From the NCBI GenBank assembly GCA_024684435.1, contig JAIKWV010000032.1, forward strand, positions 1 to 64,000: 64,000 bases of DNA, given 5' to 3'. The stretch is from Clostridiales bacterium. Lineage in GTDB: Bacteria; Bacillota; Clostridia; Oscillospirales; Acutalibacteraceae. Shown here one piece after another: positions 1 through 64,000 of the stretch; within the stretch, counting starts at the first letter, position 1, and each line of letters starts with the position of its first letter. The translations under genes were made by a program, and so were the position numbers. The notes below the pieces were generated by a model, which was not told the origin of the DNA, did no database searches, and saw nothing but the letters and a program-made list of their open reading frames with translations.

Positions 1-20
1 TGTTTAATTTTCAAGGTCCC
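1..20 (-). promoter_or_regulatory. boxA-like rRNA leader segment
   Basis: Read on the minus strand, these bases are CCTTGAAAATTAAACA preceded by GGGA. This resembles the boxA region (CTTTGAAAACTxAATA) found in Firmicute rRNA operon leaders just before 16S rRNA. It lies about 30-45 nt downstream of the promoter at 50-78. The rRNA gene itself would be outside the window, so this is inference from the leader alone. Confidence 0.5.
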
Positions 21-49
21 GTGCGCCCCTTTTCCGAAGGCGCCCTGTT

Positions 50-78
50 ATATTACCACTTTACTCCCCTCTTGTCAA
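50..78 (-). promoter_or_regulatory. strong sigma-A promoter, probably of an rRNA operon
   Basis: The minus strand carries TTGACA (73-78), a 17-bp spacer and TAATAT (50-55), preceded by an A-rich stretch. Transcription would run left out of the window. The GTGTTGACAA core is shared with both rpoB promoters in this window. The boxA-like sequence downstream suggests an rRNA operon. Confidence 0.7.
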
Positions 79-146
79 CACCTTTTTTTATCTTTTTTCC
101 CTTTTTTATCCCTTTCCTTACACCGTTCCGGGCGTTTGCGAAAAAG

Positions 147-875
147 TTATATTGTAAGTCCGCCGTCGACGGTTATGATCTGACCGGTAATAAAATCCGC
201 CTTTGAGCTTGAAAGGAAATATATGAGTTCTGCCACATCCTCAGGCTTACCTGTTCTGCCCAGGGGCGTTGCTTCGCGTATCACGTCAAGATCATCCGCT
301 GAGAGATTTGCGTTCATTTTGGTGTCGATAACTCCCGGAGCTACGCAGTTCACATTTATACCGGAAGGTCCCACCTCTTTTGCAAGGGCCTTTGTAAAGC
401 TTATGACCGCGCCCTTTGCCGCGGAATAAAGGACCTCGCAGGACGCGCCGCAAACTCCCCACATTGAGGATACGTTTACGATCTTGCCCCTGTGTTCGCG
501 GATCATGCTCTTCAGCGCCCGTCTGCTGCAAAGGGCTGTCCCGCGCATATTTATGTCAAATATCCTGTTATAGTCCTCTGTGTCAAAGTATGTAAAAAGC
601 TTCTGCTGAGCGACGCCGGCATTGTTGACAAGTACATCAACAAATCCGAATTTCTTTTCGGCCTTGCAGAACATCATATCCACCTGTTTTTCATCCGAAA
701 CATCTGCCTGATACGCAAGCGTCTTTACTCCCTTTTCTGCAAGTTCTTCAACTAATGCATTTGCCGCGTCTTCATTTTTGTTGTAATTTATTATTACATT
801 GTAATTATGGTCAGCAAACACTCTCGCAGCGGCGCTTCCTATACCGCCGGAAGCTCCGGTAATAAGCACGTTCAT
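147..875 (-). CDS. SDR family oxidoreductase (FabG-like)
   Basis: A 242-residue classical short-chain dehydrogenase/reductase. It has the Rossmann dinucleotide-binding motif TGASGGIG (residues 6-13), the NNAG motif (84-87) and the catalytic triad S137, Y150, K154 in YSAAK. The C-terminal GQIITVDGG ending is typical of FabG and glucose dehydrogenase-like members, so a cytoplasmic NAD(P)H-dependent ketoreductase is expected. The substrate cannot be told from sequence. FabG of fatty acid synthesis is possible, but no other fab gene lies nearby. The start at 875 is preferred over an in-frame codon at 923 because GAAGGTG sits 6-8 nt upstream and the Rossmann fold begins immediately. The lipoprotein gene upstream is separated by a strong terminator, so this gene probably has its own weak promoter or depends on read-through. 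Confidence 0.85.
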   Translation of the reverse strand: MNVLITGASGGIGSAAARVFADHNYNVIINYNKNEDAANALVEELAEKGVKTLAYQADVSDEKQVDMMFCKAEKKFGFVDVLVNNAGVAQQKLFTYFDTEDYNRIFDINMRGTALCSRRALKSMIREHRGKIVNVSSMWGVCGASCEVLYSAAKGAVISFTKALAKEVGPSGINVNCVAPGVIDTKMNANLSADDLDVIREATPLGRTGKPEDVAELIYFLSSSKADFITGQIITVDGGLTI

Positions 876-890
876 ACTCGCACCTTCATT

Positions 891-943
891 CTGAAAAATC
901 AAGCTGTACCGAAGGCTTGACACTCTACGGCCTTCGGTACAGC
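891..943 (-). terminator. rho-independent terminator of the lipoprotein gene
   Basis: A perfect 14-bp stem (903-916 pairing with 930-943; GCTGTACCGAAGGC) with a 13-nt loop. On the minus strand it is followed by TTGATTTTTC. It lies 25 nt past the lipoprotein stop codon. Confidence 0.85.
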
Positions 944-968
944 AAAGCTTAGAAATTATCTGCCGTCA

Positions 969-2045
969 TTATCCAAACATATTTTCGTCGATCTTTATAC
1001 CCACCGGACCTGCAAAGACCAGCTTATTCTTGACGCCGCGGGTAATTGAATTTACCTTGAGCATGGTAGTGGTCTTACCTTCTGACTCCAGATCCATTCT
1101 TGCAAATTTTGCATCCTTGTAGTAATAATGTACGATGCCGTTTTCTACCTTATAGCTCTCTCTCACCATACCGTCGACTGTTTTGCTCTCGATAAATGTA
1201 CCGTCCACAAGGATGATAGTCTCGATCTGATCCTCAAACATGGGATCCGACTCGTCCAAAGGTGTTTCTGTATAAACTCCAAGCTGAGGGAACGCCATGT
1301 AGAATTTGCCGTTCTTGATTATCATATTTACTTTAAGATTATTCAGGTTCTTGAAGAATGATGAAAAGTCAAATCCGGAAACGTCGGTCATGCCTTCAAC
1401 ATCGTCCTCGTTGATCTCATCAGCAAATGCGCTCAGATCGGCGGTATAGTGGTATGCGCGCTTATCACCGTCAACATAGGCAATGAGAGTCGCGTCCTTC
1501 ATTTCCACACCTTCAAGTCCTTTAAAATCAAGAACGACCGCCATGGTGTATGATTTGCTTTCAACGAGCTTTTTGAGAGACGCGGTATAGTCACCCGGCT
1601 TATACGAAGATGCGCCGCTGTTCAGAGAGGCGGACTGATTGAAGGGGGTCTTCAAAGCTTCTTCGTCAGCCTTTTCTTCTTCCTTGTTTGCGTTTGCGTC
1701 GGATTCGGATGTGGTATTATTATATCTGTCCTTCCAGTTGGTGGTGGTTTTGCCGTCATTCTTGCCGGCCTTTGTAACCAACTCGGTAACAGCCTCCGTC
1801 ACAGGCGTACCGTCTTTTTGGGTGACGGTCTCTCCGTCTTTGTCGGTAACGACCTCGGTAACAGGGACAGTAACTATCTGTGTTTCGACCTCTCCCTCGG
1901 CATTAGTTACATTTTCTCCGTTTGTGTCAGTGACATTGACAACACTGGTCTCGGTCACATTGACAGGTTTCTCCACCTTTATATTGCAGGCGGAAAGACC
2001 TGCTATCAAGGCGAGAACCATAACCAAACAAAAATACTTCTTCAT
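969..2045 (-). CDS. Thr-rich lipoprotein of unknown function
   Basis: A 358-residue predicted lipoprotein. The N-terminus is a lipoprotein signal peptide with lipobox LSAC (residues 17-20), so C20 would be lipidated and the mature protein anchored outside the membrane. Residues 25 to about 95 are a low-complexity linker rich in Thr, Val, Glu and Asp with repeated VT-x(2-3)-G units (for example GENVT, GETVT, GTPVT). The C-terminal half (about 150-358) has alternating beta-type sequence, including MAVVLDFKGLEG and YKVENGIVHYYYKD, which suggests a beta-rich ligand-binding or LolA/LprG-like fold. I do not recognise a named family. GGAG lies about 8 nt before the ATG. Monocistronic: own promoter at 2084-2112 and terminator at 903-943. 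Confidence 0.8.
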   Translation of the reverse strand: MKKYFCLVMVLALIAGLSACNIKVEKPVNVTETSVVNVTDTNGENVTNAEGEVETQIVTVPVTEVVTDKDGETVTQKDGTPVTEAVTELVTKAGKNDGKTTTNWKDRYNNTTSESDANANKEEEKADEEALKTPFNQSASLNSGASSYKPGDYTASLKKLVESKSYTMAVVLDFKGLEGVEMKDATLIAYVDGDKRAYHYTADLSAFADEINEDDVEGMTDVSGFDFSSFFKNLNNLKVNMIIKNGKFYMAFPQLGVYTETPLDESDPMFEDQIETIILVDGTFIESKTVDGMVRESYKVENGIVHYYYKDAKFARMDLESEGKTTTMLKVNSITRGVKNKLVFAGPVGIKIDENMFG

Positions 2046-2083
2046 ATCAATTTTCTCCTAAAAAAATTTGTGGTTGTACGAAC

Positions 2084-2112
2084 AATATAACACAACGAGT
2101 CTTATAAATCAA
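2084..2112 (-). promoter_or_regulatory. sigma-A promoter of the lipoprotein gene
   Basis: Minus strand TTGATT (2107-2112), 17-bp spacer, TATATT (2084-2089). It sits 39 nt before the lipoprotein start codon. Confidence 0.6.
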
Positions 2113-2129
2113 CTGTGTAAATATGGTAT

Positions 2130-3569
2130 TCAGTCAGATCTGACCGTTTTCATCATCTCCGCAAAGGTATCCGCGAGCGTCTGAGCGGTCTTGGGACCGA
2201 GAGAATTTGTTTCTTCATAATGCCGTCTGTCAAACCTGTCTCTGACGCCGCTTATGTAAGGCTCCTCCGGATTGAGATAGAAGTCATTCGGCGGCACCAC
2301 ATAACCGATCTCATCGTTTGAAAGACCGAATATCAGCAGATCCTCATCCTCCGCGATCTTTGTCAGCGGAACGGGATTGATGTCCGGACTTTTGCCCTCC
2401 GCAGACTCTTCCGCTGAGAGATAGCCGCCATAAACAAGCTCCGGGAAGATCTCCCCGGGTATCAAAAGCATCTGGAAGCCGTCAATGTTTACATATGTCA
2501 TCTCTGTATGTATGGACATATGCATACCGCCTTCACCTATTGCCGCGGGGGTGGATTTGAATATTCCTATCCTTTCGGCAAGAAGCAGCACAAAGTTATC
2601 AACTTCCGAATAATACTCCTGACGAAGCAGGTTTATTACAGGGGCAAGCTTTCTGTCGTTGTCTATCGCCATAGCTGCCTGAGCCAGCTGCTCCCCCGCC
2701 ATTAAGGTGGATTTGATATTATCCTCATCCAGTTCTTTGAGACGGATAAGTCCGCCTATGGCGCCTACGAAATAGATGCAGTCCGCTCCCGCCTTTTCTT
2801 TTATCTCCCGGCGTACATAGCAGGGAAAATCCGCGCTCACAAGGGAATTTGAACCAAGCAGCGACTCGGAATGGGATGCAAAATTCAGCATCCAGATCTC
2901 ACGGCTCCCGTCGTTGGGGACAAACCTGAACCGGGTCAACTTCTTGGAGTAGACCTCGGGAAGCCTTGAATCTCTCTGGATGGGAGGCGCGTCTATGCTG
3001 CCCACATAAAGAGATCCTTCACGGGCGTCCTCGTAAGCTCTCTTGACGGCCTTTTTTACTCCGTCATAAAAAATACGCATAAATTTAGGATCCTTGCCCG
3101 TTTTTGGAAGCGGTCCCCAATAGCCCAGAGTATCTATTCCCGCATGATTATGGGTACTGCAAATATTTATTGAACGGCAGCCCGTTTCCTTGCAGAAATC
3201 TGCAAGCTCCGCCTTTATCGCATTAATGTCGTATCCGGAAACTCCCACGTTATCGGAAGAAACGAACACAACGCCTCCCCTGCCTGAATTGTCGTCTATC
3301 CAGACAGCGCCGGCGGTCATGGGGTCAAGGACACCGGTAGCAGGGTTGTTTGTTCTGTAGCCCGCCACATAATATTTTTTCTTGCCTATATCGTCGGGCA
3401 TTATGTCCTCGCTTGCAAAGCCAACGGAGAAATATTCGCTTACGGGTTCGTCTATTTTATCATATGTTCCCTTAGGAAGTACCGGCGCCGGATGCTTTCT
3501 GCTCTTTTTCATTCCGCTTTTGGCGGTCATCTTCTGAGCGGTCCTGGCGGCAACACCTAACAAACTCAT
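2130..3569 (-). CDS. neutral/alkaline ceramidase-like protein
   Basis: A 479-residue protein resembling the N-terminal catalytic domain of neutral/alkaline non-lysosomal ceramidases. The best match is STHNHAGIDTLGYWGP near residue 140, which corresponds to the zinc-binding histidine motif THTHSGPD..G.WGP. Further family-like parts are SVGFASEDIMP near residue 50 and a FVGAIGG segment further on. Known family members are zinc amidases that hydrolyse the N-acyl bond of ceramides; many bacterial homologues in this superfamily have no known substrate. There is no signal peptide: the N-terminus is basic and not hydrophobic, so a cytoplasmic location is likely, which is odd for a ceramidase. AGAGGAG lies 10 nt before the ATG. 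It has its own promoter at 3644-3671. Confidence 0.7.
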   Translation of the reverse strand: MSLLGVAARTAQKMTAKSGMKKSRKHPAPVLPKGTYDKIDEPVSEYFSVGFASEDIMPDDIGKKKYYVAGYRTNNPATGVLDPMTAGAVWIDDNSGRGGVVFVSSDNVGVSGYDINAIKAELADFCKETGCRSINICSTHNHAGIDTLGYWGPLPKTGKDPKFMRIFYDGVKKAVKRAYEDAREGSLYVGSIDAPPIQRDSRLPEVYSKKLTRFRFVPNDGSREIWMLNFASHSESLLGSNSLVSADFPCYVRREIKEKAGADCIYFVGAIGGLIRLKELDEDNIKSTLMAGEQLAQAAMAIDNDRKLAPVINLLRQEYYSEVDNFVLLLAERIGIFKSTPAAIGEGGMHMSIHTEMTYVNIDGFQMLLIPGEIFPELVYGGYLSAEESAEGKSPDINPVPLTKIAEDEDLLIFGLSNDEIGYVVPPNDFYLNPEEPYISGVRDRFDRRHYEETNSLGPKTAQTLADTFAEMMKTVRSD

Positions 3570-3643
3570 GGCAATTCACTCCTCTTGTACAGAAACCGCG
3601 CGGTCGTATCTGCTTTTTCGCGCGATCTCCTGTATTTTATACA

Positions 3644-3671
3644 ATTATAACATATAAAAAACGATTGTAAA
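3644..3671 (-). promoter_or_regulatory. sigma-A promoter of the ceramidase-like gene
   Basis: Minus strand TTTACA (3666-3671), 16-bp spacer, TATAAT (3644-3649). The 5' UTR would be about 70 nt. Confidence 0.6.
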
Positions 3672-3756
3672 CCAAAACCTTTAAAAGTTAACATTTTGTT
3701 TTTATTTTTAATAATGAATTAACAAACCGATCATACGGGAAACTTCGGGATTGCGC

Positions 3757-3784
3757 TTGACGTTTTAAAACGATAGTGTATAAT
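3757..3784 (+). promoter_or_regulatory. sigma-A promoter of the alpha/beta hydrolase gene
   Basis: TTGACG (3757-3762), 16-bp spacer, TATAAT (3779-3784). It is divergent from the promoter at 3644-3671. Confidence 0.65.
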
Positions 3785-3817
3785 CAAATTATCAAAAGAT
3801 CAGAAAGGTGAATGAAA

Positions 3818-4717
3818 ATGTGGTGGATAATTCTTATCGTTCTCGGCGTTATTCTTATACTTATGTTAATATTGGCAGTCAATTTCGCCAAACTTGCAAT
3901 GGAAGGAAAAAGGCGTCAGACCCTTGAACAGGCGCTTAACTGGCAGTCGGAGCGTTACGACACGTCATTTTATACAAATTCCAAAAGGGACGAATACACC
4001 GTGGAGTCGTACGACGGCTACATATTGCACGCGGAGCTGCTGAAAGCCCCCGATAATTCGTCAAAATACATGATAATCTCCCACGGCTACACCGATAACC
4101 GTATCGGCTCTCTTAAATACGCAAAAATGTACCTTAAGCTGGGCTTCAACTGCGTCATATACGATCTGCGTGGTCACGGGGAGAATGAGCGCACCTTTAC
4201 CACTTACAGCATCCGGGAGAGCAAGGATCTGGCGGCGATGATAGAGGACACCCGCAAGCGTTACCCGGACATTTCCGTGCTGGGGCTCCAGGGAGAATCC
4301 CTGGGCGCGGCTTCCACAATAGCCTCCCTCAAATATGAGCCGGATGTAGATTTTGCCGTGGCGGACTGCGGATTTGCCAGGATCTGGGGTGTGATCGAAA
4401 CTGTTGTCAGACAAGCACACGCGCCCGCTTTTGCCGTGAAGATCGCGGATATCGGCGCAAGGATACGCTATCACTATGCCCTGAGCGATATGCGTCCCAT
4501 TGACGCGCTTGATAACAACACCGTCCCCGTCCTGTTTATTCACGGAGAAGCCGACGACTTCATAGTTCCGCAGAATTCACGGGATATGTTTGAACGCACA
4601 AAGGGTATCAAAGAGCTGCATCTGATTCCCGGAGCCAATCACGCCCAGTCAATGCTCAACGAACCGGATGAATACGAAAAAATTGTTAAGAATTTTATCG
4701 GCAGCCTGACGAAATAA
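3818..4717 (+). CDS. membrane-anchored alpha/beta hydrolase
   Basis: A 299-residue serine hydrolase with one N-terminal membrane helix (about residues 3-23). The alpha/beta hydrolase core follows: the oxyanion-hole region ISHGYTDNR, the strand-turn DLRGHGEN, the nucleophile elbow GESLG, the acid HGEADDFI and the catalytic His in GANHAQS. This is a complete catalytic triad. The family covers esterases, lipases and peptidases, so the substrate is unknown. The start at 3818 is chosen because AGAAAGGTG lies about 9 nt upstream; an ATG at 3812, two codons earlier, is only 3 nt from the same site. Expected on the cytoplasmic membrane, with the topology of the catalytic domain undetermined. Single gene. 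Confidence 0.8.
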   Translation: MWWIILIVLGVILILMLILAVNFAKLAMEGKRRQTLEQALNWQSERYDTSFYTNSKRDEYTVESYDGYILHAELLKAPDNSSKYMIISHGYTDNRIGSLKYAKMYLKLGFNCVIYDLRGHGENERTFTTYSIRESKDLAAMIEDTRKRYPDISVLGLQGESLGAASTIASLKYEPDVDFAVADCGFARIWGVIETVVRQAHAPAFAVKIADIGARIRYHYALSDMRPIDALDNNTVPVLFIHGEADDFIVPQNSRDMFERTKGIKELHLIPGANHAQSMLNEPDEYEKIVKNFIGSLTK

Positions 4718-4757
4718 GCCTGTATTTGTAAAGCAGAAAAATATTTTTAAAAAAAGC

Positions 4758-4786
4758 TTGCATTTACATTGCGTCTGTGATATTAT
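4758..4786 (+). promoter_or_regulatory. sigma-A promoter of rplS-lepB-lepB
   Basis: TTGCAT (4758-4763), 17-bp spacer, TATTAT (4781-4786). It leaves a leader of about 120 nt before rplS. Confidence 0.7.
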
Positions 4787-4795
4787 TGTATAGCA

Positions 4796-4860
4796 TTTCC
4801 GTCGGTATCAGGCGACGGGGTTTAATGCGGGCTCTCTGAGCCGCACATTAAAGCTGATGT
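4796..4860 (+). promoter_or_regulatory. structured rplS leader (L19-leader candidate)
   Basis: Two hairpins lie between the promoter and rplS: CCGTCG/CGACGG (4799-4818), and a longer stem closed by TTTAATG/CATTAAA (4821-4852) containing GCTC/GAGC. Firmicute rplS genes are known to carry a cis-acting L19 leader that gives autogenous control. I assign this from position and structure only; a covariance-model match was not tested. Confidence 0.5.
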
Positions 4861-4914
4861 TCCTCTTTTGCAGTTTTGTATTACGAACATCTGAAAAAAA
4901 CGGAGGATTATATA

Positions 4915-5259
4915 ATGGACTCACTCAAATTGATCGCACAGGATTGCATCAAAAGCGACGTGCCCGAGATCGAGATCGGCAGCACAGTCAAGGTTCACGT
5001 AAAGATTCGTGAAGGTGAAAGAGAAAGGATCCAGATCTTCGAGGGTATCGTTATCGCCCGCAGAGGTTCCGGCGTTTCCGAGACATTCACCGTACGCAGA
5101 ATTTCTTACGGTATCGGTGTTGAAAGGGTTTTCCCCGTCCACTCCCCCAACGTTGCAAAGGTTGAGGTTGTAAGATACGGTAAGGTTCGCAGAAGTAAGC
5201 TGTATTATATCCGTGACAGAGTTGGTAAGTCAGCCAAGGTTAAGGAGCAGCTTAAATAA
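4915..5259 (+). CDS. rplS: 50S ribosomal protein L19
   Basis: 114 residues, the normal length for bacterial L19. The protein binds 23S rRNA at the 30S-50S interface. Family sequence is clear: [20 protein letters not shown] in the N-terminal half, then [11 protein letters not shown] and [17 protein letters not shown] at the C-terminus. The start at 4915 is set by CGGAGG 8 nt upstream and by the family N-terminus; upstream in-frame codons are not used. It is the first gene of a run with two signal peptidase genes, the usual Firmicute neighbourhood (rplS-lepB-rbgA-rnhB), although rbgA and rnhB are not here. Control is probably through the leader at 4796-4860. Confidence 0.97.
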
Positions 5260-5283
5260 GACTTTTTAGTCTTTCCCAGAGTC

Positions 5284-5380
5284 TCCGGTGTTCAGCAACG
5301 CATTCTGTTCAGACGTTTGCGTTACATTTTGCGGCTTGCGTCGATCCTTAATGTGTTGCTGAGTACCGGGGCTTTTATTT
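5284..5380 (+). terminator. long hairpin between rplS and lepB, terminator-like
   Basis: A stem of about 21 bp with a few mismatches (5284-5304 with 5349-5369) encloses a 44-nt loop and is followed by GCTTTTATTTTAT. It could terminate most rplS transcripts and so lower lepB expression. The large loop is unusual for a simple terminator. Confidence 0.6.
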
Positions 5381-5405
5381 TATCCATCTTCAAGAGGTGA
5401 CGGCT

Positions 5406-6020
5406 TTGCATAAAACTCAAGACCTGTGGTTTGACCTGTCACCTGCAAAGAAGACCCGCGCCAATTCAAAAGCTCATTTGATGCTTTACGATCTTGCGGG
5501 CTCGGTACAAACCGCAATCATTATAATCTTTATACTTTTTGTCTTTTTATTAAGACCTGCATATGTCAGCGGGAGGTCCATGCTCCCCACATTGAAAGAC
5601 GGGGATATGCTGATGGTCTTAAGCAACTTCAACAGCCTTGAAAGAGGCGACATTGTGGTCATAGCTCCTTACGGTTCGTCTGAAAATACCCTTGTAAAAC
5701 GCATCATAGCCGTGGGCGGAGATACTTTGAAGATCGACTATTCAACAGGCGCTGTTGAGCTTAACGGTGAAATACTATATGAACCGTATATCAAAGAGCT
5801 TACCCACAGGAGCTTTGATATGCCGTCAGAGCTGATCGTACCGGAGGGGTTTTTGTTCGTAATGGGCGACAACCGCAACGATTCTCTGGACAGCCGCCAC
5901 TCCGACGTGGGCTTTGTTGACGAGCGATACGTTTTCGGAAAAGCGCAGTTCAGGCTCTACCCCTTTGGCGAATTCAATATATATGAAAACAGAGAAAGCC
6001 GGGTGAACAATGGACAATAA
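5406..6020 (+). CDS. lepB: type I signal peptidase (first copy)
   Basis: A 204-residue S26 family serine protease that cleaves signal peptides from secreted preproteins on the outer face of the cell membrane. A membrane helix spans about residues 35-50. The Ser/Lys dyad is S58 in SGRSM and K98 in LVKRIIAVGGD, and box E is MGDNRNDSLDSR. A TTG start at 5406 is preferred: AGAGGTGA lies 6 nt upstream, whereas the GTG at 5397 is part of that Shine-Dalgarno sequence. The 3' end overlaps the second lepB by 11 nt, so the two are translationally coupled. Short and compact, as in Gram-positive SipS-type enzymes. Confidence 0.93.
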   Translation: MHKTQDLWFDLSPAKKTRANSKAHLMLYDLAGSVQTAIIIIFILFVFLLRPAYVSGRSMLPTLKDGDMLMVLSNFNSLERGDIVVIAPYGSSENTLVKRIIAVGGDTLKIDYSTGAVELNGEILYEPYIKELTHRSFDMPSELIVPEGFLFVMGDNRNDSLDSRHSDVGFVDERYVFGKAQFRLYPFGEFNIYENRESRVNNGQ

Positions 6021-6708
6021 TTTTTATACGCCAAACGATACAGCGGATATCTCCGTTGAAGCCGAACAGACGTCAGTCCCGGAAAACGAACAGGAAATAA
6101 TTTCGGAGGCCGAGCAAACAGCCGTTCCGGAAACCGAGCAATCAGCCGTTCCGGAAGCTGCAGAAAAGAAAGAGTCCGACGGGTTTAAGGGCAAACTTGT
6201 TTCACAGATATTTGACATTGCTGACGTTTTTATTTCAGCTATAATAATGATATTGATCGTATTCACCTTTGTCTTCAGATTTGTCGGTGTTGTAGGTACA
6301 TCCATGGTAAACACCCTGCAGGAAAACGATTGGCTTGCCATCACTGCCACCACAACAAAGGTCGATCGGGGCGACATAGTGGTCATCACTCAGCCCAATT
6401 ATTTTAACGAGCCCATAATCAAACGCGTTGTCGGCTTACCCGGTGAAACGGTGGATCTGGATGTTGAAAACCAGCAGGTCCTGATAAACGGCACCCCTCT
6501 CGAGGAAAACTACACCAGCTCTCCCCTTAAATTAGAGGATCTGGGTTCCCACTTTGAAGTGCCCGAGGGTTGTGTTTTTGTAATGGGTGACAACCGCTCC
6601 GGTTCAACGGACAGCCGCTCGGTAATGGTGGGCATGATCGATGAGGATTATATTCTGGGCAAGGTCGTATTCCGTTTGCTGCCATGGGGCAATTTTAAAG
6701 TTGACTGA
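6010..6708 (+). CDS. lepB: type I signal peptidase (second copy)
   Basis: A 232-residue S26 signal peptidase. The first 50 or so residues are an acidic cytoplasmic tail with a repeated EQxAVPE-like unit (EQTSVPE, EQTAVPE, EQSAVPE). The membrane helix is at about 70-92. The catalytic residues are S98 in GTSMV and K138 in IIKRVVGLPGE, with MGDNRSGSTDSR as box E. The active site is complete, so it should be a functional paralogue of the gene it overlaps. Many Firmicutes have several signal peptidases with partly different substrate choice. A terminator follows at 6733-6775. Confidence 0.93.
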   Translation: MDNNFYTPNDTADISVEAEQTSVPENEQEIISEAEQTAVPETEQSAVPEAAEKKESDGFKGKLVSQIFDIADVFISAIIMILIVFTFVFRFVGVVGTSMVNTLQENDWLAITATTTKVDRGDIVVITQPNYFNEPIIKRVVGLPGETVDLDVENQQVLINGTPLEENYTSSPLKLEDLGSHFEVPEGCVFVMGDNRSGSTDSRSVMVGMIDEDYILGKVVFRLLPWGNFKVD

Positions 6709-6732
6709 TCAGAAAAAATGAACTGAATATAC

Positions 6733-6775
6733 AAAGATCCACGGAAGCAAAACTGCCGTGGATCTTTTATTTTTT
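6733..6775 (+). terminator. rho-independent terminator of rplS-lepB-lepB
   Basis: A 12-bp stem (6733-6744 with 6756-6767; GATCCACGG core) is followed by TTTTATTTTTT. Confidence 0.9.
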
Positions 6776-6783
6776 CGTTATTT

Positions 6784-7350
6784 TTACTTTTGCAGGTTTA
6801 TCATCAATATCGGGAAAGCGGTCAGGATAACTGTAATAAGGCCTGTCCTTTCCATGAAGCATCCGACATAGCTGTACATACACGGCAAAAACGCGATAAA
6901 TCTTACAAACGGATGAGGTTCATCTAAAACATATATAAGCTCATACATTGTCCTGACGTCTGTGATCGACGGAAAAACATTGCTGAGCATCATAACTCCG
7001 ATCACCGTGAAGACTATATACATTATATATGTCGGATACGAAACAACTCCGGTAAAATCATCTGTCGGTTTGACGCCAAGATAAACAAGAGGAATTATCC
7101 CGCTCAAATAAGCTACTAGTCCTGAAACGGTCATTAAGAGAGACGGGAAAAAACAGATCAAAAACTGAGTGGGCGCATGATCCATCTTATAATGTACCGC
7201 ATGGCCGAAATTCACAAGGGAATGATTGTCCGAATCAATTGACGGAGGGATCTTAAAAAACCTGCAAAACAGCGTTTCCATTGTAAATTTTAAATAAGCG
7301 CCTATAAATGTAATTACTCTGAAAAACACATTCATGTAGTTAAGCAACAA
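6784..7350 (-). CDS. unknown integral membrane protein
   Basis: 188 residues with about four hydrophobic segments (near 8-25, 60-90, 100-120 and 145-185). A hydrophilic stretch with GHAVHYKMDHAP contains three His residues just before the second segment, and NVFPSITD follows the third; there is no HExxH. I do not recognise the family. It lies 45 nt downstream of the polysaccharide ABC exporter genes on the same strand and ends close to the terminator of the opposite lepB operon. Co-transcription with the exporter is likely, but a role in export is only a guess from position. Confidence 0.6.
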   Translation of the reverse strand: MLLNYMNVFFRVITFIGAYLKFTMETLFCRFFKIPPSIDSDNHSLVNFGHAVHYKMDHAPTQFLICFFPSLLMTVSGLVAYLSGIIPLVYLGVKPTDDFTGVVSYPTYIMYIVFTVIGVMMLSNVFPSITDVRTMYELIYVLDEPHPFVRFIAFLPCMYSYVGCFMERTGLITVILTAFPILMINLQK

Positions 7351-7395
7351 GCCTCACACTCCAAAATCAAAGTTGTACCCGTACATTTGCCTCGG

Positions 7396-8685
7396 TCAGT
7401 TATTGGGACTGTTATCAAGCACCTTCATGTCCGGCATACGTATATGACCGAAGTAATGTTCCGGCCAATATAACGCTGATGATCCCTCAGGCACAGATAT
7501 TTCAAAAAATATATTCCTTGTAACATGGTCGTGTTTAAGGTATGATCCGAATTCATTTGTACTGAAAATAGAAAAGTGGAAATAATACCTTCCCGGCATA
7601 AGTCCCGTTGAGTCAAATTCAAACACAGTCTCATGTTCTTTTTTAGTCGGGTCATATTCTATGTTATCGGAAATCGCCGTACATACATTGACATCGTCAG
7701 CGTATCTGAGAGTAGCAAAAGCCTGCAGCTTGCCAACATCCTTGAACAGATCCCAGCAAACCTTAAATCTGATCTTTTCGTTCTGATAATAATTTGCACT
7801 GGTTTTGTCAAGGAAATACAAATCTTTTACATAGAGGCGTTGTCCGTAAACCATATCTATACGCTGTAAATCACGGAAATCGTAGTGAGCCTTAAGATCA
7901 GACTCTCCCCTTTCCATATACAGACTAATAGCATCTTCCGTACCGCCGTCAAAAATTATACTCCCATGATCAAGAACTATGCAGCGGGAACACAGATTTC
8001 TTATGGTAGACATATTGTGGCTCACATAAAGTACGGCTCTTCCCTCGTTGTTTGCGGCGCTGTCCATCTTGCCCAGGCATTTCTGCTGGAATTTCATATC
8101 GCCCACAGCGAGGACCTCGTCCATAACGAGTATCTCTGAATCGAGATGAGCCGCCACAGAAAAAGCAAGCTTGACGTACATACCGGAGGAATATCTTTTA
8201 ACGGGAGTATCTATAAATTTTTCTATTTCGGAAAACTCGATTATTTCATCCAACTTTTTTGCTATCTCGCTTTTTCTCATGCCAAGAATGGCGCCGTTGA
8301 GAAAAATATTTTCACGACCGGTAAGCTCCGGATGGAAACCCGTACCCACCTCAAGCATACTTGAGATCCTGCCCTTTACCGACACCGTACCTTTAGTGGG
8401 AGCGGTGACCCGGGAAAGAACCTTTAAGAGCGTGGATTTTCCCGCACCGTTTCTGCCGATTATTCCAAGCGCGTCTCCGGCATGGACTTCCGCATTTATG
8501 TTGTTTAATGCGTAAAACTTCCCGCTCTTTGTGTTTACAGTCTCTCCGATCTTTGAATTGGGATCCTCCTTGCCCCGCACCCTTGCCAGCCATGACTGCA
8601 CGTCTCCGTAAAAAGTGCCGGTGCCGATGGTTCCCAGACGGTATTGCTTATATAAATTCTCAAATTTGATAACGGTATCACTCAT
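7396..8685 (-). CDS. Wzt-type polysaccharide ABC exporter, ATPase subunit
   Basis: 429 residues. The N-terminal half is an ABC ATPase with Walker A GRNGAGKST (77-85), signature YSSGMYVKLAF and Walker B ILVMDEVLAVGD. The C-terminal part (about 265-429) is a beta-rich Wzt-type extension that in O-antigen exporters recognises the end of the glycan chain. The ATPase would pair with the ABC-2 permease encoded just upstream to export teichoic acid-like or other surface polysaccharide. AGGAG precedes the ATG by about 8 nt. The insertion between residues 18 and 55 before Walker A is typical of the TagH/Wzt group. Confidence 0.9.
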   Translation of the reverse strand: MSDTVIKFENLYKQYRLGTIGTGTFYGDVQSWLARVRGKEDPNSKIGETVNTKSGKFYALNNINAEVHAGDALGIIGRNGAGKSTLLKVLSRVTAPTKGTVSVKGRISSMLEVGTGFHPELTGRENIFLNGAILGMRKSEIAKKLDEIIEFSEIEKFIDTPVKRYSSGMYVKLAFSVAAHLDSEILVMDEVLAVGDMKFQQKCLGKMDSAANNEGRAVLYVSHNMSTIRNLCSRCIVLDHGSIIFDGGTEDAISLYMERGESDLKAHYDFRDLQRIDMVYGQRLYVKDLYFLDKTSANYYQNEKIRFKVCWDLFKDVGKLQAFATLRYADDVNVCTAISDNIEYDPTKKEHETVFEFDSTGLMPGRYYFHFSIFSTNEFGSYLKHDHVTRNIFFEISVPEGSSALYWPEHYFGHIRMPDMKVLDNSPNN

Positions 8686-8732
8686 GTTTTTAACTCCTGA
8701 TCTTCTGTTTGTTCACGGTATCGCTCATCGAA

Positions 8733-9578
8733 TCAAACTGTATCCATAAACGTTCTTTCCGCCTTATTGAACATAATCATGCCTAAGCAAAAAATTGCTG
8801 CCGAAAAGATCATTGTATATATAAGCGAGCCTATCGGCGGGAAACTGCCTTTACTGAGGAAAGAGTACCTGAAACCCTCAACTACGGATGTCATGGGGTT
8901 GCAAAGAATGAGTACCCTTATCTTTCCCTGTGTTTCAGACAGCGGATAAATCACCGGCGTAAGATAAACAAGGTAGCCTATGAGAACGCCTACGACCATC
9001 TGCAGATCTTTGTATTTAGTTGTCATTGATGAGATCATGGTACCTATGCCGATAGCCATAATCCCTGAACACAGCAAATAAAGCGGCAAAAGTAAAAGGG
9101 AAATATTGGGCCTTACGTTGCCCTTGATAATAAAATATATCCACACCACAGCAAACATTGCAAAACGTATTGAAAACTGTATAAGATTTGAAAGTACGGT
9201 GGTTATGGGCATTACAAGTCTCGGAAAATAAACCTTACCGAAAATGTAAGCGTTTGCCGCAAAGGTGTTGCTTATCCCGGAAAGACTGCTCTGGAAGAAA
9301 GACCATATCAGCGTACCGCACATATAGAACAGAAATGGCGGCACATCATTCGTTCCTATGCCTGCTATGTTACCGAAAACCAAAGTCTGTATAAGTGTGG
9401 TTATCAATGGGGTTATCAGTATCCATATGGGACCGAGAATCGTCTGCTTATAAATCGTTGAAAAATTTCTTTTAACGAACAAGGCAATAAGATCGCGGTA
9501 TTTCCACGTCTCTTCCAGCTTAAGATCAAAAAGCTTTTCGCGGGGTTTTATTACGGTTGTCCAATTTTCAGTACTCAC
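8733..9578 (-). CDS. Wzm/TagG-type polysaccharide ABC exporter, permease subunit
   Basis: 281 residues with six predicted membrane helices. The N-terminal amphipathic part contains EETWKYRDLIALFVKRNF, followed by IYKQTILGPIW; this is the family hallmark of Wzm/TagG/RfbD permeases (ABC-2 type). It would form the membrane channel for a lipid-linked polysaccharide powered by the downstream ATPase. The start is GTG at 9578, with AGGA 9 nt upstream. It is the first gene of a three-gene leftward operon from the promoter at 9635-9663. No glycosyltransferases lie nearby, so the exported glycan is unknown. Confidence 0.9.
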   Translation of the reverse strand: MSTENWTTVIKPREKLFDLKLEETWKYRDLIALFVKRNFSTIYKQTILGPIWILITPLITTLIQTLVFGNIAGIGTNDVPPFLFYMCGTLIWSFFQSSLSGISNTFAANAYIFGKVYFPRLVMPITTVLSNLIQFSIRFAMFAVVWIYFIIKGNVRPNISLLLLPLYLLCSGIMAIGIGTMISSMTTKYKDLQMVVGVLIGYLVYLTPVIYPLSETQGKIRVLILCNPMTSVVEGFRYSFLSKGSFPPIGSLIYTMIFSAAIFCLGMIMFNKAERTFMDTV

Positions 9579-9634
9579 TTCAAAATCCTGCCTTTTTATC
9601 TTAATTTTACATACTTGTACATAATATTTTTTAT

Positions 9635-9663
9635 ATTATACTATATATGGAATATTTTTACAA
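9635..9663 (-). promoter_or_regulatory. sigma-A promoter of the polysaccharide exporter operon
   Basis: Minus strand TTGTAA (9658-9663), 17-bp spacer, TATAAT (9635-9640). Confidence 0.6.
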
Positions 9664-9744
9664 CACGGTAAACGTTATAAATTAAAAAATTTTTAAATTT
9701 ATTTATTAAGCTGTGTTTTCGCTCAAATCTTATACATAATGACG

Positions 9745-9791
9745 AAAAAAATCGCAGACCGGCAATCTTATTTTTGCTGACCTGCGATTTT
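9745..9791 (-). terminator. rho-independent terminator of the sugar kinase gene
   Basis: AAAATCGCAG (9748-9757) pairs with CTGCGATTTT (9782-9791), with an inner GGCAA-like extension. On the minus strand the stem runs into TTTTTTT. Confidence 0.85.
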
Positions 9792-9806
9792 GTATTCCCG
9801 TTTTTT

Positions 9807-10766
9807 TCAATTTAATTCATCCATCGTGGGATATGAGCTCATCGCCCCATGTCTGGTAACGCTTATCGCGCAGAACGCCGTGGAAAAATCCGCGCAGCTT
9901 TGTAATGTTGCCTTGTCTGTTTCAGAAATATTATTCACCGTAACGCCGCTTTGATTGAGTTTATACAGGAAAGAACCCATAAAGCCGTCCCCCGCTCCGG
10001 TGGTATCCACGACTTTCGCCTTCGGAGCCTCGCTGTAAACGCTGATTTTCTTAGTAAACACATATGCGCCGCCGGCTCCGCAGGTGTATATGACCAGTTT
10101 AACGTCGCCCCGGAACAATATATCCAAGGCCTTGTTTATGTCCTTCTCTCCGGTAATGAACTCCAGCTCCTCATCAGAGATCTTGAGTATATCCGCATAA
10201 CCTATGAATTCATTGACCGTGCTTTTGAGCAGATCTATGTCCTGCCACAGCTGAAATCTCAGGTTTGGGTCAAAGCTCACCATAACTCCGCTTTCCTTTG
10301 CGTACTCTATAGCCCTTCTGTGAGCTTCCTTCATGGGGAAATCCCCTAAATCAACACTGCAGAAATGGAAAACGTAAGCATCGGAGAAATAATCCCTGTT
10401 AAGCTGCTCCGCGCTGTAAAGCATATCGGCGGAGGGCTTTCTGTAAAAGGAAAATGTGCGGTTCCCATCCTTGCCCAGGCTCACGAAAGCAAGCGCCGTA
10501 TTTGCCTTGTCGGTCAAGGCTATTTCCCCTGTATCCACACCGTAGGACTTAAGCTCCCTCAAAATGCTCGCGCCGAAAGGATCGTTCCCCAGCTGGGTTA
10601 TAATGCCAGATCTGCCGCCAAGTACCGAATAGGCGCAGCAAACATTTGCAGGCGCTCCGCCCACCTTTGGAGAAAACTCGGTGACCTCGTAAAACTCACA
10701 GCCCTTTTCATTGGGTATAAAATCTATAAGCGCCTCCCCCAGCGCTATAAGCTTATTCCTGATCAT
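9807..10766 (-). CDS. PfkB family carbohydrate kinase (fructokinase-like)
   Basis: A 319-residue ribokinase-fold sugar kinase. It shows the N-terminal IALGEALIDFIPNE, the first PfkB signature region GGAPANVCCAYSVLGG, and the C-terminal signature DTTGAGDGFMGSF, whose last Asp is the catalytic base. The N-terminal sequence is most like bacterial fructokinases, so ATP-dependent phosphorylation of fructose or a related sugar in the cytoplasm is likely. The start at 10766 is set by AAGGAGG 9 nt upstream; the in-frame ATG at 10775 is too close to it, and the frame further upstream runs through the tRNA gene. It lies downstream of tRNA-Pro with a terminator between them. Confidence 0.88.
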   Translation of the reverse strand: MIRNKLIALGEALIDFIPNEKGCEFYEVTEFSPKVGGAPANVCCAYSVLGGRSGIITQLGNDPFGASILRELKSYGVDTGEIALTDKANTALAFVSLGKDGNRTFSFYRKPSADMLYSAEQLNRDYFSDAYVFHFCSVDLGDFPMKEAHRRAIEYAKESGVMVSFDPNLRFQLWQDIDLLKSTVNEFIGYADILKISDEELEFITGEKDINKALDILFRGDVKLVIYTCGAGGAYVFTKKISVYSEAPKAKVVDTTGAGDGFMGSFLYKLNQSGVTVNNISETDKATLQSCADFSTAFCAISVTRHGAMSSYPTMDELN

Positions 10767-10805
10767 TATTTTCATCCTCCTTAGATTTAAAGCGATAACC
10801 CCATA

Positions 10806-10842
10806 TTCAAAATCGCGCCTTTTGATAACCAAAAGACGCGAT
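10806..10842 (-). terminator. terminator between tRNA-Pro and the sugar kinase
   Basis: A 13-bp stem with one G-U pair (10812-10824 with 10830-10842) and a 5-nt loop. On the minus strand it is followed by TTTTGAAT. It lies directly after the tRNA 3' end. Confidence 0.75.
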
Positions 10843-10847
10843 CTTGA

Positions 10848-10924
10848 TGGTCGGAGTGACGGGATTTGAACCCATGGCCTCTTGGTCCCGAACCAAGCGC
10901 GATACCAAACTTCGCCACACCCCG
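10848..10924 (-). tRNA. tRNA-Pro (anticodon CGG)
   Basis: A 77-nt cloverleaf on the minus strand. The acceptor stem CGGGGTG pairs with CACTCCG; the anticodon arm is CTTGG-TTCGGGA-CCAAG, giving anticodon CGG; the T arm holds GGTTCAAATCC. The 3' CCA is encoded in the DNA. It reads proline CCG codons. A promoter lies at 10939-10967 and a terminator at 10812-10842, so it is a single tRNA transcription unit. Confidence 0.96.
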
Positions 10925-10938
10925 GTGACACTTTGATT

Positions 10939-10967
10939 ATTATATACTAAATCAAATTTTAAATCAA
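10939..10967 (-). promoter_or_regulatory. sigma-A promoter of tRNA-Pro
   Basis: Minus strand TTGATT (10962-10967), 17-bp spacer, TATAAT (10939-10944), ending 14 nt before the mature tRNA 5' end. Confidence 0.7.
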
Positions 10968-11027
10968 TACATTTTTTAAATTTTTACGGACTTTATAGAA
11001 AACCGCAAATATCCGTCACCGGAAATT

Positions 11028-11070
11028 CTCAAACATCAGAGCGTGCAAACCGGATAACCTGCACGCTCTG
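11028..11070 (-). terminator. terminator of the HerA/DUF4838 operon
   Basis: A perfect 11-bp stem CAGAGCGTGCA (11037-11047 with 11060-11070) lies 17 nt after the DUF4838 stop. The following minus-strand sequence ATGTTTGAG is only weakly U-rich, so efficiency is uncertain. Confidence 0.6.
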
Positions 11071-11087
11071 AGCTGTTTTATTTTATC

Positions 11088-12935
11088 TCATTTATTGTAT
11101 ATTCTGCCCATTAAGTTATACAATTTGAGGACAACGGGCTCTATGGCGAACCAGAAGGGTTCCTCGTAGAGCTTGCACCACTTGCCGGGACATCTCAGCA
11201 AAATAAGGGACATACACTCTGTAAACTCACGGTCACGGCGGGTGTGGTTCATGTAGGTTATACCCATGCGAAGCAGATCGTTATAAAGCTCCTCCCGGGC
11301 GCGCATACGCATATACAATGTGGTGCGCAAGGGGGAAAACTCAGCTCTGCGGTTTTCGCTTTTCCAGAAACGCCAGCAAAGCTCTGAACGTTCGACCCGG
11401 TCAAAATATTTCGTACCCTGCGCCTTTTCCTTTGCTTCCTTCCACTGTGCGTCTGAATACTCCACGTCCGACGCATTAAAGCGTGTCAGCGTGTCGGTGC
11501 TGTCGGGGAAAACTCCCAGATGAGAAAGATATGAGGCGCCGGCCTTTTTCGTGACCCGCTCCAGGAAACGGTATATGGGTTCCCATGCGTCCCCGTAATA
11601 AGCCTTCAGAAAGCCCCGCATTTCGGCGTCGAAATCAAGATAGGGATCCTTCATAAGCCTTGTAAGCAGATAGCCCCGAAGCTCGCCGAACTCCGCGTTG
11701 TCGTCCAAAGCGGGCTCGCCCTCCTCAAAAATACCCTTTGCGTTGTTTTCGTAGAATATCTGCATATTTCTCTGGATCACTCCGAAATCCGGATAGATAC
11801 AAGGCGTTTCCCAGTAATTTGTGGTGTAATCCCAGATATATATGCGCTTGCAGATCTCGCCCCAATCGTGCAGATCCTGCATAAAGTCCACATTTTCCTT
11901 GCATTTCGGATCATCCAGGGTGTGACAGAAACAGCACTCGATGTCACACAGACGGATTATCACATTATCACGGGGAACCACCTTTGTGGGTGTTTTTCGG
12001 GTGTATGAATAGGCAAAGGTATCTATCGCAACATTGTCGTAACCCGCCTCTTTTACCGCATCGGCAACGGCGTTTGCAAAGGTCACGTTGGTACCCGCAT
12101 GGGAGCCGTTTTCTTTATCCAGCGCCTTGCAGGCGGGACATTCGCAGAACTCGCTGTTATCGTCCTGAGTGATGGAGATTATCTGCAGATCAGCGTTGGG
12201 GTCATACAGATAAGACTGAAGTATCTCAAGCACCTCATCAGTCACAACACGCAGAGTATCCGGATTGGTCAAGCAGAGCTGATTCGGGGTGCGCTTTCCG
12301 TCGTGGAGAGCAAAATATTCCGGATGCTCGTCAAAGTACTTGTCTCTGGAACAAAAGCGTGTGGACAGGGTGTGACAGAAACCGTAAATGTAGCCGCCGG
12401 TGTAACCGCCTATGCTTGTAAGCCCGTTGGCAAGCGCAAATTCATTATCAAAAGCGCTCCTCCAATCCGTCGCGGTGTACTCAAAATAAGGCGAATAGGT
12501 AATGTTGATATTATCCGGCAGGGAAAGAGCGTCGGTCTTTGGTAAAACCGTCTCCTCCGGCGCGTACCAGCGACAGCCGCAGTACTCCTGCAAAAAGGTG
12601 TATACGCCGTTAAGTGCGCCTCTGCCGCCCACACCTTTTATATAAACCGCACCGCCGTCCCGACGGGTGATGCTGTAGCCTCCGGCGGTTATATTCGCAG
12701 CGTTTTCAGGCTCTCCGCCAATAATGAAGTCCGCCTGATCCGCCGCCTCACCTATGACAGGTTCGCATGGCAAAATACGGGCAAGATAAAGACGCAGGGT
12801 GTCAGCGGCAGATCGGTCATCCGCCGTTGCGTTTTCACTCAGGGCGATGCTGTACACCTCCCCCGCAGCCGCGGAAAAAGGCACAGCCGATATAAGCAGC
12901 AATAAACACATTATGAGACAAAGTGTTCTTTTCAT
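11088..12935 (-). CDS. secreted DUF4838 domain protein (GH67-like architecture)
   Basis: 615 residues with a signal peptide (MKRTLCLIMCLLLL, cleavage near AAAG). The N-terminal domain (about 25-125) resembles the alpha-glucuronidase-type accessory domain (GRGALNGVYTFLQEYCGCRW). The DUF4838 region follows, with SITQDDNSEFCECPACKAL and the acidic cluster LCDIECCFCHTLDD. Proteins of this type are regarded as probable glycoside hydrolases related to GH67/GH20-like barrels, but the activity is not established. The start at 12935 is chosen because GGAG lies 9 nt upstream and the signal peptide begins there; an ATG at 12959 overlaps the stop of the small upstream gene. It is the last gene of a three-gene operon. 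Confidence 0.8.
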   Translation of the reverse strand: MKRTLCLIMCLLLLISAVPFSAAAGEVYSIALSENATADDRSAADTLRLYLARILPCEPVIGEAADQADFIIGGEPENAANITAGGYSITRRDGGAVYIKGVGGRGALNGVYTFLQEYCGCRWYAPEETVLPKTDALSLPDNINITYSPYFEYTATDWRSAFDNEFALANGLTSIGGYTGGYIYGFCHTLSTRFCSRDKYFDEHPEYFALHDGKRTPNQLCLTNPDTLRVVTDEVLEILQSYLYDPNADLQIISITQDDNSEFCECPACKALDKENGSHAGTNVTFANAVADAVKEAGYDNVAIDTFAYSYTRKTPTKVVPRDNVIIRLCDIECCFCHTLDDPKCKENVDFMQDLHDWGEICKRIYIWDYTTNYWETPCIYPDFGVIQRNMQIFYENNAKGIFEEGEPALDDNAEFGELRGYLLTRLMKDPYLDFDAEMRGFLKAYYGDAWEPIYRFLERVTKKAGASYLSHLGVFPDSTDTLTRFNASDVEYSDAQWKEAKEKAQGTKYFDRVERSELCWRFWKSENRRAEFSPLRTTLYMRMRAREELYNDLLRMGITYMNHTRRDREFTECMSLILLRCPGKWCKLYEEPFWFAIEPVVLKLYNLMGRIYNK

Positions 12936-12958
12936 AAAGTTAAACTCCGTAATTCTCA

Positions 12959-13108
12959 TTATTTAAACATATCAATTAAAAGGTAAACTACTACAATGAT
13001 GGCAAAGCACGCAAGAACGACTGTCAAACAACCGCGGACGGGATTTTTACAGACATCTCCTCCATCGCTTTTATCATACATCATAAAATCCATATAGTCG
13101 TCATTCAT
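12959..13108 (-). CDS. 49-residue membrane peptide
   Basis: A small gene between the HerA-like ATPase and DUF4838 genes. The product begins MNDDYMDFMMYDKSDGG, contains CKNPVRGC, and ends with a single hydrophobic helix (about residues 28-46, LTVVLACFAIIVVVYLLI). The pattern is an acidic, probably cytoplasmic tail, a basic junction and one transmembrane segment. AGAGGA lies about 11 nt before the ATG. The gene has 34 nt upstream to the ATPase stop and 23 nt downstream to the DUF4838 start, consistent with one mRNA. I recognise no family. Confidence 0.6.
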   Translation of the reverse strand: MNDDYMDFMMYDKSDGGDVCKNPVRGCLTVVLACFAIIVVVYLLIDMFK

Positions 13109-13142
13109 AGCAGCCCGTTTCCTCTCGTTTACAAAAAAACTA

Positions 13143-14657
13143 TCATTTAAACAGTGTGTTGAACAGTCCTCTCTTGATTATCTGGCCGCCGGTGCGGATA
13201 AGCTGGGTCTCTATTTTCGCACGGCGCTGTTCCGCTTTTTTCTTGTCTGCCGCCGCCTTCTTTTCTTTTTCTTTCTGAAGTCTTAATTCTTCCTTTTCCT
13301 TTGCCTTGGCAAATTCCTCTTTTTCCTTCTCAAGCTGTAATCTTTCAGCCTCAAGCTTTGCGGCCTCAGCGTCTCTTTCCTTTCTGTCCTGAATGACCTC
13401 GTAGGCGGACTCGTTATCCACCGCCGTGTCATATTTTTCCATGCGGTCTGTCTTCCTTGTAAAGAAACGCGCCGACTCATCCGCCTGAGCCATCAGGCTC
13501 TGAGGACAGATTATTGAGGTCTCCTGCACTATTGTGGGAACGCCCTCGCTGTCAAGCACAGATACAAGAGCATGACCCACGCCAAGGGTGGTTATGACCT
13601 CCTCGGTTTTGAAGTTCGGGTTGGGTCTGAAGGACGCCGCGGCGGCGCGTATCGCCTTCTGCTCCGCAGGGGTATAGGCGCGAAGGGCGTGCTGTACCTT
13701 GTTGCTCAGCTGAGCCAGTACGCTGTCGGGGATATCGCTGGGGCTTTGGGTCACAAAATATATGCCCACGCCCTTGGAGCGGATAAGCTTTACCACCTGC
13801 TGGATCTTCTGCACAAGCACGGAGGGCGCGTCGGCAAAAAGCAGATGCGCTTCGTCAAAGAAGAAGACCAGCTTTGGTTTTTCAAGGTCACCTACCTCCG
13901 GCAGGTTTTCAAAGAGTTCAGACAGCATCCAGAGCAGGAATGTGGCGTAGAGCTTGGGGTTCTGGACCAGCTTTACGCAATTCAATATATTGACTATACC
14001 GTGACCGTTTTCGTCGGTGCGTATCCAGTCCCTCAGGTCAAGGGCGGGTTCGCCGAAGAAAAGGTCTCCTCCCTGTGTTTCAAGGGGGATCAGCGCCCTG
14101 ACGATAGCTCCCAGGGACGCAGTTGCAATATTGCCATATGTAAGAATGTAATCGTTTTTGTGCTCTCCAACATAGTTGAGCATAGCCTGCAGATCCTTAA
14201 GGTCGGTCAGAAGCAGACCGTGATCGTCGGCTATTTTGAAGACTATATTCAGTACGCCCTCCTGCGCCGGAGTAAGTCCGAGGATACGGGAAAGGAGTTC
14301 CGGACCCATGTCGGAAACAGTCGCCCTGACAGGGTGTCCCCCCTCGCCGTAAATATCCCAGAAGCAGACCGGGTAGGATTTGTAAGTAAAGCTGTCCCTG
14401 ATGCCGAATTTGTCTATGCGCTTTTCCATGCCCTCGTTGGAAACGCCCGGAACGCACAGCCCGGAAACGTCGCCCTTTATATCACAGAGAAAAACAGGTA
14501 CGCCGGCGTCGGAAAAGGATTCCGCCATGACCTTCATGGTCACGGTCTTTCCCGTGCCGCTGGCTCCGGCTATCAAGCCGTGACGGTTACACATATTGAG
14601 GGGGATCTCAACACGATCTTCCGCGAGTCCCAAATAAATTTTACCGTTCTGATACAT
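13143..14657 (-). CDS. HerA-like/DUF853 (YjgR-type) ATPase
   Basis: A 504-residue P-loop ATPase. Walker A is GASGTGKT (31-38), followed by VPVFLCDIKGDVSG; Walker B is FFFDEAHLLF; and the arginine-bearing segment IRSKGVGIYFVTQSPSDIP matches the DUF853/YjgR family of HerA/FtsK-related proteins. The C-terminal 100 residues are a highly charged Glu/Lys/Ala coiled coil (EKEKEEFAKAKEKEE-like) ending in a short hydrophobic tail. The cellular role of YjgR proteins is not settled; DNA translocation is inferred from homology. GAGAGGG lies 8 nt before the ATG. First gene of the operon from the promoter at 14711-14739. Confidence 0.9.
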   Translation of the reverse strand: MYQNGKIYLGLAEDRVEIPLNMCNRHGLIAGASGTGKTVTMKVMAESFSDAGVPVFLCDIKGDVSGLCVPGVSNEGMEKRIDKFGIRDSFTYKSYPVCFWDIYGEGGHPVRATVSDMGPELLSRILGLTPAQEGVLNIVFKIADDHGLLLTDLKDLQAMLNYVGEHKNDYILTYGNIATASLGAIVRALIPLETQGGDLFFGEPALDLRDWIRTDENGHGIVNILNCVKLVQNPKLYATFLLWMLSELFENLPEVGDLEKPKLVFFFDEAHLLFADAPSVLVQKIQQVVKLIRSKGVGIYFVTQSPSDIPDSVLAQLSNKVQHALRAYTPAEQKAIRAAAASFRPNPNFKTEEVITTLGVGHALVSVLDSEGVPTIVQETSIICPQSLMAQADESARFFTRKTDRMEKYDTAVDNESAYEVIQDRKERDAEAAKLEAERLQLEKEKEEFAKAKEKEELRLQKEKEKKAAADKKKAEQRRAKIETQLIRTGGQIIKRGLFNTLFK

Positions 14658-14710
14658 AACAATTCCCTCTCATTATTATTTTCTAAATAAAAGTAATACT
14701 GCATATCTTA

Positions 14711-14739
14711 ACTATATATTTGATTTTGAATTTTGTCAA
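14711..14739 (-). promoter_or_regulatory. sigma-A promoter of the HerA-like operon
   Basis: Minus strand TTGACA (14734-14739), 17-bp spacer, TATAGT (14711-14716). Confidence 0.7.
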
Positions 14740-14823
14740 GACAACATAATCATATAAAATGAGTTTTCTGAACAACCGTGTTAATAATATGCAAATAACG
14801 TTGTTTACTCTGCTAAAAATATG

Positions 14824-14852
14824 TTGCGCGGAAATGAAAATTGTGGTATATT
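14824..14852 (+). promoter_or_regulatory. sigma-A promoter of the secreted protein gene
   Basis: TTGCGC (14824-14829), 17-bp spacer, TATATT (14847-14852), 30 nt before the start codon. Confidence 0.55.
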
Positions 14853-14882
14853 GATAATACAAAATTGATAGGAGATGTTTTT

Positions 14883-15656
14883 ATGCAAGTAATGAAACGC
14901 GCACTTTCCGTCCTGCTCTGCTGCGCCCTGCTTGCGGCGTTCGCGCCGATGGTCTGCGCAGAGGACAAAATACTTATTGAAAAAGTATCAGCAACGTATA
15001 CTGTTCCCGCCGCGGGCGAACCGTTTTACTTCAACGCGATCACCGTACCGGACGACGCTAACTACACAGCGGAAATCAAACAGGTTTATTATAAGGAAGA
15101 CGGATATAAGCATCTTGCCGACGGCGACATTGTGGAAAAAGGTCGCATGTACTGTGTCAGGATCCGTTTTACCGCTAACAGCGGCTATCGTCTGGAGTAT
15201 AATACAACCGAATACACCATCAACGGCATTGTTGCGACCATATTCGGAGGCACCGATATGCCGGAGGTCACCTTCGTTCCAATAAGCCTTGATTATGTTC
15301 AGCTGAACGTTCCGGAAGACGCCACGGTCGACTACAAAGAATACGTCACCGTGATCGCGACGGCGTCCGGTTTGCCGGCAGGGTACTTCGTTGCGCTGTA
15401 TGAGGGTGAGACACTCCTTGCAAAAGGCGACAATACAACCGTCCGCTGCTACTTCAATAAGATGAGAAAGAGCAAAACAATTACCGCGAAGGTCATCGAT
15501 GCGGGCGGTAACGTGCAGTCGAACGCATACGGCAGGCTTGAAAAAGACATTACAGTCACCGTCAACACAGGTTTATTTTCGAGACTTCGGGCGTTCATAA
15601 GAGAACTGATCCAACTCATCGGTCGTCCCCATCCTTATGTGGTTCTTGAGCCATAA
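14883..15656 (+). CDS. secreted protein of unknown function
   Basis: 257 residues with a signal peptide (ALSVLLCCALLAAFAPMVCA, cleavage before EDK). The mature part looks like two beta-sandwich-type segments: about 25-130 (TYTVPAAGEPFYFNAITVP, then RMYCVRIRFTANSGYRL) and about 140-235 (YVTVIATASGLPAG, then ITAKVIDAGGNVQS). The pattern suggests Ig-like domains. The C-terminus FSRLRAFIRELIQLIG is amphipathic and could associate with the membrane. No enzyme motif is seen and I do not recognise a family. AGGAG lies 8 nt before the ATG at 14883. Single gene with its own promoter and terminator. Confidence 0.75.
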   Translation: MQVMKRALSVLLCCALLAAFAPMVCAEDKILIEKVSATYTVPAAGEPFYFNAITVPDDANYTAEIKQVYYKEDGYKHLADGDIVEKGRMYCVRIRFTANSGYRLEYNTTEYTINGIVATIFGGTDMPEVTFVPISLDYVQLNVPEDATVDYKEYVTVIATASGLPAGYFVALYEGETLLAKGDNTTVRCYFNKMRKSKTITAKVIDAGGNVQSNAYGRLEKDITVTVNTGLFSRLRAFIRELIQLIGRPHPYVVLEP

Positions 15657-15691
15657 CACAGCAAATTTTTATCTGTTTTACTGTAACAGTT

Positions 15692-15726
15692 GACCCGTTC
15701 TCATAACGAGAACGGGTCGTTTTTAT
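15692..15726 (+). terminator. rho-independent terminator
   Basis: A perfect 11-bp stem GACCCGTTCTC (15692-15702 with 15708-15718), 5-nt loop, then GTTTTTATAT. It lies between convergent genes and could act weakly for hydF as well. Confidence 0.9.
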
Positions 15727-15741
15727 ATTTATTTCGACAAC

Positions 15742-16941
15742 TTAAACAATCAATTTATGTATATCCGGGAAGCAGCGCAGCGTGCGTTCAAGGGTGCCGG
15801 TGACCTGAGCTAAAGTTATGCCGTAGTTTGTAAAGGGAACGCCGCTGTCAAGGGCGCATTTCATCCTGTACTGCACGTCACGGTCGCTGTTCATGCAAGC
15901 TCCGCAGTGGATGACCATGGCGTACCGTGAAAGCTCCTCAGGGAACTCCGTGCCGGAGCAGGTCTCAAATTGCAGTTTGCAGCCGCAGTAAGCCTGAAGC
16001 AGCCTCGGTATTTTTACCGTGCCTATATCGTTGCACTGCCTGTGATGGGTACAGCCCTCAGCCATAAGCACAGTATCTCCGTCGCGGAGGTCTTTCGCCG
16101 CGGCGATACCGGCGACCGCCGTTTCAAGGAAGCCCTTATACCGCGCCATTATTATTGAAAAAGTGGTAAGGGGCACGTCATCTGGGACTGTTTCCCTGAT
16201 CGCCGCCAGCGCCTGACTGTCCGTGATAACTATGGCGGGAGGGGCTTTAAGGCTTTCAAGGGCGGCTTTCAGCTCCGTCTCTTTTGTCACATATGCAAGG
16301 GCGCCCGCGTCAAGGATGTCCCTTATCGTCTGCTGTTGGGGCAGGATGAGTCTGCCCTTGGGGGCGGATTCGTCTATGGGGCACACCAGCACGGCGGTGT
16401 CCCCGCTTTTAAGCAGATCGCCCACCAGAGGAATTTTCTTTTCCTCAGGAACAAGCCCTCCCAGCCGCTCCTTGAGCTCATGTATGTTTTTGCCCTTAAG
16501 GGCGCTTACGAACAGATACTTTTCTTCCGTTTTCGGCTGATCTTCAAGCAGATCGCTTTTGTTCATCACCACAAGATAAGGTATATTTTTCTCTTCAAAT
16601 ATCCTCATAAGCTGACGGTCAACGTCGTTTATGCCCCTTGAGGCGTCGGACACCAGAACGGCTATGTCCGTTTTGTTCAGTATCCTTTTAGTACGCATAA
16701 CGCGAAGCTCTCCGATCTCTCCGTCATCGTCAAAACCGGGAGTATCTATTATGACCACAGGACCCAAGGGCAGCAGTTCCATAGCCTTGCTCACCGGATC
16801 TGTTGTGGTGCCTTTCACCTCCGACACCACCGCCAGATCCTGCCCTGTAACGGCGTTTACCACGCTGGATTTACCGGCGTTCCGGCAGCCAAAAAAGCCT
16901 ATATGTACTCGTTCCGAGCTTGGTACAGAGTTTAAACTCAT
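15742..16941 (-). CDS. hydF: [FeFe]-hydrogenase H-cluster maturation GTPase HydF
   Basis: 399 residues. HydF is the scaffold that receives the 2Fe subcluster built by HydE and HydG and passes it to apo-hydrogenase. The N-terminal GTPase domain has G1 GCRNAGKS (18-25), G3 DTPGFDDDG and G4 NKSD. The C-terminal cluster-binding domain has the Cys/His ligands in CTHHRQCNDIG and the HCGACM motif, matching the CxH...HCxxC pattern of the family. It is the last of the three maturase genes, 12 nt after hydG; AAAGGAG is 8 nt before the ATG. Length is normal. No hydrogenase structural gene is in the window. Confidence 0.96.
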   Translation of the reverse strand: MSLNSVPSSERVHIGFFGCRNAGKSSVVNAVTGQDLAVVSEVKGTTTDPVSKAMELLPLGPVVIIDTPGFDDDGEIGELRVMRTKRILNKTDIAVLVSDASRGINDVDRQLMRIFEEKNIPYLVVMNKSDLLEDQPKTEEKYLFVSALKGKNIHELKERLGGLVPEEKKIPLVGDLLKSGDTAVLVCPIDESAPKGRLILPQQQTIRDILDAGALAYVTKETELKAALESLKAPPAIVITDSQALAAIRETVPDDVPLTTFSIIMARYKGFLETAVAGIAAAKDLRDGDTVLMAEGCTHHRQCNDIGTVKIPRLLQAYCGCKLQFETCSGTEFPEELSRYAMVIHCGACMNSDRDVQYRMKCALDSGVPFTNYGITLAQVTGTLERTLRCFPDIHKLIV

Positions 16942-16953
16942 AACTTTTCTCCT

Positions 16954-18402
16954 TTAAAAACGGAAATCTCTGCGGTTTGAATTTTTGATGTCCTCTATGT
17001 TCTGCCTTGCGATATCACGAACCTTGTCGTTCTTTATATTGTCAAGCTCCTTATCTATGAGCTCAAAGCCGACTTTGCGGGTATCGTCGGAGGCGTAGTC
17101 CACCAGGTATTCGGTCAGGGTCATAAGGGCGTTAGGATGACAGCAGTTGAGTATCTGCCCGTTTTTGCACAGGGTCATGAACCGGTCGCCCGTCCTGCCC
17201 TCACGGTAGCAGGCGGTACAGAATGAGGGAATATAGCCCAGCCTCATAAGCCAGTTGACCACCTCGTCCAAAGTACGCTGATCCGAAACGTCGAACTGCT
17301 CGGAGTCGTGGGGTCTCTCCTCCTCCGCATAGCCTCCCACGGAGGTGCGGGAAGCACCGCTTATCTGAGATATGCCAAGATGCAGGACCTTTCCTCTGAC
17401 CTCCTCCGATTCACGGGTGGAGATTATCATACCGGTGTAGGGGACGGCAATGCGTATGCAGGCAATGATCTTGGCAAACATCTCGTCGGAAAGGCTGTTG
17501 TCAAACACATCCGGGTCGATATCGTCAGCGTGCTTTACACGGGGCACGCTTATGGTATGGGGACCCACTCCGTGAACGGCCTCAAGGTGTTCAGCGTGCA
17601 TAAGAAGCCCCGCAAATTCATATTTGTAGCCCTCCAGACCGAACAGAACTCCCAGACCCACGTCGTCTATGCCGCCATCCATGGCGCGATCCATCGCCTC
17701 GGTGTGATAGTCGTAGTCGTGTTTGGGTCCCGTGGGGTGGAGCTGAAGGTAGCTTTTCTTATTGTATGTCTCCTGGAAAAGTATGTAGGTACCTATCCCC
17801 GCCTCCTTGAGCTTTCGGTAATTTTCCACCGTGGTGGCGGCGATATTCACATTGACGCGGCGGATGTCGCCGTTCTTGTGGTGAACGGAATAGATGGTAT
17901 GTATGCAGTCAAGGATGTACTCTATGGGATTGTTCACAGGGTCCTCCCCCGCCTCAATGGCAAGACGCTTGTGACCCATGTCCTGCAGGGCGATGACCTC
18001 GTTCCTGACCTCTTTCTGAGTAAGTTTTTTGCGGGCAATGTGCTTGTTTTTCAGGTGATAAGGGCAGTACACACAGCCGTTCACACAGTAATTTGAAAGG
18101 TACAGGGGCGCAAACATAACTATCCTGTTGCCGTAAAATGCCTGCTTGATGTCATTTGCCAGCTTATACATCTCCTCCACTTTTTCCGGGATATCGCAGG
18201 CAAGCAGTACAGATGCCTCCCTGTGGGTGAGCCCCTTGCAATGATAGCCGCTGCCCACCTTTACCGGACGCGCCTTTTCCAGAATAGCGTCTATAAGCTC
18301 TGTGTTGTTTTTGTTTTCCTCGGCATAGCGGATTGTTTCGAGGATCTCCCCGTCATTGATGAATTCCTCCGCCCGTAATGATTTCGGATCGTATTTTGCC
18401 AT
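16954..18402 (-). CDS. hydG: [FeFe]-hydrogenase maturase HydG (tyrosine lyase)
   Basis: A 482-residue radical SAM enzyme that cleaves tyrosine to p-cresol and dehydroglycine and supplies the CO and CN ligands of the H-cluster. The SAM-binding cluster motif is CX3CX2C (C106, C110, C113 in CVNGCVYC). The C-terminal second cluster is in CTACYREGRTGDRFM, which distinguishes HydG from ThiH. The length and the ISGASRTSVGGY segment are typical. It lies 22 nt after hydE and 12 nt before hydF, with AAAGGA upstream of the ATG, so the three are co-transcribed. Confidence 0.97.
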   Translation of the reverse strand: MAKYDPKSLRAEEFINDGEILETIRYAEENKNNTELIDAILEKARPVKVGSGYHCKGLTHREASVLLACDIPEKVEEMYKLANDIKQAFYGNRIVMFAPLYLSNYCVNGCVYCPYHLKNKHIARKKLTQKEVRNEVIALQDMGHKRLAIEAGEDPVNNPIEYILDCIHTIYSVHHKNGDIRRVNVNIAATTVENYRKLKEAGIGTYILFQETYNKKSYLQLHPTGPKHDYDYHTEAMDRAMDGGIDDVGLGVLFGLEGYKYEFAGLLMHAEHLEAVHGVGPHTISVPRVKHADDIDPDVFDNSLSDEMFAKIIACIRIAVPYTGMIISTRESEEVRGKVLHLGISQISGASRTSVGGYAEEERPHDSEQFDVSDQRTLDEVVNWLMRLGYIPSFCTACYREGRTGDRFMTLCKNGQILNCCHPNALMTLTEYLVDYASDDTRKVGFELIDKELDNIKNDKVRDIARQNIEDIKNSNRRDFRF

Positions 18403-18424
18403 GATGATTTTCCTTTCTGTATTT

Positions 18425-19486
18425 CTATATTGATTTTGATATATAATTTCGGTGGTCGCCGCGATCTGTAACTATTTCGTATCCAATTGTCAGCACCCGG
18501 CGTTTCAGACATTCAATGCATTGCGCCGCCTCATCCCCGGTGCATATCTTGTTGTCGTAGAGCATATATTTTTTCCGCACATCGGAAGGTGAAAGATTGG
18601 GCATCAGCACGTTCGCGCCTGCCATTATTCCCTTTTCTCTGCCTAAAGGATCAACTGTGCCCAGCGCCGTGGTGGCGGGCAGCAGTACATCGGGCAGCGT
18701 TATCCTGACAAGGCTCAGCATAAACAGGGTCAACTCAACGCTTCCCGCCCTGTATCCCGCAAAGGGTGTGTCGTTGTGGGGAACAAACGGCCCTAATCCC
18801 ACCATTGCAGGCTTGAAGCCGCAGATAAATTCCATATCCTTTGCAAGCGCCTCCGCCGTCTGGAAGGGAGAGCCTGTCATCATACCGCAGCCGGTCTGAA
18901 AGCCGATATCTTTCAGATCCCGCAAGCAGCGCATACGGTTGTCAAAGGACATATTCTCCGGATGCAGACGGCAATAGTGGTCTTTATCCGCCGTTTCATG
19001 CCGCAGCAGGTATCTGTCCGCTCCCCCGCGGAACAGAGCCTCATAGCTCTCCCTGCTCCGCTCCCCCATTGACAGGGTCACGGCACAGTCTGGGTACCGG
19101 GTCTTGATCTCTTTTACAAGCTCCGTCATGCGCCCGTCGTTCCAGTATCCGTCCTCTCCGCTTTGCAGTACAAAGGTGCGGAACCCCAGCCTGTGTCCCT
19201 CTGCGCAGCAGGTCAGGATCTCATCCTCCGAAAGGCGGTAACGGCTCGCATTCTGATTTGAACACCGTATGCCGCAGTAAAGACAATCGTTTTTGCAGAT
19301 GTTGGAAAACTCTATGAGACCCCGGAGATATATTTTTTTGCCAAACATTTTATCGGCGATATCCCGGGCAAGCTTAGCCGCGTATTCTCTGTCCTCACCG
19401 TCATGTCCGGATATGAGAGAACACCACTCAATGTGAGAAAGGCTCTTTTGTTCATTCAGTTTGTCAATAAGCGCTCTGCAATTCAT
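18425..19486 (-). CDS. hydE: [FeFe]-hydrogenase maturase HydE
   Basis: A 353-residue radical SAM protein acting on an iron precursor during H-cluster assembly. The CX3CX2C motif is C64, C68 and C71 in CKNDCLYC, followed by the HydE-like GIRCSN. Other family parts are LQSGEDGYW and GLGPFVPHNDTPF. An ATG at 19486 is chosen (GAGAAGTGA upstream); a GTG two codons earlier at 19492 overlaps that site. It is the first maturase gene, but 176 nt separate it from the TM1266-type gene upstream, and a terminator-like hairpin sits in that gap. Confidence 0.96.
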   Translation of the reverse strand: MNCRALIDKLNEQKSLSHIEWCSLISGHDGEDREYAAKLARDIADKMFGKKIYLRGLIEFSNICKNDCLYCGIRCSNQNASRYRLSEDEILTCCAEGHRLGFRTFVLQSGEDGYWNDGRMTELVKEIKTRYPDCAVTLSMGERSRESYEALFRGGADRYLLRHETADKDHYCRLHPENMSFDNRMRCLRDLKDIGFQTGCGMMTGSPFQTAEALAKDMEFICGFKPAMVGLGPFVPHNDTPFAGYRAGSVELTLFMLSLVRITLPDVLLPATTALGTVDPLGREKGIMAGANVLMPNLSPSDVRKKYMLYDNKICTGDEAAQCIECLKRRVLTIGYEIVTDRGDHRNYISKSI

Positions 19487-19510
19487 TTTCACTCACTTCT
19501 CTGTTTTGCT

Positions 19511-19549
19511 GTAAAAATAAGACCGCCGCTCCCCGACAGGGATACGGCG
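19511..19549 (-). terminator. terminator or attenuator before hydE
   Basis: On the minus strand, an 11-bp stem with one mismatch and two G-U pairs (19524-19549, loop TGTC) is followed by TCTTATTTTTAC. It sits between the TM1266-type gene and hydE, and a TATAAT lies just upstream (19557-19562) without a clear -35. It may reduce maturase expression relative to the upstream genes or end the upstream operon. Confidence 0.5.
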
Positions 19550-19662
19550 ACCGTAAATTATATACAGATCGGCACCGTATCTTTCGCCTCAAGATAAGTT
19601 TCGGCGTCAGGAGATGCTTTGTGTTTTATTATTTGAACTTTTTAATATTCCACGTGTTCAGA

Positions 19663-19908
19663 TCATGACTTTGAATAGGCGGCTTTCGCGGTGATACCGT
19701 CCACCCTGCCCAGCGCGCCGGTAAGGGCGTTTATCTCGTCCGAGGGAGCGTCGATGGCGACGGAAATTATATTGATATCCTTCTCCCTGTAAGGTATGCC
19801 CATCCTGCCTATTATATATTTGCTGTACTCGTGCAGAAGACCGTTCACTGCCTCCGCAGAGTCAATGTCCTCAACGATGATGCTGATAACAGCCACTCTC
19901 GTTTCCAT
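19663..19908 (-). CDS. TM1266-type iron-only hydrogenase system regulator
   Basis: An 81-residue ACT-like small protein. The sequence ETRVAVISIIVEDIDSAEAV, then HEYSKYIIGRMGIPYRE and the segment near INIISVAIDAP match the family annotated as putative regulator of the iron-only hydrogenase system (TM1266). Members sit next to hydE/hydG/hydF in many anaerobes; direct biochemical evidence is scarce. The start is ATG 19908: GAGGTGAT lies 5 nt upstream, and the GTG in that sequence is not the start. It is 22 nt downstream of the zinc-ribbon gene, in the same operon. Confidence 0.88.
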   Translation of the reverse strand: METRVAVISIIVEDIDSAEAVNGLLHEYSKYIIGRMGIPYREKDINIISVAIDAPSDEINALTGALGRVDGITAKAAYSKS

Positions 19909-19930
19909 ATTTATCACCTCATAAAATTAA

Positions 19931-20161
19931 CTATATTTCGTATTCCTCTTCCTGAGCGAGCGGAGAAAAAAGCGTACAGCCCGACCTTCGGAACCTCATG
20001 ATCATTTTGCGGAGATCCTCCTCGGTGAGCCTGAACTTTTCCCCAAGGCAGGCGATACAGAGAAGATCCCCGTCCTCCATGCCCCGGTTAATAAGCTTCA
20101 GATTCAGCCCCCGCTCATCCGACGTTATCGAACCGCCGCAAATATGGCATTTGTACCCCAT
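19931..20161 (-). CDS. small zinc-ribbon protein in the hydrogenase maturase neighbourhood
   Basis: 76 residues. Two CxxC knuckles, CHIC (residues 5-8) and CIAC (35-38), should bind one zinc. A helical segment follows (LTEEDLRKMIMRFRRSG) and then CTLF. I believe similar small Clostridial proteins share the GCTLF ending, but cannot name the family. Its ATG comes one base after the GH27 stop codon and it is followed by the TM1266-type gene, so the three are tightly coupled. A role with the hydrogenase regulator is inferred from position only. Confidence 0.75.
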   Translation of the reverse strand: MGYKCHICGGSITSDERGLNLKLINRGMEDGDLLCIACLGEKFRLTEEDLRKMIMRFRRSGCTLFSPLAQEEEYEI

Positions 20162-20162
20162 T

Positions 20163-21287
20163 TCAGTCCACGAACTCCGCTTCTATAAGCTTACAGCAAT
20201 GAGGCTCAAGACAGAAAAAGTAATCGTCTTTTCTGACGCCAAGCTCCTCTTTTGTGATGAGATCCTTCATTTTAAGCCTCTTGCCTGAGCTGACCGGCAC
20301 TCCGATCTCTGAGAATATTATCTGAGCGTTCTTGCGGGGTTCGTCAAAAAGATTGAATGCGCCGATAACGATCTTGTGATCATCAACTATCTTTACAAAA
20401 TACTCCACATCGTCCCTTGAAAGCACATGATAAGGCGGGCGGCATTCCGCATCCTGATTCAAGGCTATAAGGTCTTTGTTCTGAAGCATTTCTTTGTACC
20501 TGTCCTCAATACCGCGGATATCCGCGCCTATCATAAGAGGCGAACCGAAATAGCACCAGAAGGCAAATTCAAGCTCGTATTCCTCGTAGCTGTTGCCTGT
20601 GCCTACGCCCACATTGCCCGCGCCGTTCATGCCCACGGTCAGCATATCGATATCGTTAAAACAGCCGTAGCTTGAGCTGTTGAAGTGATCTATCTGCTGA
20701 CGGATAATGCCGGCGGTGGATTCAAAGGTGTCGAAAATGTCCCCTGTGGAACGGAACATATGAACACCGATGGAACGCATCCAATCCCAGGGTTCAAAAT
20801 TGCCCCAGTTGCAGGCGGAAAACAGGATATCCCTGCCCGTGGCGCGCAGAGCCATTGACATTGTAAGATACCTGTGCTTGCAGTCCGCCTTTGCGGGGAA
20901 ATAGCAAAAATCATATTTAAGGAAATCAACGCCCCAGTCGGCAAAGGTCTGAGCGTCCTGATACTCATGGTCAAAGGAACCGGGATAACCGGCGCAGGTG
21001 CGCACACCGGCGCAGGAATACATGCCGAATTTAAGTCCCTTTGAGTGTACGTAATCGGCAACATATTTCATGCCGTGGGGGAATTTGACCGGGTCGGCGA
21101 CAAGAAAGCCTTCGGCGTCCCTTTCCCTGAGTGACCAGCAGTCGTCGATGACCACATACTCGTACCCCGCGTCAAGGTAGCCCTCGCTGACCATTGTGTC
21201 AGCGGTTTCAAGTATTACTTTCTCATTTATATTTTCCCCGAAAGTGTTCCATGTATTAAAACCCATAGGCGGCCGCTGTGCCAGCAT
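20163..21287 (-). CDS. alpha-galactosidase-like glycoside hydrolase, GH27
   Basis: A 374-residue (beta/alpha)8 retaining glycosidase. Family sequence starts at once: RPPMGFNTWNTFGENI, then EYVVIDDCW and LKFGMYSCAG. The nucleophile is D126 in FLKYDFC and the acid/base is D183 in RSTGDIFD. There is no signal peptide, so it acts on imported alpha-galactosides or related glycans in the cytoplasm. GH27 also contains alpha-N-acetylgalactosaminidases and isomalto-dextranases, so specificity is open. GGGAGGA precedes the ATG. First gene of the leftward operon that continues into the zinc-ribbon and TM1266-type genes, an unexpected partner for a sugar hydrolase. Confidence 0.88.
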   Translation of the reverse strand: MLAQRPPMGFNTWNTFGENINEKVILETADTMVSEGYLDAGYEYVVIDDCWSLRERDAEGFLVADPVKFPHGMKYVADYVHSKGLKFGMYSCAGVRTCAGYPGSFDHEYQDAQTFADWGVDFLKYDFCYFPAKADCKHRYLTMSMALRATGRDILFSACNWGNFEPWDWMRSIGVHMFRSTGDIFDTFESTAGIIRQQIDHFNSSSYGCFNDIDMLTVGMNGAGNVGVGTGNSYEEYELEFAFWCYFGSPLMIGADIRGIEDRYKEMLQNKDLIALNQDAECRPPYHVLSRDDVEYFVKIVDDHKIVIGAFNLFDEPRKNAQIIFSEIGVPVSSGKRLKMKDLITKEELGVRKDDYFFCLEPHCCKLIEAEFVD

Positions 21288-21325
21288 AAAAATTCCTCCC
21301 GGACATCTTTAATTATTCTCATAAT

Positions 21326-21354
21326 ATAATAACACATTCATTAGAGTAATTCAA
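21326..21354 (-). promoter_or_regulatory. sigma-A promoter of the GH27 operon
   Basis: Minus strand TTGAAT (21349-21354), 17-bp spacer, TATTAT (21326-21331). Confidence 0.6.
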
Positions 21355-21403
21355 GAGTTTGCGCCTCATAATCACGAATAAAACAAAATTTTTTCAAAAA
21401 GTC

Positions 21404-21432
21404 TTGACAAGTGACCGATGATTCACTATAAT
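21404..21432 (+). promoter_or_regulatory. consensus sigma-A promoter of the TetR/ABC operon
   Basis: TTGACA (21404-21409), 17-bp spacer, TATAAT (21427-21432). Both hexamers are perfect consensus, so the operon must be held down by a repressor if expression is to be conditional. Confidence 0.85.
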
Positions 21433-21453
21433 TCAGGTGAACATTTGGTCACC
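21410..21453 (+). promoter_or_regulatory. two 18-bp palindromes, probable TetR operators
   Basis: The first palindrome (21410-21427, AGTGA...TCACT) fills the promoter spacer. The second (21436-21453, GGTGAACATTTGGTCACC, 7 of 9 positions paired) lies just after the -10. Both have GTGA/TCAC half-sites and their centres are 26 bp apart. Binding by the TetR protein of the operon would block RNA polymerase. This is inferred from position and symmetry. Confidence 0.6.
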
Positions 21454-21503
21454 TTGCTTTTAAGCAAGAAAAGACGGCTCAAAGAAGAAAGGATGAAACG
21501 GAA

Positions 21504-22172
21504 ATGAAATCGCTCAACGTAATCCAGACAATTGCAAAGATCTGCAAGATCGCCAGTAAAGTCATCTATATCCTCTGCTGTGTCAGCATTGGGATATGTA
21601 TCGTCGCCCTTGTCAGCTACGCTTTGCTCGGAGACTTCGGTATAAAGATCGGCGGCACCACCGTAATGGGGCTTATTCAGAACAATTCCGACATGAGCGC
21701 CGTCAAGCTGTGCAGCAACATAGCCGTTGCCGCTGTGATAAGCGTGGCGGAAGCATTGGTCGCCCGCCGCGCCTTTAAGTATTTCAGCAACGAGCTTGAG
21801 GACGGCACTCCCTTCACCTATGACGGAGCAAAAGAGCTTCTTAAACTGGGAATATTTGTAATAGTCCTGCCTATATGCGCAGTTATAATCGCATCAATAG
21901 GCATTGCAATAGCGGGACATTTCAACCCCGAAATAGTAAAACCCGACTGGTATGAGGATTCCACCTCCACCGGCATAGGTTTCGCAATGATCATTATGTC
22001 CCTGCTTTGCAGATACGGAGCCGAGATGTCTGACGCCGATAAAAATGCCGTTATAAGAAGCAATACCGATAATGCAAAAGCAGGCGATGAACAGACCTGC
22101 GGTCAGGATACTGACGGCCGTTCGGATAACAGCGGAGGGAATATATGGCAAACGATACCAAAACAAAAATAA
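21504..22172 (+). CDS. DUF2975-like membrane protein
   Basis: 222 residues with four predicted membrane helices (about 17-45, 68-88, 112-136, 150-172). The connecting segment DGTPFTYDGAKELLKLGI and the last helix, ending MSLLCRYGAEMSD, resemble the DUF2975 family of four-helix proteins that usually sit beside a small HTH regulator. The C-terminal tail is polar. The 3' end overlaps the TetR gene by 28 nt, so translation is coupled. Function is unknown; the operon context suggests an envelope stress or drug-response module. It starts 71 nt after a consensus promoter. Confidence 0.65.
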   Translation: MKSLNVIQTIAKICKIASKVIYILCCVSIGICIVALVSYALLGDFGIKIGGTTVMGLIQNNSDMSAVKLCSNIAVAAVISVAEALVARRAFKYFSNELEDGTPFTYDGAKELLKLGIFVIVLPICAVIIASIGIAIAGHFNPEIVKPDWYEDSTSTGIGFAMIIMSLLCRYGAEMSDADKNAVIRSNTDNAKAGDEQTCGQDTDGRSDNSGGNIWQTIPKQK

Positions 22173-22738
22173 TAAACGCGGCGCTCAAGCTCTTTTCAGA
22201 AAAGGGCTACAACGGCACCAACGTCCGGGAGCTTTCCAACGAGCTGGGACTTGTAAAATCGGCGCTTTACAAACATTACGAAAGCAAGGAGGCCGTCTGG
22301 GAGGCGCTGGCGGACAGTATGGAGGCATACTACTCGGAGCGTTTCGGCTCCGAAAATAATCTGCCCCCCATACCCGACAGTACGGATGAGCTTTTTAATA
22401 TGACCGTGAACATGGTGACCTTCACCGTAAACGACGAAAAAATCAGAATGACCCGAAAGTTACTGATGACGGAGCAGTTTCGGGACAGGCGCGCCAGCGA
22501 CCTGGCGACAAAGCATTTTCTCATGGGAACAAGGCAGATATTCAGGCACATTTTTGCCGGAATGATCGAAAAGGGACTGTTGAAAAACGATGACCCGGAT
22601 ATGCTGGCGTTGGAATACACCGCCCCCATCACGGTGCTGATACACCTGTGCGACAGAGAGCCGAAAAATATCCCGGAGGCTCTTTCTCAGATCGAGGCAT
22701 TTTGTAAGCACTTCATTAAAACACATAAAGCTGACTGA
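22145..22738 (+). CDS. TetR/AcrR family transcriptional regulator
   Basis: 197 residues. The N-terminal HTH (about 1-55) is typical: KIINAALKLFSEKGYNGTNV, then ELSNELGLVKSALYKHYESK. The C-terminal ligand-binding domain is helical and unspecific. It lies inside an operon with a membrane protein and an ABC transporter, so it probably represses the operon and is released by a transported ligand. The likely operators are the palindromes at 21410-21453. GCGGAGGG is 5 nt before the ATG. Confidence 0.9.
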   Translation: MANDTKTKIINAALKLFSEKGYNGTNVRELSNELGLVKSALYKHYESKEAVWEALADSMEAYYSERFGSENNLPPIPDSTDELFNMTVNMVTFTVNDEKIRMTRKLLMTEQFRDRRASDLATKHFLMGTRQIFRHIFAGMIEKGLLKNDDPDMLALEYTAPITVLIHLCDREPKNIPEALSQIEAFCKHFIKTHKAD

Positions 22739-22755
22739 CCGTAAGGAGGATTATT

Positions 22756-23463
22756 ATGCTTAAAATCGAACATCTGACAAAACAGTATGGAGACATAAAA
22801 GCTGTGGACGATCTGTCCCTGCACATCAGACCGGGAGAGATCTACGGCTTTATCGGACACAACGGCGCGGGAAAGACAACCACTTTAAAGTGCATATCCG
22901 GCATACTGACCTTTGAATCCGGTGAGATATTCATAAACGGAAGATCCGTAAAAGCCGAACCCCTGCAGTGCAAGAAGGATCTTGCCTACATTCCCGACAA
23001 TCCGGATATTTACGAGTTCATGAGCGGAATAAAATATCTCAATTTCATAGCGGATATTTTCGGCATTTCCGAAAGCGAACGTCAAGAAAAGATCCGCAGG
23101 TACGGGGATATGTTTGAGCTCACCAAGGATCTGGCGCAGCCCGTGTCCTCCTATTCCCACGGCATGAAGCAAAAGCTTGCCATTATTTCTGCCTGGATGC
23201 ATTCTCCCAGGCTTATCATAATGGACGAACCCTTTGTGGGGCTTGACCCCAAAGCGTCTCACCTGCTCAAAGAGATGATGCGTGAAAGCTGCAATGAGGG
23301 CAACGCCATATTCTTCTCCACCCATGTGCTGGAGGTGGCGGAAAAGCTCTGCGACAAGATAGCAATAATCAAGCAGGGCAAGCTCATAAAATCAGGAACG
23401 ATGGAAGAGGTCAAGGGAGATGACAGCCTGGAAGAGGTATTCTTGGAGCTGGAGGCGGAATAA
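22756..23463 (+). CDS. ABC transporter ATP-binding protein
   Basis: A 235-residue stand-alone ABC ATPase of the DrrA/EcfA-like export group. Walker A is GHNGAGKTT (34-42), signature YSHGMKQKLA, Walker B LIIMDEPFVGLDP, and the switch His is in STHVLEVAE. It works with the large permease encoded directly downstream (1 nt gap). TAAGGAGG precedes the ATG. The substrate is unknown; co-regulation by a TetR protein suggests export of a toxic or antimicrobial compound. Confidence 0.92.
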   Translation: MLKIEHLTKQYGDIKAVDDLSLHIRPGEIYGFIGHNGAGKTTTLKCISGILTFESGEIFINGRSVKAEPLQCKKDLAYIPDNPDIYEFMSGIKYLNFIADIFGISESERQEKIRRYGDMFELTKDLAQPVSSYSHGMKQKLAIISAWMHSPRLIIMDEPFVGLDPKASHLLKEMMRESCNEGNAIFFSTHVLEVAEKLCDKIAIIKQGKLIKSGTMEEVKGDDSLEEVFLELEAE

Positions 23464-23464
23464 G

Positions 23465-25063
23465 ATGCTTAAACTTTTGATAAAAAAACAGTTGGCGGAG
23501 GTTTTCCGCAACTATTTCTATAATCCCAAGAAAAACGAAATGCGCTCCAAGGGCTCCGTTATCGCGTGGTTTGTATTTTTTGTTTTGATAATGGTGGGTA
23601 TGCTGGGAGGAATGTTCACATTTCTCGCAGTCACCCTCTGCAAGCCTCTCTCCCTTGAGGGCATAGATTGGCTGTACTTCACCATAATGTCGGGGCTCGC
23701 TATAGTATTCGGGGCTTTCGGCAGTGTTTTCAACACGTTTTCCGGGCTGTATCTTTCCAAGGATAACGACCTGCTTCTCTCCCTCCCCATCCCGATAAAA
23801 TACATTATCATATCCCGCCTTATGAACGTTTACCTTCTGGGTACCATGTACTCGGCTACCGTCATGCTGCCCACGCTCATCGTATATTGGGTGATCGCGG
23901 GCATCACCCTTTCAAGTGTGATCTGTGGACTTTTGCTGTTCATTACCGTTACGGCAATAGTTATGATCCTCTCCTGCGTTCTCGGCTGGGTAGTCGCAAA
24001 GATAAGTCAAAAGATCAAGACCAAGAGCTTTATCACCGTTGCCGCTTCCCTCGCTTTTATCGCGGCGTACTATTTTGTCTATTTCAAGGCTCAGACCCTT
24101 ATCAGAAATCTGATAGCCAACGCACAAATTTACGGTGACAAAATAAAAGGCTCCGCTTACTGGCTTTATCTGTTCGGCCGTATGGGTGAGGGCAGCTTCG
24201 GCGCCACGGCCATATTCGTCTGCGCCTCCGCGGTTCTGCTGGCGATAGTATGGTTCGTTCTTACCCGCAGCTTTTTGTCCATCGCCACATCCAGCGGCAA
24301 GGTGGAAAAAATTAAATATGTGGAAAAATCGGTCAAAGAGAAAAGCTCCTTTGGCGCCCTGCTGGGCAAGGAGTTCGCAAAATTCACCTCAAGTCCGAAT
24401 TATATGCTCAACTGTGGTCTTGGCGTACTGTTTATCCCCGTCTTCGGCGTGCTTATGCTTATTAAGGGCAGAGAATTATTGCCGATACTTAACGATGTGT
24501 TCGCTCAAAAAGCGGGCAGTGTCTGCGTACTGGTCTGCGCCATGCTTTGCGCCATATCGTCAATGAACGACATGGCGGCTCCCTCGGTCTCCCTTGAGGG
24601 TAAAAATCTGTGGATCGCCAAGGTCCTGCCCATAGAACCGAAAACGGTTTTATACTCAAAACTCTCCATGCACCTGATATTGACTATGATCCCCATGATC
24701 TTTTCAATCATCTGCGCCGCAATAGTACTTGAAGCGTCATCGGTCGACAAACTGCTTATATGCGCCATTGCGCTGCTGTTTGTGCTGTTCTCTTCCGCGG
24801 GAAATCTCGCTGTGGGGCTTAAGATGCCCAACCTTACCTGGACAAATGAGCTGGTTCCCATAAAGCAGAGCGGCGCCGTGCTGATAGCAATGTTCGGCAG
24901 CTGGGCAATAGTCGCCGTATTTGCAGGGCTGTATCTTCTTATCGGATATAAAATCGGATCGACCCCGTTTCTGGGCATATGGGCGGCGCTGCTTGCGGCA
25001 GGCTCTGCCCTGTTACTCCGCTGGCTGAAAACAAAGGGCAGCCGGACGTTTGCGGAACTTTAA
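23465..25063 (+). CDS. large ABC transporter permease
   Basis: 532 residues with about 12 predicted membrane helices. The first cytoplasmic stretch (MLKLLIKKQLAEVFRNYFYN) and the SKDNDLLLSLPIPIKYIIISR motif are typical of the putative ABC exporter permeases of Firmicutes. The latter corresponds to the DLLLSLPI signature before the transmembrane bundle. A central cytoplasmic loop is at about 290-320. The ATG at 23465 has GGAGGCGG upstream and comes one base after the ATPase stop. Last gene of the TetR operon, followed by a terminator. Confidence 0.85.
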   Translation: MLKLLIKKQLAEVFRNYFYNPKKNEMRSKGSVIAWFVFFVLIMVGMLGGMFTFLAVTLCKPLSLEGIDWLYFTIMSGLAIVFGAFGSVFNTFSGLYLSKDNDLLLSLPIPIKYIIISRLMNVYLLGTMYSATVMLPTLIVYWVIAGITLSSVICGLLLFITVTAIVMILSCVLGWVVAKISQKIKTKSFITVAASLAFIAAYYFVYFKAQTLIRNLIANAQIYGDKIKGSAYWLYLFGRMGEGSFGATAIFVCASAVLLAIVWFVLTRSFLSIATSSGKVEKIKYVEKSVKEKSSFGALLGKEFAKFTSSPNYMLNCGLGVLFIPVFGVLMLIKGRELLPILNDVFAQKAGSVCVLVCAMLCAISSMNDMAAPSVSLEGKNLWIAKVLPIEPKTVLYSKLSMHLILTMIPMIFSIICAAIVLEASSVDKLLICAIALLFVLFSSAGNLAVGLKMPNLTWTNELVPIKQSGAVLIAMFGSWAIVAVFAGLYLLIGYKIGSTPFLGIWAALLAAGSALLLRWLKTKGSRTFAEL

Positions 25064-25095
25064 ATCAATGCGTAATTGTTTGCATTCTACCTGTA

Positions 25096-25127
25096 AGGGA
25101 AGGCTTCCACGCCTTCCCTAATTTTTT
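25096..25127 (+). terminator. rho-independent terminator of the TetR/ABC operon
   Basis: AGGGAAGGC (25096-25104) pairs with GCCTTCCCT (25111-25119), then AATTTTTTG. Confidence 0.85.
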
Positions 25128-25176
25128 GATTGTTTTTCGGGAGGGTATGGAAACCCGCCCATACGATGGTGGTTTA

Positions 25177-25284
25177 TCAGCCTCCCTCTTTAGGGAGGTG
25201 GCGCCGCCGCAGGCGGTGACGGAAGGAGTAAAAACTCCCTCAGTCAGCCTGTCGGCTGACAGCTACCTCAAAGAGGGAGCCTGA
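25177..25284 (+). repeat. 108-bp intergenic repeat with terminal inverted ends
   Basis: The ends TCAGCCTCCCTCTT and AAGAGGGAGCCTGA form near-perfect inverted repeats. Inside are AGGGAGGT, GCCGCCGCAGGCGGTGACGG and CTCCCTCAGTCAGC, and an inner hairpin GTCAGCC/GGCTGAC. I recall near-identical elements scattered in genomes of gut Clostridia; copy number here cannot be tested from one window. It is non-coding and could fold into a long hairpin in RNA. It follows the operon terminator, a common site for such repeats. Confidence 0.65.
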
Positions 25285-25336
25285 CCTTGCCTTTCACTTG
25301 ATGGTGCGGGTGTAATTACATTTTCGGCAAACATAC

Positions 25337-25373
25337 AAAAAACAAAGGGGTCGTCACGTTAAGACAGCCCCTT
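25337..25373 (-). terminator. terminator of coaX-ECF operon (possibly bidirectional)
   Basis: AAAGGGGTCGTC pairs with GACAGCCCCTT (25345-25373, two mismatches). The minus strand continues with TTTGTTTTTTG and the plus strand with CATTTTTATTTTG. Confidence 0.7.
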
Positions 25374-25395
25374 CATTTTTATTTTGTTTTATTTT

Positions 25396-26004
25396 TTATT
25401 CAACTTTTGCCCGTTTCAAAGCAAGACTTACGGGTACGGAAATTACCACCGCCGCAACTATTTCCAGAACAGCATTTATGGTAAACGCCGCCATGATGTA
25501 CTTGAACAGTCCGCCGAAGTTTACCGTGGCTATACCAAGATCCGCGCCGTAACTTTTTCCGTAAATAAGATAAATACCGCCTAAAACAAGCACTGTGTTG
25601 GTCACAGTGGCTATCACCGCGGCAATGCCCGCCGCAAGACCTTTGTGGGCGAACTTGTTAAATACGGAACACATCAAGCCTGCGACCAAGCCCACAAGAA
25701 TACGGGGGACAACGGATATCAGAGGGTTCCTGAAGATTATTCCCTCCAACGGAGTTGGCGGCAAAAATACCGCCTTGATGAGACAGGTAACTCCCCACAC
25801 TCCTCCAAGGAATGTGCCGCCTTTGACTCCAAGCATAACGCCGCCGACTATGACGGGGATATGCAGCAGGGTGATACTCAGCGCGCCGTAGCTGATGTAT
25901 CCGATGTAGGGTACAAAGGTCATGACGATGATGATCGCCGAGAGCAACGACAGCTCCACCGCGACAAGAAGCTTCTTGTCCGGCATTGACTTTTTCTTTG
26001 ACAT
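25396..26004 (-). CDS. ECF transporter S component, probably pantothenate
   Basis: A 202-residue membrane protein with six predicted helices: LLVAVELSLLSAIIIVM, HIPVIVGGVMLGVKGG and similar. The ALSITLLHIPVIVG segment and LGVKGGTFLGGVWGVT are typical of ECF substrate-binding (S) subunits. The neighbour upstream on the same strand is type III pantothenate kinase, which makes pantothenate the most likely vitamin. Riboflavin or other substrates cannot be excluded. The energising EcfA/EcfT module is not in the window, as in group II ECF systems. The ATG at 26004 has AAAGGAG 7 nt upstream. Confidence 0.85.
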   Translation of the reverse strand: MSKKKSMPDKKLLVAVELSLLSAIIIVMTFVPYIGYISYGALSITLLHIPVIVGGVMLGVKGGTFLGGVWGVTCLIKAVFLPPTPLEGIIFRNPLISVVPRILVGLVAGLMCSVFNKFAHKGLAAGIAAVIATVTNTVLVLGGIYLIYGKSYGADLGIATVNFGGLFKYIMAAFTINAVLEIVAAVVISVPVSLALKRAKVE

Positions 26005-26100
26005 AACAAACTCCTTTTGAAGGCAATACGCCTTCAGTTTATTCAAACCTGCTGCCGCTTCCGCAAGGGAATGTGACGCAAGGGTTTGTCGGATCACAAA

Positions 26101-26868
26101 TTACTTATTTCTTTCATATATTATTTTCAAACCTTCAAGCAGTAATTCTCCGTTGTATATAACGTCATGTTTGCACTGCTTTACTATTCCGGCTGCAAAT
26201 CCTCCGGTGGCGACTATGGACTTTACCGGCGTATCCAACTCCTCGTTTATCCTGTCGCACATTCCGTCGATCATGGCCGCGGCGCCGTAAACGGTGCCGG
26301 AGGTCATGCTGTCAATGGTATTTTTACCCACCACACGACGCGGGGTGTCAAGGCTTATGCCCGGCAGCTGAGACGCCCTTGAATACAGAGCCTCAAGGGA
26401 TATACCTATGCCCGCGGATATCGTACAGCCACAGAAGGCTCCTCTGCTGTCAATAACGCTTATCTTTGTAGCGGTACCCAGATCAACTACAAGGCAGGGC
26501 AATGGGTATTTTGCCGCGGCGGCAACAGCTCCGGCTATAAGATCGGCGCCCACCTGCGCAGGATTGTCCGTCTGGATATTAAGCCCGGTTTTTATGCCCG
26601 GAGCTATTATCAAAGGCTTTATCCCGGATACTCTTTCTATGGCTGAAGATACCGCCGCTGTCAGTTCCGGTACAACGGAGCTTATCACTGCCGCCGAAAA
26701 GTCCTCGCCATTTGTATTGTTTAGCCAGAAGATCGCCCTTAGCTCCACAGCGTACTGGTCGGCGGTACGGGATCTGTCGGTAGCAAGGCGGGAAACAAAG
26801 GCAAGGGTATCTCCGTCATATGCGCCTATGGAGATATTGGTGTTGCCCACATCCAGGGTAAGTATCAT
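26101..26868 (-). CDS. coaX: type III pantothenate kinase
   Basis: 255 residues. CoaX phosphorylates pantothenate, the first step of coenzyme A synthesis, without feedback inhibition by CoA. It has the ASKHA-fold phosphate-binding motif DVGNTN (6-11), the pantothenate-binding GADLIAGAVAA and the second phosphate motif DLGTATKISVID. Length is standard. The start at 26868 is set by the motif position and AGAAAGG upstream; the in-frame codon at 26898 would add ten unrelated residues. It is 96 nt upstream of the ECF S component gene, giving an uptake-plus-activation pair. Confidence 0.95.
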   Translation of the reverse strand: MILTLDVGNTNISIGAYDGDTLAFVSRLATDRSRTADQYAVELRAIFWLNNTNGEDFSAAVISSVVPELTAAVSSAIERVSGIKPLIIAPGIKTGLNIQTDNPAQVGADLIAGAVAAAAKYPLPCLVVDLGTATKISVIDSRGAFCGCTISAGIGISLEALYSRASQLPGISLDTPRRVVGKNTIDSMTSGTVYGAAAMIDGMCDRINEELDTPVKSIVATGGFAAGIVKQCKHDVIYNGELLLEGLKIIYERNK

Positions 26869-26925
26869 AAAATCAGCCTTTCTGAAAGATAATTGCAAAC
26901 CGCCTGATGTAAATCGTCCGTTAAT

Positions 26926-26954
26926 ATTATACAGCTTTTTGTAAAAATTTGCAA
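26926..26954 (-). promoter_or_regulatory. sigma-A promoter of coaX-ECF operon
   Basis: Minus strand TTGCAA (26949-26954), 17-bp spacer, TATAAT (26926-26931). Confidence 0.65.
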
Positions 26955-27046
26955 TAAATAAATGTTGCCGGGACTTTACGGGCGTATTTTCCCCATATAC
27001 GGAATTTGTCAGATAAAAAATATTTTGGAAAATTTTTGAAAAAGTG

Positions 27047-27075
27047 TTGACAAATTATACAAAGCGTGATAATAT
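27047..27075 (+). promoter_or_regulatory. distal promoter P1 of the rpoB leader
   Basis: TTGACA (27047-27052), 17-bp spacer, TAATAT (27070-27075). Bases 27039-27055 (AAAAAGTGTTGACAAAT) are identical to the same part of promoter P2 at 27465-27481. Confidence 0.8.
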
Positions 27076-27081
27076 CAAATC

Positions 27082-27212
27082 AAGTCAACAGCTTGTTGAC
27101 CGTTTGAATCCGAACTCTTCTTAACAGTTTTCTCATATCCCCCTTTTTTTTAGGTTCCCCCCTAAAAAGCAAAAAGTCTTCCTTTACGGGAGGCTTTTTG
27201 CTTTATTTTTAT
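27082..27212 (+). ncRNA. candidate small RNA or attenuated rpoB leader
   Basis: A unit of about 130 nt starting at P1. The 5' end forms a hairpin GTCAACA-GCT-TGTTGAC (27084-27100). The 3' end is a 17-bp terminator stem (27166-27182 with 27188-27204) followed by ATTTTTAT. A competing stem CTTTTTTTTAGG/CCTAAAAAG (27143-27169) overlaps the left terminator arm, so an antitermination switch is possible. There is no good reading frame. The rpoB start is 470 nt further on. The remaining bases 27213-27464 are A/T-rich and show no other clear feature. Confidence 0.55.
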
Positions 27213-27472
27213 GCATTCAGCAACATATTTTGTTTTTTACTGCGCCGTACTTTTGTTTTTTATTTTTGCAAAAAACTCCGCGGATATGCTTTTTGATCAA
27301 ATATGTCATGTCGAAAAATTTATACCGATTGTATATTTTTCGCAATAAGCAAAATAACCTCTGTACCCGTTTTTTCTGCAGGCAAAATCGTTACAGACGA
27401 CCCGTCATATTTTTAATAAATAGAAAACTTTAGAAGAATTATAAAAAATTTAAAAATTTTTATAAAAAAGTG

Positions 27473-27501
27473 TTGACAAATCAAATCCTATCCTCTATAA
27501 T
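27473..27501 (+). promoter_or_regulatory. proximal promoter P2 of rpoB-rpoC
   Basis: Perfect TTGACA (27473-27478), 17-bp spacer, perfect TATAAT (27496-27501). The 5' UTR to rpoB would be about 175 nt. It is preceded by an A/T-only tract that could act as an UP element. Confidence 0.9.
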
Positions 27502-27682
27502 GCTACAGTATGCAATTTATAATGGCTATTTGTCCGCTATTGATAATTATCGCAGATTATTTTGTGACATTTTTCACGCAAATATTCACTGCTTTTAGGG
27601 CAATATGCACTAAAAACGCGGCGATTAAAATCAAAAGCGGCAAACAGAGTCGGATGAATAAAATGAACGGAGTGATTGGCCA

Positions 27683-31453
<3,771 letters not shown>

Positions 31454-31577
31454 TCATAAGCTGTCTACAAACAGCCCGTTATCACTATATTTATAAAAAT
31501 ATTATTTACATTTATATTTTGATATTTCGCAACTCATTTACACTGTATTCCCCAAAGAAAGGAACGGTCTTTAATAT

Positions 31578-35210
<3,633 letters not shown>

Positions 35211-35225
35211 TAAAGCCAATCGGCT

Positions 35226-35264
35226 AAAATCCCGTTCAGGTTCAGCCTGAACGGGAATTTTTTT
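35226..35264 (+). terminator. rho-independent terminator of rpoBC
   Basis: A perfect 11-bp stem TCCCGTTCAGG (35230-35240 with 35246-35256), 5-nt loop, then ATTTTTTTG. Confidence 0.92.
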
Positions 35265-35275
35265 GCGTTTATGAT

Positions 35276-35304
35276 TTGTAAATCTCTGCCGGATATGTTA
35301 TACT
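35276..35304 (+). promoter_or_regulatory. sigma-A promoter of the MATE gene
   Basis: TTGTAA (35276-35281), 17-bp spacer, TATACT (35299-35304), 50 nt before the start codon. Confidence 0.6.
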
Positions 35305-35353
35305 GTTATGTGTGTTATCCTGTAACATTTGATTTTATGTCAGAGGTATTCCG

Positions 35354-36697
35354 ATGAACAAAGATTTGACTGTGGGCAAACCCGGCGCTGTGCTGTGGAG
35401 ATTCTGTCTTCCGCTGTTTTTCAGCGTTATTTTCCAGCAGCTTTACAATATAGCGGACAGCTTTGTTGCCGGTAAATTCATAAATAACGACGCCCTTGCC
35501 GCCGTGGGCAACAGCTATGAGATAACCCTTATTTTTCTTGCCTTCGGCTTCGGGTGCAATATAGGCTGCTCGGTCATAGTGGCTGAACTGTTCGGTGAAA
35601 AAAGTTATAACCGGCTGAAAACCGCGGTGTACACCACATTTATATCCTGCGGCATACTGTGCGCCGTGCTGATGCTTTTGGGCTTTTTGTTTACAGACGG
35701 GCTGTTGTCCCTTATCAACACGCCGGAGAATATTTTTGCCGACTCCAAGCTGTATATGGACATCTATCTGCTTGGTCTGCCGTTTATATTTTTCTATAAT
35801 GTCTCAAACGGCATATTTTCCGCACTGGGGGATTCCCGCACGCCGTCGATCTTCCTGACCTGCTCCTCTCTTGCAAACATCGCTGTGGACATATTTTTCG
35901 TCGCCGTCCTTCATATGGGCGTTGCCGGCGTTGCCTGGGCCACATTCATTTGTCAGGGCGTGAGCTGTATTCTGGCTGTGATCTTTGTCCTGAAGCGAAT
36001 GAAGTCTATTGAGACCACAGGCAAGGTCGAGCTGTTTTCAAAGTATCTGTTGGGTAAAATGGCGGCAGTGGCGATACCCACTACCCTTCAGCAGAGCTTT
36101 ATTTCGGTGGGCAATATAATAATCCAAAGCGTAATAAACAGCTTCGGCTCCGCGGTGATCGCCGGATATTCCGCTGCGATAAAGCTGAACAATATGTACG
36201 TTTCCTCTTTGACCATAATAGCCAACGGCATATCCAACTACACGGCGCAAAACATAGGCGCCGGGAAATATCACCGCATAAAAGAGGGCTTCCGCGCCGG
36301 AGTCAAAATGGTGTGGATCATCTGCCTGCCTGTTTTCATTCTTTATTTCTTCGGCAGCAGACATATAATATATCTGTTTCTGGAAAATCCCACCGGTCAG
36401 GCGATGGACGTTGGAGTTCTGTTCCTGCGCATCACCACCCCCTTCTACTTCCTTATATCCGTCAAGCTTGTGTCAGACGGCATACTCCGCGGAACACAGT
36501 TGATGAAGGAATTTATGACAGGTACGCTTGTCGATCTTATCATGAGGGTCATCCTTTCCGAAATACTGGCAAGGACCTTCCTGGGGGCTACAGGCATATG
36601 GATCTCCTGGCCCTTCGGCTGGGTGGTCGCCACGATAATATCCACAACGTTCTACAGAAAGATAAATTGGGACGTTATCAGACAGCGAAAGCTTTAA
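35354..36697 (+). CDS. MATE family efflux transporter
   Basis: 447 residues with 12 predicted membrane helices in two similar halves. The N-terminal pattern LPLFFSVIFQQLYNIADSFVAGKFI is the MATE signature, continuing NDALAAVGNSYEI; the second half repeats it in ISVGNIIIQSVINSFG. MATE proteins export cationic drugs or metabolites using Na+ or H+ gradients; this one is nearest the Firmicute DinF/NorM-like group. The substrate is unknown. CAGAGG lies about 8 nt before the ATG. A single gene with its own promoter and terminator. Confidence 0.93.
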   Translation: MNKDLTVGKPGAVLWRFCLPLFFSVIFQQLYNIADSFVAGKFINNDALAAVGNSYEITLIFLAFGFGCNIGCSVIVAELFGEKSYNRLKTAVYTTFISCGILCAVLMLLGFLFTDGLLSLINTPENIFADSKLYMDIYLLGLPFIFFYNVSNGIFSALGDSRTPSIFLTCSSLANIAVDIFFVAVLHMGVAGVAWATFICQGVSCILAVIFVLKRMKSIETTGKVELFSKYLLGKMAAVAIPTTLQQSFISVGNIIIQSVINSFGSAVIAGYSAAIKLNNMYVSSLTIIANGISNYTAQNIGAGKYHRIKEGFRAGVKMVWIICLPVFILYFFGSRHIIYLFLENPTGQAMDVGVLFLRITTPFYFLISVKLVSDGILRGTQLMKEFMTGTLVDLIMRVILSEILARTFLGATGIWISWPFGWVVATIISTTFYRKINWDVIRQRKL

Positions 36698-36708
36698 AAT
36701 GAAAGAGC

Positions 36709-36752
36709 AGATCCCGGGTACTGTTACTTGACGATACCCGGGATCTTTTATT
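36709..36752 (+). terminator. rho-independent terminator of the MATE gene
   Basis: A perfect 12-bp stem AGATCCCGGGTA (36709-36720 with 36735-36746) and then TTTATTATT. Confidence 0.88.
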
Positions 36753-36812
36753 ATTATGATCGTTTCATGGCCGTCATACAGCCTTTTAAAGACCGGCGAA
36801 CACCCGAAAAGA

Positions 36813-36837
36813 CTCATTCCGTCACCGCTTCGCGGCG
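36813..36837 (-). repeat. possible fragment of the 108-bp repeat family
   Basis: CTC(A)TTCCGTCACCGC followed by CGCGGCG resembles the complement of 25202-25228 in the full repeat (CTCCTTCCGTCACCGC...CGGCG). Only about 20 bases match and the inverted ends are missing, so it may be a decayed copy or chance. Confidence 0.3.
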
Positions 36838-36922
36838 TTCCATACAGGGCTTTCTTGTAAACTTTAAGGGTCGCCAAGGTCGTCGGCCCCTATAATGCGT
36901 TATTCATCAATTCTGCATTATC

Positions 36923-37657
36923 TTAATACCAGAGCCAGCCGAAGAAAAGTATTCTGATGATCCACTGGATCCATGAATATTGGACGTCGATGCCGAACTT
37001 TTCCGAATGCACACGTCCCATGGCGTCTATTGCATAATACCTTCCTTCAAAGCTGCCTGTTTCCCCTGCGACGATGTATCCGTTATCGTCTATATAGACC
37101 TTGCCGTTATCGGAATTTACAAAATAGAACTGACAGCAGCAAAGATCCATTCCGCTGATCTCCGTGGTTATATTTGCCTTCGGCACAGCTTTGCCCTTGT
37201 AATTCATTTTCAGATCCGGCACATTAACTTCAAGTATCAAATTCATATCTTTTACCTTGACGCTGTCGGACTCCACCACAACTATTATACAGTAATGATC
37301 ATAGCTTGTTAAGCCGTAACGCTCATAATATTCGCACACGGATATCAGATTCACACCGCAAGCATTGTTTTTCGCGACTATCTTAAAAGCGTCCGGAGCC
37401 GCCGTATCGGGTTCGACGGTTACGGTATTATCATACTTGTTGATCAACTCGACTATAGTTCTTGTGACATTTTCGTTTCTGTAGATATCGCTGATCTTAA
37501 GAACATCACCGCTGTGAATAACGTACCTTCCGACCACCGTAATACCTTCTACATTGCCGTAATTGGGAGTCGCCGAAACCGACATTGACGCGGAAAACGT
37601 CATCAAAAGCAGTGTAAAAGCAACGATAAGAGCAACTGTCTTTTTAACTGTCCTCAT
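36923..37657 (-). CDS. secreted protein with C-terminal aromatic hydrophobic tail
   Basis: 244 residues. A signal peptide (TVALIVAFTLLLMTFSASMSVSA) is followed by a beta-rich mature part. Features include a short CCC cluster (DLCCCQFYFV) and the segment GKVYIDDNGYIVAGETGS, which resembles bacterial Ig-like (BIG_2-type) domains. The C-terminus WIQWIIRILFFGWLWY is hydrophobic and rich in aromatic residues. I recall similar endings on other Clostridial Ig-like secreted proteins, which suggests an anchoring or sorting tag; no function is proved. No enzyme motifs. Its own promoter is at 37720-37748. Expected to be envelope-associated. Confidence 0.7.
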   Translation of the reverse strand: MRTVKKTVALIVAFTLLLMTFSASMSVSATPNYGNVEGITVVGRYVIHSGDVLKISDIYRNENVTRTIVELINKYDNTVTVEPDTAAPDAFKIVAKNNACGVNLISVCEYYERYGLTSYDHYCIIVVVESDSVKVKDMNLILEVNVPDLKMNYKGKAVPKANITTEISGMDLCCCQFYFVNSDNGKVYIDDNGYIVAGETGSFEGRYYAIDAMGRVHSEKFGIDVQYSWIQWIIRILFFGWLWY

Positions 37658-37719
37658 AATTATTATCTCCTTATTTATAGATATTACCGGAACAGCACCG
37701 TGGACCTGTCCCTGATAAA

Positions 37720-37748
37720 ATACTACAATATTACATTTTATATGTCAA
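37720..37748 (-). promoter_or_regulatory. sigma-A promoter of the secreted protein gene
   Basis: Minus strand TTGACA (37743-37748), 17-bp spacer, TAGTAT (37720-37725). Confidence 0.65.
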
Positions 37749-37762
37749 TACATTGAAAAATT

Positions 37763-37791
37763 TTGAATGTAATTTTTTCAAGCTATATTAT
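37763..37791 (+). promoter_or_regulatory. sigma-A promoter of the CmpB-like gene
   Basis: TTGAAT (37763-37768), 17-bp spacer, TATTAT (37786-37791). It is divergent from the promoter at 37720-37748. Confidence 0.55.
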
Positions 37792-37848
37792 GATAAAAAA
37801 TACAAATTATAATAATACCTATTTATTACAGAAGGGGACGGAAACGAT

Positions 37849-38286
37849 GTGTACAGATCCAAGTTTATTCACACGCTGAGAGAAGGTCTGTTTGTATTTG
37901 CCTTTGGAGGCGTGATATACAGTCTGACGGAAATAGCCTACCGGGGATTCACACACTGGACCATGACCCTGACCGGGGGATTGGCTTTTCTCATGCTGTA
38001 CGTTATAAATATCAAGCTTGCCTCCGCAAATATCTTTGTCAAGAGTTTAGTTGGCTGCCTTATTATCACGTCAATAGAATTTTTTGTTGGTATAGTGGCA
38101 AACAGGATGTTCGGGCTGAAGGTGTGGGATTATTCCGGGAACAGATTCAACCTTTGCGGTCAGGTGTGTCCCCGCTTCAGCTGCATTTGGTTTTTGCTGT
38201 GCATACCGGGGGTGACGATATGCCGATTTATCAAAGCAAATCTCTTTGAATATGTTGCGGAAATAAAAAAAGAACAGGGGTCATGA
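37849..38286 (+). CDS. CmpB-type putative ABC transporter permease
   Basis: 145 residues with four predicted membrane helices. The pattern FAFGGVIYSLTEIAYRGFTH, then GGLAFLMLY, IEFFVGIVANRMFG, VWDYSGNRFNLCGQ and CIWFLL matches the family named ABC_trans_CmpB (PF06541). The family name is historical and transport activity is not demonstrated. The start is GTG at 37849 with GAAGGGGAC upstream; no ATG is in frame. The stop codon lies inside the hairpin that terminates the convergent gene. Confidence 0.8.
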   Translation: MYRSKFIHTLREGLFVFAFGGVIYSLTEIAYRGFTHWTMTLTGGLAFLMLYVINIKLASANIFVKSLVGCLIITSIEFFVGIVANRMFGLKVWDYSGNRFNLCGQVCPRFSCIWFLLCIPGVTICRFIKANLFEYVAEIKKEQGS

Positions 38287-38298
38287 AAACATGACCCC
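38264..38298 (-). terminator. terminator of the 589-residue secreted protein gene
   Basis: A perfect 9-bp stem GGGGTCATG/CATGACCCC (38277-38298) with an AAAA loop. On the minus strand it runs into TTCTTTTTTTATTT. It overlaps the end of the convergent gene. Confidence 0.85.
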
Positions 38299-38324
38299 CG
38301 CCCGCTAATTAACGATTAAAAAGC

Positions 38325-40094
38325 TTATGCAGCTGTGAAAACGATTTCGCCGTCAACAGTCTCGAAGTGTGCGAATGTAGCGTTGCTGCGATCGCAAATT
38401 GTCCAAGTCTTATTGAGCTTAATCTTTCTCATGATAACTGACTTCTCGCCGATAGCGATCTTAACGATACCGTAGAGATCACCGCTTGCTGAAACGTCGA
38501 TCTTGTCATTGTTTGCACCGATCGTTGTCTCAACAGCTAAATCGAAGGGAAGATCAATTGTCTTCTTCTCAAGAGGCTGACCATTCTCATCAGCAATTGT
38601 TACTGTGGTACGAAGGAATACGCCGATACCGCCGTAAACAGTTGCGTCAACGATGACAACGCCAACTACCTTGATTGAAAGACCGAGACCTACAAGAACT
38701 TCTGCACTTGCCTGAATATCGTATGTCTTTGAGAGTTCCTCGGAAACGTTGATTGCTCTTGCCTTACCGTTTACGAACTCATAGCCCTTTGACTCCTTGG
38801 AGACAACTGCTAATTTGATAACACCGTCAACAGAAATCTGAAGCTGGAGCTCAAGGCAGATTGTGATGCAGGGAACGTTGGGGATCGGAACCTCGATCTC
38901 AAAGATGGTGATGGAATTGCCGGTACCCTTCTTGAGTTCAAGAAGGCCGTCCTTCAGCTTATCAAAGAAGCTGAGATCACCAGCATCCTCAGGAAGCTCT
39001 TTCTCTGCAAGAGATGCAGCATAAGAACCGCTGAGAATAGTTGTATCCTCAAGATCATAATCTATACGAAGGTAAGAGTTCTTGATGTCGTTTCTGATAA
39101 CATCTGCACTGAGGTTTGTTGTAATCTGGAGGTTTGATAATGAATATGCCTTTGTAATATTTACGCCGTCACATACATCGCCGCCAATGCTTACATCGAA
39201 ACCGTTGTTGTCATTTACTGATGCCTTTACTCTGAAATCACCAATCTTGAAGTTAAGCTTTACCTTCTTGAGAAGGGAAACATAATCAATGTTGTTGATG
39301 TCAAAGTCTTTAAGATCAGAAATGCTGAAGTTCTCCTGAACTTCTACTTCTGCAAGGTCGCCCTCCGGAGTAGCTGCATCAGCGTTATTAAGGACGTTAC
39401 CTTCAGCGTCCTTGATCTCTGATGCGCGAAGATCAGGTGAGAATGTGGTCTGGAGTTCAACAGCCTCAACTACGTCTGCAAGATTGAGAGCCGCGTCGCC
39501 TGTGCCAATCTCCTCCTCGTCATCGATCAAGCCCTGAGTACCTACTGCCGGCTCGGCAGCAACGATATCAAAGGTTGTCTCATCGAAGGTCTTGCTGGCC
39601 CAGATTGCCTTTGCAGCGTCAAGAGCTGCAAGTGCGTCTGCCTTAGGAGCAATGCCATCCTTGAATTTGCCGTTAGCCTGAAGCGAAAGAATACCGTTTG
39701 AAACAGCAATAGCAATTTCATCTGCATTTTCAAGCTTATTTGCATTCTTGATGACTTTGTCTTCCTTAAGCGTAAGGTTGGCAACTCTTACAAGTGTTGT
39801 TCCGACAAAGACCATTGAGATCTTGTCTGATGTTGCAAACTTGTCAGTCGAGTTGATTACGCCCCACTCGTAAGCAATCTGCACGTCCATGAAATACGGA
39901 TCGTCTGCAGTAATGTCTGCATAGTAGGGAGTGACTGTCTCTTCTGCCTCGGTCATGCCGAATTCTGAGTTGACTGTCTTCAACCATTCACCGACTACCA
40001 TAGTCTCCTTCGGCTGACCGATTCCCGTAATTCCGGGGATCAGATTCAGGAAAGCTATGATCGCTGCTAAAAGCAGTGAGATAAATTTTGTCAT
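38325..40094 (-). CDS. large secreted protein with SLH-like N-terminus
   Basis: 589 residues. A signal peptide (ISLLLAAIIAFLNLIPGITG) is followed at about 55-155 by sequence resembling degenerate S-layer homology repeats (YYADITADDPYFMDVQIAYEW, then GKFKDGIAPKADALAALDAA). A linker rich in acidic residues leads to a long beta-rich region (about 250-589) with no recognised family; it contains the segment LQLQISVDGVIKLAVVSKES and the C-terminal VIMRKIKLNKTWTI. It may be an S-layer-like or surface-attached structural protein. AAGGAGG lies 10 nt before the ATG, with an ATG-TAA start-stop between them. A strong promoter, structured leader and terminator suggest high expression. Confidence 0.75.
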   Translation of the reverse strand: MTKFISLLLAAIIAFLNLIPGITGIGQPKETMVVGEWLKTVNSEFGMTEAEETVTPYYADITADDPYFMDVQIAYEWGVINSTDKFATSDKISMVFVGTTLVRVANLTLKEDKVIKNANKLENADEIAIAVSNGILSLQANGKFKDGIAPKADALAALDAAKAIWASKTFDETTFDIVAAEPAVGTQGLIDDEEEIGTGDAALNLADVVEAVELQTTFSPDLRASEIKDAEGNVLNNADAATPEGDLAEVEVQENFSISDLKDFDINNIDYVSLLKKVKLNFKIGDFRVKASVNDNNGFDVSIGGDVCDGVNITKAYSLSNLQITTNLSADVIRNDIKNSYLRIDYDLEDTTILSGSYAASLAEKELPEDAGDLSFFDKLKDGLLELKKGTGNSITIFEIEVPIPNVPCITICLELQLQISVDGVIKLAVVSKESKGYEFVNGKARAINVSEELSKTYDIQASAEVLVGLGLSIKVVGVVIVDATVYGGIGVFLRTTVTIADENGQPLEKKTIDLPFDLAVETTIGANNDKIDVSASGDLYGIVKIAIGEKSVIMRKIKLNKTWTICDRSNATFAHFETVDGEIVFTAA

Positions 40095-40226
40095 TTACAT
40101 TTTTCCTCCTTCTTCTAAAAATGTTGGAGATGATCGTAATTGCCCCGCTTTCGCTACGGGAAATCCATACAACCATTGGGAAGAATCACACCCGAAGGTA
40201 CAACAATCCCCTTCTAATGTTCTCCA
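40095..40226 (-). promoter_or_regulatory. structured 5' leader of unknown class
   Basis: About 130 nt from promoter to start codon. It folds into a long hairpin with a TTCG loop (40178-40211; GGGGATTGTTGTACC with GGTGTGATTCTTCCC, including G-U pairs) and a second hairpin with a GCGAAAGC cap (40143-40160). Short flanking GGAGA/TCTCC could close the whole domain. The RBS AAGGAGG (40105-40111) lies just downstream. It matches no riboswitch consensus I know (TPP, cobalamin, c-di-GMP, SAM, FMN, glycine, purine, Mn). Confidence 0.5.
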
Positions 40227-40232
40227 CCATGG

Positions 40233-40261
40233 ATTATAGCACATTATTATTAAATAAACAA
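40233..40261 (-). promoter_or_regulatory. sigma-A promoter of the secreted protein gene
   Basis: Minus strand TTGTTT (40256-40261), 17-bp spacer, TATAAT (40233-40238). From 40262 to the uvrC stop at 40440 the sequence is A/T-rich and I see no other feature. Confidence 0.65.
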
Positions 40262-40439
40262 GATATTTTATCCAATATTTTAAAATATTTTAAAATAATT
40301 TTTATACTGTCCGTTATTATATTATATTCATTATATTTCATAAGTTTACAATTAGTAATATTTATTGTCTGATTTGGCAAAAAATACAAAAAATGTATGA
40401 CAAAAGCAACAAATTTGTAACCGGATTTATCGGACAGGA

Positions 40440-42278
40440 TCAGGTCTCGTCATCCGGATGAAAAGCGGCATAAACAGCCCTTGCGGCTTTTTCGTTCATT
40501 CCCTTGACCCCGGCGATCTCGCCGACCTCCGCCCCTCTGATAGCGGTCATTGTTTTGAAATGACGCAGCAGAGCCTTTGCCCTTGCTTCGCCTATACCCT
40601 CGATGGAAGTCAGGGTGGTGCTTACGGTGGATTTTTTGTGCTTGGTCCTGTGATAGGTGATGGCAAACCTGTGTACCTCGTCCTGTATTTTCGTGACCAG
40701 CACAAAAGCCTGATGTTTAGCATTCAGCTCAAGCTCTCCGCCTGATGAAGATATGGCTCTTGTACGGTGTCTGCTGTCCTTTACCATACCGTAAAGCGGA
40801 ATGTCCAGACCCATCTCCTGCAAAACCGGCTTGACCGCGTTCACCTGACCTAACCCGCCATCAAGAAGAATAAGGTCGGGAAGTTTGTCAAAGCCTTTCC
40901 CCCTGTCTCCACCGTCAAGATATCTTTGAAATCTTCGTGAAATTACTTCACGCATTGATTTGTAATCGTTCTGTCCCTCAAAGCCCTTTATTGCAAAGCG
41001 TTTGTAGGCTGATCTGTATGGTACTCCATCTTTAAAGACCACCATGCCCGCCACATTGTCACTGCCGGCAAAATGGGAAATATCATATGCTTCAATATAA
41101 TCCGGCGGAGACTGTAATCCCAACAGTTCTGCTAATTCTTTGAGAGCAGCGCTGTCTCTGTTCTTTCTGCCCATAGACTGAAAAAGGTTCTCTGATGCGT
41201 TCTTTCGGCACATTTCAACGAGCTGTACCTGTTCTCCTCTCAAAGGCACTGTGATCGTGACCTTATGCCCCGAAGTTTCGGACAGCCACTCGCACAAGAG
41301 TTCGGAATCTTCAACATCACCGTCAACCACTATATTCTTGGGTATATTTGTCCTCATGGAATAAAAGCTCTGCAACAGCTCCCGTCTCGCGTCCGCAAGA
41401 TCCTCCGGTCGGTCTATTATAAAATGCTCGCTGTCAAAGAGCCTTCCTCCCGTGAAACGCAGCACTGACATACAGGCCTTTTCCCGCTCGCATACAACGG
41501 CGAACACATCCTGTTCCCGATGTATATTTGCCATGACCTTTTGCTTTTCGGTCATTTTTTTTATTGAAGCTATCCTGTCACGGAGCTTTGCCGCCCTTTC
41601 AAAATCCAGAGCTTCCGCCGCTTCCTGCATTTCGGTCTCCATTCGTTTGACCGTGTCCGAGCCTCCTCCGTTTTTCAGGAATTTAAGAGCGTCGTTCACC
41701 GCGTCGTTGTACTCCTTGCAGGAAACCTTCCCGGAACAGGGCGCGCAGCACTGTGATATGTGGTAATTCAGGCAGGGTCTGCCCTTGCCTATGTCTCTCG
41801 GGAACACCTTGCCGCATTGGGGCAGCTTGAATATTTTAAGAGCCTCGTCCACGGAATTGCTTACCGCAAAAGAGCTTGTGTAGGGTCCTATATAATCGGC
41901 GCCGTCGTCCAGTACCTGCTTTGCGGCGGATATCACCGGCCAATCGCCCTTTGTCACCTTGATGTAATGATAACCCTTGTCGTCCTTGAGCAGGATATTA
42001 TATTTCGGCGTGTGCAGCTTTATCAGACTGCACTCCAGCACCAGCGCCTCAAACTCGCTGTCTGTAACGATAAAATCAAAGTCATCCACATTTTCGACCA
42101 TTTTCCTGACCTTCAGGGAATGGTTGTTCTGTGAGCCGAAGTACTGGCTGACCCTGTTTTTAAGCGCCTTTGCCTTACCCACATAGATGATCTGACCCTG
42201 GGAGTTTTTCATAAGATAGACCCCCGGGAGCAGCGGCAGCTTCATGGCTTTTTTTCTCAATCTGGCTAAATCGCTCAT
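40440..42278 (-). CDS. uvrC: excinuclease ABC subunit C
   Basis: 612 residues. UvrC makes both incisions around DNA damage in the UvrABC nucleotide excision repair complex. The N-terminal GIY-YIG nuclease is PGVYLMKN...IIYVGKAKALKNRVSQYF (about 18-45). Cysteines typical of the Fe-S-like site appear in CLNYHISQCCAPCSGK, with the UVR motif near 200 (EALDFERAAKLRDRI). The RNase H-like C-terminal nuclease (EAYDISHFAGSD, LILLDGGLGQV) and the terminal helix-hairpin-helix (IEGIGEARAKALL) are present. Complete and normal length. AAGGGTGA is 4 nt before the ATG. Last gene of a leftward run after the U32 peptidase gene. Confidence 0.97.
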   Translation of the reverse strand: MSDLARLRKKAMKLPLLPGVYLMKNSQGQIIYVGKAKALKNRVSQYFGSQNNHSLKVRKMVENVDDFDFIVTDSEFEALVLECSLIKLHTPKYNILLKDDKGYHYIKVTKGDWPVISAAKQVLDDGADYIGPYTSSFAVSNSVDEALKIFKLPQCGKVFPRDIGKGRPCLNYHISQCCAPCSGKVSCKEYNDAVNDALKFLKNGGGSDTVKRMETEMQEAAEALDFERAAKLRDRIASIKKMTEKQKVMANIHREQDVFAVVCEREKACMSVLRFTGGRLFDSEHFIIDRPEDLADARRELLQSFYSMRTNIPKNIVVDGDVEDSELLCEWLSETSGHKVTITVPLRGEQVQLVEMCRKNASENLFQSMGRKNRDSAALKELAELLGLQSPPDYIEAYDISHFAGSDNVAGMVVFKDGVPYRSAYKRFAIKGFEGQNDYKSMREVISRRFQRYLDGGDRGKGFDKLPDLILLDGGLGQVNAVKPVLQEMGLDIPLYGMVKDSRHRTRAISSSGGELELNAKHQAFVLVTKIQDEVHRFAITYHRTKHKKSTVSTTLTSIEGIGEARAKALLRHFKTMTAIRGAEVGEIAGVKGMNEKAARAVYAAFHPDDET

Positions 42279-42340
42279 CAGTTCACCCTTGTTAAAATAT
42301 AAGTTGGAAAAGAGCGGATATTATCCGCTCCGCACCTCAT

Positions 42341-43567
42341 TTATTTTGCTTTTCTCAGTATTGCGCCTGCCGGTATATTTGCCGGACACCTGAATCTGAA
42401 TATCATTTTAGGATGAGGCGTGGCCTCGATCCGTTCGCCTTCCTGTGTTTGCAGTTCCTCCGCCCTGACCGTATACGGCGCCTTGCCCCGTTCAAGGACT
42501 TCCAGCTCGTCTCCGTCAAAAAAACGGTTTCTCTGCTCTGCGGTCACAAATTCCCCGTCGCTGTCCGTTACTATTGCCATAACGTCCCATTCTCTACGGT
42601 ATCCTCCCTCATAGAATATCTCCGCGTTCTCATTGGGAGCGCCGAAGAAAAAGCCGGTACAGTACTCACGGTAGCTGACCTTGAAGACCTCGTTCCTTAT
42701 CCATTCGGGAAGCTCAAAATCCTCCGATGGGCGTTCAAGATAAGCGTCTATAGCCGCTCTGTAGGCATTTGTCACCGTGGCGACATAATAAGCAGACTTG
42801 GCTCTGCCCTCGATCTTAAAGCTTGAAACGCCGGCGTTTATAAGCTCCGGGATATGCTCTATCATGCACATATCCCTGGCGTTGAGGATATATGTACCTC
42901 TTTCGTCATCATCTATGGGAAAATATTCTCCCGGGCGGGTCTCCTCCATAAGATGATATTTCCATCTGCAGGGCTGGGCGCAGTCTCCCCTGTTGGAATC
43001 CCTGCCCGTCAGGTATGATGACAGCAGACATCTGCCGGAAAACGAGACGCACATCGCTCCATGGACAAAGCATTCAATGTCCATGTCCCGGGGGATATTC
43101 TGTCTTATCTCCGCGATTTCCTTCAGAGAGACCTCTCTCGCCATAACTATGCGCTTCGCGCCCATATTATAAAATGCGTTGGCGGCTCCGTAATTAGTTA
43201 TACCCGCTTGTGTGGAAATATGTATTTCACACCGGGGCGCAAGTTTTTTAATTTGTTCAAAAACACCCAAGTCGGTCACGATATAGCCGTCTATCCCGCT
43301 CATGGAAGTCCACCTTATATGTTCCGGAAGAGAGGGAAGCTCATCGTTTCTGGGAACGGTATTGCAGGTAAGATAGACCTTTACGCCCTTGTTGTGGGCA
43401 TACTCCACCGCTTCAGGCAGAGTATCGGTATTGAAATTTTTCGGCGCGGTCCTCATGCCGAAACGGTCGCCCGCAAGGTACACCGCATCCGCCCCGAAGT
43501 CCACTGCGGCTTTCAGGCATTCCATATCCCCCGCCGGGGACAAAAGCTCAGGTCTGCTGATTTTCAA
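42341..43567 (-). CDS. peptidase U32 family protein (YrrO/RlhA-like)
   Basis: 408 residues. The family start ELLSPAGDMECLKAAVDFGA is followed by DAVYLAGDRFGMR, and the U32 signature ECFVHGAMCVSFSGRCLLSSYL is followed by NRGDCAQPCRWKY. The cysteines in the signature are likely Fe-S ligands, as in the RlhA/TrhP RNA hydroxylation proteins that belong to this family; older annotation calls it collagenase. In Firmicutes U32 genes next to mltG correspond to yrrN/yrrO and may act in tRNA ho5U34 formation. The start is TTG at 43567 with GGAAGGA 10 nt upstream. It follows mltG after 30 nt. Confidence 0.9.
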   Translation of the reverse strand: MKISRPELLSPAGDMECLKAAVDFGADAVYLAGDRFGMRTAPKNFNTDTLPEAVEYAHNKGVKVYLTCNTVPRNDELPSLPEHIRWTSMSGIDGYIVTDLGVFEQIKKLAPRCEIHISTQAGITNYGAANAFYNMGAKRIVMAREVSLKEIAEIRQNIPRDMDIECFVHGAMCVSFSGRCLLSSYLTGRDSNRGDCAQPCRWKYHLMEETRPGEYFPIDDDERGTYILNARDMCMIEHIPELINAGVSSFKIEGRAKSAYYVATVTNAYRAAIDAYLERPSEDFELPEWIRNEVFKVSYREYCTGFFFGAPNENAEIFYEGGYRREWDVMAIVTDSDGEFVTAEQRNRFFDGDELEVLERGKAPYTVRAEELQTQEGERIEATPHPKMIFRFRCPANIPAGAILRKAK

Positions 43568-43597
43568 ATATATACAGATCCTTCCGGAAAATATTTA

Positions 43598-45178
43598 TCA
43601 TTCCGCGCTGTTAGCTCTTGCTACTTCAAAAGAATTCTGATCCTGCTCGGCGGCATTTCTGGCATAATATATTTTTCCGTTCTTGTCGTGCTGGAAATAA
43701 TAGTAGTCCGTCTCCGCAGGATTAAGTGCAGCCTCTATGGCATCCATACCGGGATTGCAGATCGCCCCGGCAGGCAAACCTTCGCATTTATATGTGTTGT
43801 ACAACGGCATATACTGCGCAGCGGCGGAATCGCCTATCTTAGGCGCAAGATACTTTGAAACATATTCGTAAGTGGAGTCACAGTCAAGGGTCGGATAGTT
43901 CACAGGATCATTAAGACGGTTGTGTATTACCGATGAGATCCCCACCATCTGTGATTTGTTCGCAGCCTCTTTCTGGATTATGGAAGCGATGATTATGACC
44001 TCATTGGTCGTAAGACCCAATTCCTTTGCCTTCTGCTTGCAGCCCTCTGTCCACTTGCTTTCAAACGCTGTCAGGAATCTCTTGATGACGCTTATGGGGT
44101 TTTCTCCGATGTAGAATTCATAGGTATCCGGGAACAGGTATCCCTCCAGCTTGTAACAGGCCTTGCTGTTCTCAAGCCCGGAAATAAAGCCGTACTTATA
44201 ATTGCTTGTATCAATGGATGAATAAAGATAATCGGATTTGCACACGCCATATGTTGCAAGCTTGTCAAATATCTGATAAACCGAGTAACCCTCGGGGAAA
44301 ATGAGCTTTTCCGTTTCAGCATTCTTCTGCTTGCCTTTTAATTCGTTGAGCATACCCTCAAGTCCCATGCTCGCGTTGAGCTCATAGGGACCTGCAAGAT
44401 ACACAGGCGTTTTCGTGTTCTTAAGTTTGCTGGTCAAACTGCAAAATATTTTGCAGAATTCGCGCTGGGAGATCAGTCCCTCTTTGTCAAGGATATCTAT
44501 GATCTGATTTGTGGACATATTTTCCTGGATATTGACCGTTACCGGAGCATCCTTTTTGCCTATCGCGAGGATGTCGTTTATACACATAATGCCGAAAGTT
44601 GAAAAAAGAACGGTGAAAACCAGAATTACCGCTAACAGAGGAATAACGCTCTTGAAGCCCGACGCGCTGCTTCTTTTTCTTCCGGAGCCTTTCTTTTTTG
44701 CGCTTTTGGAGCCGCGGCTTTTAGCATTCCCTTCATCGGTTGACGCGGCACTTCCGCCGACAGGTATCGAACCTGTGCTCTGCTGAGCGGTACTGGGACG
44801 CTGATTGCTGAAATAAACGCCGTTTTTATACGGGGACTGATATTGCTGCTCCCCGGGCTGTCCCTGACGAGACTGCTGAGTACGTTCAGCCGCTCGCCTC
44901 TGCTCCTGCTGTCGGATGGCGTTCTGACGGAACGCATCCTGCTCATGCTGACGGGCAGCGTTCTGCTCTCTCTGACGAAGAGCGTTCTGGCGAAAAGCAT
45001 TCTGCTGCGCCTCAGAGACTCTTCTTGCTTCCTCTCCCGACGTTTTATGCAGTTCGGAATATGCTCCGGTATACCCCGCATTATACGAAGTTTTATTCGG
45101 CTCTTGCGAAGCATTTGCTTTGTTCTCTATTTTTTTGTCCAGACTTTCTAAGATCTTGTCGAAATCATTGCTCCTCAT
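43598..45178 (-). CDS. mltG: endolytic transglycosylase MltG
   Basis: 526 residues. MltG cuts nascent peptidoglycan strands at the outer membrane face and sets glycan length. The cytoplasmic N-terminus (about 1-150) is long and contains Gln/Arg-rich repeats of the type QNAFRQ/QNALRQREQ. One membrane helix is at about 165-195. The YceG domain follows, with LYLFP-like EGYLFPDTYEFYI and the catalytic Glu in IIASIIQKEAANKSQM, then STYEYVSKYLAP. The start at 45178 is chosen because GGAGG lies 11 nt upstream; the in-frame TTG at 45196 overlaps it. The long N-terminal tail is unusual relative to B. subtilis YrrL. Confidence 0.93.
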   Translation of the reverse strand: MRSNDFDKILESLDKKIENKANASQEPNKTSYNAGYTGAYSELHKTSGEEARRVSEAQQNAFRQNALRQREQNAARQHEQDAFRQNAIRQQEQRRAAERTQQSRQGQPGEQQYQSPYKNGVYFSNQRPSTAQQSTGSIPVGGSAASTDEGNAKSRGSKSAKKKGSGRKRSSASGFKSVIPLLAVILVFTVLFSTFGIMCINDILAIGKKDAPVTVNIQENMSTNQIIDILDKEGLISQREFCKIFCSLTSKLKNTKTPVYLAGPYELNASMGLEGMLNELKGKQKNAETEKLIFPEGYSVYQIFDKLATYGVCKSDYLYSSIDTSNYKYGFISGLENSKACYKLEGYLFPDTYEFYIGENPISVIKRFLTAFESKWTEGCKQKAKELGLTTNEVIIIASIIQKEAANKSQMVGISSVIHNRLNDPVNYPTLDCDSTYEYVSKYLAPKIGDSAAAQYMPLYNTYKCEGLPAGAICNPGMDAIEAALNPAETDYYYFQHDKNGKIYYARNAAEQDQNSFEVARANSAE

Positions 45179-45202
45179 AAGGGCTTTTTCCTCCAAAAAA
45201 CA

Positions 45203-45793
45203 TCAATTATTTCTGTAAAATCTATTTTCCGTAACGACCATGTTGATGCTTTTATCATATCTGCCTCTGGGCAGTTTTTTTGCAATACAATCCTCGTAGC
45301 ACAGTCCCGCAGACACGCCGCGAAACTCTTCAAGGAACTTGTCATAATAGCCTCCGCCAAAGCCCAGCCTGAAGCCGTTCACATCAAAAGACAGACCCGG
45401 GACTATGCAGAAACCGTTTGACAGATCCGTAAGCTTCCTGCTTTCATCCGCTTCCGGTTCAAGTATCCCGAAATGCTGTGCGCTGAGCTCATCGAGGCTG
45501 TTAATAAAATAGAAATCCATGCTCCGCGCAGTCTCTCCGCAGCGGGGGACCGCCACGGACTTTCCCATGGAAAGCGCCGTTTTTATTATCTCCCCGGTAT
45601 CCACCTCAAGGGACGAGGACACATAACACAAAACAGTACCCGCCTCACGGAACGCCCACAGATTCAATAATCTTCTTGTTACCTTTACGTCAAGCTGTTT
45701 TTTTCTTTCCGGGGAATAACTCTTTCTGATGTTCGTGTACTCCTTGCGGAGTTCTTGCTTTACCTGACGCATATCCTGCGGATTTACGGACAT
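45203..45793 (-). CDS. 5-formyltetrahydrofolate cyclo-ligase
   Basis: A 196-residue enzyme that converts 5-formyl-THF to 5,10-methenyl-THF using ATP (MTHFS/YgfA family). The N-terminal KQELRKEYTNIRKSY resembles the family start KxxLRxxxxxxR, and the active-site loop is RLGFGGGYYDKFLEEF. Length is standard. AAAGGAG lies 8 nt before the ATG inside the end of the DJ-1 gene, and the two reading frames overlap by 10 nt, so translation is coupled. Confidence 0.93.
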   Translation of the reverse strand: MSVNPQDMRQVKQELRKEYTNIRKSYSPERKKQLDVKVTRRLLNLWAFREAGTVLCYVSSSLEVDTGEIIKTALSMGKSVAVPRCGETARSMDFYFINSLDELSAQHFGILEPEADESRKLTDLSNGFCIVPGLSFDVNGFRLGFGGGYYDKFLEEFRGVSAGLCYEDCIAKKLPRGRYDKSINMVVTENRFYRNN

Positions 45794-46323
45794 TGCAGAG
45801 ACTCCTTTATGGCGTCCACATCGGCGCCGGTGGTGTGCCTTGCTATTTCAAGACCAAAAGCTATGGAAGCTCCCGGTCCTTTTGCGGTTATTATTTTTCC
45901 GTCTGTACACACGAATTTATCGGGTACAACGGCGCCTGAAAGCTCACTCTCCATACCGGGGAAACAAACCGCGCTTCTGCCCTTCAGCAGACCCATATGT
46001 CCAAAGACGGACGGCGCGGCGCAGATAGCGCAAATATATTTATCGTTGTCATAGGCGTATCGTATCGCCGCTCTGACCGTATCTGATTTTTCCAGATTTA
46101 TTGTGCCGGGCATACCTCCGGGCAGGACCACAGCTTCAAGCCTTTCGTCGGGAATGAAATCCGCTTCGGACATATCGCAGTTTACAGGTATACCGTGGGA
46201 ACCTGCTACGGTTTTTCCGCCTATGCCGACAGTATTGACCGCGGCTCCGGCGCGTCTGAGAATGTCAACTGTTGAAATTGCCTCGATCTCTTCAAATCCG
46301 GGGGCGACAAATACATATATCAT
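45784..46323 (-). CDS. DJ-1/PfpI family protein
   Basis: A 179-residue class I glutamine amidotransferase-like protein. It begins IYVFVAPGFEEIEAIS, which has the Glu that contacts the nucleophile, and the nucleophile Cys is in ICAICAAPSVFG. The C-terminal GPGASIAFGLEIAR is typical of the DJ-1 branch (YajL/ThiJ-like). Proposed activities are protein deglycase or glyoxalase III, both debated. ATG 46323 has AAGGAG 9 nt upstream. It lies between tmk (16 nt upstream) and the 5-FCL gene. Confidence 0.9.
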   Translation of the reverse strand: MIYVFVAPGFEEIEAISTVDILRRAGAAVNTVGIGGKTVAGSHGIPVNCDMSEADFIPDERLEAVVLPGGMPGTINLEKSDTVRAAIRYAYDNDKYICAICAAPSVFGHMGLLKGRSAVCFPGMESELSGAVVPDKFVCTDGKIITAKGPGASIAFGLEIARHTTGADVDAIKESLQCP

Positions 46324-46339
46324 TATTACACACTCCTTG

Positions 46340-47011
46340 TCAGTCCGTAAGACAGGCAGAAACTTTTTCATATACAGTCTCAGCTATCTTTTGTATAGGC
46401 AGCGCGGTGTCGCCGTCTGCACAGGGGATCACGTGCCAGCCCAGCTTGCCCGCCGCGTAGACAGCGGCTTCCCTGCACCTTTTCAGGTAGGCAACATTTG
46501 CCTCGTGTATATCTTTTTTTACTTCATCTCCGCCATAACGGGCGGTCATCAGCTTCTGTGATATTTCAATGGGCATATCAAGATAGATCACTCCGTCCGG
46601 GCGGGGTATGCCCAATTTATTATATTCGTAGTCCTCAAGCCATTCAAGGTAGCCGTCCCATTCGCTCCGGTCAAGCTTAAGGGTCTGATGATACGCGTTG
46701 GATGTAGTGTACCTGTCGGCAAGTATCAGCTTTCCGCCAAGATAGTCGTCTTTCCATTTGTTTATGTAGTTTGCCACACGGTCAACCGCATAAAATGAGG
46801 ATGCCGCATAAGCGTTCACCGCGCCGGGATCGCTACCGAATTCACCGCCCAAATACATTCTGACCAAAGAACTTGAGGGACTTTCATAGTCCGGCAGCTT
46901 GATGCGCACGGTGTTCTTTCCCTCATCTGTGAGCCTTTTGCAAAGCAGATCCATCTGTGTGGTTTTTCCGCTGCCGTCCAGTCCTTCAATGACTATAAGC
47001 TTACCTTTCAT
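46340..47011 (-). CDS. tmk: thymidylate kinase
   Basis: A 223-residue P-loop kinase converting dTMP to dTDP. The P-loop is GLDGSGKTT (10-18). The DR motif is in LADRYTTSNAYHQTLKL and the LID-side segment is VIYLDMPIEISQKLM. It is a somewhat divergent member: the LID region near MTARYGGDEVKKD has few arginines, and the insertion YLGGEFGSDPG follows the dTMP site. GGAG lies 8 nt before the ATG. It is the first gene of the leftward run tmk/DJ-1/5-FCL/mltG/U32/uvrC. Confidence 0.88.
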   Translation of the reverse strand: MKGKLIVIEGLDGSGKTTQMDLLCKRLTDEGKNTVRIKLPDYESPSSSLVRMYLGGEFGSDPGAVNAYAASSFYAVDRVANYINKWKDDYLGGKLILADRYTTSNAYHQTLKLDRSEWDGYLEWLEDYEYNKLGIPRPDGVIYLDMPIEISQKLMTARYGGDEVKKDIHEANVAYLKRCREAAVYAAGKLGWHVIPCADGDTALPIQKIAETVYEKVSACLTD

Positions 47012-47163
47012 ATGAAAACTCCGTCTTTATCTTTTATTGGGACACAATATCACATTATAAACATCCATACTGATTATACCACAATTTTGCAATTTTACAA
47101 TACCAAAACCGGGTTTTATGCAGTTTGTTTACTTTAATTTTACAAATTATAAGAAATTTACTC

Positions 47164-47192
47164 TTGTAATCTATGAAGAAATAGTATAAAAT
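47164..47192 (+). promoter_or_regulatory. possible promoter of the parvulin gene
   Basis: TTGTAA (47164-47169), 17-bp spacer, TAAAAT (47187-47192), about 80 nt before the ATG. The match is weak, and TATAAA two bases earlier gives only a 15-bp spacer. Confidence 0.4.
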
Positions 47193-47273
47193 ATACTTTG
47201 TTATGTCATTGGTAAATCGGCTTTATTTATCAGTGCGACAGAATTTTCATATTTAAAAGGATGGTTAGTTTTT

Positions 47274-48965
47274 ATGGCAAAGAAAGAAAACGTAAACCCT
47301 GCCGAGCAGTATCGCCAGGAGCGTAAAAAGAGACTGGCTCAGGCTGCAAAGAAGAACTCAAAGAAGAGCATTGGCGGTTCATCAAAAAAAGCCGGAATGA
47401 TCATAAAGGAGATCATTGCCGCATTATTGATCATAGCCATTGTTTTCGGAGTCGGCTTTTTTGTGGCAGACAAGTCCGGCGCTATTGCTAAGTTCAGCAT
47501 CGCCATGACTGTCGGCAATACAAAGATCACCAGCGCGGAATTTGCTTATATGTATTATCAAAAGTACCAGTCGTTCGCCAGCCAGGCGGCTCAGTACGAA
47601 CAGTACTATGGTTCTAACGTACTTGGACTCGATACTTCCAAGTCCCCCAAGGGACAGGAAAGTCCCTACAAGGATGACAGTGACAACGTCATTATGTGGG
47701 ATAAATATATTGAAAACGAGACCGTATCATGGTTGAACGAGTTCATCGTTCTCTACAAAGAGGCTCTTGCGAACAATTACAAGCTCACTGATGAAGAAAA
47801 GAGCGAAATAGAGTCACAGATCGCGGATTTAACCTCAAGCGCCAAGCAGAACAATATGTCACTTAACGCTTATCTCTATAATCTGTACGGAAGCGGCATA
47901 AATAAAAATGTCGTTGAAAAGTTCATGAATATGGAAAAGATCGTTGCAAGATATCAGGAAGATAAACAGCAGGGCTTCAAAGACAGCCACACCGATGAGG
48001 CTCTTGATGAAGAGTATAACAAAGATAAAGATAAGTACGATGTAGTAAGTCTCAGGATCTTTTCTCTTTCCACAACTCTTGAACAGGACGAAGGCGAAAC
48101 CGAAGAAGCCTTTACAGCAAGAAAAGAGAAGAACAGCGCTGAACTCAAGGCAAAGGCTCAGGCAGTGTACGACGCAACTACAAACGTTGAAACATTCCTT
48201 GCGGCGGCAAAGGCGAACGCCGTTGTTGAGGAAGGCAAGGAATACGACGCTGACGAAGAGACCGAATCCAACCGTATCAGCAAAGAAAGCCTCACCAGCA
48301 AGATCAACGATAAGGCCGCAGAGTGGGCATTCGCCGATGAACGCAAGGTCGGCGACAAGGCGCAGTATGAAACTGACAGCGGTTATTATGTGGTCATTTT
48401 GACAGAGACCCAGTATCCGGCTCAGGCAGTCAATGTTCGCCATATACTCATATCGTTCCACGAGGATTCTTCAGACACATCTGACCCCACCGAGGAAGAA
48501 AAGACCGCGGCAAAGGCAAAGGCAGATTCTATCTACGCAGAGTGGAAAAAGGATCCCACCGAGGACAACTTTGCAACACTTGCAACAGATAACACCACAG
48601 ATACCGGTTCCAAGGAAAACGGCGGTCTCTATGAAAATGTGACCCCCGGTCAGATGGTAAGAGCATTTGACAACTGGTGCTTTGACCGTTCAAGGAAAGC
48701 CGGAGATACAGATATAGTCGAGACCACCTACGGCTATCACATCATGTACTTCTCAAGCAGAAGCGAAGACTATATCTGGAGAACAAATCTCAGAGAGAGC
48801 CTTTCTCAGGACGATTATTCAGCTTACTTTGAAGAAGCCCTCAAGAAGGATTCCTATAAGCTCGTAAAGAACACCAAGGGTCTTGCAAAGGGTACCAAAA
48901 AAGGCTTGGAAATCGTTGATATGCAAATCGCATACAACAATTCCAGCAGCAGTCTCTCTAATTGA
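47274..48965 (+). CDS. membrane-anchored parvulin-type peptidyl-prolyl isomerase
   Basis: 563 residues. A Lys-rich cytoplasmic tail (1-45) precedes one membrane helix (about 43-64), and the rest is extracytoplasmic. A SurA/PrsA-type N-terminal chaperone region follows. The parvulin (PpiC) domain is at about 385-490, starting with VNVRHILISFHEDSS and ending with VETTYGYHIMYF; the conserved His residues of the fold are visible. Its job would be folding secreted proteins after translocation, as PrsA does in Bacillus. It is anchored by a helix, not a lipid. The insertion at about 310-370 before the PPIase domain is rich in acidic residues. Precedes pyrG by 51 nt. Confidence 0.88.
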   Translation: MAKKENVNPAEQYRQERKKRLAQAAKKNSKKSIGGSSKKAGMIIKEIIAALLIIAIVFGVGFFVADKSGAIAKFSIAMTVGNTKITSAEFAYMYYQKYQSFASQAAQYEQYYGSNVLGLDTSKSPKGQESPYKDDSDNVIMWDKYIENETVSWLNEFIVLYKEALANNYKLTDEEKSEIESQIADLTSSAKQNNMSLNAYLYNLYGSGINKNVVEKFMNMEKIVARYQEDKQQGFKDSHTDEALDEEYNKDKDKYDVVSLRIFSLSTTLEQDEGETEEAFTARKEKNSAELKAKAQAVYDATTNVETFLAAAKANAVVEEGKEYDADEETESNRISKESLTSKINDKAAEWAFADERKVGDKAQYETDSGYYVVILTETQYPAQAVNVRHILISFHEDSSDTSDPTEEEKTAAKAKADSIYAEWKKDPTEDNFATLATDNTTDTGSKENGGLYENVTPGQMVRAFDNWCFDRSRKAGDTDIVETTYGYHIMYFSSRSEDYIWRTNLRESLSQDDYSAYFEEALKKDSYKLVKNTKGLAKGTKKGLEIVDMQIAYNNSSSSLSN

Positions 48966-49016
48966 TCGTAAAAAAGCTTTTTGATTGCGGACAGAAAGGC
49001 TATTGGTAAATTTATT

Positions 49017-50621
49017 ATGAAAAAATTTGTTTTTGTTACAGGCGGTGTCGTTTCCGGTTTAGGTAAAGGTATTACCGCCGCGGCATTGGGAAGATTGTTG
49101 AAGGCTCGCGGAGTTAAGGTTACCATGCAGAAGCTGGATCCGTACATAAACATTGATCCCGGCACAATGAGCCCGTTTCAGCACGGCGAGGTTTTCGTGA
49201 CTGACGACGGCACCGAAACAGACCTTGATCTGGGTCACTATGAGCGTTTCATTGATGAGAGCCTTAATTACAATTCAAACATCACCACGGGAAAGGTTTA
49301 CTGGAACGTTCTGACAAAAGAGCGCAAGGGCGAATATCTGGGACAGACCGTACAGGTCATCCCCCACATTACGGACGAGATAAAAGATCGCATCTACAGC
49401 GCAGCCAACAGCACGGATTCAGAGGTGAATATCGTTGAGATAGGCGGCACGGTGGGCGACATGGAATCTCAGCCCTTCCTTGAGTCTATCCGTCAGGTGT
49501 CTCATGAGCATGGCGACGGCAACTGCGTGTTCATTCATGTGACACTTATCCCCTTTGTCCCCGGCTCAGAGGAATATAAATCAAAGCCCACTCAGCATTC
49601 TGTTAAAGAGCTCCTTTCAATAGGTATACAGCCGGACATTCTTGTCTGCCGCTGCGACGCTCCACTTGACCCCGGCATGAAGCGTAAGATCGCCATGTTC
49701 TGCAACGTCACAGAGGAATGCGTAGTCGACAACACAAATGTCAGCTCCCTTTATGAAGCTCCCCTCATGCTTGAGGAAAACAAGCTTGCGGACATAGTCT
49801 GCAAGAAGCTGGGTCTCAAGGCTAAAAAGCCTGATCTTACCGAATGGATCGAAATGGTAAACCGTATCCATTCCTGCAAGGACATTGTAAAGATCGGCCT
49901 TGTGGGCAAATATGTTAAGCTTCACGACGCTTATCTTTCCGTTGCCGAATCTCTTTTCCACGGCGGGATCGAAAACACATGCAAGGTTCAGATAGAATGG
50001 ATCGACTCCGAGGACATCACTCCCGAAAACGCTGAGGAAATGCTCAAGGGGCTCCACGGTATAATCGTACCCGGCGGCTTCGGGAACAGAGGCATCGAAG
50101 GCAAGATAAACGCCATAAAATACGCCCGCGAGAACAAGATACCCATGTTCGGCATCTGCCTTGGAATGCAGCTTGCAGTGGTGGAATACGCAAGGGACGT
50201 TCTCGGTCTTACCGACGCCAACAGCGGCGAATTTTCAGAAGACACAACGAACCCCGTGATCGACATCATGGAGTATCAGAAAGCTGTCACGGACAAGGGC
50301 GGCACAATGCGTCTGGGAATTTACCCCTGCCACATCGTCAAGGGCACAAAGCTCTATGAGGCTTATCAGGTGGACGACATAAACGAGCGTCACCGCCACC
50401 GTTATGAGTTCAACAACAAGTACAAGGAGACCCTGCAGGAGCACGGTCTTGTGCTCTCCGGTATGTCCCCCGACACCACCCTTATCGAGGCGGTGGAGAT
50501 CAAGGATCATCCCTGGTTCGTGGGCGTTCAGTTCCACCCTGAGTTCAAGTCTCGCCCCAACAGAGCCCATCCCCTGTTCAGGGAATTCATAAAAGCCGCA
50601 AAGGAATACAGCCAGAAATAA
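49017..50621 (+). CDS. pyrG: CTP synthase
   Basis: A 534-residue enzyme making CTP from UTP, ATP and glutamine. The synthetase domain begins [18 protein letters not shown]. The C-terminal glutamine amidotransferase domain has the nucleophile Cys near 381 in [10 protein letters not shown] and the His/Glu pair in GVQFHPEF. Length is standard. The start at 49017 follows the family N-terminus; the Shine-Dalgarno sequence is poor (AGAAAGG lies 19 nt upstream), so translation initiation may be regulated or depend on coupling. I see no pyrG attenuator with an initial G run, although the 51-nt gap after the parvulin gene contains an AAAAAAGCTTTTT palindrome. Confidence 0.97.
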
Positions 50622-50642
50622 AAACTAACCTTTTATATGATT

Positions 50643-50678
50643 ACAGCCGCAGGTTTGACCTGCGGCTGTTTATTTTTC
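50643..50678 (+). terminator. rho-independent terminator of pyrG
   Basis: A perfect 11-bp stem ACAGCCGCAGG (50643-50653 with 50659-50669), 5-nt loop, then TTATTTTTC. Confidence 0.92.
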
Positions 50679-50779
50679 CTATTTACGGATGTGGAATTTC
50701 ATAAGCAGATTATCTGAATTCAAGAATCCTGATAACCGTAGTCTCTCACACATAAAGCACGCTTTTTCGACAGACTGAA

Positions 50780-50808
50780 ACCGCCTCCCTTTACGCAAAG
50801 GAGGCGGT
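50780..50808 (-). terminator. hairpin after putP, probable terminator
   Basis: ACCGCCTCCCTTT (50780-50792) pairs with AAAGGAGGCGGT (50797-50808) with one bulged C. The U-tract on the minus strand is poor (TTTCAG), so termination may be inefficient. Confidence 0.5.
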
Positions 50809-50853
50809 CGTTAAACATTGATAAAACTTTAGCTTTAATAGGCAATCAGGTCA

Positions 50854-52371
50854 TCAGTCGTCGTTGGAATCGTCTGTAGCCTTGGCATAGATAGCCTGAA
50901 CCTCTTCTGAGGGAGCGGCATCAATGAGAGAAACCACGACTGCGAGGATGAAGCAGACAGCAAAACCGGGAATGATCTCATAAACATTGGTTTTTCCTGA
51001 AAGGAATACCAGCCAAAGAATATCAACCAGTGTGCCGCCCACTATACCGGCGACGGCGCCTTTATAAGTAAAGCGTTTCCAGAACAGGGAAAGTATGATG
51101 ACCGGACCGAACGCCGCGCCAAACAGACCCCATGCGTTTTCAACCAGCTCCATTATAGCCTGCGCGCCCTTACCTTTGCTGGAAGCGACGAAATAAGCGA
51201 TAACGGAAACCACAAGAACTACTATTCTGCCGATCCAAAGGATTTCTTTGTCGGAAGCCTTCTTTTTGAAAACGGGCTTGTAAATATCGCTGGTGAAGGA
51301 TGAAGAAGCTACCAAAAGCTGAGAGTCCGCAGTGGACATTGAAGCCGCTATGATAGCGGCAAGCAGTAAGCCTGCAATAAATGTGGGGAACAGCTTGCGG
51401 GCAAGTTCAATAAACACAAGCTTTTGCTGACCGTTCTCCAGCAGCTCCTTGGCAAGGACCTCATTGCCGAACAAAGCTATGCGTCCGAAATATGCGATAA
51501 CGATGGCGCAAGAAAGAGATATTACCACCCAGATTATAGCAACTGTAGCAGACTTCTTGACCATTGAGGGCTTTTTGATGGACATGAAACGAACGATGAT
51601 GTGAGGCATACCGAAATATCCGAGACCCCAGCCGAGACCGGAAGCAATATCCTGCCATGTGGCGTTAAATAAATTGGGAACAAATTTATAAGTTGTCTCA
51701 CCGTCAGAATAAACGTTGGCGATCAACTCCGGGTCGTAGTTGCCTTTTACTGCCATAATGATCGGCACAGCCAAAAGAGCGATGAGCATAAGCGTGCCCT
51801 GAATAAAGTCAGTCCAGCAAACAGCCTTGAAGCCGCCCAGGAATGTGTACGCAATAATTATAGCGGCAAAAATTATCATTGCCGTGCTTCTTGAAAGTGA
51901 CGGAACAAGAGCTGTGAACACGTCGGTTCCCGCAACGAAAGCCGAAGCAACGTAGATTGTGAAGCAAACAAGGAACACAACAGCGCAGATAACGCTGAGC
52001 ACATTGTTTGTGGCGCAGAAACGGTTGGAAAGATACTGGGGAACGGTGATGGAATCCCCCGCCGCGGCGGAAAATTTACGAAGACGCTTTGCAACGAAGA
52101 TCCAGTTCAACGCCGTACCGATGGCAAGACCGATACCGATCCACGCTTTGCCTAAACCGAATGCCAGGATACTGCCGGGCAAGCCCATAAGCAGCCACGC
52201 GCTCATATCGGAGGCCTGGGCGCTCATGGCGGTGACCCAGGGTCCCATGCTTCTGCCGCCTAAGAAGTAATCCTTCTCGCCGGCGCTCTTCGACTTTATG
52301 AAGAAGAACACGCCCATACCTATGACGACTATAAAATAAAGTACAAATGCTAAAATTTCGCCGTTGACCAT
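50854..52371 (-). CDS. putP: sodium/proline symporter
   Basis: 505 residues with 13 predicted membrane helices, a member of the sodium:solute symporter family. The N-terminal YFLGGRSMGPWVTAMSAQAS, then DMSAWLLMGLPG, and the central region AAIIAASMSTADSQLLVASS match PutP closely. The protein imports L-proline with Na+. A putP gene close to coupled carbon or nitrogen functions is not seen; it has its own promoter at 52413-52442. Confidence 0.92.
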   Translation of the reverse strand: MVNGEILAFVLYFIVVIGMGVFFFIKSKSAGEKDYFLGGRSMGPWVTAMSAQASDMSAWLLMGLPGSILAFGLGKAWIGIGLAIGTALNWIFVAKRLRKFSAAAGDSITVPQYLSNRFCATNNVLSVICAVVFLVCFTIYVASAFVAGTDVFTALVPSLSRSTAMIIFAAIIIAYTFLGGFKAVCWTDFIQGTLMLIALLAVPIIMAVKGNYDPELIANVYSDGETTYKFVPNLFNATWQDIASGLGWGLGYFGMPHIIVRFMSIKKPSMVKKSATVAIIWVVISLSCAIVIAYFGRIALFGNEVLAKELLENGQQKLVFIELARKLFPTFIAGLLLAAIIAASMSTADSQLLVASSSFTSDIYKPVFKKKASDKEILWIGRIVVLVVSVIAYFVASSKGKGAQAIMELVENAWGLFGAAFGPVIILSLFWKRFTYKGAVAGIVGGTLVDILWLVFLSGKTNVYEIIPGFAVCFILAVVVSLIDAAPSEEVQAIYAKATDDSNDD

Positions 52372-52412
52372 TTTACCAGTCTCCCATTCTTTATAAGAAT
52401 AATTGTTTTTTG

Positions 52413-52442
52413 ATTATATCATGTACTTCTTTGTCTTGTCAA
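52413..52442 (-). promoter_or_regulatory. sigma-A promoter of putP
   Basis: Minus strand TTGACA (52437-52442), 18-bp spacer, TATAAT (52413-52418). Confidence 0.7.
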
Positions 52443-52501
52443 TAAATTCAACAAAATTCGTATAATTTTTGCATATTTTAATTTTATCCATAAATATGTA
52501 C

Positions 52502-52530
52502 TTGATTTTATTTGTATAAACAAGTATTAT
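52502..52530 (+). promoter_or_regulatory. sigma-A promoter of the GH29 gene
   Basis: TTGATT (52502-52507), 17-bp spacer, TATTAT (52525-52530). Confidence 0.6.
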
Positions 52531-52599
52531 ATACCTAATACACTTTAAATTGGGTTAATGTGCGATACTTTATTTTTATGTTTTTGGGTAGTGATTTGT

Positions 52600-53997
52600 T
52601 TGAATAAAAAATACGCGGAGCTTGCCAAACGCGCTTCGGCTGTAGTGCCCTCCCGGCGTCAGCTTTTGTGGCAGGATATTGACTTCTGCGCTTTCATAAA
52701 TTTCGGACTTAATACCTTCATTGACTCAGAGGACGGCGCGGGCAACGTCAGTCCCGATCTGTTTGACCCACCGAAGCTCAACGTTCATCAGTGGATAAAG
52801 GCGATAAAGCTGGCGGGCATGAAGGGCGTCATACTGGACGTTAAGCATTATGACGGCTTCTGTCTGTGGCCATCAGCATACACGGATCACAGCGTCAAGA
52901 ACAGCCCCTGGCTTGAGGGTAAGGGCGATCTTGTAAAGGAAGTCGCCGATCAATGCCGGGAGATGGATCTTAAATTCGGTATATATCTTGCCCTGTGGGA
53001 CAGGCACGATCTGAGCTACGGCAAGGGCAGTGAATACGATACGTTCGTAAAGGATCTGCTCCGTGAGCTGCTTACCAACTACGGTGATATCTTTTGTGTA
53101 AGACTGGATGACTTCTGCGGCGAGGATGAAAGTATCCGCAGTCAGAGCTATGACCTTCAAGGGTATTATGATCTTATCCGTGAGCTTCAGCCGGACGCGG
53201 TGATATCCGACTGCGGTCCCGACGTGCGCTGGAACGGTAATTATACAGGTTTTTGCCGTAAGGAAGAGTGGAGCGTGGTCTCCTCCGAACAGTACATGAA
53301 CCGTATCTCCCCGTTAAAGAATAAAAGCAGAGTTATGGAGCTGGATATAGGCAGTCTCAAGGCAATAAGCAAGGCAGATGAGCTTATCTGGTACCCCGCG
53401 GAGACCTGCATTCCCCTGCGTAAAGGTTGGTTTTACCATGAAAAAGAAAAGCATGATATCATGCCTCTCTCCAAAATAATGGAGATATATTATAGATCCG
53501 TAGGGGCAAATTCATCTCTGCTTCTGGGTGTAGCGCCTACTCCGGAGGGCGTGATATCAGAAAACGATCTCGACGTTCTTTTATCCGTCGGCGCTCAGCT
53601 GAAGATCGACTTCAACGAGAATCTGGCAGAGGATTCTATCATAACCGCCTCCTGTTCCTCAGACGCAAAGCATGGCGCTGAAATGGCTCTGACAGACGAT
53701 CCTGACGAATACTGGTGTTCCGGAGACAATGCCCGTAAGCCTGAGCTTATCCTTGATCTTGGGGACGACTACGATATAAATAAAATAGTCCTTAAGGAAC
53801 ACATAAAAACAGGTCAGCAGATAGAAGCGTTTACTCTCTACGCTGAAATAAACGGCAGGTGGAAAAAATTCCACAGCGGTACGGCGATAGGGCATAAATG
53901 TATCTGCCGGTTCAAGGAAACGAGAATACAGCGATTCAAGCTTGTTATTGAAGATATGCGCGGCTTTGCCACCATATCCGCATTCGAAGCATATTGA
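52600..53997 (+). CDS. alpha-L-fucosidase, GH29, with C-terminal discoidin-like domain
   Basis: About 465 residues. The catalytic barrel shows the GH29 landmarks GVILDVKHYDGFCLWPSAYT, then VADQCREMDLKFGIYLALWD and ELLTNYGDIFCVRLDD; the Asp in LDD is the probable nucleophile position. A C-terminal domain (about 340-465) resembles F5/8 type C (discoidin) domains: LILDLGDDYDINKIVLKE and RFKLVIED. It would remove fucose from host or plant glycans. There is no clear signal peptide, so it may act in the cytoplasm on imported fragments. TTG 52600 is preferred, since GGGTAGTGAT lies just before it; an ATG at 52558 would add a short hydrophobic run without an RBS. Confidence 0.82.
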   Translation: MNKKYAELAKRASAVVPSRRQLLWQDIDFCAFINFGLNTFIDSEDGAGNVSPDLFDPPKLNVHQWIKAIKLAGMKGVILDVKHYDGFCLWPSAYTDHSVKNSPWLEGKGDLVKEVADQCREMDLKFGIYLALWDRHDLSYGKGSEYDTFVKDLLRELLTNYGDIFCVRLDDFCGEDESIRSQSYDLQGYYDLIRELQPDAVISDCGPDVRWNGNYTGFCRKEEWSVVSSEQYMNRISPLKNKSRVMELDIGSLKAISKADELIWYPAETCIPLRKGWFYHEKEKHDIMPLSKIMEIYYRSVGANSSLLLGVAPTPEGVISENDLDVLLSVGAQLKIDFNENLAEDSIITASCSSDAKHGAEMALTDDPDEYWCSGDNARKPELILDLGDDYDINKIVLKEHIKTGQQIEAFTLYAEINGRWKKFHSGTAIGHKCICRFKETRIQRFKLVIEDMRGFATISAFEAY

Positions 53998-54017
53998 TAT
54001 TTTTGAAGGGATAAAAA

Positions 54018-56345
54018 ATGGAAATTTTCACTAACGAAATAATTGAACTGCCGCTCCTTGCTCTCAAGGGACTTGTGGTATTTCCCGCGGCGCAGATGCA
54101 CTTTGACGTGGTCAGGGAGAAATCCGTTGCCGCCATCAAAGATGCTATGGACGGAAACAGGAAAATTTTTCTTGTCGCTCAGCGGGATATAACTGTAGAT
54201 GACCCGGCAGTAGATCAGCTTTATGAAAAGGGCGTTATCGCAAACATAAATCAGGTTTTCCGCCTGCCAAACAGCAATAATCTGCGGGTCTATGTGGAGG
54301 GGATAGAAAGAGCGCTGCTGATAAGCTACACTCAGGTCAAGCCATGTTTTAAAGCCTCCGTTCTCCCCTGCATAAAAAAGACCGAGGGCGGCAACAAGGT
54401 ACTTGCCTGCATACGCAAGACTAAGGCTCTTTTTGACGAATATATGGAAACGGCTCCTCAACTCCCCGGAGACATCGTGCTTTCCGTTATGGCGGAGGAC
54501 GACCCGGGAAGGCTTGCCGATTATATCGCCGGCAATATCATGCTGGATTATAAAGACAAACAGAGCATCCTCGACGAGCTCGTACCCACATCAAGGCTGG
54601 AAAAGCTCTGCGCCGTCCTGACCCGTGAGATAGAGCTTATAAAACTGGAAGGCGATATTACAGAACGGGTACAGGAGCAGATCGACGAAAATCAAAGGGA
54701 ATATTATCTCAGAGAACAGCTAAAAATAATCTCCTCCGAGCTTAACGGCGGCATTTCCCCGGAGGAGGAGATCGATGAATTCAGATATAAAATATATAAA
54801 CTTCATTTCCCGGAGGATATCGAGGAAAAGCTTCTGCGTGAATGTGACAGGCTGGAGCGTATGTCTCCCCAATCCCCGGAGGGAACAGTGGCAAGGACTT
54901 ACATAGAAACGGTTCTTGACCTGCCCTGGAATAAATATACTAAAGATAAAATAAACCTTGAAGCCGCCCGCAAGATCCTTGACAACGATCATTACGGTCT
55001 GGAAAAGGTCAAGGACAGGATAATAGAAGCCCTGGCGGTGTACAAGCTTTCCGGCAATATCTCCGGTCAGCTCCTCTGCCTTGTGGGACCTCCCGGCGTG
55101 GGCAAGACCTCAGTCGCCCGCTCGGTGGCCCGCGCAATGGGCAGAAAGTACGTCAGGATCTCCCTTGGCGGAATATACGATGAGGCAGAGATAAGAGGCC
55201 ACAGAAGGACATATATCGGCTCCATGCCCGGCAGGATAATCGCCGCCATACAGCAGGCGGGCACATCGAATCCCCTTATTCTGCTGGATGAAATAGATAA
55301 ACTCGGCAAGGATTTCAGGGGCGACCCATCCTCTGCCCTGCTTGAAGTTATGGACGGCGAGCAGAATTTCTCCTTCCGCGACCATTACATCGAGATACCC
55401 TTTGACCTGAGCAAGGTCATGTTCGTCACCACCGCAAACGACACCTCCACAATACATCCGGCGCTGCTCGACCGTATGGAGGTCATAGAACTGGGCAGCT
55501 ACACTCAGGAGGAAAAATTCAACATCGCCAAAAAGCATCTTGTCAAAAAGCAGATCAAACGCAGCGGGCTAACCTCAAAAGAGCTGAAAATTTCCGACGG
55601 CGCGCTGAGAAAAATAATAGAGTCCTATACCCGTGAGTCTGGGGTACGCAAGCTGGAACAGTGCATAGCGAAGATATGCAGAAAAACAGCCTCCGAGATC
55701 GCCGCAGGAAAAGAGAAGGTAAGCGTCACCGAGAAAAATCTTGAAAAATATCTCGGCACGGCAAAATATCACCGTGAATCCTACGAAAAGAACGATCTCC
55801 CCGGTATAGTGAACGGCCTTGCCTGGACGGCGGTGGGCGGTGAGACCCTAAAGGTTGAGGCCGCCGTCATGGATGGCAGCAGCAAGCTTGAGCTTACCGG
55901 CTCACTGGGAGACGTTATGAAGGAATCCGCCCACGCGGCGATAAGCTACATCCGTTCAAACGCCGCCGCTCTCAATATCGATCCTGATTTTTACGGCAAA
56001 AAGGACATCCACATCCACGTGCCCGAAGGCGCCGTTCCCAAGGACGGGCCCTCCGCCGGTGTGACCATAGCCACAGCTCTGGTATCGGCTCTGTCCGACA
56101 CACCTGTCAAACACAACGTGGCAATGACAGGTGAGATCACTCTGCGTGGCCGTGTACTGCCCATAGGCGGTCTCAGGGAAAAAGCGATGGCCGCATACCT
56201 GGCGGGCATTGACACGGTGATAATCCCCGCCGACAACACCGGAGACCTGGACGAGGTGGACGATGTTGTAAGATCCGCCGTAAAGTTTATCCCGGTATCC
56301 GGCGTGGGAGAAGTGTTCAACGCAGCGCTGGTAAAGGGACACTGA
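54018..56345 (+). CDS. lon: ATP-dependent Lon protease
   Basis: A 775-residue cytoplasmic quality-control protease. The LON substrate-binding domain is at the N-terminus (IELPLLALKGLVVFPAAQMH). A coiled region precedes the AAA+ module, with Walker A GPPGVGKTS near residue 357 and Walker B ILLDEIDKLG. The C-terminal S16 protease domain has the catalytic Ser in PKDGPSAGVT (near 678) and Lys in GGLREKAMAA (near 722). Length and order are normal for LonA. AAGGGA is 7 nt before the ATG. engB follows after 30 nt, as in many Firmicutes (lon-ysxC). Confidence 0.98.
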   Translation: MEIFTNEIIELPLLALKGLVVFPAAQMHFDVVREKSVAAIKDAMDGNRKIFLVAQRDITVDDPAVDQLYEKGVIANINQVFRLPNSNNLRVYVEGIERALLISYTQVKPCFKASVLPCIKKTEGGNKVLACIRKTKALFDEYMETAPQLPGDIVLSVMAEDDPGRLADYIAGNIMLDYKDKQSILDELVPTSRLEKLCAVLTREIELIKLEGDITERVQEQIDENQREYYLREQLKIISSELNGGISPEEEIDEFRYKIYKLHFPEDIEEKLLRECDRLERMSPQSPEGTVARTYIETVLDLPWNKYTKDKINLEAARKILDNDHYGLEKVKDRIIEALAVYKLSGNISGQLLCLVGPPGVGKTSVARSVARAMGRKYVRISLGGIYDEAEIRGHRRTYIGSMPGRIIAAIQQAGTSNPLILLDEIDKLGKDFRGDPSSALLEVMDGEQNFSFRDHYIEIPFDLSKVMFVTTANDTSTIHPALLDRMEVIELGSYTQEEKFNIAKKHLVKKQIKRSGLTSKELKISDGALRKIIESYTRESGVRKLEQCIAKICRKTASEIAAGKEKVSVTEKNLEKYLGTAKYHRESYEKNDLPGIVNGLAWTAVGGETLKVEAAVMDGSSKLELTGSLGDVMKESAHAAISYIRSNAAALNIDPDFYGKKDIHIHVPEGAVPKDGPSAGVTIATALVSALSDTPVKHNVAMTGEITLRGRVLPIGGLREKAMAAYLAGIDTVIIPADNTGDLDEVDDVVRSAVKFIPVSGVGEVFNAALVKGH

Positions 56346-56375
56346 TCCGCATATTTTAACAAAGGAAAAATCATT

Positions 56376-56960
56376 ATGAATCTTAACAGCTTTGATTACG
56401 AAGCCTCTTACGGAACATCCGCGCAGCTCAAACCCTCAGATATGCCGGAGATAGCCTTTGCCGGACGTTCAAACGTGGGCAAATCCTCACTGCTCAACAA
56501 GGTACTCAACAGAAAAAGCCTTGCCCGGGTCAGTTCAATGCCCGGCAAGACCGTCACCATAAACTTTTTCAAGGGGAACGGTCTGAGGCTCGTTGACCTG
56601 CCCGGTTACGGTTATGCCAAGGTCTCCCGCGCCGAAAAAGAGCGCTGGGCGGAGCTTATGGAAGGCTATTTCAAATCAGGACGCAATATAAAGCTTGTTG
56701 TCCAGCTTGTGGATATGAGGCATAAGCCCACGGCGGACGACCTGACAATGGTAAACTTTCTTAACGACGCCGGCTATCCTTTTATAATAGTTATGACAAA
56801 GAGCGACAAGCTCAACAAAAGCGAATATAAAGCTCAGGTGGAAGCCATGACCCGTGAATTTGAAAAATTCGGGGACTTAAGGCTCATACCCTTTTCATCC
56901 CTCAACGGTGAGGGGACTGAAGAAATCAGAACGATCATTGACCAATACGCAAATAATTAA
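56376..56960 (+). CDS. engB: ribosome biogenesis GTP-binding protein EngB/YsxC
   Basis: A 194-residue GTPase needed for assembly of the 50S subunit. G1 is GRSNVGKSS (30-38), G3 DLPGYGYAKV, G4 TKSD and G5 SSLNGEG. AAAGGA precedes the ATG by 8-9 nt. It lies directly after lon, the conserved arrangement. lysA follows 18 nt later. Confidence 0.97.
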   Translation: MNLNSFDYEASYGTSAQLKPSDMPEIAFAGRSNVGKSSLLNKVLNRKSLARVSSMPGKTVTINFFKGNGLRLVDLPGYGYAKVSRAEKERWAELMEGYFKSGRNIKLVVQLVDMRHKPTADDLTMVNFLNDAGYPFIIVMTKSDKLNKSEYKAQVEAMTREFEKFGDLRLIPFSSLNGEGTEEIRTIIDQYANN

Positions 56961-56978
56961 GGACAGGATGTGTAAACC

Positions 56979-58277
56979 ATGTATGTTTCCGATTGTATCG
57001 ATATAAACAGTAAGGGGCACCTTACCATAGGCGGAGCAGATACGGTGGAGCTTGCGAAAGAATTCGGCACCCCGGCGTATGTTCTGGATGAATGTGAGAT
57101 CCGTAAAAACTGCCGCGCCTTTGTAAAGTCCATTGAAGACAACTATAACGGCAACGGACTTGTACTCTACGCCAGCAAGGCTCTCTGCTGTAAGGAACTG
57201 TGCAGAATAGCCATGGACGAAAACATGGGGCTGGACGTTGTTTCCGGCGGAGAGCTTTTCACCGCCCTTTCCGTTGATTTCCCCGCGGAAAAGATCTGCT
57301 TTCACGGCAACAGCAAAAAATATTCCGAGCTGGTCTACGCCGTGGATGCCGGCGTGGGCAGGATAATCGTTGACAACATCACCGAGCTTGAGACCTTGAA
57401 CGCAATAGCCGCGGAGAAAAACAAGACCGTTAAGATATTGCTTCGCATAAAGCCCGGCATCGACGCCCATACCCACGACTTTATCAAAACCGGTCAGATA
57501 GATTCAAAATTCGGCTTTGCCATTGAGACCGGAGAAGCCATGGAGGCTGTCCGTCTCGCTCTGGATTCCTCATGTATCGATTTGGTCGGCGTACATTGCC
57601 ACATAGGCTCTCAGATCTTTGAAATAGACCCCTTTGAGCTTGCGGCAAAGGTCATGCTGGACTTCATGCTCTATGTCAAGAAAGAGACGGGCGCGGAGCT
57701 TTCCGAGCTCAACCTGGGCGGCGGATTCGGCATAAAGTACCTTTCAAGCGACGCTCCCAGACCCTTTACCGAGTATATGGAGCAGGTATCGAAAGTGGTC
57801 AAGACCTATTCAAAAGAACTGGGGCTCAGCGTTCCCTTCATCTACATTGAGCCCGGTCGTTCAATAGTGGGCGCGGCGGGACTTACCCTGTACACCGTGG
57901 GCGTGGTAAAAACAATACCGGACGTTCGCACCTATGTTTCGGTGGACGGCGGAATGGGCGATAACCCCAGATACATTTTATATCAGTCGGATTATGAGAT
58001 CGTATGCGCCAACAAGGCTGACCGTGAACGCGATTTTGTCGTTACCGTCGCGGGAAAATGCTGTGAAAGCGGAGACCTTATTCAGGAGAATACAAAGATC
58101 CAAAAGGTTGAGCCCGGAGATATACTGGCAGTACTCACTACCGGCGCGTACAACTATTCCATGGCGTCAAATTATAACCGCATCCCCCGTCCCCCGGTCG
58201 TTATGGTAAAGGACGGCAAAGCCCGTTTGGCGGTAAAGGGAGAAAGCTACGAAGATATTATAAGTAACGACATTTGA
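56979..58277 (+). CDS. lysA: diaminopimelate decarboxylase
   Basis: A 432-residue PLP enzyme of the alanine racemase fold group that turns meso-diaminopimelate into lysine. The PLP Lys is K67 in LVLYASKALCC. Other motifs are GVHCHIGSQIFE, LNLGGGFGI and the substrate-binding EPGRSIVG; the catalytic Cys is in GKCCESGDLI. This shows lysine synthesis through DAP and fits DAP-type peptidoglycan. AGGA lies upstream of the ATG. It is 18 nt after engB and 19 nt before the CAP protein start. Confidence 0.96.
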   Translation: MYVSDCIDINSKGHLTIGGADTVELAKEFGTPAYVLDECEIRKNCRAFVKSIEDNYNGNGLVLYASKALCCKELCRIAMDENMGLDVVSGGELFTALSVDFPAEKICFHGNSKKYSELVYAVDAGVGRIIVDNITELETLNAIAAEKNKTVKILLRIKPGIDAHTHDFIKTGQIDSKFGFAIETGEAMEAVRLALDSSCIDLVGVHCHIGSQIFEIDPFELAAKVMLDFMLYVKKETGAELSELNLGGGFGIKYLSSDAPRPFTEYMEQVSKVVKTYSKELGLSVPFIYIEPGRSIVGAAGLTLYTVGVVKTIPDVRTYVSVDGGMGDNPRYILYQSDYEIVCANKADRERDFVVTVAGKCCESGDLIQENTKIQKVEPGDILAVLTTGAYNYSMASNYNRIPRPPVVMVKDGKARLAVKGESYEDIISNDI

Positions 58278-58296
58278 GTCGGAGGTGCCGCATAAA

Positions 58297-59097
58297 TTGA
58301 ACAGCAAAAAATCCAGGATCATAATAATTTCCTCCGTGGTCATTGCGGTCGAACTGATCGTTCTTCTGATCTTTGTCATAAAGGATCACAAAAAGAACAA
58401 TGTTACCGAAACCACCACGTCTCAGACAACAGTATTGCCTGTTGCGGTGACCGAACAGTCGACCGAGCTGTCAACGGAAATGTTCACGGATACCGCGACG
58501 GAAACTCAGGATGAAGCATCAACAACGGAACCTGTTGCCACCGCCGCCTCAACGGAGAAAGCTTCGGACATAAAAACGACGGTTCAGCAGACGACAAAGA
58601 AAAGAACGGGCTGGACAGGAACATGGACAACAGTGGAGCGAACGACCAGACAGAAAATAACCAGAGTGGACGACAGCGCATACCGCGCCTCTCTGGAAAA
58701 CTGCGATGAGGAAATACTACGGCTTATAAATATCGAACGCAAGAAATACGGCTTAAAGCCTCTCAAGGCAAGCAAGGTAGTCTCCAAGGCGGCAAAGATA
58801 AGGGCAAAAGAATTGTCTGTCATCTTTGACCACCAAAGACCGCTGACGGGAAAGAGCTTCTATTCTTCCATAACGGATCAGGGCTACCGCACCCCCAACA
58901 GAGCCGAAAACCTTGCCGCCGGTCAGGATACAGCCAAGGAGGTCGTGGATGCCTGGATGAACTGCGAGGAGCACAGGGTCAATATCCTCAATCCGGTCTA
59001 TACCCACATAGGCACCGCCTGCTATTACAACCCTGCGACGAAATACAAGACCTACTGGGATCAGATACTGACCGACGATATTTACACTCTCAACTAA
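58297..59097 (+). CDS. membrane-anchored CAP (SCP/PR1) domain protein
   Basis: 266 residues. A short basic N-terminus and one membrane helix (about 8-27, IIIISSVVIAVELIVLLIFV) are followed by a Thr/Ser/Glu-rich linker (about 35-120) and a C-terminal CAP domain. Domain landmarks are LINIERKKYGLKPLK, the first His segment FDHQRP, RTPNRAENLAAGQ and EEHRVNILNPVYTHIG. The His and Glu residues that line the CAP cavity are kept. CAP proteins of Firmicutes (YkwD-like) are secreted; the function is unknown. TTG 58297 is preferred: GGAGGTG lies 9 nt upstream, and the GTG within it is not the start. Confidence 0.82.
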   Translation: MNSKKSRIIIISSVVIAVELIVLLIFVIKDHKKNNVTETTTSQTTVLPVAVTEQSTELSTEMFTDTATETQDEASTTEPVATAASTEKASDIKTTVQQTTKKRTGWTGTWTTVERTTRQKITRVDDSAYRASLENCDEEILRLINIERKKYGLKPLKASKVVSKAAKIRAKELSVIFDHQRPLTGKSFYSSITDQGYRTPNRAENLAAGQDTAKEVVDAWMNCEEHRVNILNPVYTHIGTACYYNPATKYKTYWDQILTDDIYTLN

Positions 59098-59099
59098 AC

Positions 59100-59148
59100 A
59101 TATCCCCATATTCTTCAGGCGGAGGATATGGGGATATCTGCATTTTAT
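59100..59148 (+). terminator. hairpin after the CAP gene, probable terminator
   Basis: A perfect 12-bp stem ATATCCCCATAT (59100-59111 with 59126-59137) and then CTGCATTTTAT. The U-tract is modest. Confidence 0.6.
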
Positions 59149-59228
59149 ATAATGTAATACGCATATCTGTTGATTTTTTGACTTTTCTGTGATAACATAA
59201 CTTATATTTGATCAAGGAGGAAGCAATC

Positions 59229-60074
59229 ATGTCCGATTTTTCAATAGGCGTCATCATTGACAGTTTTCGCACAGATATAAGCTCCGCCGTCAAAAAGGCG
59301 GCGGAAATAGGCGTGCAGGGCATACAGGTCTACTCCACCAGCGGCGATATGGCGCCGGAGATACTTGTAGGTCAGAAACGCAGGGACTTTTTAGATCTGG
59401 TAAAGGGAAACGGGCTTGTGATATCCGCGCTGTGCGGTGATTTGGGCGCCGGCGGATTTACCGTACCCGCCAACAATCCCCATAAGATCGAGCGTTCAAA
59501 AAGAATACTTGACCTTGCCAAGGATCTTGAGACGGATGTCGTTACCACCCATATAGGCGTCGTGCCGGAGGACAGCAATAATGAAAGATACAAGATCCTT
59601 CAGGACGCCTGCGGACAGCTTGCCGAGTACGCGGACAGCATAGGCGCTCATTTTGCCATAGAGACCGGACCCGAGACCTCGGCGACTCTCAAGGGATTTT
59701 TAGACAGCCTTCATTCAAGAGGCGTGGCTGTAAACCTTGACCCCGCAAACCTTGTTATGGTGACCGGAGACGACCCTGCAAGGGCTGTGCATAATTTGAA
59801 GGATTACATAGTCCACACTCATGCCAAGGACGGCAAACAGCTGTATTACAAAGACCCGGATATTATCTACGGAATGGTGCAAAGCGAAATCGTCACCTCC
59901 CCCTCATTTGAGGAGGTTCCTTTGGGAGAAGGTCAGGTAAACTGGGAAGAATATCTCAACGCCCTGAGAGATATAGGCTACAACGGCTTCCTTACAATAG
60001 AACGCGAGGTCGGAGACGATCCGGAGAAAGATATCCGCAAGGCTGTTGAATTTCTTAAAAGTCGTATAAATTAA
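59229..60074 (+). CDS. sugar phosphate isomerase/epimerase (xylose isomerase-like barrel)
   Basis: 281 residues of the AP endonuclease family 2/xylose isomerase-like TIM barrel group. Metal-site features are ETGPE (Glu), the HAKDG segment and the terminal TIEREVGDDPE. Family members act as sugar isomerases, epimerases or inositol catabolism enzymes (IolE/IolI-like); this one cannot be assigned a substrate. AAGGAGGAAG is 6-7 nt before the ATG. It is followed 51 nt later by a second gene of the same superfamily, so the two may act in one pathway. Confidence 0.85.
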   Translation: MSDFSIGVIIDSFRTDISSAVKKAAEIGVQGIQVYSTSGDMAPEILVGQKRRDFLDLVKGNGLVISALCGDLGAGGFTVPANNPHKIERSKRILDLAKDLETDVVTTHIGVVPEDSNNERYKILQDACGQLAEYADSIGAHFAIETGPETSATLKGFLDSLHSRGVAVNLDPANLVMVTGDDPARAVHNLKDYIVHTHAKDGKQLYYKDPDIIYGMVQSEIVTSPSFEEVPLGEGQVNWEEYLNALRDIGYNGFLTIEREVGDDPEKDIRKAVEFLKSRIN

Positions 60075-60125
60075 AATATATTTCAGCTAATTATACTATA
60101 GATATTATTTTAGAACGGTGATTTT

Positions 60126-60998
60126 ATGATATTACCCGGTGTCAGCTCTTACAGCTTCCAGCGTCTTATCGACAACGGAGAATACGATCAGATAAAGCTT
60201 ATAGGACTTGCTAAAAGTATGGGATTTGCCGGCATCGAATTTGCCGATCTTTTTCCGCATAATAATGAATCAAAAAAAGACTACGCCATGAGGCTCCGCG
60301 ATGAGTCCGAAAGGCTCGATATGCCGATCCTGAACTATGCGGTGGGCGCCGATTTTCTCAACTGTGAGGATTTTGAAAAACAGCTCCAGGAGCTTTATGA
60401 ACAAGTTAACATTGCAAAAATTCTCGGAACAATACGCATAAGACATGACGTTTCATACGGATTTAAATTCAATAAAGATAAGTTTATAGGATTTGATGAG
60501 GCTTTGCCAACACTTGTAAAGGGATGCAAAGCGGTCACGGAATACGGAAAAAGCAAGGGCATTTCCACTATGGTGGAAAATCACGGGATTTTCTGCCAAA
60601 GCAGCGACAGGATATTAAAGCTCATTTCAGCCGTCGCCGATGACAATTTCGGCACGCTGACAGATATCGGCAACTTCATGTGCGTTGACGAGGACCCGGA
60701 AACAGCGGTCTCTAAAACGGCGCCCTTTGCGCGGTACGTCCACGTTAAGGATTTCCATTTTAAAAAGACGCTTTCCCCCGAAGAATCCCCGAACGGCTAT
60801 TTTAAAACTTACGGCGGGCATTTTCTCCGCGGCGCTGTCCTGGGCGAGGGCGTCGTACCGGTGAAAAACTGTCTTTCCATACTTAAAAACAACGGCTACA
60901 GCGGCTATGTGAGCATTGAGTTTGAGGGTGTGGAGGATAATATTCCAGCTGTCAGGAAATGTCTTGGCAATCTTGAAAAAATACTGAACAATATTTGA
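60126..60998 (+). CDS. sugar phosphate isomerase/epimerase, second gene
   Basis: 290 residues of the same xylose isomerase-like superfamily, but only distantly similar to its neighbour. Landmarks are GFAGIEFADLFPHN, VENHGIF (metal Glu and His), DIGNFMCV and HVKDFHFKK, and the final Glu in YVSIEFEG. Substrate unknown. The RBS is weak (GAACGGTGA). The mntP start follows 14 nt after its stop. Confidence 0.85.
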   Translation: MILPGVSSYSFQRLIDNGEYDQIKLIGLAKSMGFAGIEFADLFPHNNESKKDYAMRLRDESERLDMPILNYAVGADFLNCEDFEKQLQELYEQVNIAKILGTIRIRHDVSYGFKFNKDKFIGFDEALPTLVKGCKAVTEYGKSKGISTMVENHGIFCQSSDRILKLISAVADDNFGTLTDIGNFMCVDEDPETAVSKTAPFARYVHVKDFHFKKTLSPEESPNGYFKTYGGHFLRGAVLGEGVVPVKNCLSILKNNGYSGYVSIEFEGVEDNIPAVRKCLGNLEKILNNI

Positions 60999-61012
60999 CT
61001 GGAGTCTTTATC

Positions 61013-61582
61013 TTGAATTTATATGAAATATTTCTTATAGGCGTCAGCCTTGCCATGGACTCCTTCGCGGTCTCCGTCACCAACTCTCTTTCTGCAAAAA
61101 GAGTACATCTGACTTTTGCATTAACACAATCATTTTTATTCGGATTTTTTCAGGCTCTTATGCCGTTTATAGGATATTTGGTTGGCATATCCTTCAGTTC
61201 AAAAATAGAAGCTGCTGGAAAATATGTCGCTTTTGGTCTGCTTGCTGTTATCGGCGGAAAGATGATCTATGAGGCTGTTTTCAAGAAAGAGCCTGAAGCT
61301 GTAAATCAGCAGGGCTCTGAAATAAAGCTTAAATATCTGCTTCTTCTTGCCGTTTCCACAAGCATTGACGCTCTTGCCGTGGGTGTGACCTTTTCCTGCT
61401 CCGGCGTAAAAATGCCCTCTCCCCTTTTGCTGTACATTGCAATAATCGGCGTTGAGACCTTCCTCATCTGCATGGCAGGTTCATATATCGGCAAAAAGTT
61501 CGGCAGACTGTTAGGCGGCAAGGCGGAAATTTTCGGCGGCGTGATCCTTGTACTTATAGGATTAAAAATACTTATCTTTTGA
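61013..61582 (+). CDS. mntP: manganese efflux pump MntP
   Basis: A 189-residue inner membrane protein with six predicted helices. The two half-repeats each have the metal-binding Asp motif: SLAMDSFAVSVTNS and TSIDALAVGVTFS. GTFSCSGV-like sequence and the C-terminal GGVILVLIGLKIL are also typical. It exports Mn2+ and protects against its toxicity. A TTG start at 61013 is chosen, with GGAG 9 nt upstream. I see no yybP-ykoY manganese riboswitch, because the gene follows closely on the isomerase gene. Confidence 0.93.
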   Translation: MNLYEIFLIGVSLAMDSFAVSVTNSLSAKRVHLTFALTQSFLFGFFQALMPFIGYLVGISFSSKIEAAGKYVAFGLLAVIGGKMIYEAVFKKEPEAVNQQGSEIKLKYLLLLAVSTSIDALAVGVTFSCSGVKMPSPLLLYIAIIGVETFLICMAGSYIGKKFGRLLGGKAEIFGGVILVLIGLKILIF

Positions 61583-61602
61583 TTTTGGGGTGAAAATCAG
61601 GC

Positions 61603-62568
61603 ATGGATATCAGTGAGATCATATCAAAAGGCTTTGCGGCTCTTGCGCCCATGGCAGGTGTGGCTGACCGTGCCTTTCGCGAGCTGTGCACCCGCTATGG
61701 CGCGGCGTACGTTGTGAGCGAAATGGTCAGCTCAAAGGGCGTTTCCATGCATGACAGAAAATCCTCACAGCTTATGTGTATATCCCCCGACGAGCGTCCC
61801 GCGGCTGTACAGATATTCGGAGATGACCCGGACACCATGGCAGCGGCGGCGGTCAGGGCTCTGGAATATGAACCTGATTTTATTGACATAAACATGGGCT
61901 GTCCCGCGCCTAAGATCGCGGGCAACGGCGGTGGATCTGCTCTAATGAAGAAGCCTGAATTGGCGCAGAAGATCGTTGCCGCCTGCGTAAACGCCGTCGA
62001 TATACCGGTCACGGTCAAAATAAGGAGCGGCTGGGACGAAAACAGTATAAACGCCGTGGAGCTGGCAAAGCGCGCGGAAGCCGCCGGAGCCGCGGCAATA
62101 ACCGTGCACGGGCGGACAAGAGAGCAGATGTATGCCCCTCCGGTCAATTTTGACATAATAAAAGAGGTCAAGCAGGCTGTATCCGTCCCGGTTATCGGCA
62201 ACGGAGATATAGTTGACGGGATATCCGCAAAGCATATGTACGAATACACCGGCTGTGATTTCATAATGGTGGGCAGGGGCGCCCTGGGCAGGCCCTGGGT
62301 ATTTGATCAGATCAACGCATATCTGACCGACGGGACCCTGATCCCCGATCCGCCCATGGAAAAACGTCTTGCCGTTATGCTTGAGCACATCAGGGCAATA
62401 TGCGAGTACAAGGGCGAATATATCGGCATCCGTGAAGCCCGTAAACACGCGGCGTGGTACATAAAAGGCATCCGCGGAGCCGCCTCCTACAGGCAGGAGA
62501 TCTGCGCCATTGAAAGCATGGAGCAGTTGGAATCCATTGCGGATAGTATAATGTTAAGCTACGAATAA
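61603..62568 (+). CDS. dusB: tRNA-dihydrouridine synthase, DusB/NifR3 type
   Basis: A 321-residue FMN-dependent enzyme that reduces uridine to dihydrouridine in tRNA. It has LAPMAGVADRAFRELC (FMN site), the catalytic Cys near residue 100 in INMGCPAPK, and the FMN phosphate site GNGDI with GRGALGRPWVF. Length is normal. The RBS is weak (GGGGTGA, about 8-10 nt upstream). It is the last gene of the rightward run; a MITE-like element begins a few bases after the stop. Confidence 0.95.
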   Translation: MDISEIISKGFAALAPMAGVADRAFRELCTRYGAAYVVSEMVSSKGVSMHDRKSSQLMCISPDERPAAVQIFGDDPDTMAAAAVRALEYEPDFIDINMGCPAPKIAGNGGGSALMKKPELAQKIVAACVNAVDIPVTVKIRSGWDENSINAVELAKRAEAAGAAAITVHGRTREQMYAPPVNFDIIKEVKQAVSVPVIGNGDIVDGISAKHMYEYTGCDFIMVGRGALGRPWVFDQINAYLTDGTLIPDPPMEKRLAVMLEHIRAICEYKGEYIGIREARKHAAWYIKGIRGAASYRQEICAIESMEQLESIADSIMLSYE

Positions 62569-62577
62569 GTTAATTAT

Positions 62578-62738
62578 GGGAACCTCTAAGTATTCGATGC
62601 GTTCAGATTGCGAAGAGATTTTTTCGTCAGATAAAACAAAAAGCGGAGTTAATACTTTGTGTATTGACGAGCATTTTTGTGAAATATGATGGGAAAAGAT
62701 CAAGCAAGATGAATGTATGAGAATTTTTAGAGGTGACC
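62578..62738. mobile_element. 161-bp MITE-like element with TTAT duplications
   Basis: The ends GGGAACCTCTAA (62578-62589) and TTAGAGGTGACC (62727-62738) are 12-bp terminal inverted repeats with 10 matches. TTAT flanks both sides (62574-62577 and 62739-62742), as expected for a 4-bp target-site duplication. There is no reading frame; inside is a small AATAC/GTATT hairpin (62651-62665). It sits 9 nt after the dusB stop, between the gene and its probable terminator. The mobilising transposase is not in the window. Confidence 0.65.
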
Positions 62739-62742
62739 TTAT

Positions 62743-62780
62743 AAAAAAACGACCTTCTGAGGCAAAAGCTTCAGGAGGTC
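62743..62780 (-). terminator. terminator of the ABC transporter operon, possibly bidirectional
   Basis: GACCTTCTGAGGC (62751-62763) pairs with GCTTCAGGAGGTC (62768-62780) through two G-U pairs. The minus strand continues with GTTTTTTTAT and the plus strand with TTTCATATTT. Confidence 0.8.
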
Positions 62781-62798
62781 TTTCATATTTATCATGTT

Positions 62799-63587
62799 TT
62801 ACGCTCTAATGTCCTTGCTGTTATAATGAATGAACGCGGCAGCTATGCCCGCCGCAGTAAAGATTATGCCGGGGATAAGATATTTTATCTCTATGCTTCC
62901 CTTGGAAACTATCGCCGTGCCGTCCGCATAAGCGAATGGGGTTATGTATCTCAGGAATTTCGCCTTGTCGGTAAGATTGGCAAGTATGTTCATGAAATAG
63001 AGCACGAACGCGGTACCCAGACCTATTCCCAGACCGTTGCCCCTCAAGAATGCTGAGAGGCCGAACATAACGCAGGCTATCTCTATCTGCATGAGAAAAT
63101 AGCCTGAAAACACGTTAAAAAAGAGCTTTCCGTCAATATCCTGACCGATGGCAAGGCTTGCCGCCACCGCGGCTATCACGACTGTGATATTTAGTATCAG
63201 CACCTCAGCAGCAACAGCGGCAAGCTTCTGCGCTGTGACGTATACGCGGGAGACCGGATGCGTCAGCAGGAACTCCGCCGTGCGGTCCCGCTCCTCTTTT
63301 GCAAGGGCGGCTATACCCATCAGCGCCGCAAAGAACGCTCCGCCAAGACCAAGCACGTTGCCGCACTCCACGGCAAAATAGCCGCTGAACTCGCCGAAAT
63401 TTATCTTATCCATATTGAACGCGGCGGAAAAACCGCCCATGTCGGAGAACATATCCCCCATCTCGCTCATCTGCGAGGTCATCTGGGGATAGATAACGAT
63501 GCTCGTAAGGAGCATGAACGCGATAGCCCCTGTCCACACTATAAGCTTCAGACGATCCCTTTTCAGCTCGTGGAAGAACAGCGTCAT
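62799..63587 (-). CDS. ABC-2 type transporter permease
   Basis: 262 residues with six predicted membrane helices. TLFFHELKRDRLKLIVWTGA, the large extracytoplasmic loop with MTSQMSEMGDMFSDMG, and AALAKEERDRTAEFLLTHPV match the ABC-2 permease group that pairs with bacitracin- or drug-type ATPases. The start at 63587 has GGAGGGG 6 nt upstream and comes one base after the stop of the ATPase gene. The substrate is unknown. Confidence 0.88.
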   Translation of the reverse strand: MTLFFHELKRDRLKLIVWTGAIAFMLLTSIVIYPQMTSQMSEMGDMFSDMGGFSAAFNMDKINFGEFSGYFAVECGNVLGLGGAFFAALMGIAALAKEERDRTAEFLLTHPVSRVYVTAQKLAAVAAEVLILNITVVIAAVAASLAIGQDIDGKLFFNVFSGYFLMQIEIACVMFGLSAFLRGNGLGIGLGTAFVLYFMNILANLTDKAKFLRYITPFAYADGTAIVSKGSIEIKYLIPGIIFTAAGIAAAFIHYNSKDIRA

Positions 63588-63588
63588 A

Positions 63589-64000
63589 TCATTTCCCCTC
63601 CTTCGTGTAATAGTGCATAAACACATCCTCAACATCCGGGTCGGTCAGGGTGATATCCTCAAAGGAAAGCTTCGCAAGCGCCCTTATCAGCTCATCAGCC
63701 CTGCCGCTGTAGAGGAAACTCGCTCCGGCGTCGCTCAGCTTTACGTCCTTCATCCCGTCAATATCGGGAAGCTCGGAGGCTCCGTGCAGCACAACACGTT
63801 TTACACCGTTGCCGGTGAGGTTCTCTACGCTGTCAGCTCTTATGAGCCTGCCCTCACGGATGATACCCGCCCTGTTACAGTAACGGCCGATCTCAGACAG
63901 CACATGGGAGGAGAGGAACACCGTCGCGCCCTCCCCGTTGCGCTCCTCAAGCAGAGTAAAAAATTCTCTCTGTATGAGAGGATCAAGCCCGCTTGTGGGC
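63589..64000 (-). CDS. ABC transporter ATP-binding protein, partial
   Basis: The C-terminal 136 or so residues of an ABC ATPase; the frame stays open through the window end, so the start, Walker A and signature are outside. The visible part begins PTSGLDPLIQREFF (D-loop) and has the H-loop in FLSSHVLSEIGRYC, then the accessory domain with GRLIRADSVENL. It is the partner of the permease encoded one base downstream. The GTG at 63921 inside the frame is not a start. Confidence 0.9.
   Translation of the reverse strand, partial: PTSGLDPLIQREFFTLLEERNGEGATVFLSSHVLSEIGRYCNRAGIIREGRLIRADSVENLTGNGVKRVVLHGASELPDIDGMKDVKLSDAGASFLYSGRADELIRALAKLSFEDITLTDPDVEDVFMHYYTKEGK

Follow-up and report, generated by a model that had tools for sequence, protein, structure and literature searches.

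The window, a 64,000-nt stretch of a Clostridiales genome (Oscillospirales, Acutalibacteraceae; contig JAIKWV010000032.1), contains a gap of approximately 780 nt between rpoB, which starts at 27683, and the minus-strand ORF 26101–26898, presumably a coaX-like gene, a name taken from its sequence only. An earlier, sequence-only reading had placed in this gap a strong promoter, a 5′ hairpin and a 17-bp terminator enclosing a segment free of reading frames, and had interpreted the unit as either a small RNA (sRNA) or an attenuator in the rpoB leader. The question raised by the locus is whether the unit serves rpoB or is a gene in its own right. In our best reading it is probably a stand-alone gene for a trans-acting regulatory RNA of ~125 nt.

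Anatomy of the unit upstream of rpoB

All the elements named by the sequence-only reading, and the gap itself, were found. They are listed below together with the promoter of rpoB.

27047–27075, + strand: P1, predicted sRNA promoter, TTGACA-17-TAATAT with TG before the −10 hexamer (extended −10), 10/12 matches
27082–27209, + strand: candidate sRNA gene, predicted transcript ~122–128 nt
27084–27100, + strand: 5′ hairpin directly after the predicted start, 7 bp, GTCAACA-GCT-TGTTGAC, loop GCT/GAT
27112–27138, + strand: conserved segment GAACTCTTCTTAACAGTTTTCTCATAT, mostly single-stranded, the same at 27/27 positions in the related species G002
27128–27146, + strand: anti-RBS motif TTTTCTCATATCCCCCTTT, reverse complement AAAGGGGGATATGAGAAAA
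27146–27169, + strand: C-loop hairpin TTTTTTAGG-TTCCCC-CCTAAAAAG, 9 bp (27146–27154/27161–27169), sequence identical in G002
27166–27204, + strand: intrinsic terminator, 17 bp, loop of 5, T-rich tail
27473–27501, + strand: P2, rpoB’s own promoter, TTGACA-17-TATAAT, 12/12, outside the sRNA

The predicted start of the P1 transcript lies at ~27082. No plus-strand ORF of at least 80 aa is present within the interval in the ORF list, and the frames seen there by eye are TTG-started, a few codons long and lack a Shine-Dalgarno (SD) sequence. The strand 27081–27212 folds at −37.3 kcal/mol, compared with −18.4 ± 3.05 kcal/mol for shuffled sequences, none of 200 of which was as low (z −6.2). In the structure ensemble of the window copy, the open segment is unpaired. 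The 27-nt segment, GAACUCUUCUUAACAGUUUUCUCAUAU, is followed in order by C5, a U-run, AGGUU, C6 and UAAAAA; C5 is C-rich region 1 (27139–27143), while C-rich region 2 (CCCCCC, 27157–27162) is in the C-loop hairpin, the foot of which shares 3–4 nt with the terminator base.

A bare promoter scan returned 8 sites against 4.8 ± 2.5 expected, a number not beyond chance. A divergent promoter-like site on the minus strand (TTGATT-18-TATAAT, 27054–27083) overlaps P1 and faces the coaX-like gene; its −35 element is lost in G002.

Conservation and relation to rpoB

Three genomes of the genus were compared: those of the window species, G002 and G001. G002 carries the unit before rpoB with 84% identity, and the unit is preserved there beyond background. 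In pairwise alignment, P1 is 93% identical, the open segment 93% and the stretch from C-rich region 1 through the T-run to C-rich region 2 96%, as against 44–48% for the spacer DNA after the terminator; third positions of rpoB are identical in 137/200 cases (68.5%). The P1 spacer reaches 94%, compared with 59% for the spacer of the rpoB promoter. The terminator is 79% identical, and all its stem differences preserve pairing: one pair is changed on both sides (G-C to A-T), three are changed on one side and none is broken. The G002 copy folds with a z of −6.21, its middle being less clearly open than that of the window copy. The upstream genes differ, a coaX-like gene on the opposite strand in the window and the end of a plus-strand ORF in G002, so it is the unit and rpoB, and not a wider neighbourhood, that the two species have in common. 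G001, whose RpoB is 79% identical over the first 200 aa, lacks the unit at rpoB, and covariance models R1 and R2, described below, found no copy elsewhere in its genome. Nor was the unit found by blastn or nhmmer at about 80 other Oscillospirales rpoB loci; a covariance-model search of these gave no convincing copy, the weak matches being on the minus strand or at the level of terminator noise. Among the loci examined, the rpoB-linked copy is confined to two species.

As an attenuator, the unit would let transcripts from P1 either terminate or read through into rpoBC, depending on pairing of the T-run with the left terminator arm. The unit does lie on the strand of rpoB, upstream of it in both carrier species, and the T-run 27144–27151 is able to form pairs with the As at the base of the terminator, as had been proposed. 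This pairing, however, is that of the C-loop hairpin (loop UUCCCC), which takes at most the outermost 3–4 terminator pairs (A-U) and leaves the terminator in place. No mutually exclusive antiterminator of comparable stability was found: blocking the right terminator arm of the window copy gave a structure ~15 kcal/mol worse. Moreover, rpoB has its own promoter, P2, 268 nt past the terminator, and the DNA between the two is just 44–48% identical in G002. A promoter-like site (at least 9/12) precedes rpoB in 80 of the 81 loci with enough upstream DNA, mostly 130–300 nt upstream; G001 and other relatives retain the rpoB promoter although they lack the unit. Because P2 lies past the terminator and the unit is absent at G001 and ~80 related loci, we consider an rpoBC attenuator very unlikely. 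With P2, a C-loop hairpin that spares the terminator and the ~15 kcal/mol cost, the anatomy is that of a finished small transcript and not of a switch for rpoB, and the unit is probably outside the rpoB leader. Of the two possibilities offered by the sequence-only reading, the small RNA is the one supported, by a conserved, self-contained promoter-to-terminator unit with compensated structure and no ORF that is absent at most relatives’ rpoB.

The rpoB promoter contains, in its initially transcribed part (27502–27531 in the window), a −10-like element with the consensus ATAATGG. Elements of this type occur in 63 of 80 Oscillospirales rpoB loci (L009–L089, L122) against 0.9 in shuffles, for a pattern written post hoc, with AATGG mostly 14–16 nt after the −10 hexamer. 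It could act as a promoter-proximal sigma pause or as a leader signal.

Possible relatives in other genera

Covariance model R1, built from the window and G002 copies, was searched in 398 genomes of the same family. It matched a locus in genus g50 (L125; 58 bits, E 2e-9), as well as the genus mates L128 and L133. All three have the 5′ hairpin, GAUUACUUCUUAAUUGUACUUUUUCAUAUUUCCCCUUU, a terminator and a motif similar to TTTTCTCATATCCCCCTTT. Since R1 noise, including plain terminators and a 3′ UTR, extends up to ~47 bits, 58 bits is modestly above noise, and homology of the g50 RNAs to the unit is likely, not proven. In a five-sequence alignment, which was fitted to the model, pairing is 100%, and 13 pairs are changed on both sides, compared with 7.1 in shuffles and 1–4 in slid controls; the 5′ hairpin accounts for six such pairs out of seven. 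The g50 RNA lies ~120 nt after 6S RNA, a position at which nothing similar was found in the window’s genus. In g50 an extra hairpin with a CCCCC loop precedes the sRNA gene, at L125 1174–1618, L128 1179–1618 and L133 (minus strand).

Other matches to R1 were rejected, L126 as the 3′ end of a coding gene and L127, L131 and L136 as terminator only. The retrained model R2 gave no further clear member, and most of its matches, below 50 bits, were rejected as noise. In blastn searches of the 398 genomes, the unit had only short matches beyond G002, mostly to the terminator. The same design of 5′ hairpin, complement of SD-AUG-AAA and terminator was recognized by eye at L164, L149, L177/L185, L166, L175 and L178. 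A 5′ hairpin, a near-invariant TTTTCAATACAACTCCTCCCC and a terminator occur at L171, L174 and L182 (g78) and L142 (g101), which form a second candidate sRNA group. When the whole candidate set was aligned with MAFFT, the alignments failed to anchor on the motif, and no claim made here is based on them. As these lineages were picked by a model containing the motif and the motif is generic, the similar designs may have arisen by convergence as well as by descent.

Direct repeats resembling PhoP boxes, with 11-bp spacing, are present in candidate sRNA promoter regions at L148/L166 and also at L132/L177 and L175; at L148, TTCACA-N5 occurs four times, with one copy as GTCACA. The repeats suggest phosphate control of those candidate sRNAs. 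A broader reading, possible but in our view unlikely, would assign the RNA to a family-wide set of Oscillospirales sRNAs, so far undescribed, that change their position (by rpoB, by 6S RNA) and serve as broad-target dampeners of translation tied to growth or phosphate state. Here the open segment would be the complement of a consensus start (SD, AUG and Lys codons), and PhoP-box-like control would apply in some lineages.

Proposed function and comparison with known regulators

In the reading preferred here, the unit encodes a stand-alone trans-acting sRNA. Complementing its conserved open stretch UUUUCUCAUAUCCCCCUUU gives AAAGGGGGAUAUGAGAAAA, a Shine-Dalgarno sequence plus AUG. By sequence and conservation, the unit has its own promoter, an intrinsic terminator, no ORF and C-rich regions that are open or in a loop and complementary to the SD, features of this functional class. 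A search for Hfq gave no match in the three genomes of the genus. Because of the SD-AUG complement, the RoxS-type C-rich regions and the lack of an Hfq match in the genus, we propose that the RNA is a trans-acting, Hfq-independent anti-RBS sRNA. P1 would produce it, constitutively or under a regulator, the 5′ hairpin would shield its start and the terminator would end it. The open U/C-rich segment and C-rich region 1 would pair with the SD/AUG of target mRNAs, as would C-rich region 2, presented in the hairpin loop, and pairing would block 30S binding or change mRNA decay, as for RoxS.

A search with the strict SD-AUG complement pattern matched only the antisense of the sRNA gene itself, and AGGGGG-N-ATG sites showed no enrichment, with 62 counted and 83 for the control with the pattern reversed. 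Duplex energies for putative targets, computed without a null, pointed to no convincing target and are not counted as evidence. This outcome would suit a transcript that is conserved and terminated, or an insulator separating the adjacent genes, with no function in trans, as would a strong terminator ahead of an essential operon. An insulator, however, would have no need of a promoter whose spacer is conserved or of an open segment invariant over 27 nt, and we regard this reading as improbable. Alternatively, the motif might provide a short antisense gene with its RBS and start, since its minus strand, AAAGGGGGATATGAGAAAA, resembles SD-AUG; the ORF would be MRKLLRRVRIQTVNKLLT. In G002, indels beyond codon 8 destroy the frame; in L125/L128 it ends after only five codons, and the promoter and the terminator U-tract are oriented the opposite way. 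A conserved minus-strand ORF was rejected because its frame is not kept, and we give an antisense gene almost no credence.

To our knowledge, gut Oscillospirales have been little surveyed for trans-acting sRNAs. Literature searches returned nothing relevant on a Firmicutes sRNA located before rpoB or on sRNAs in Ruminococcus/Faecalibacterium. In a search of the whole window against Rfam 15, the sole match above its gathering score was a tRNA, and relaxed thresholds added nothing convincing. A conserved C-rich sRNA that fits no Rfam family and has similarly built relatives would offer a handle on post-transcriptional control in Oscillospirales.

In the rplL-rpoB attenuator of Escherichia coli, read-through from the upstream ribosomal genes feeds rpoB. 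The locus studied here resembles it in having a terminator-like structure upstream of rpoB and differs from it in that the rpoB promoter follows the terminator and the directly upstream genes are not ribosomal. Its position calls for caution: a terminator before rpoB need not mean an attenuator.

RoxS/RsaE, also a short RNA of Firmicutes, resembles the unit in its U/C-rich stretch with SD-pairing C-rich regions and in its 3′ terminator, but it is known from Bacillus and Staphylococcus, whereas the present unit is from Oscillospirales. The C-rich regions of RoxS are SD-pairing seeds, region 3 is required to block 30S binding on ppnKB, and the RNA carries a duplicated CCCCUUUGUU (PMC4409812). 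That the unit is a true RsaE/RoxS homologue is highly improbable. Two C-rich regions, a U/C-rich open segment before the terminator and a weak Rfam RsaE match (27104–27201, 20.3 bits, E 0.86) speak for it; against it, the gathering score of the family (RF01820) is 79, the duplicated CCCCUUUGUU is missing and the g50, g54 and g69 candidates have no RsaE match at E 1. Membership was rejected on the gathering score and the duplicated CCCCUUUGUU. C-rich regions are also found in FsrA, CsfG and IsrR (PMC4409812, PMC9410917). The iron-regulated FsrA and IsrR of Bacillus and Staphylococcus share with the unit several C-rich seed regions aimed at the SD; the unit matches neither in the Rfam search. 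Judged by these comparisons, the unit would best be read as a so far undescribed regulator of a known kind, the C-rich sRNA type of Firmicutes.
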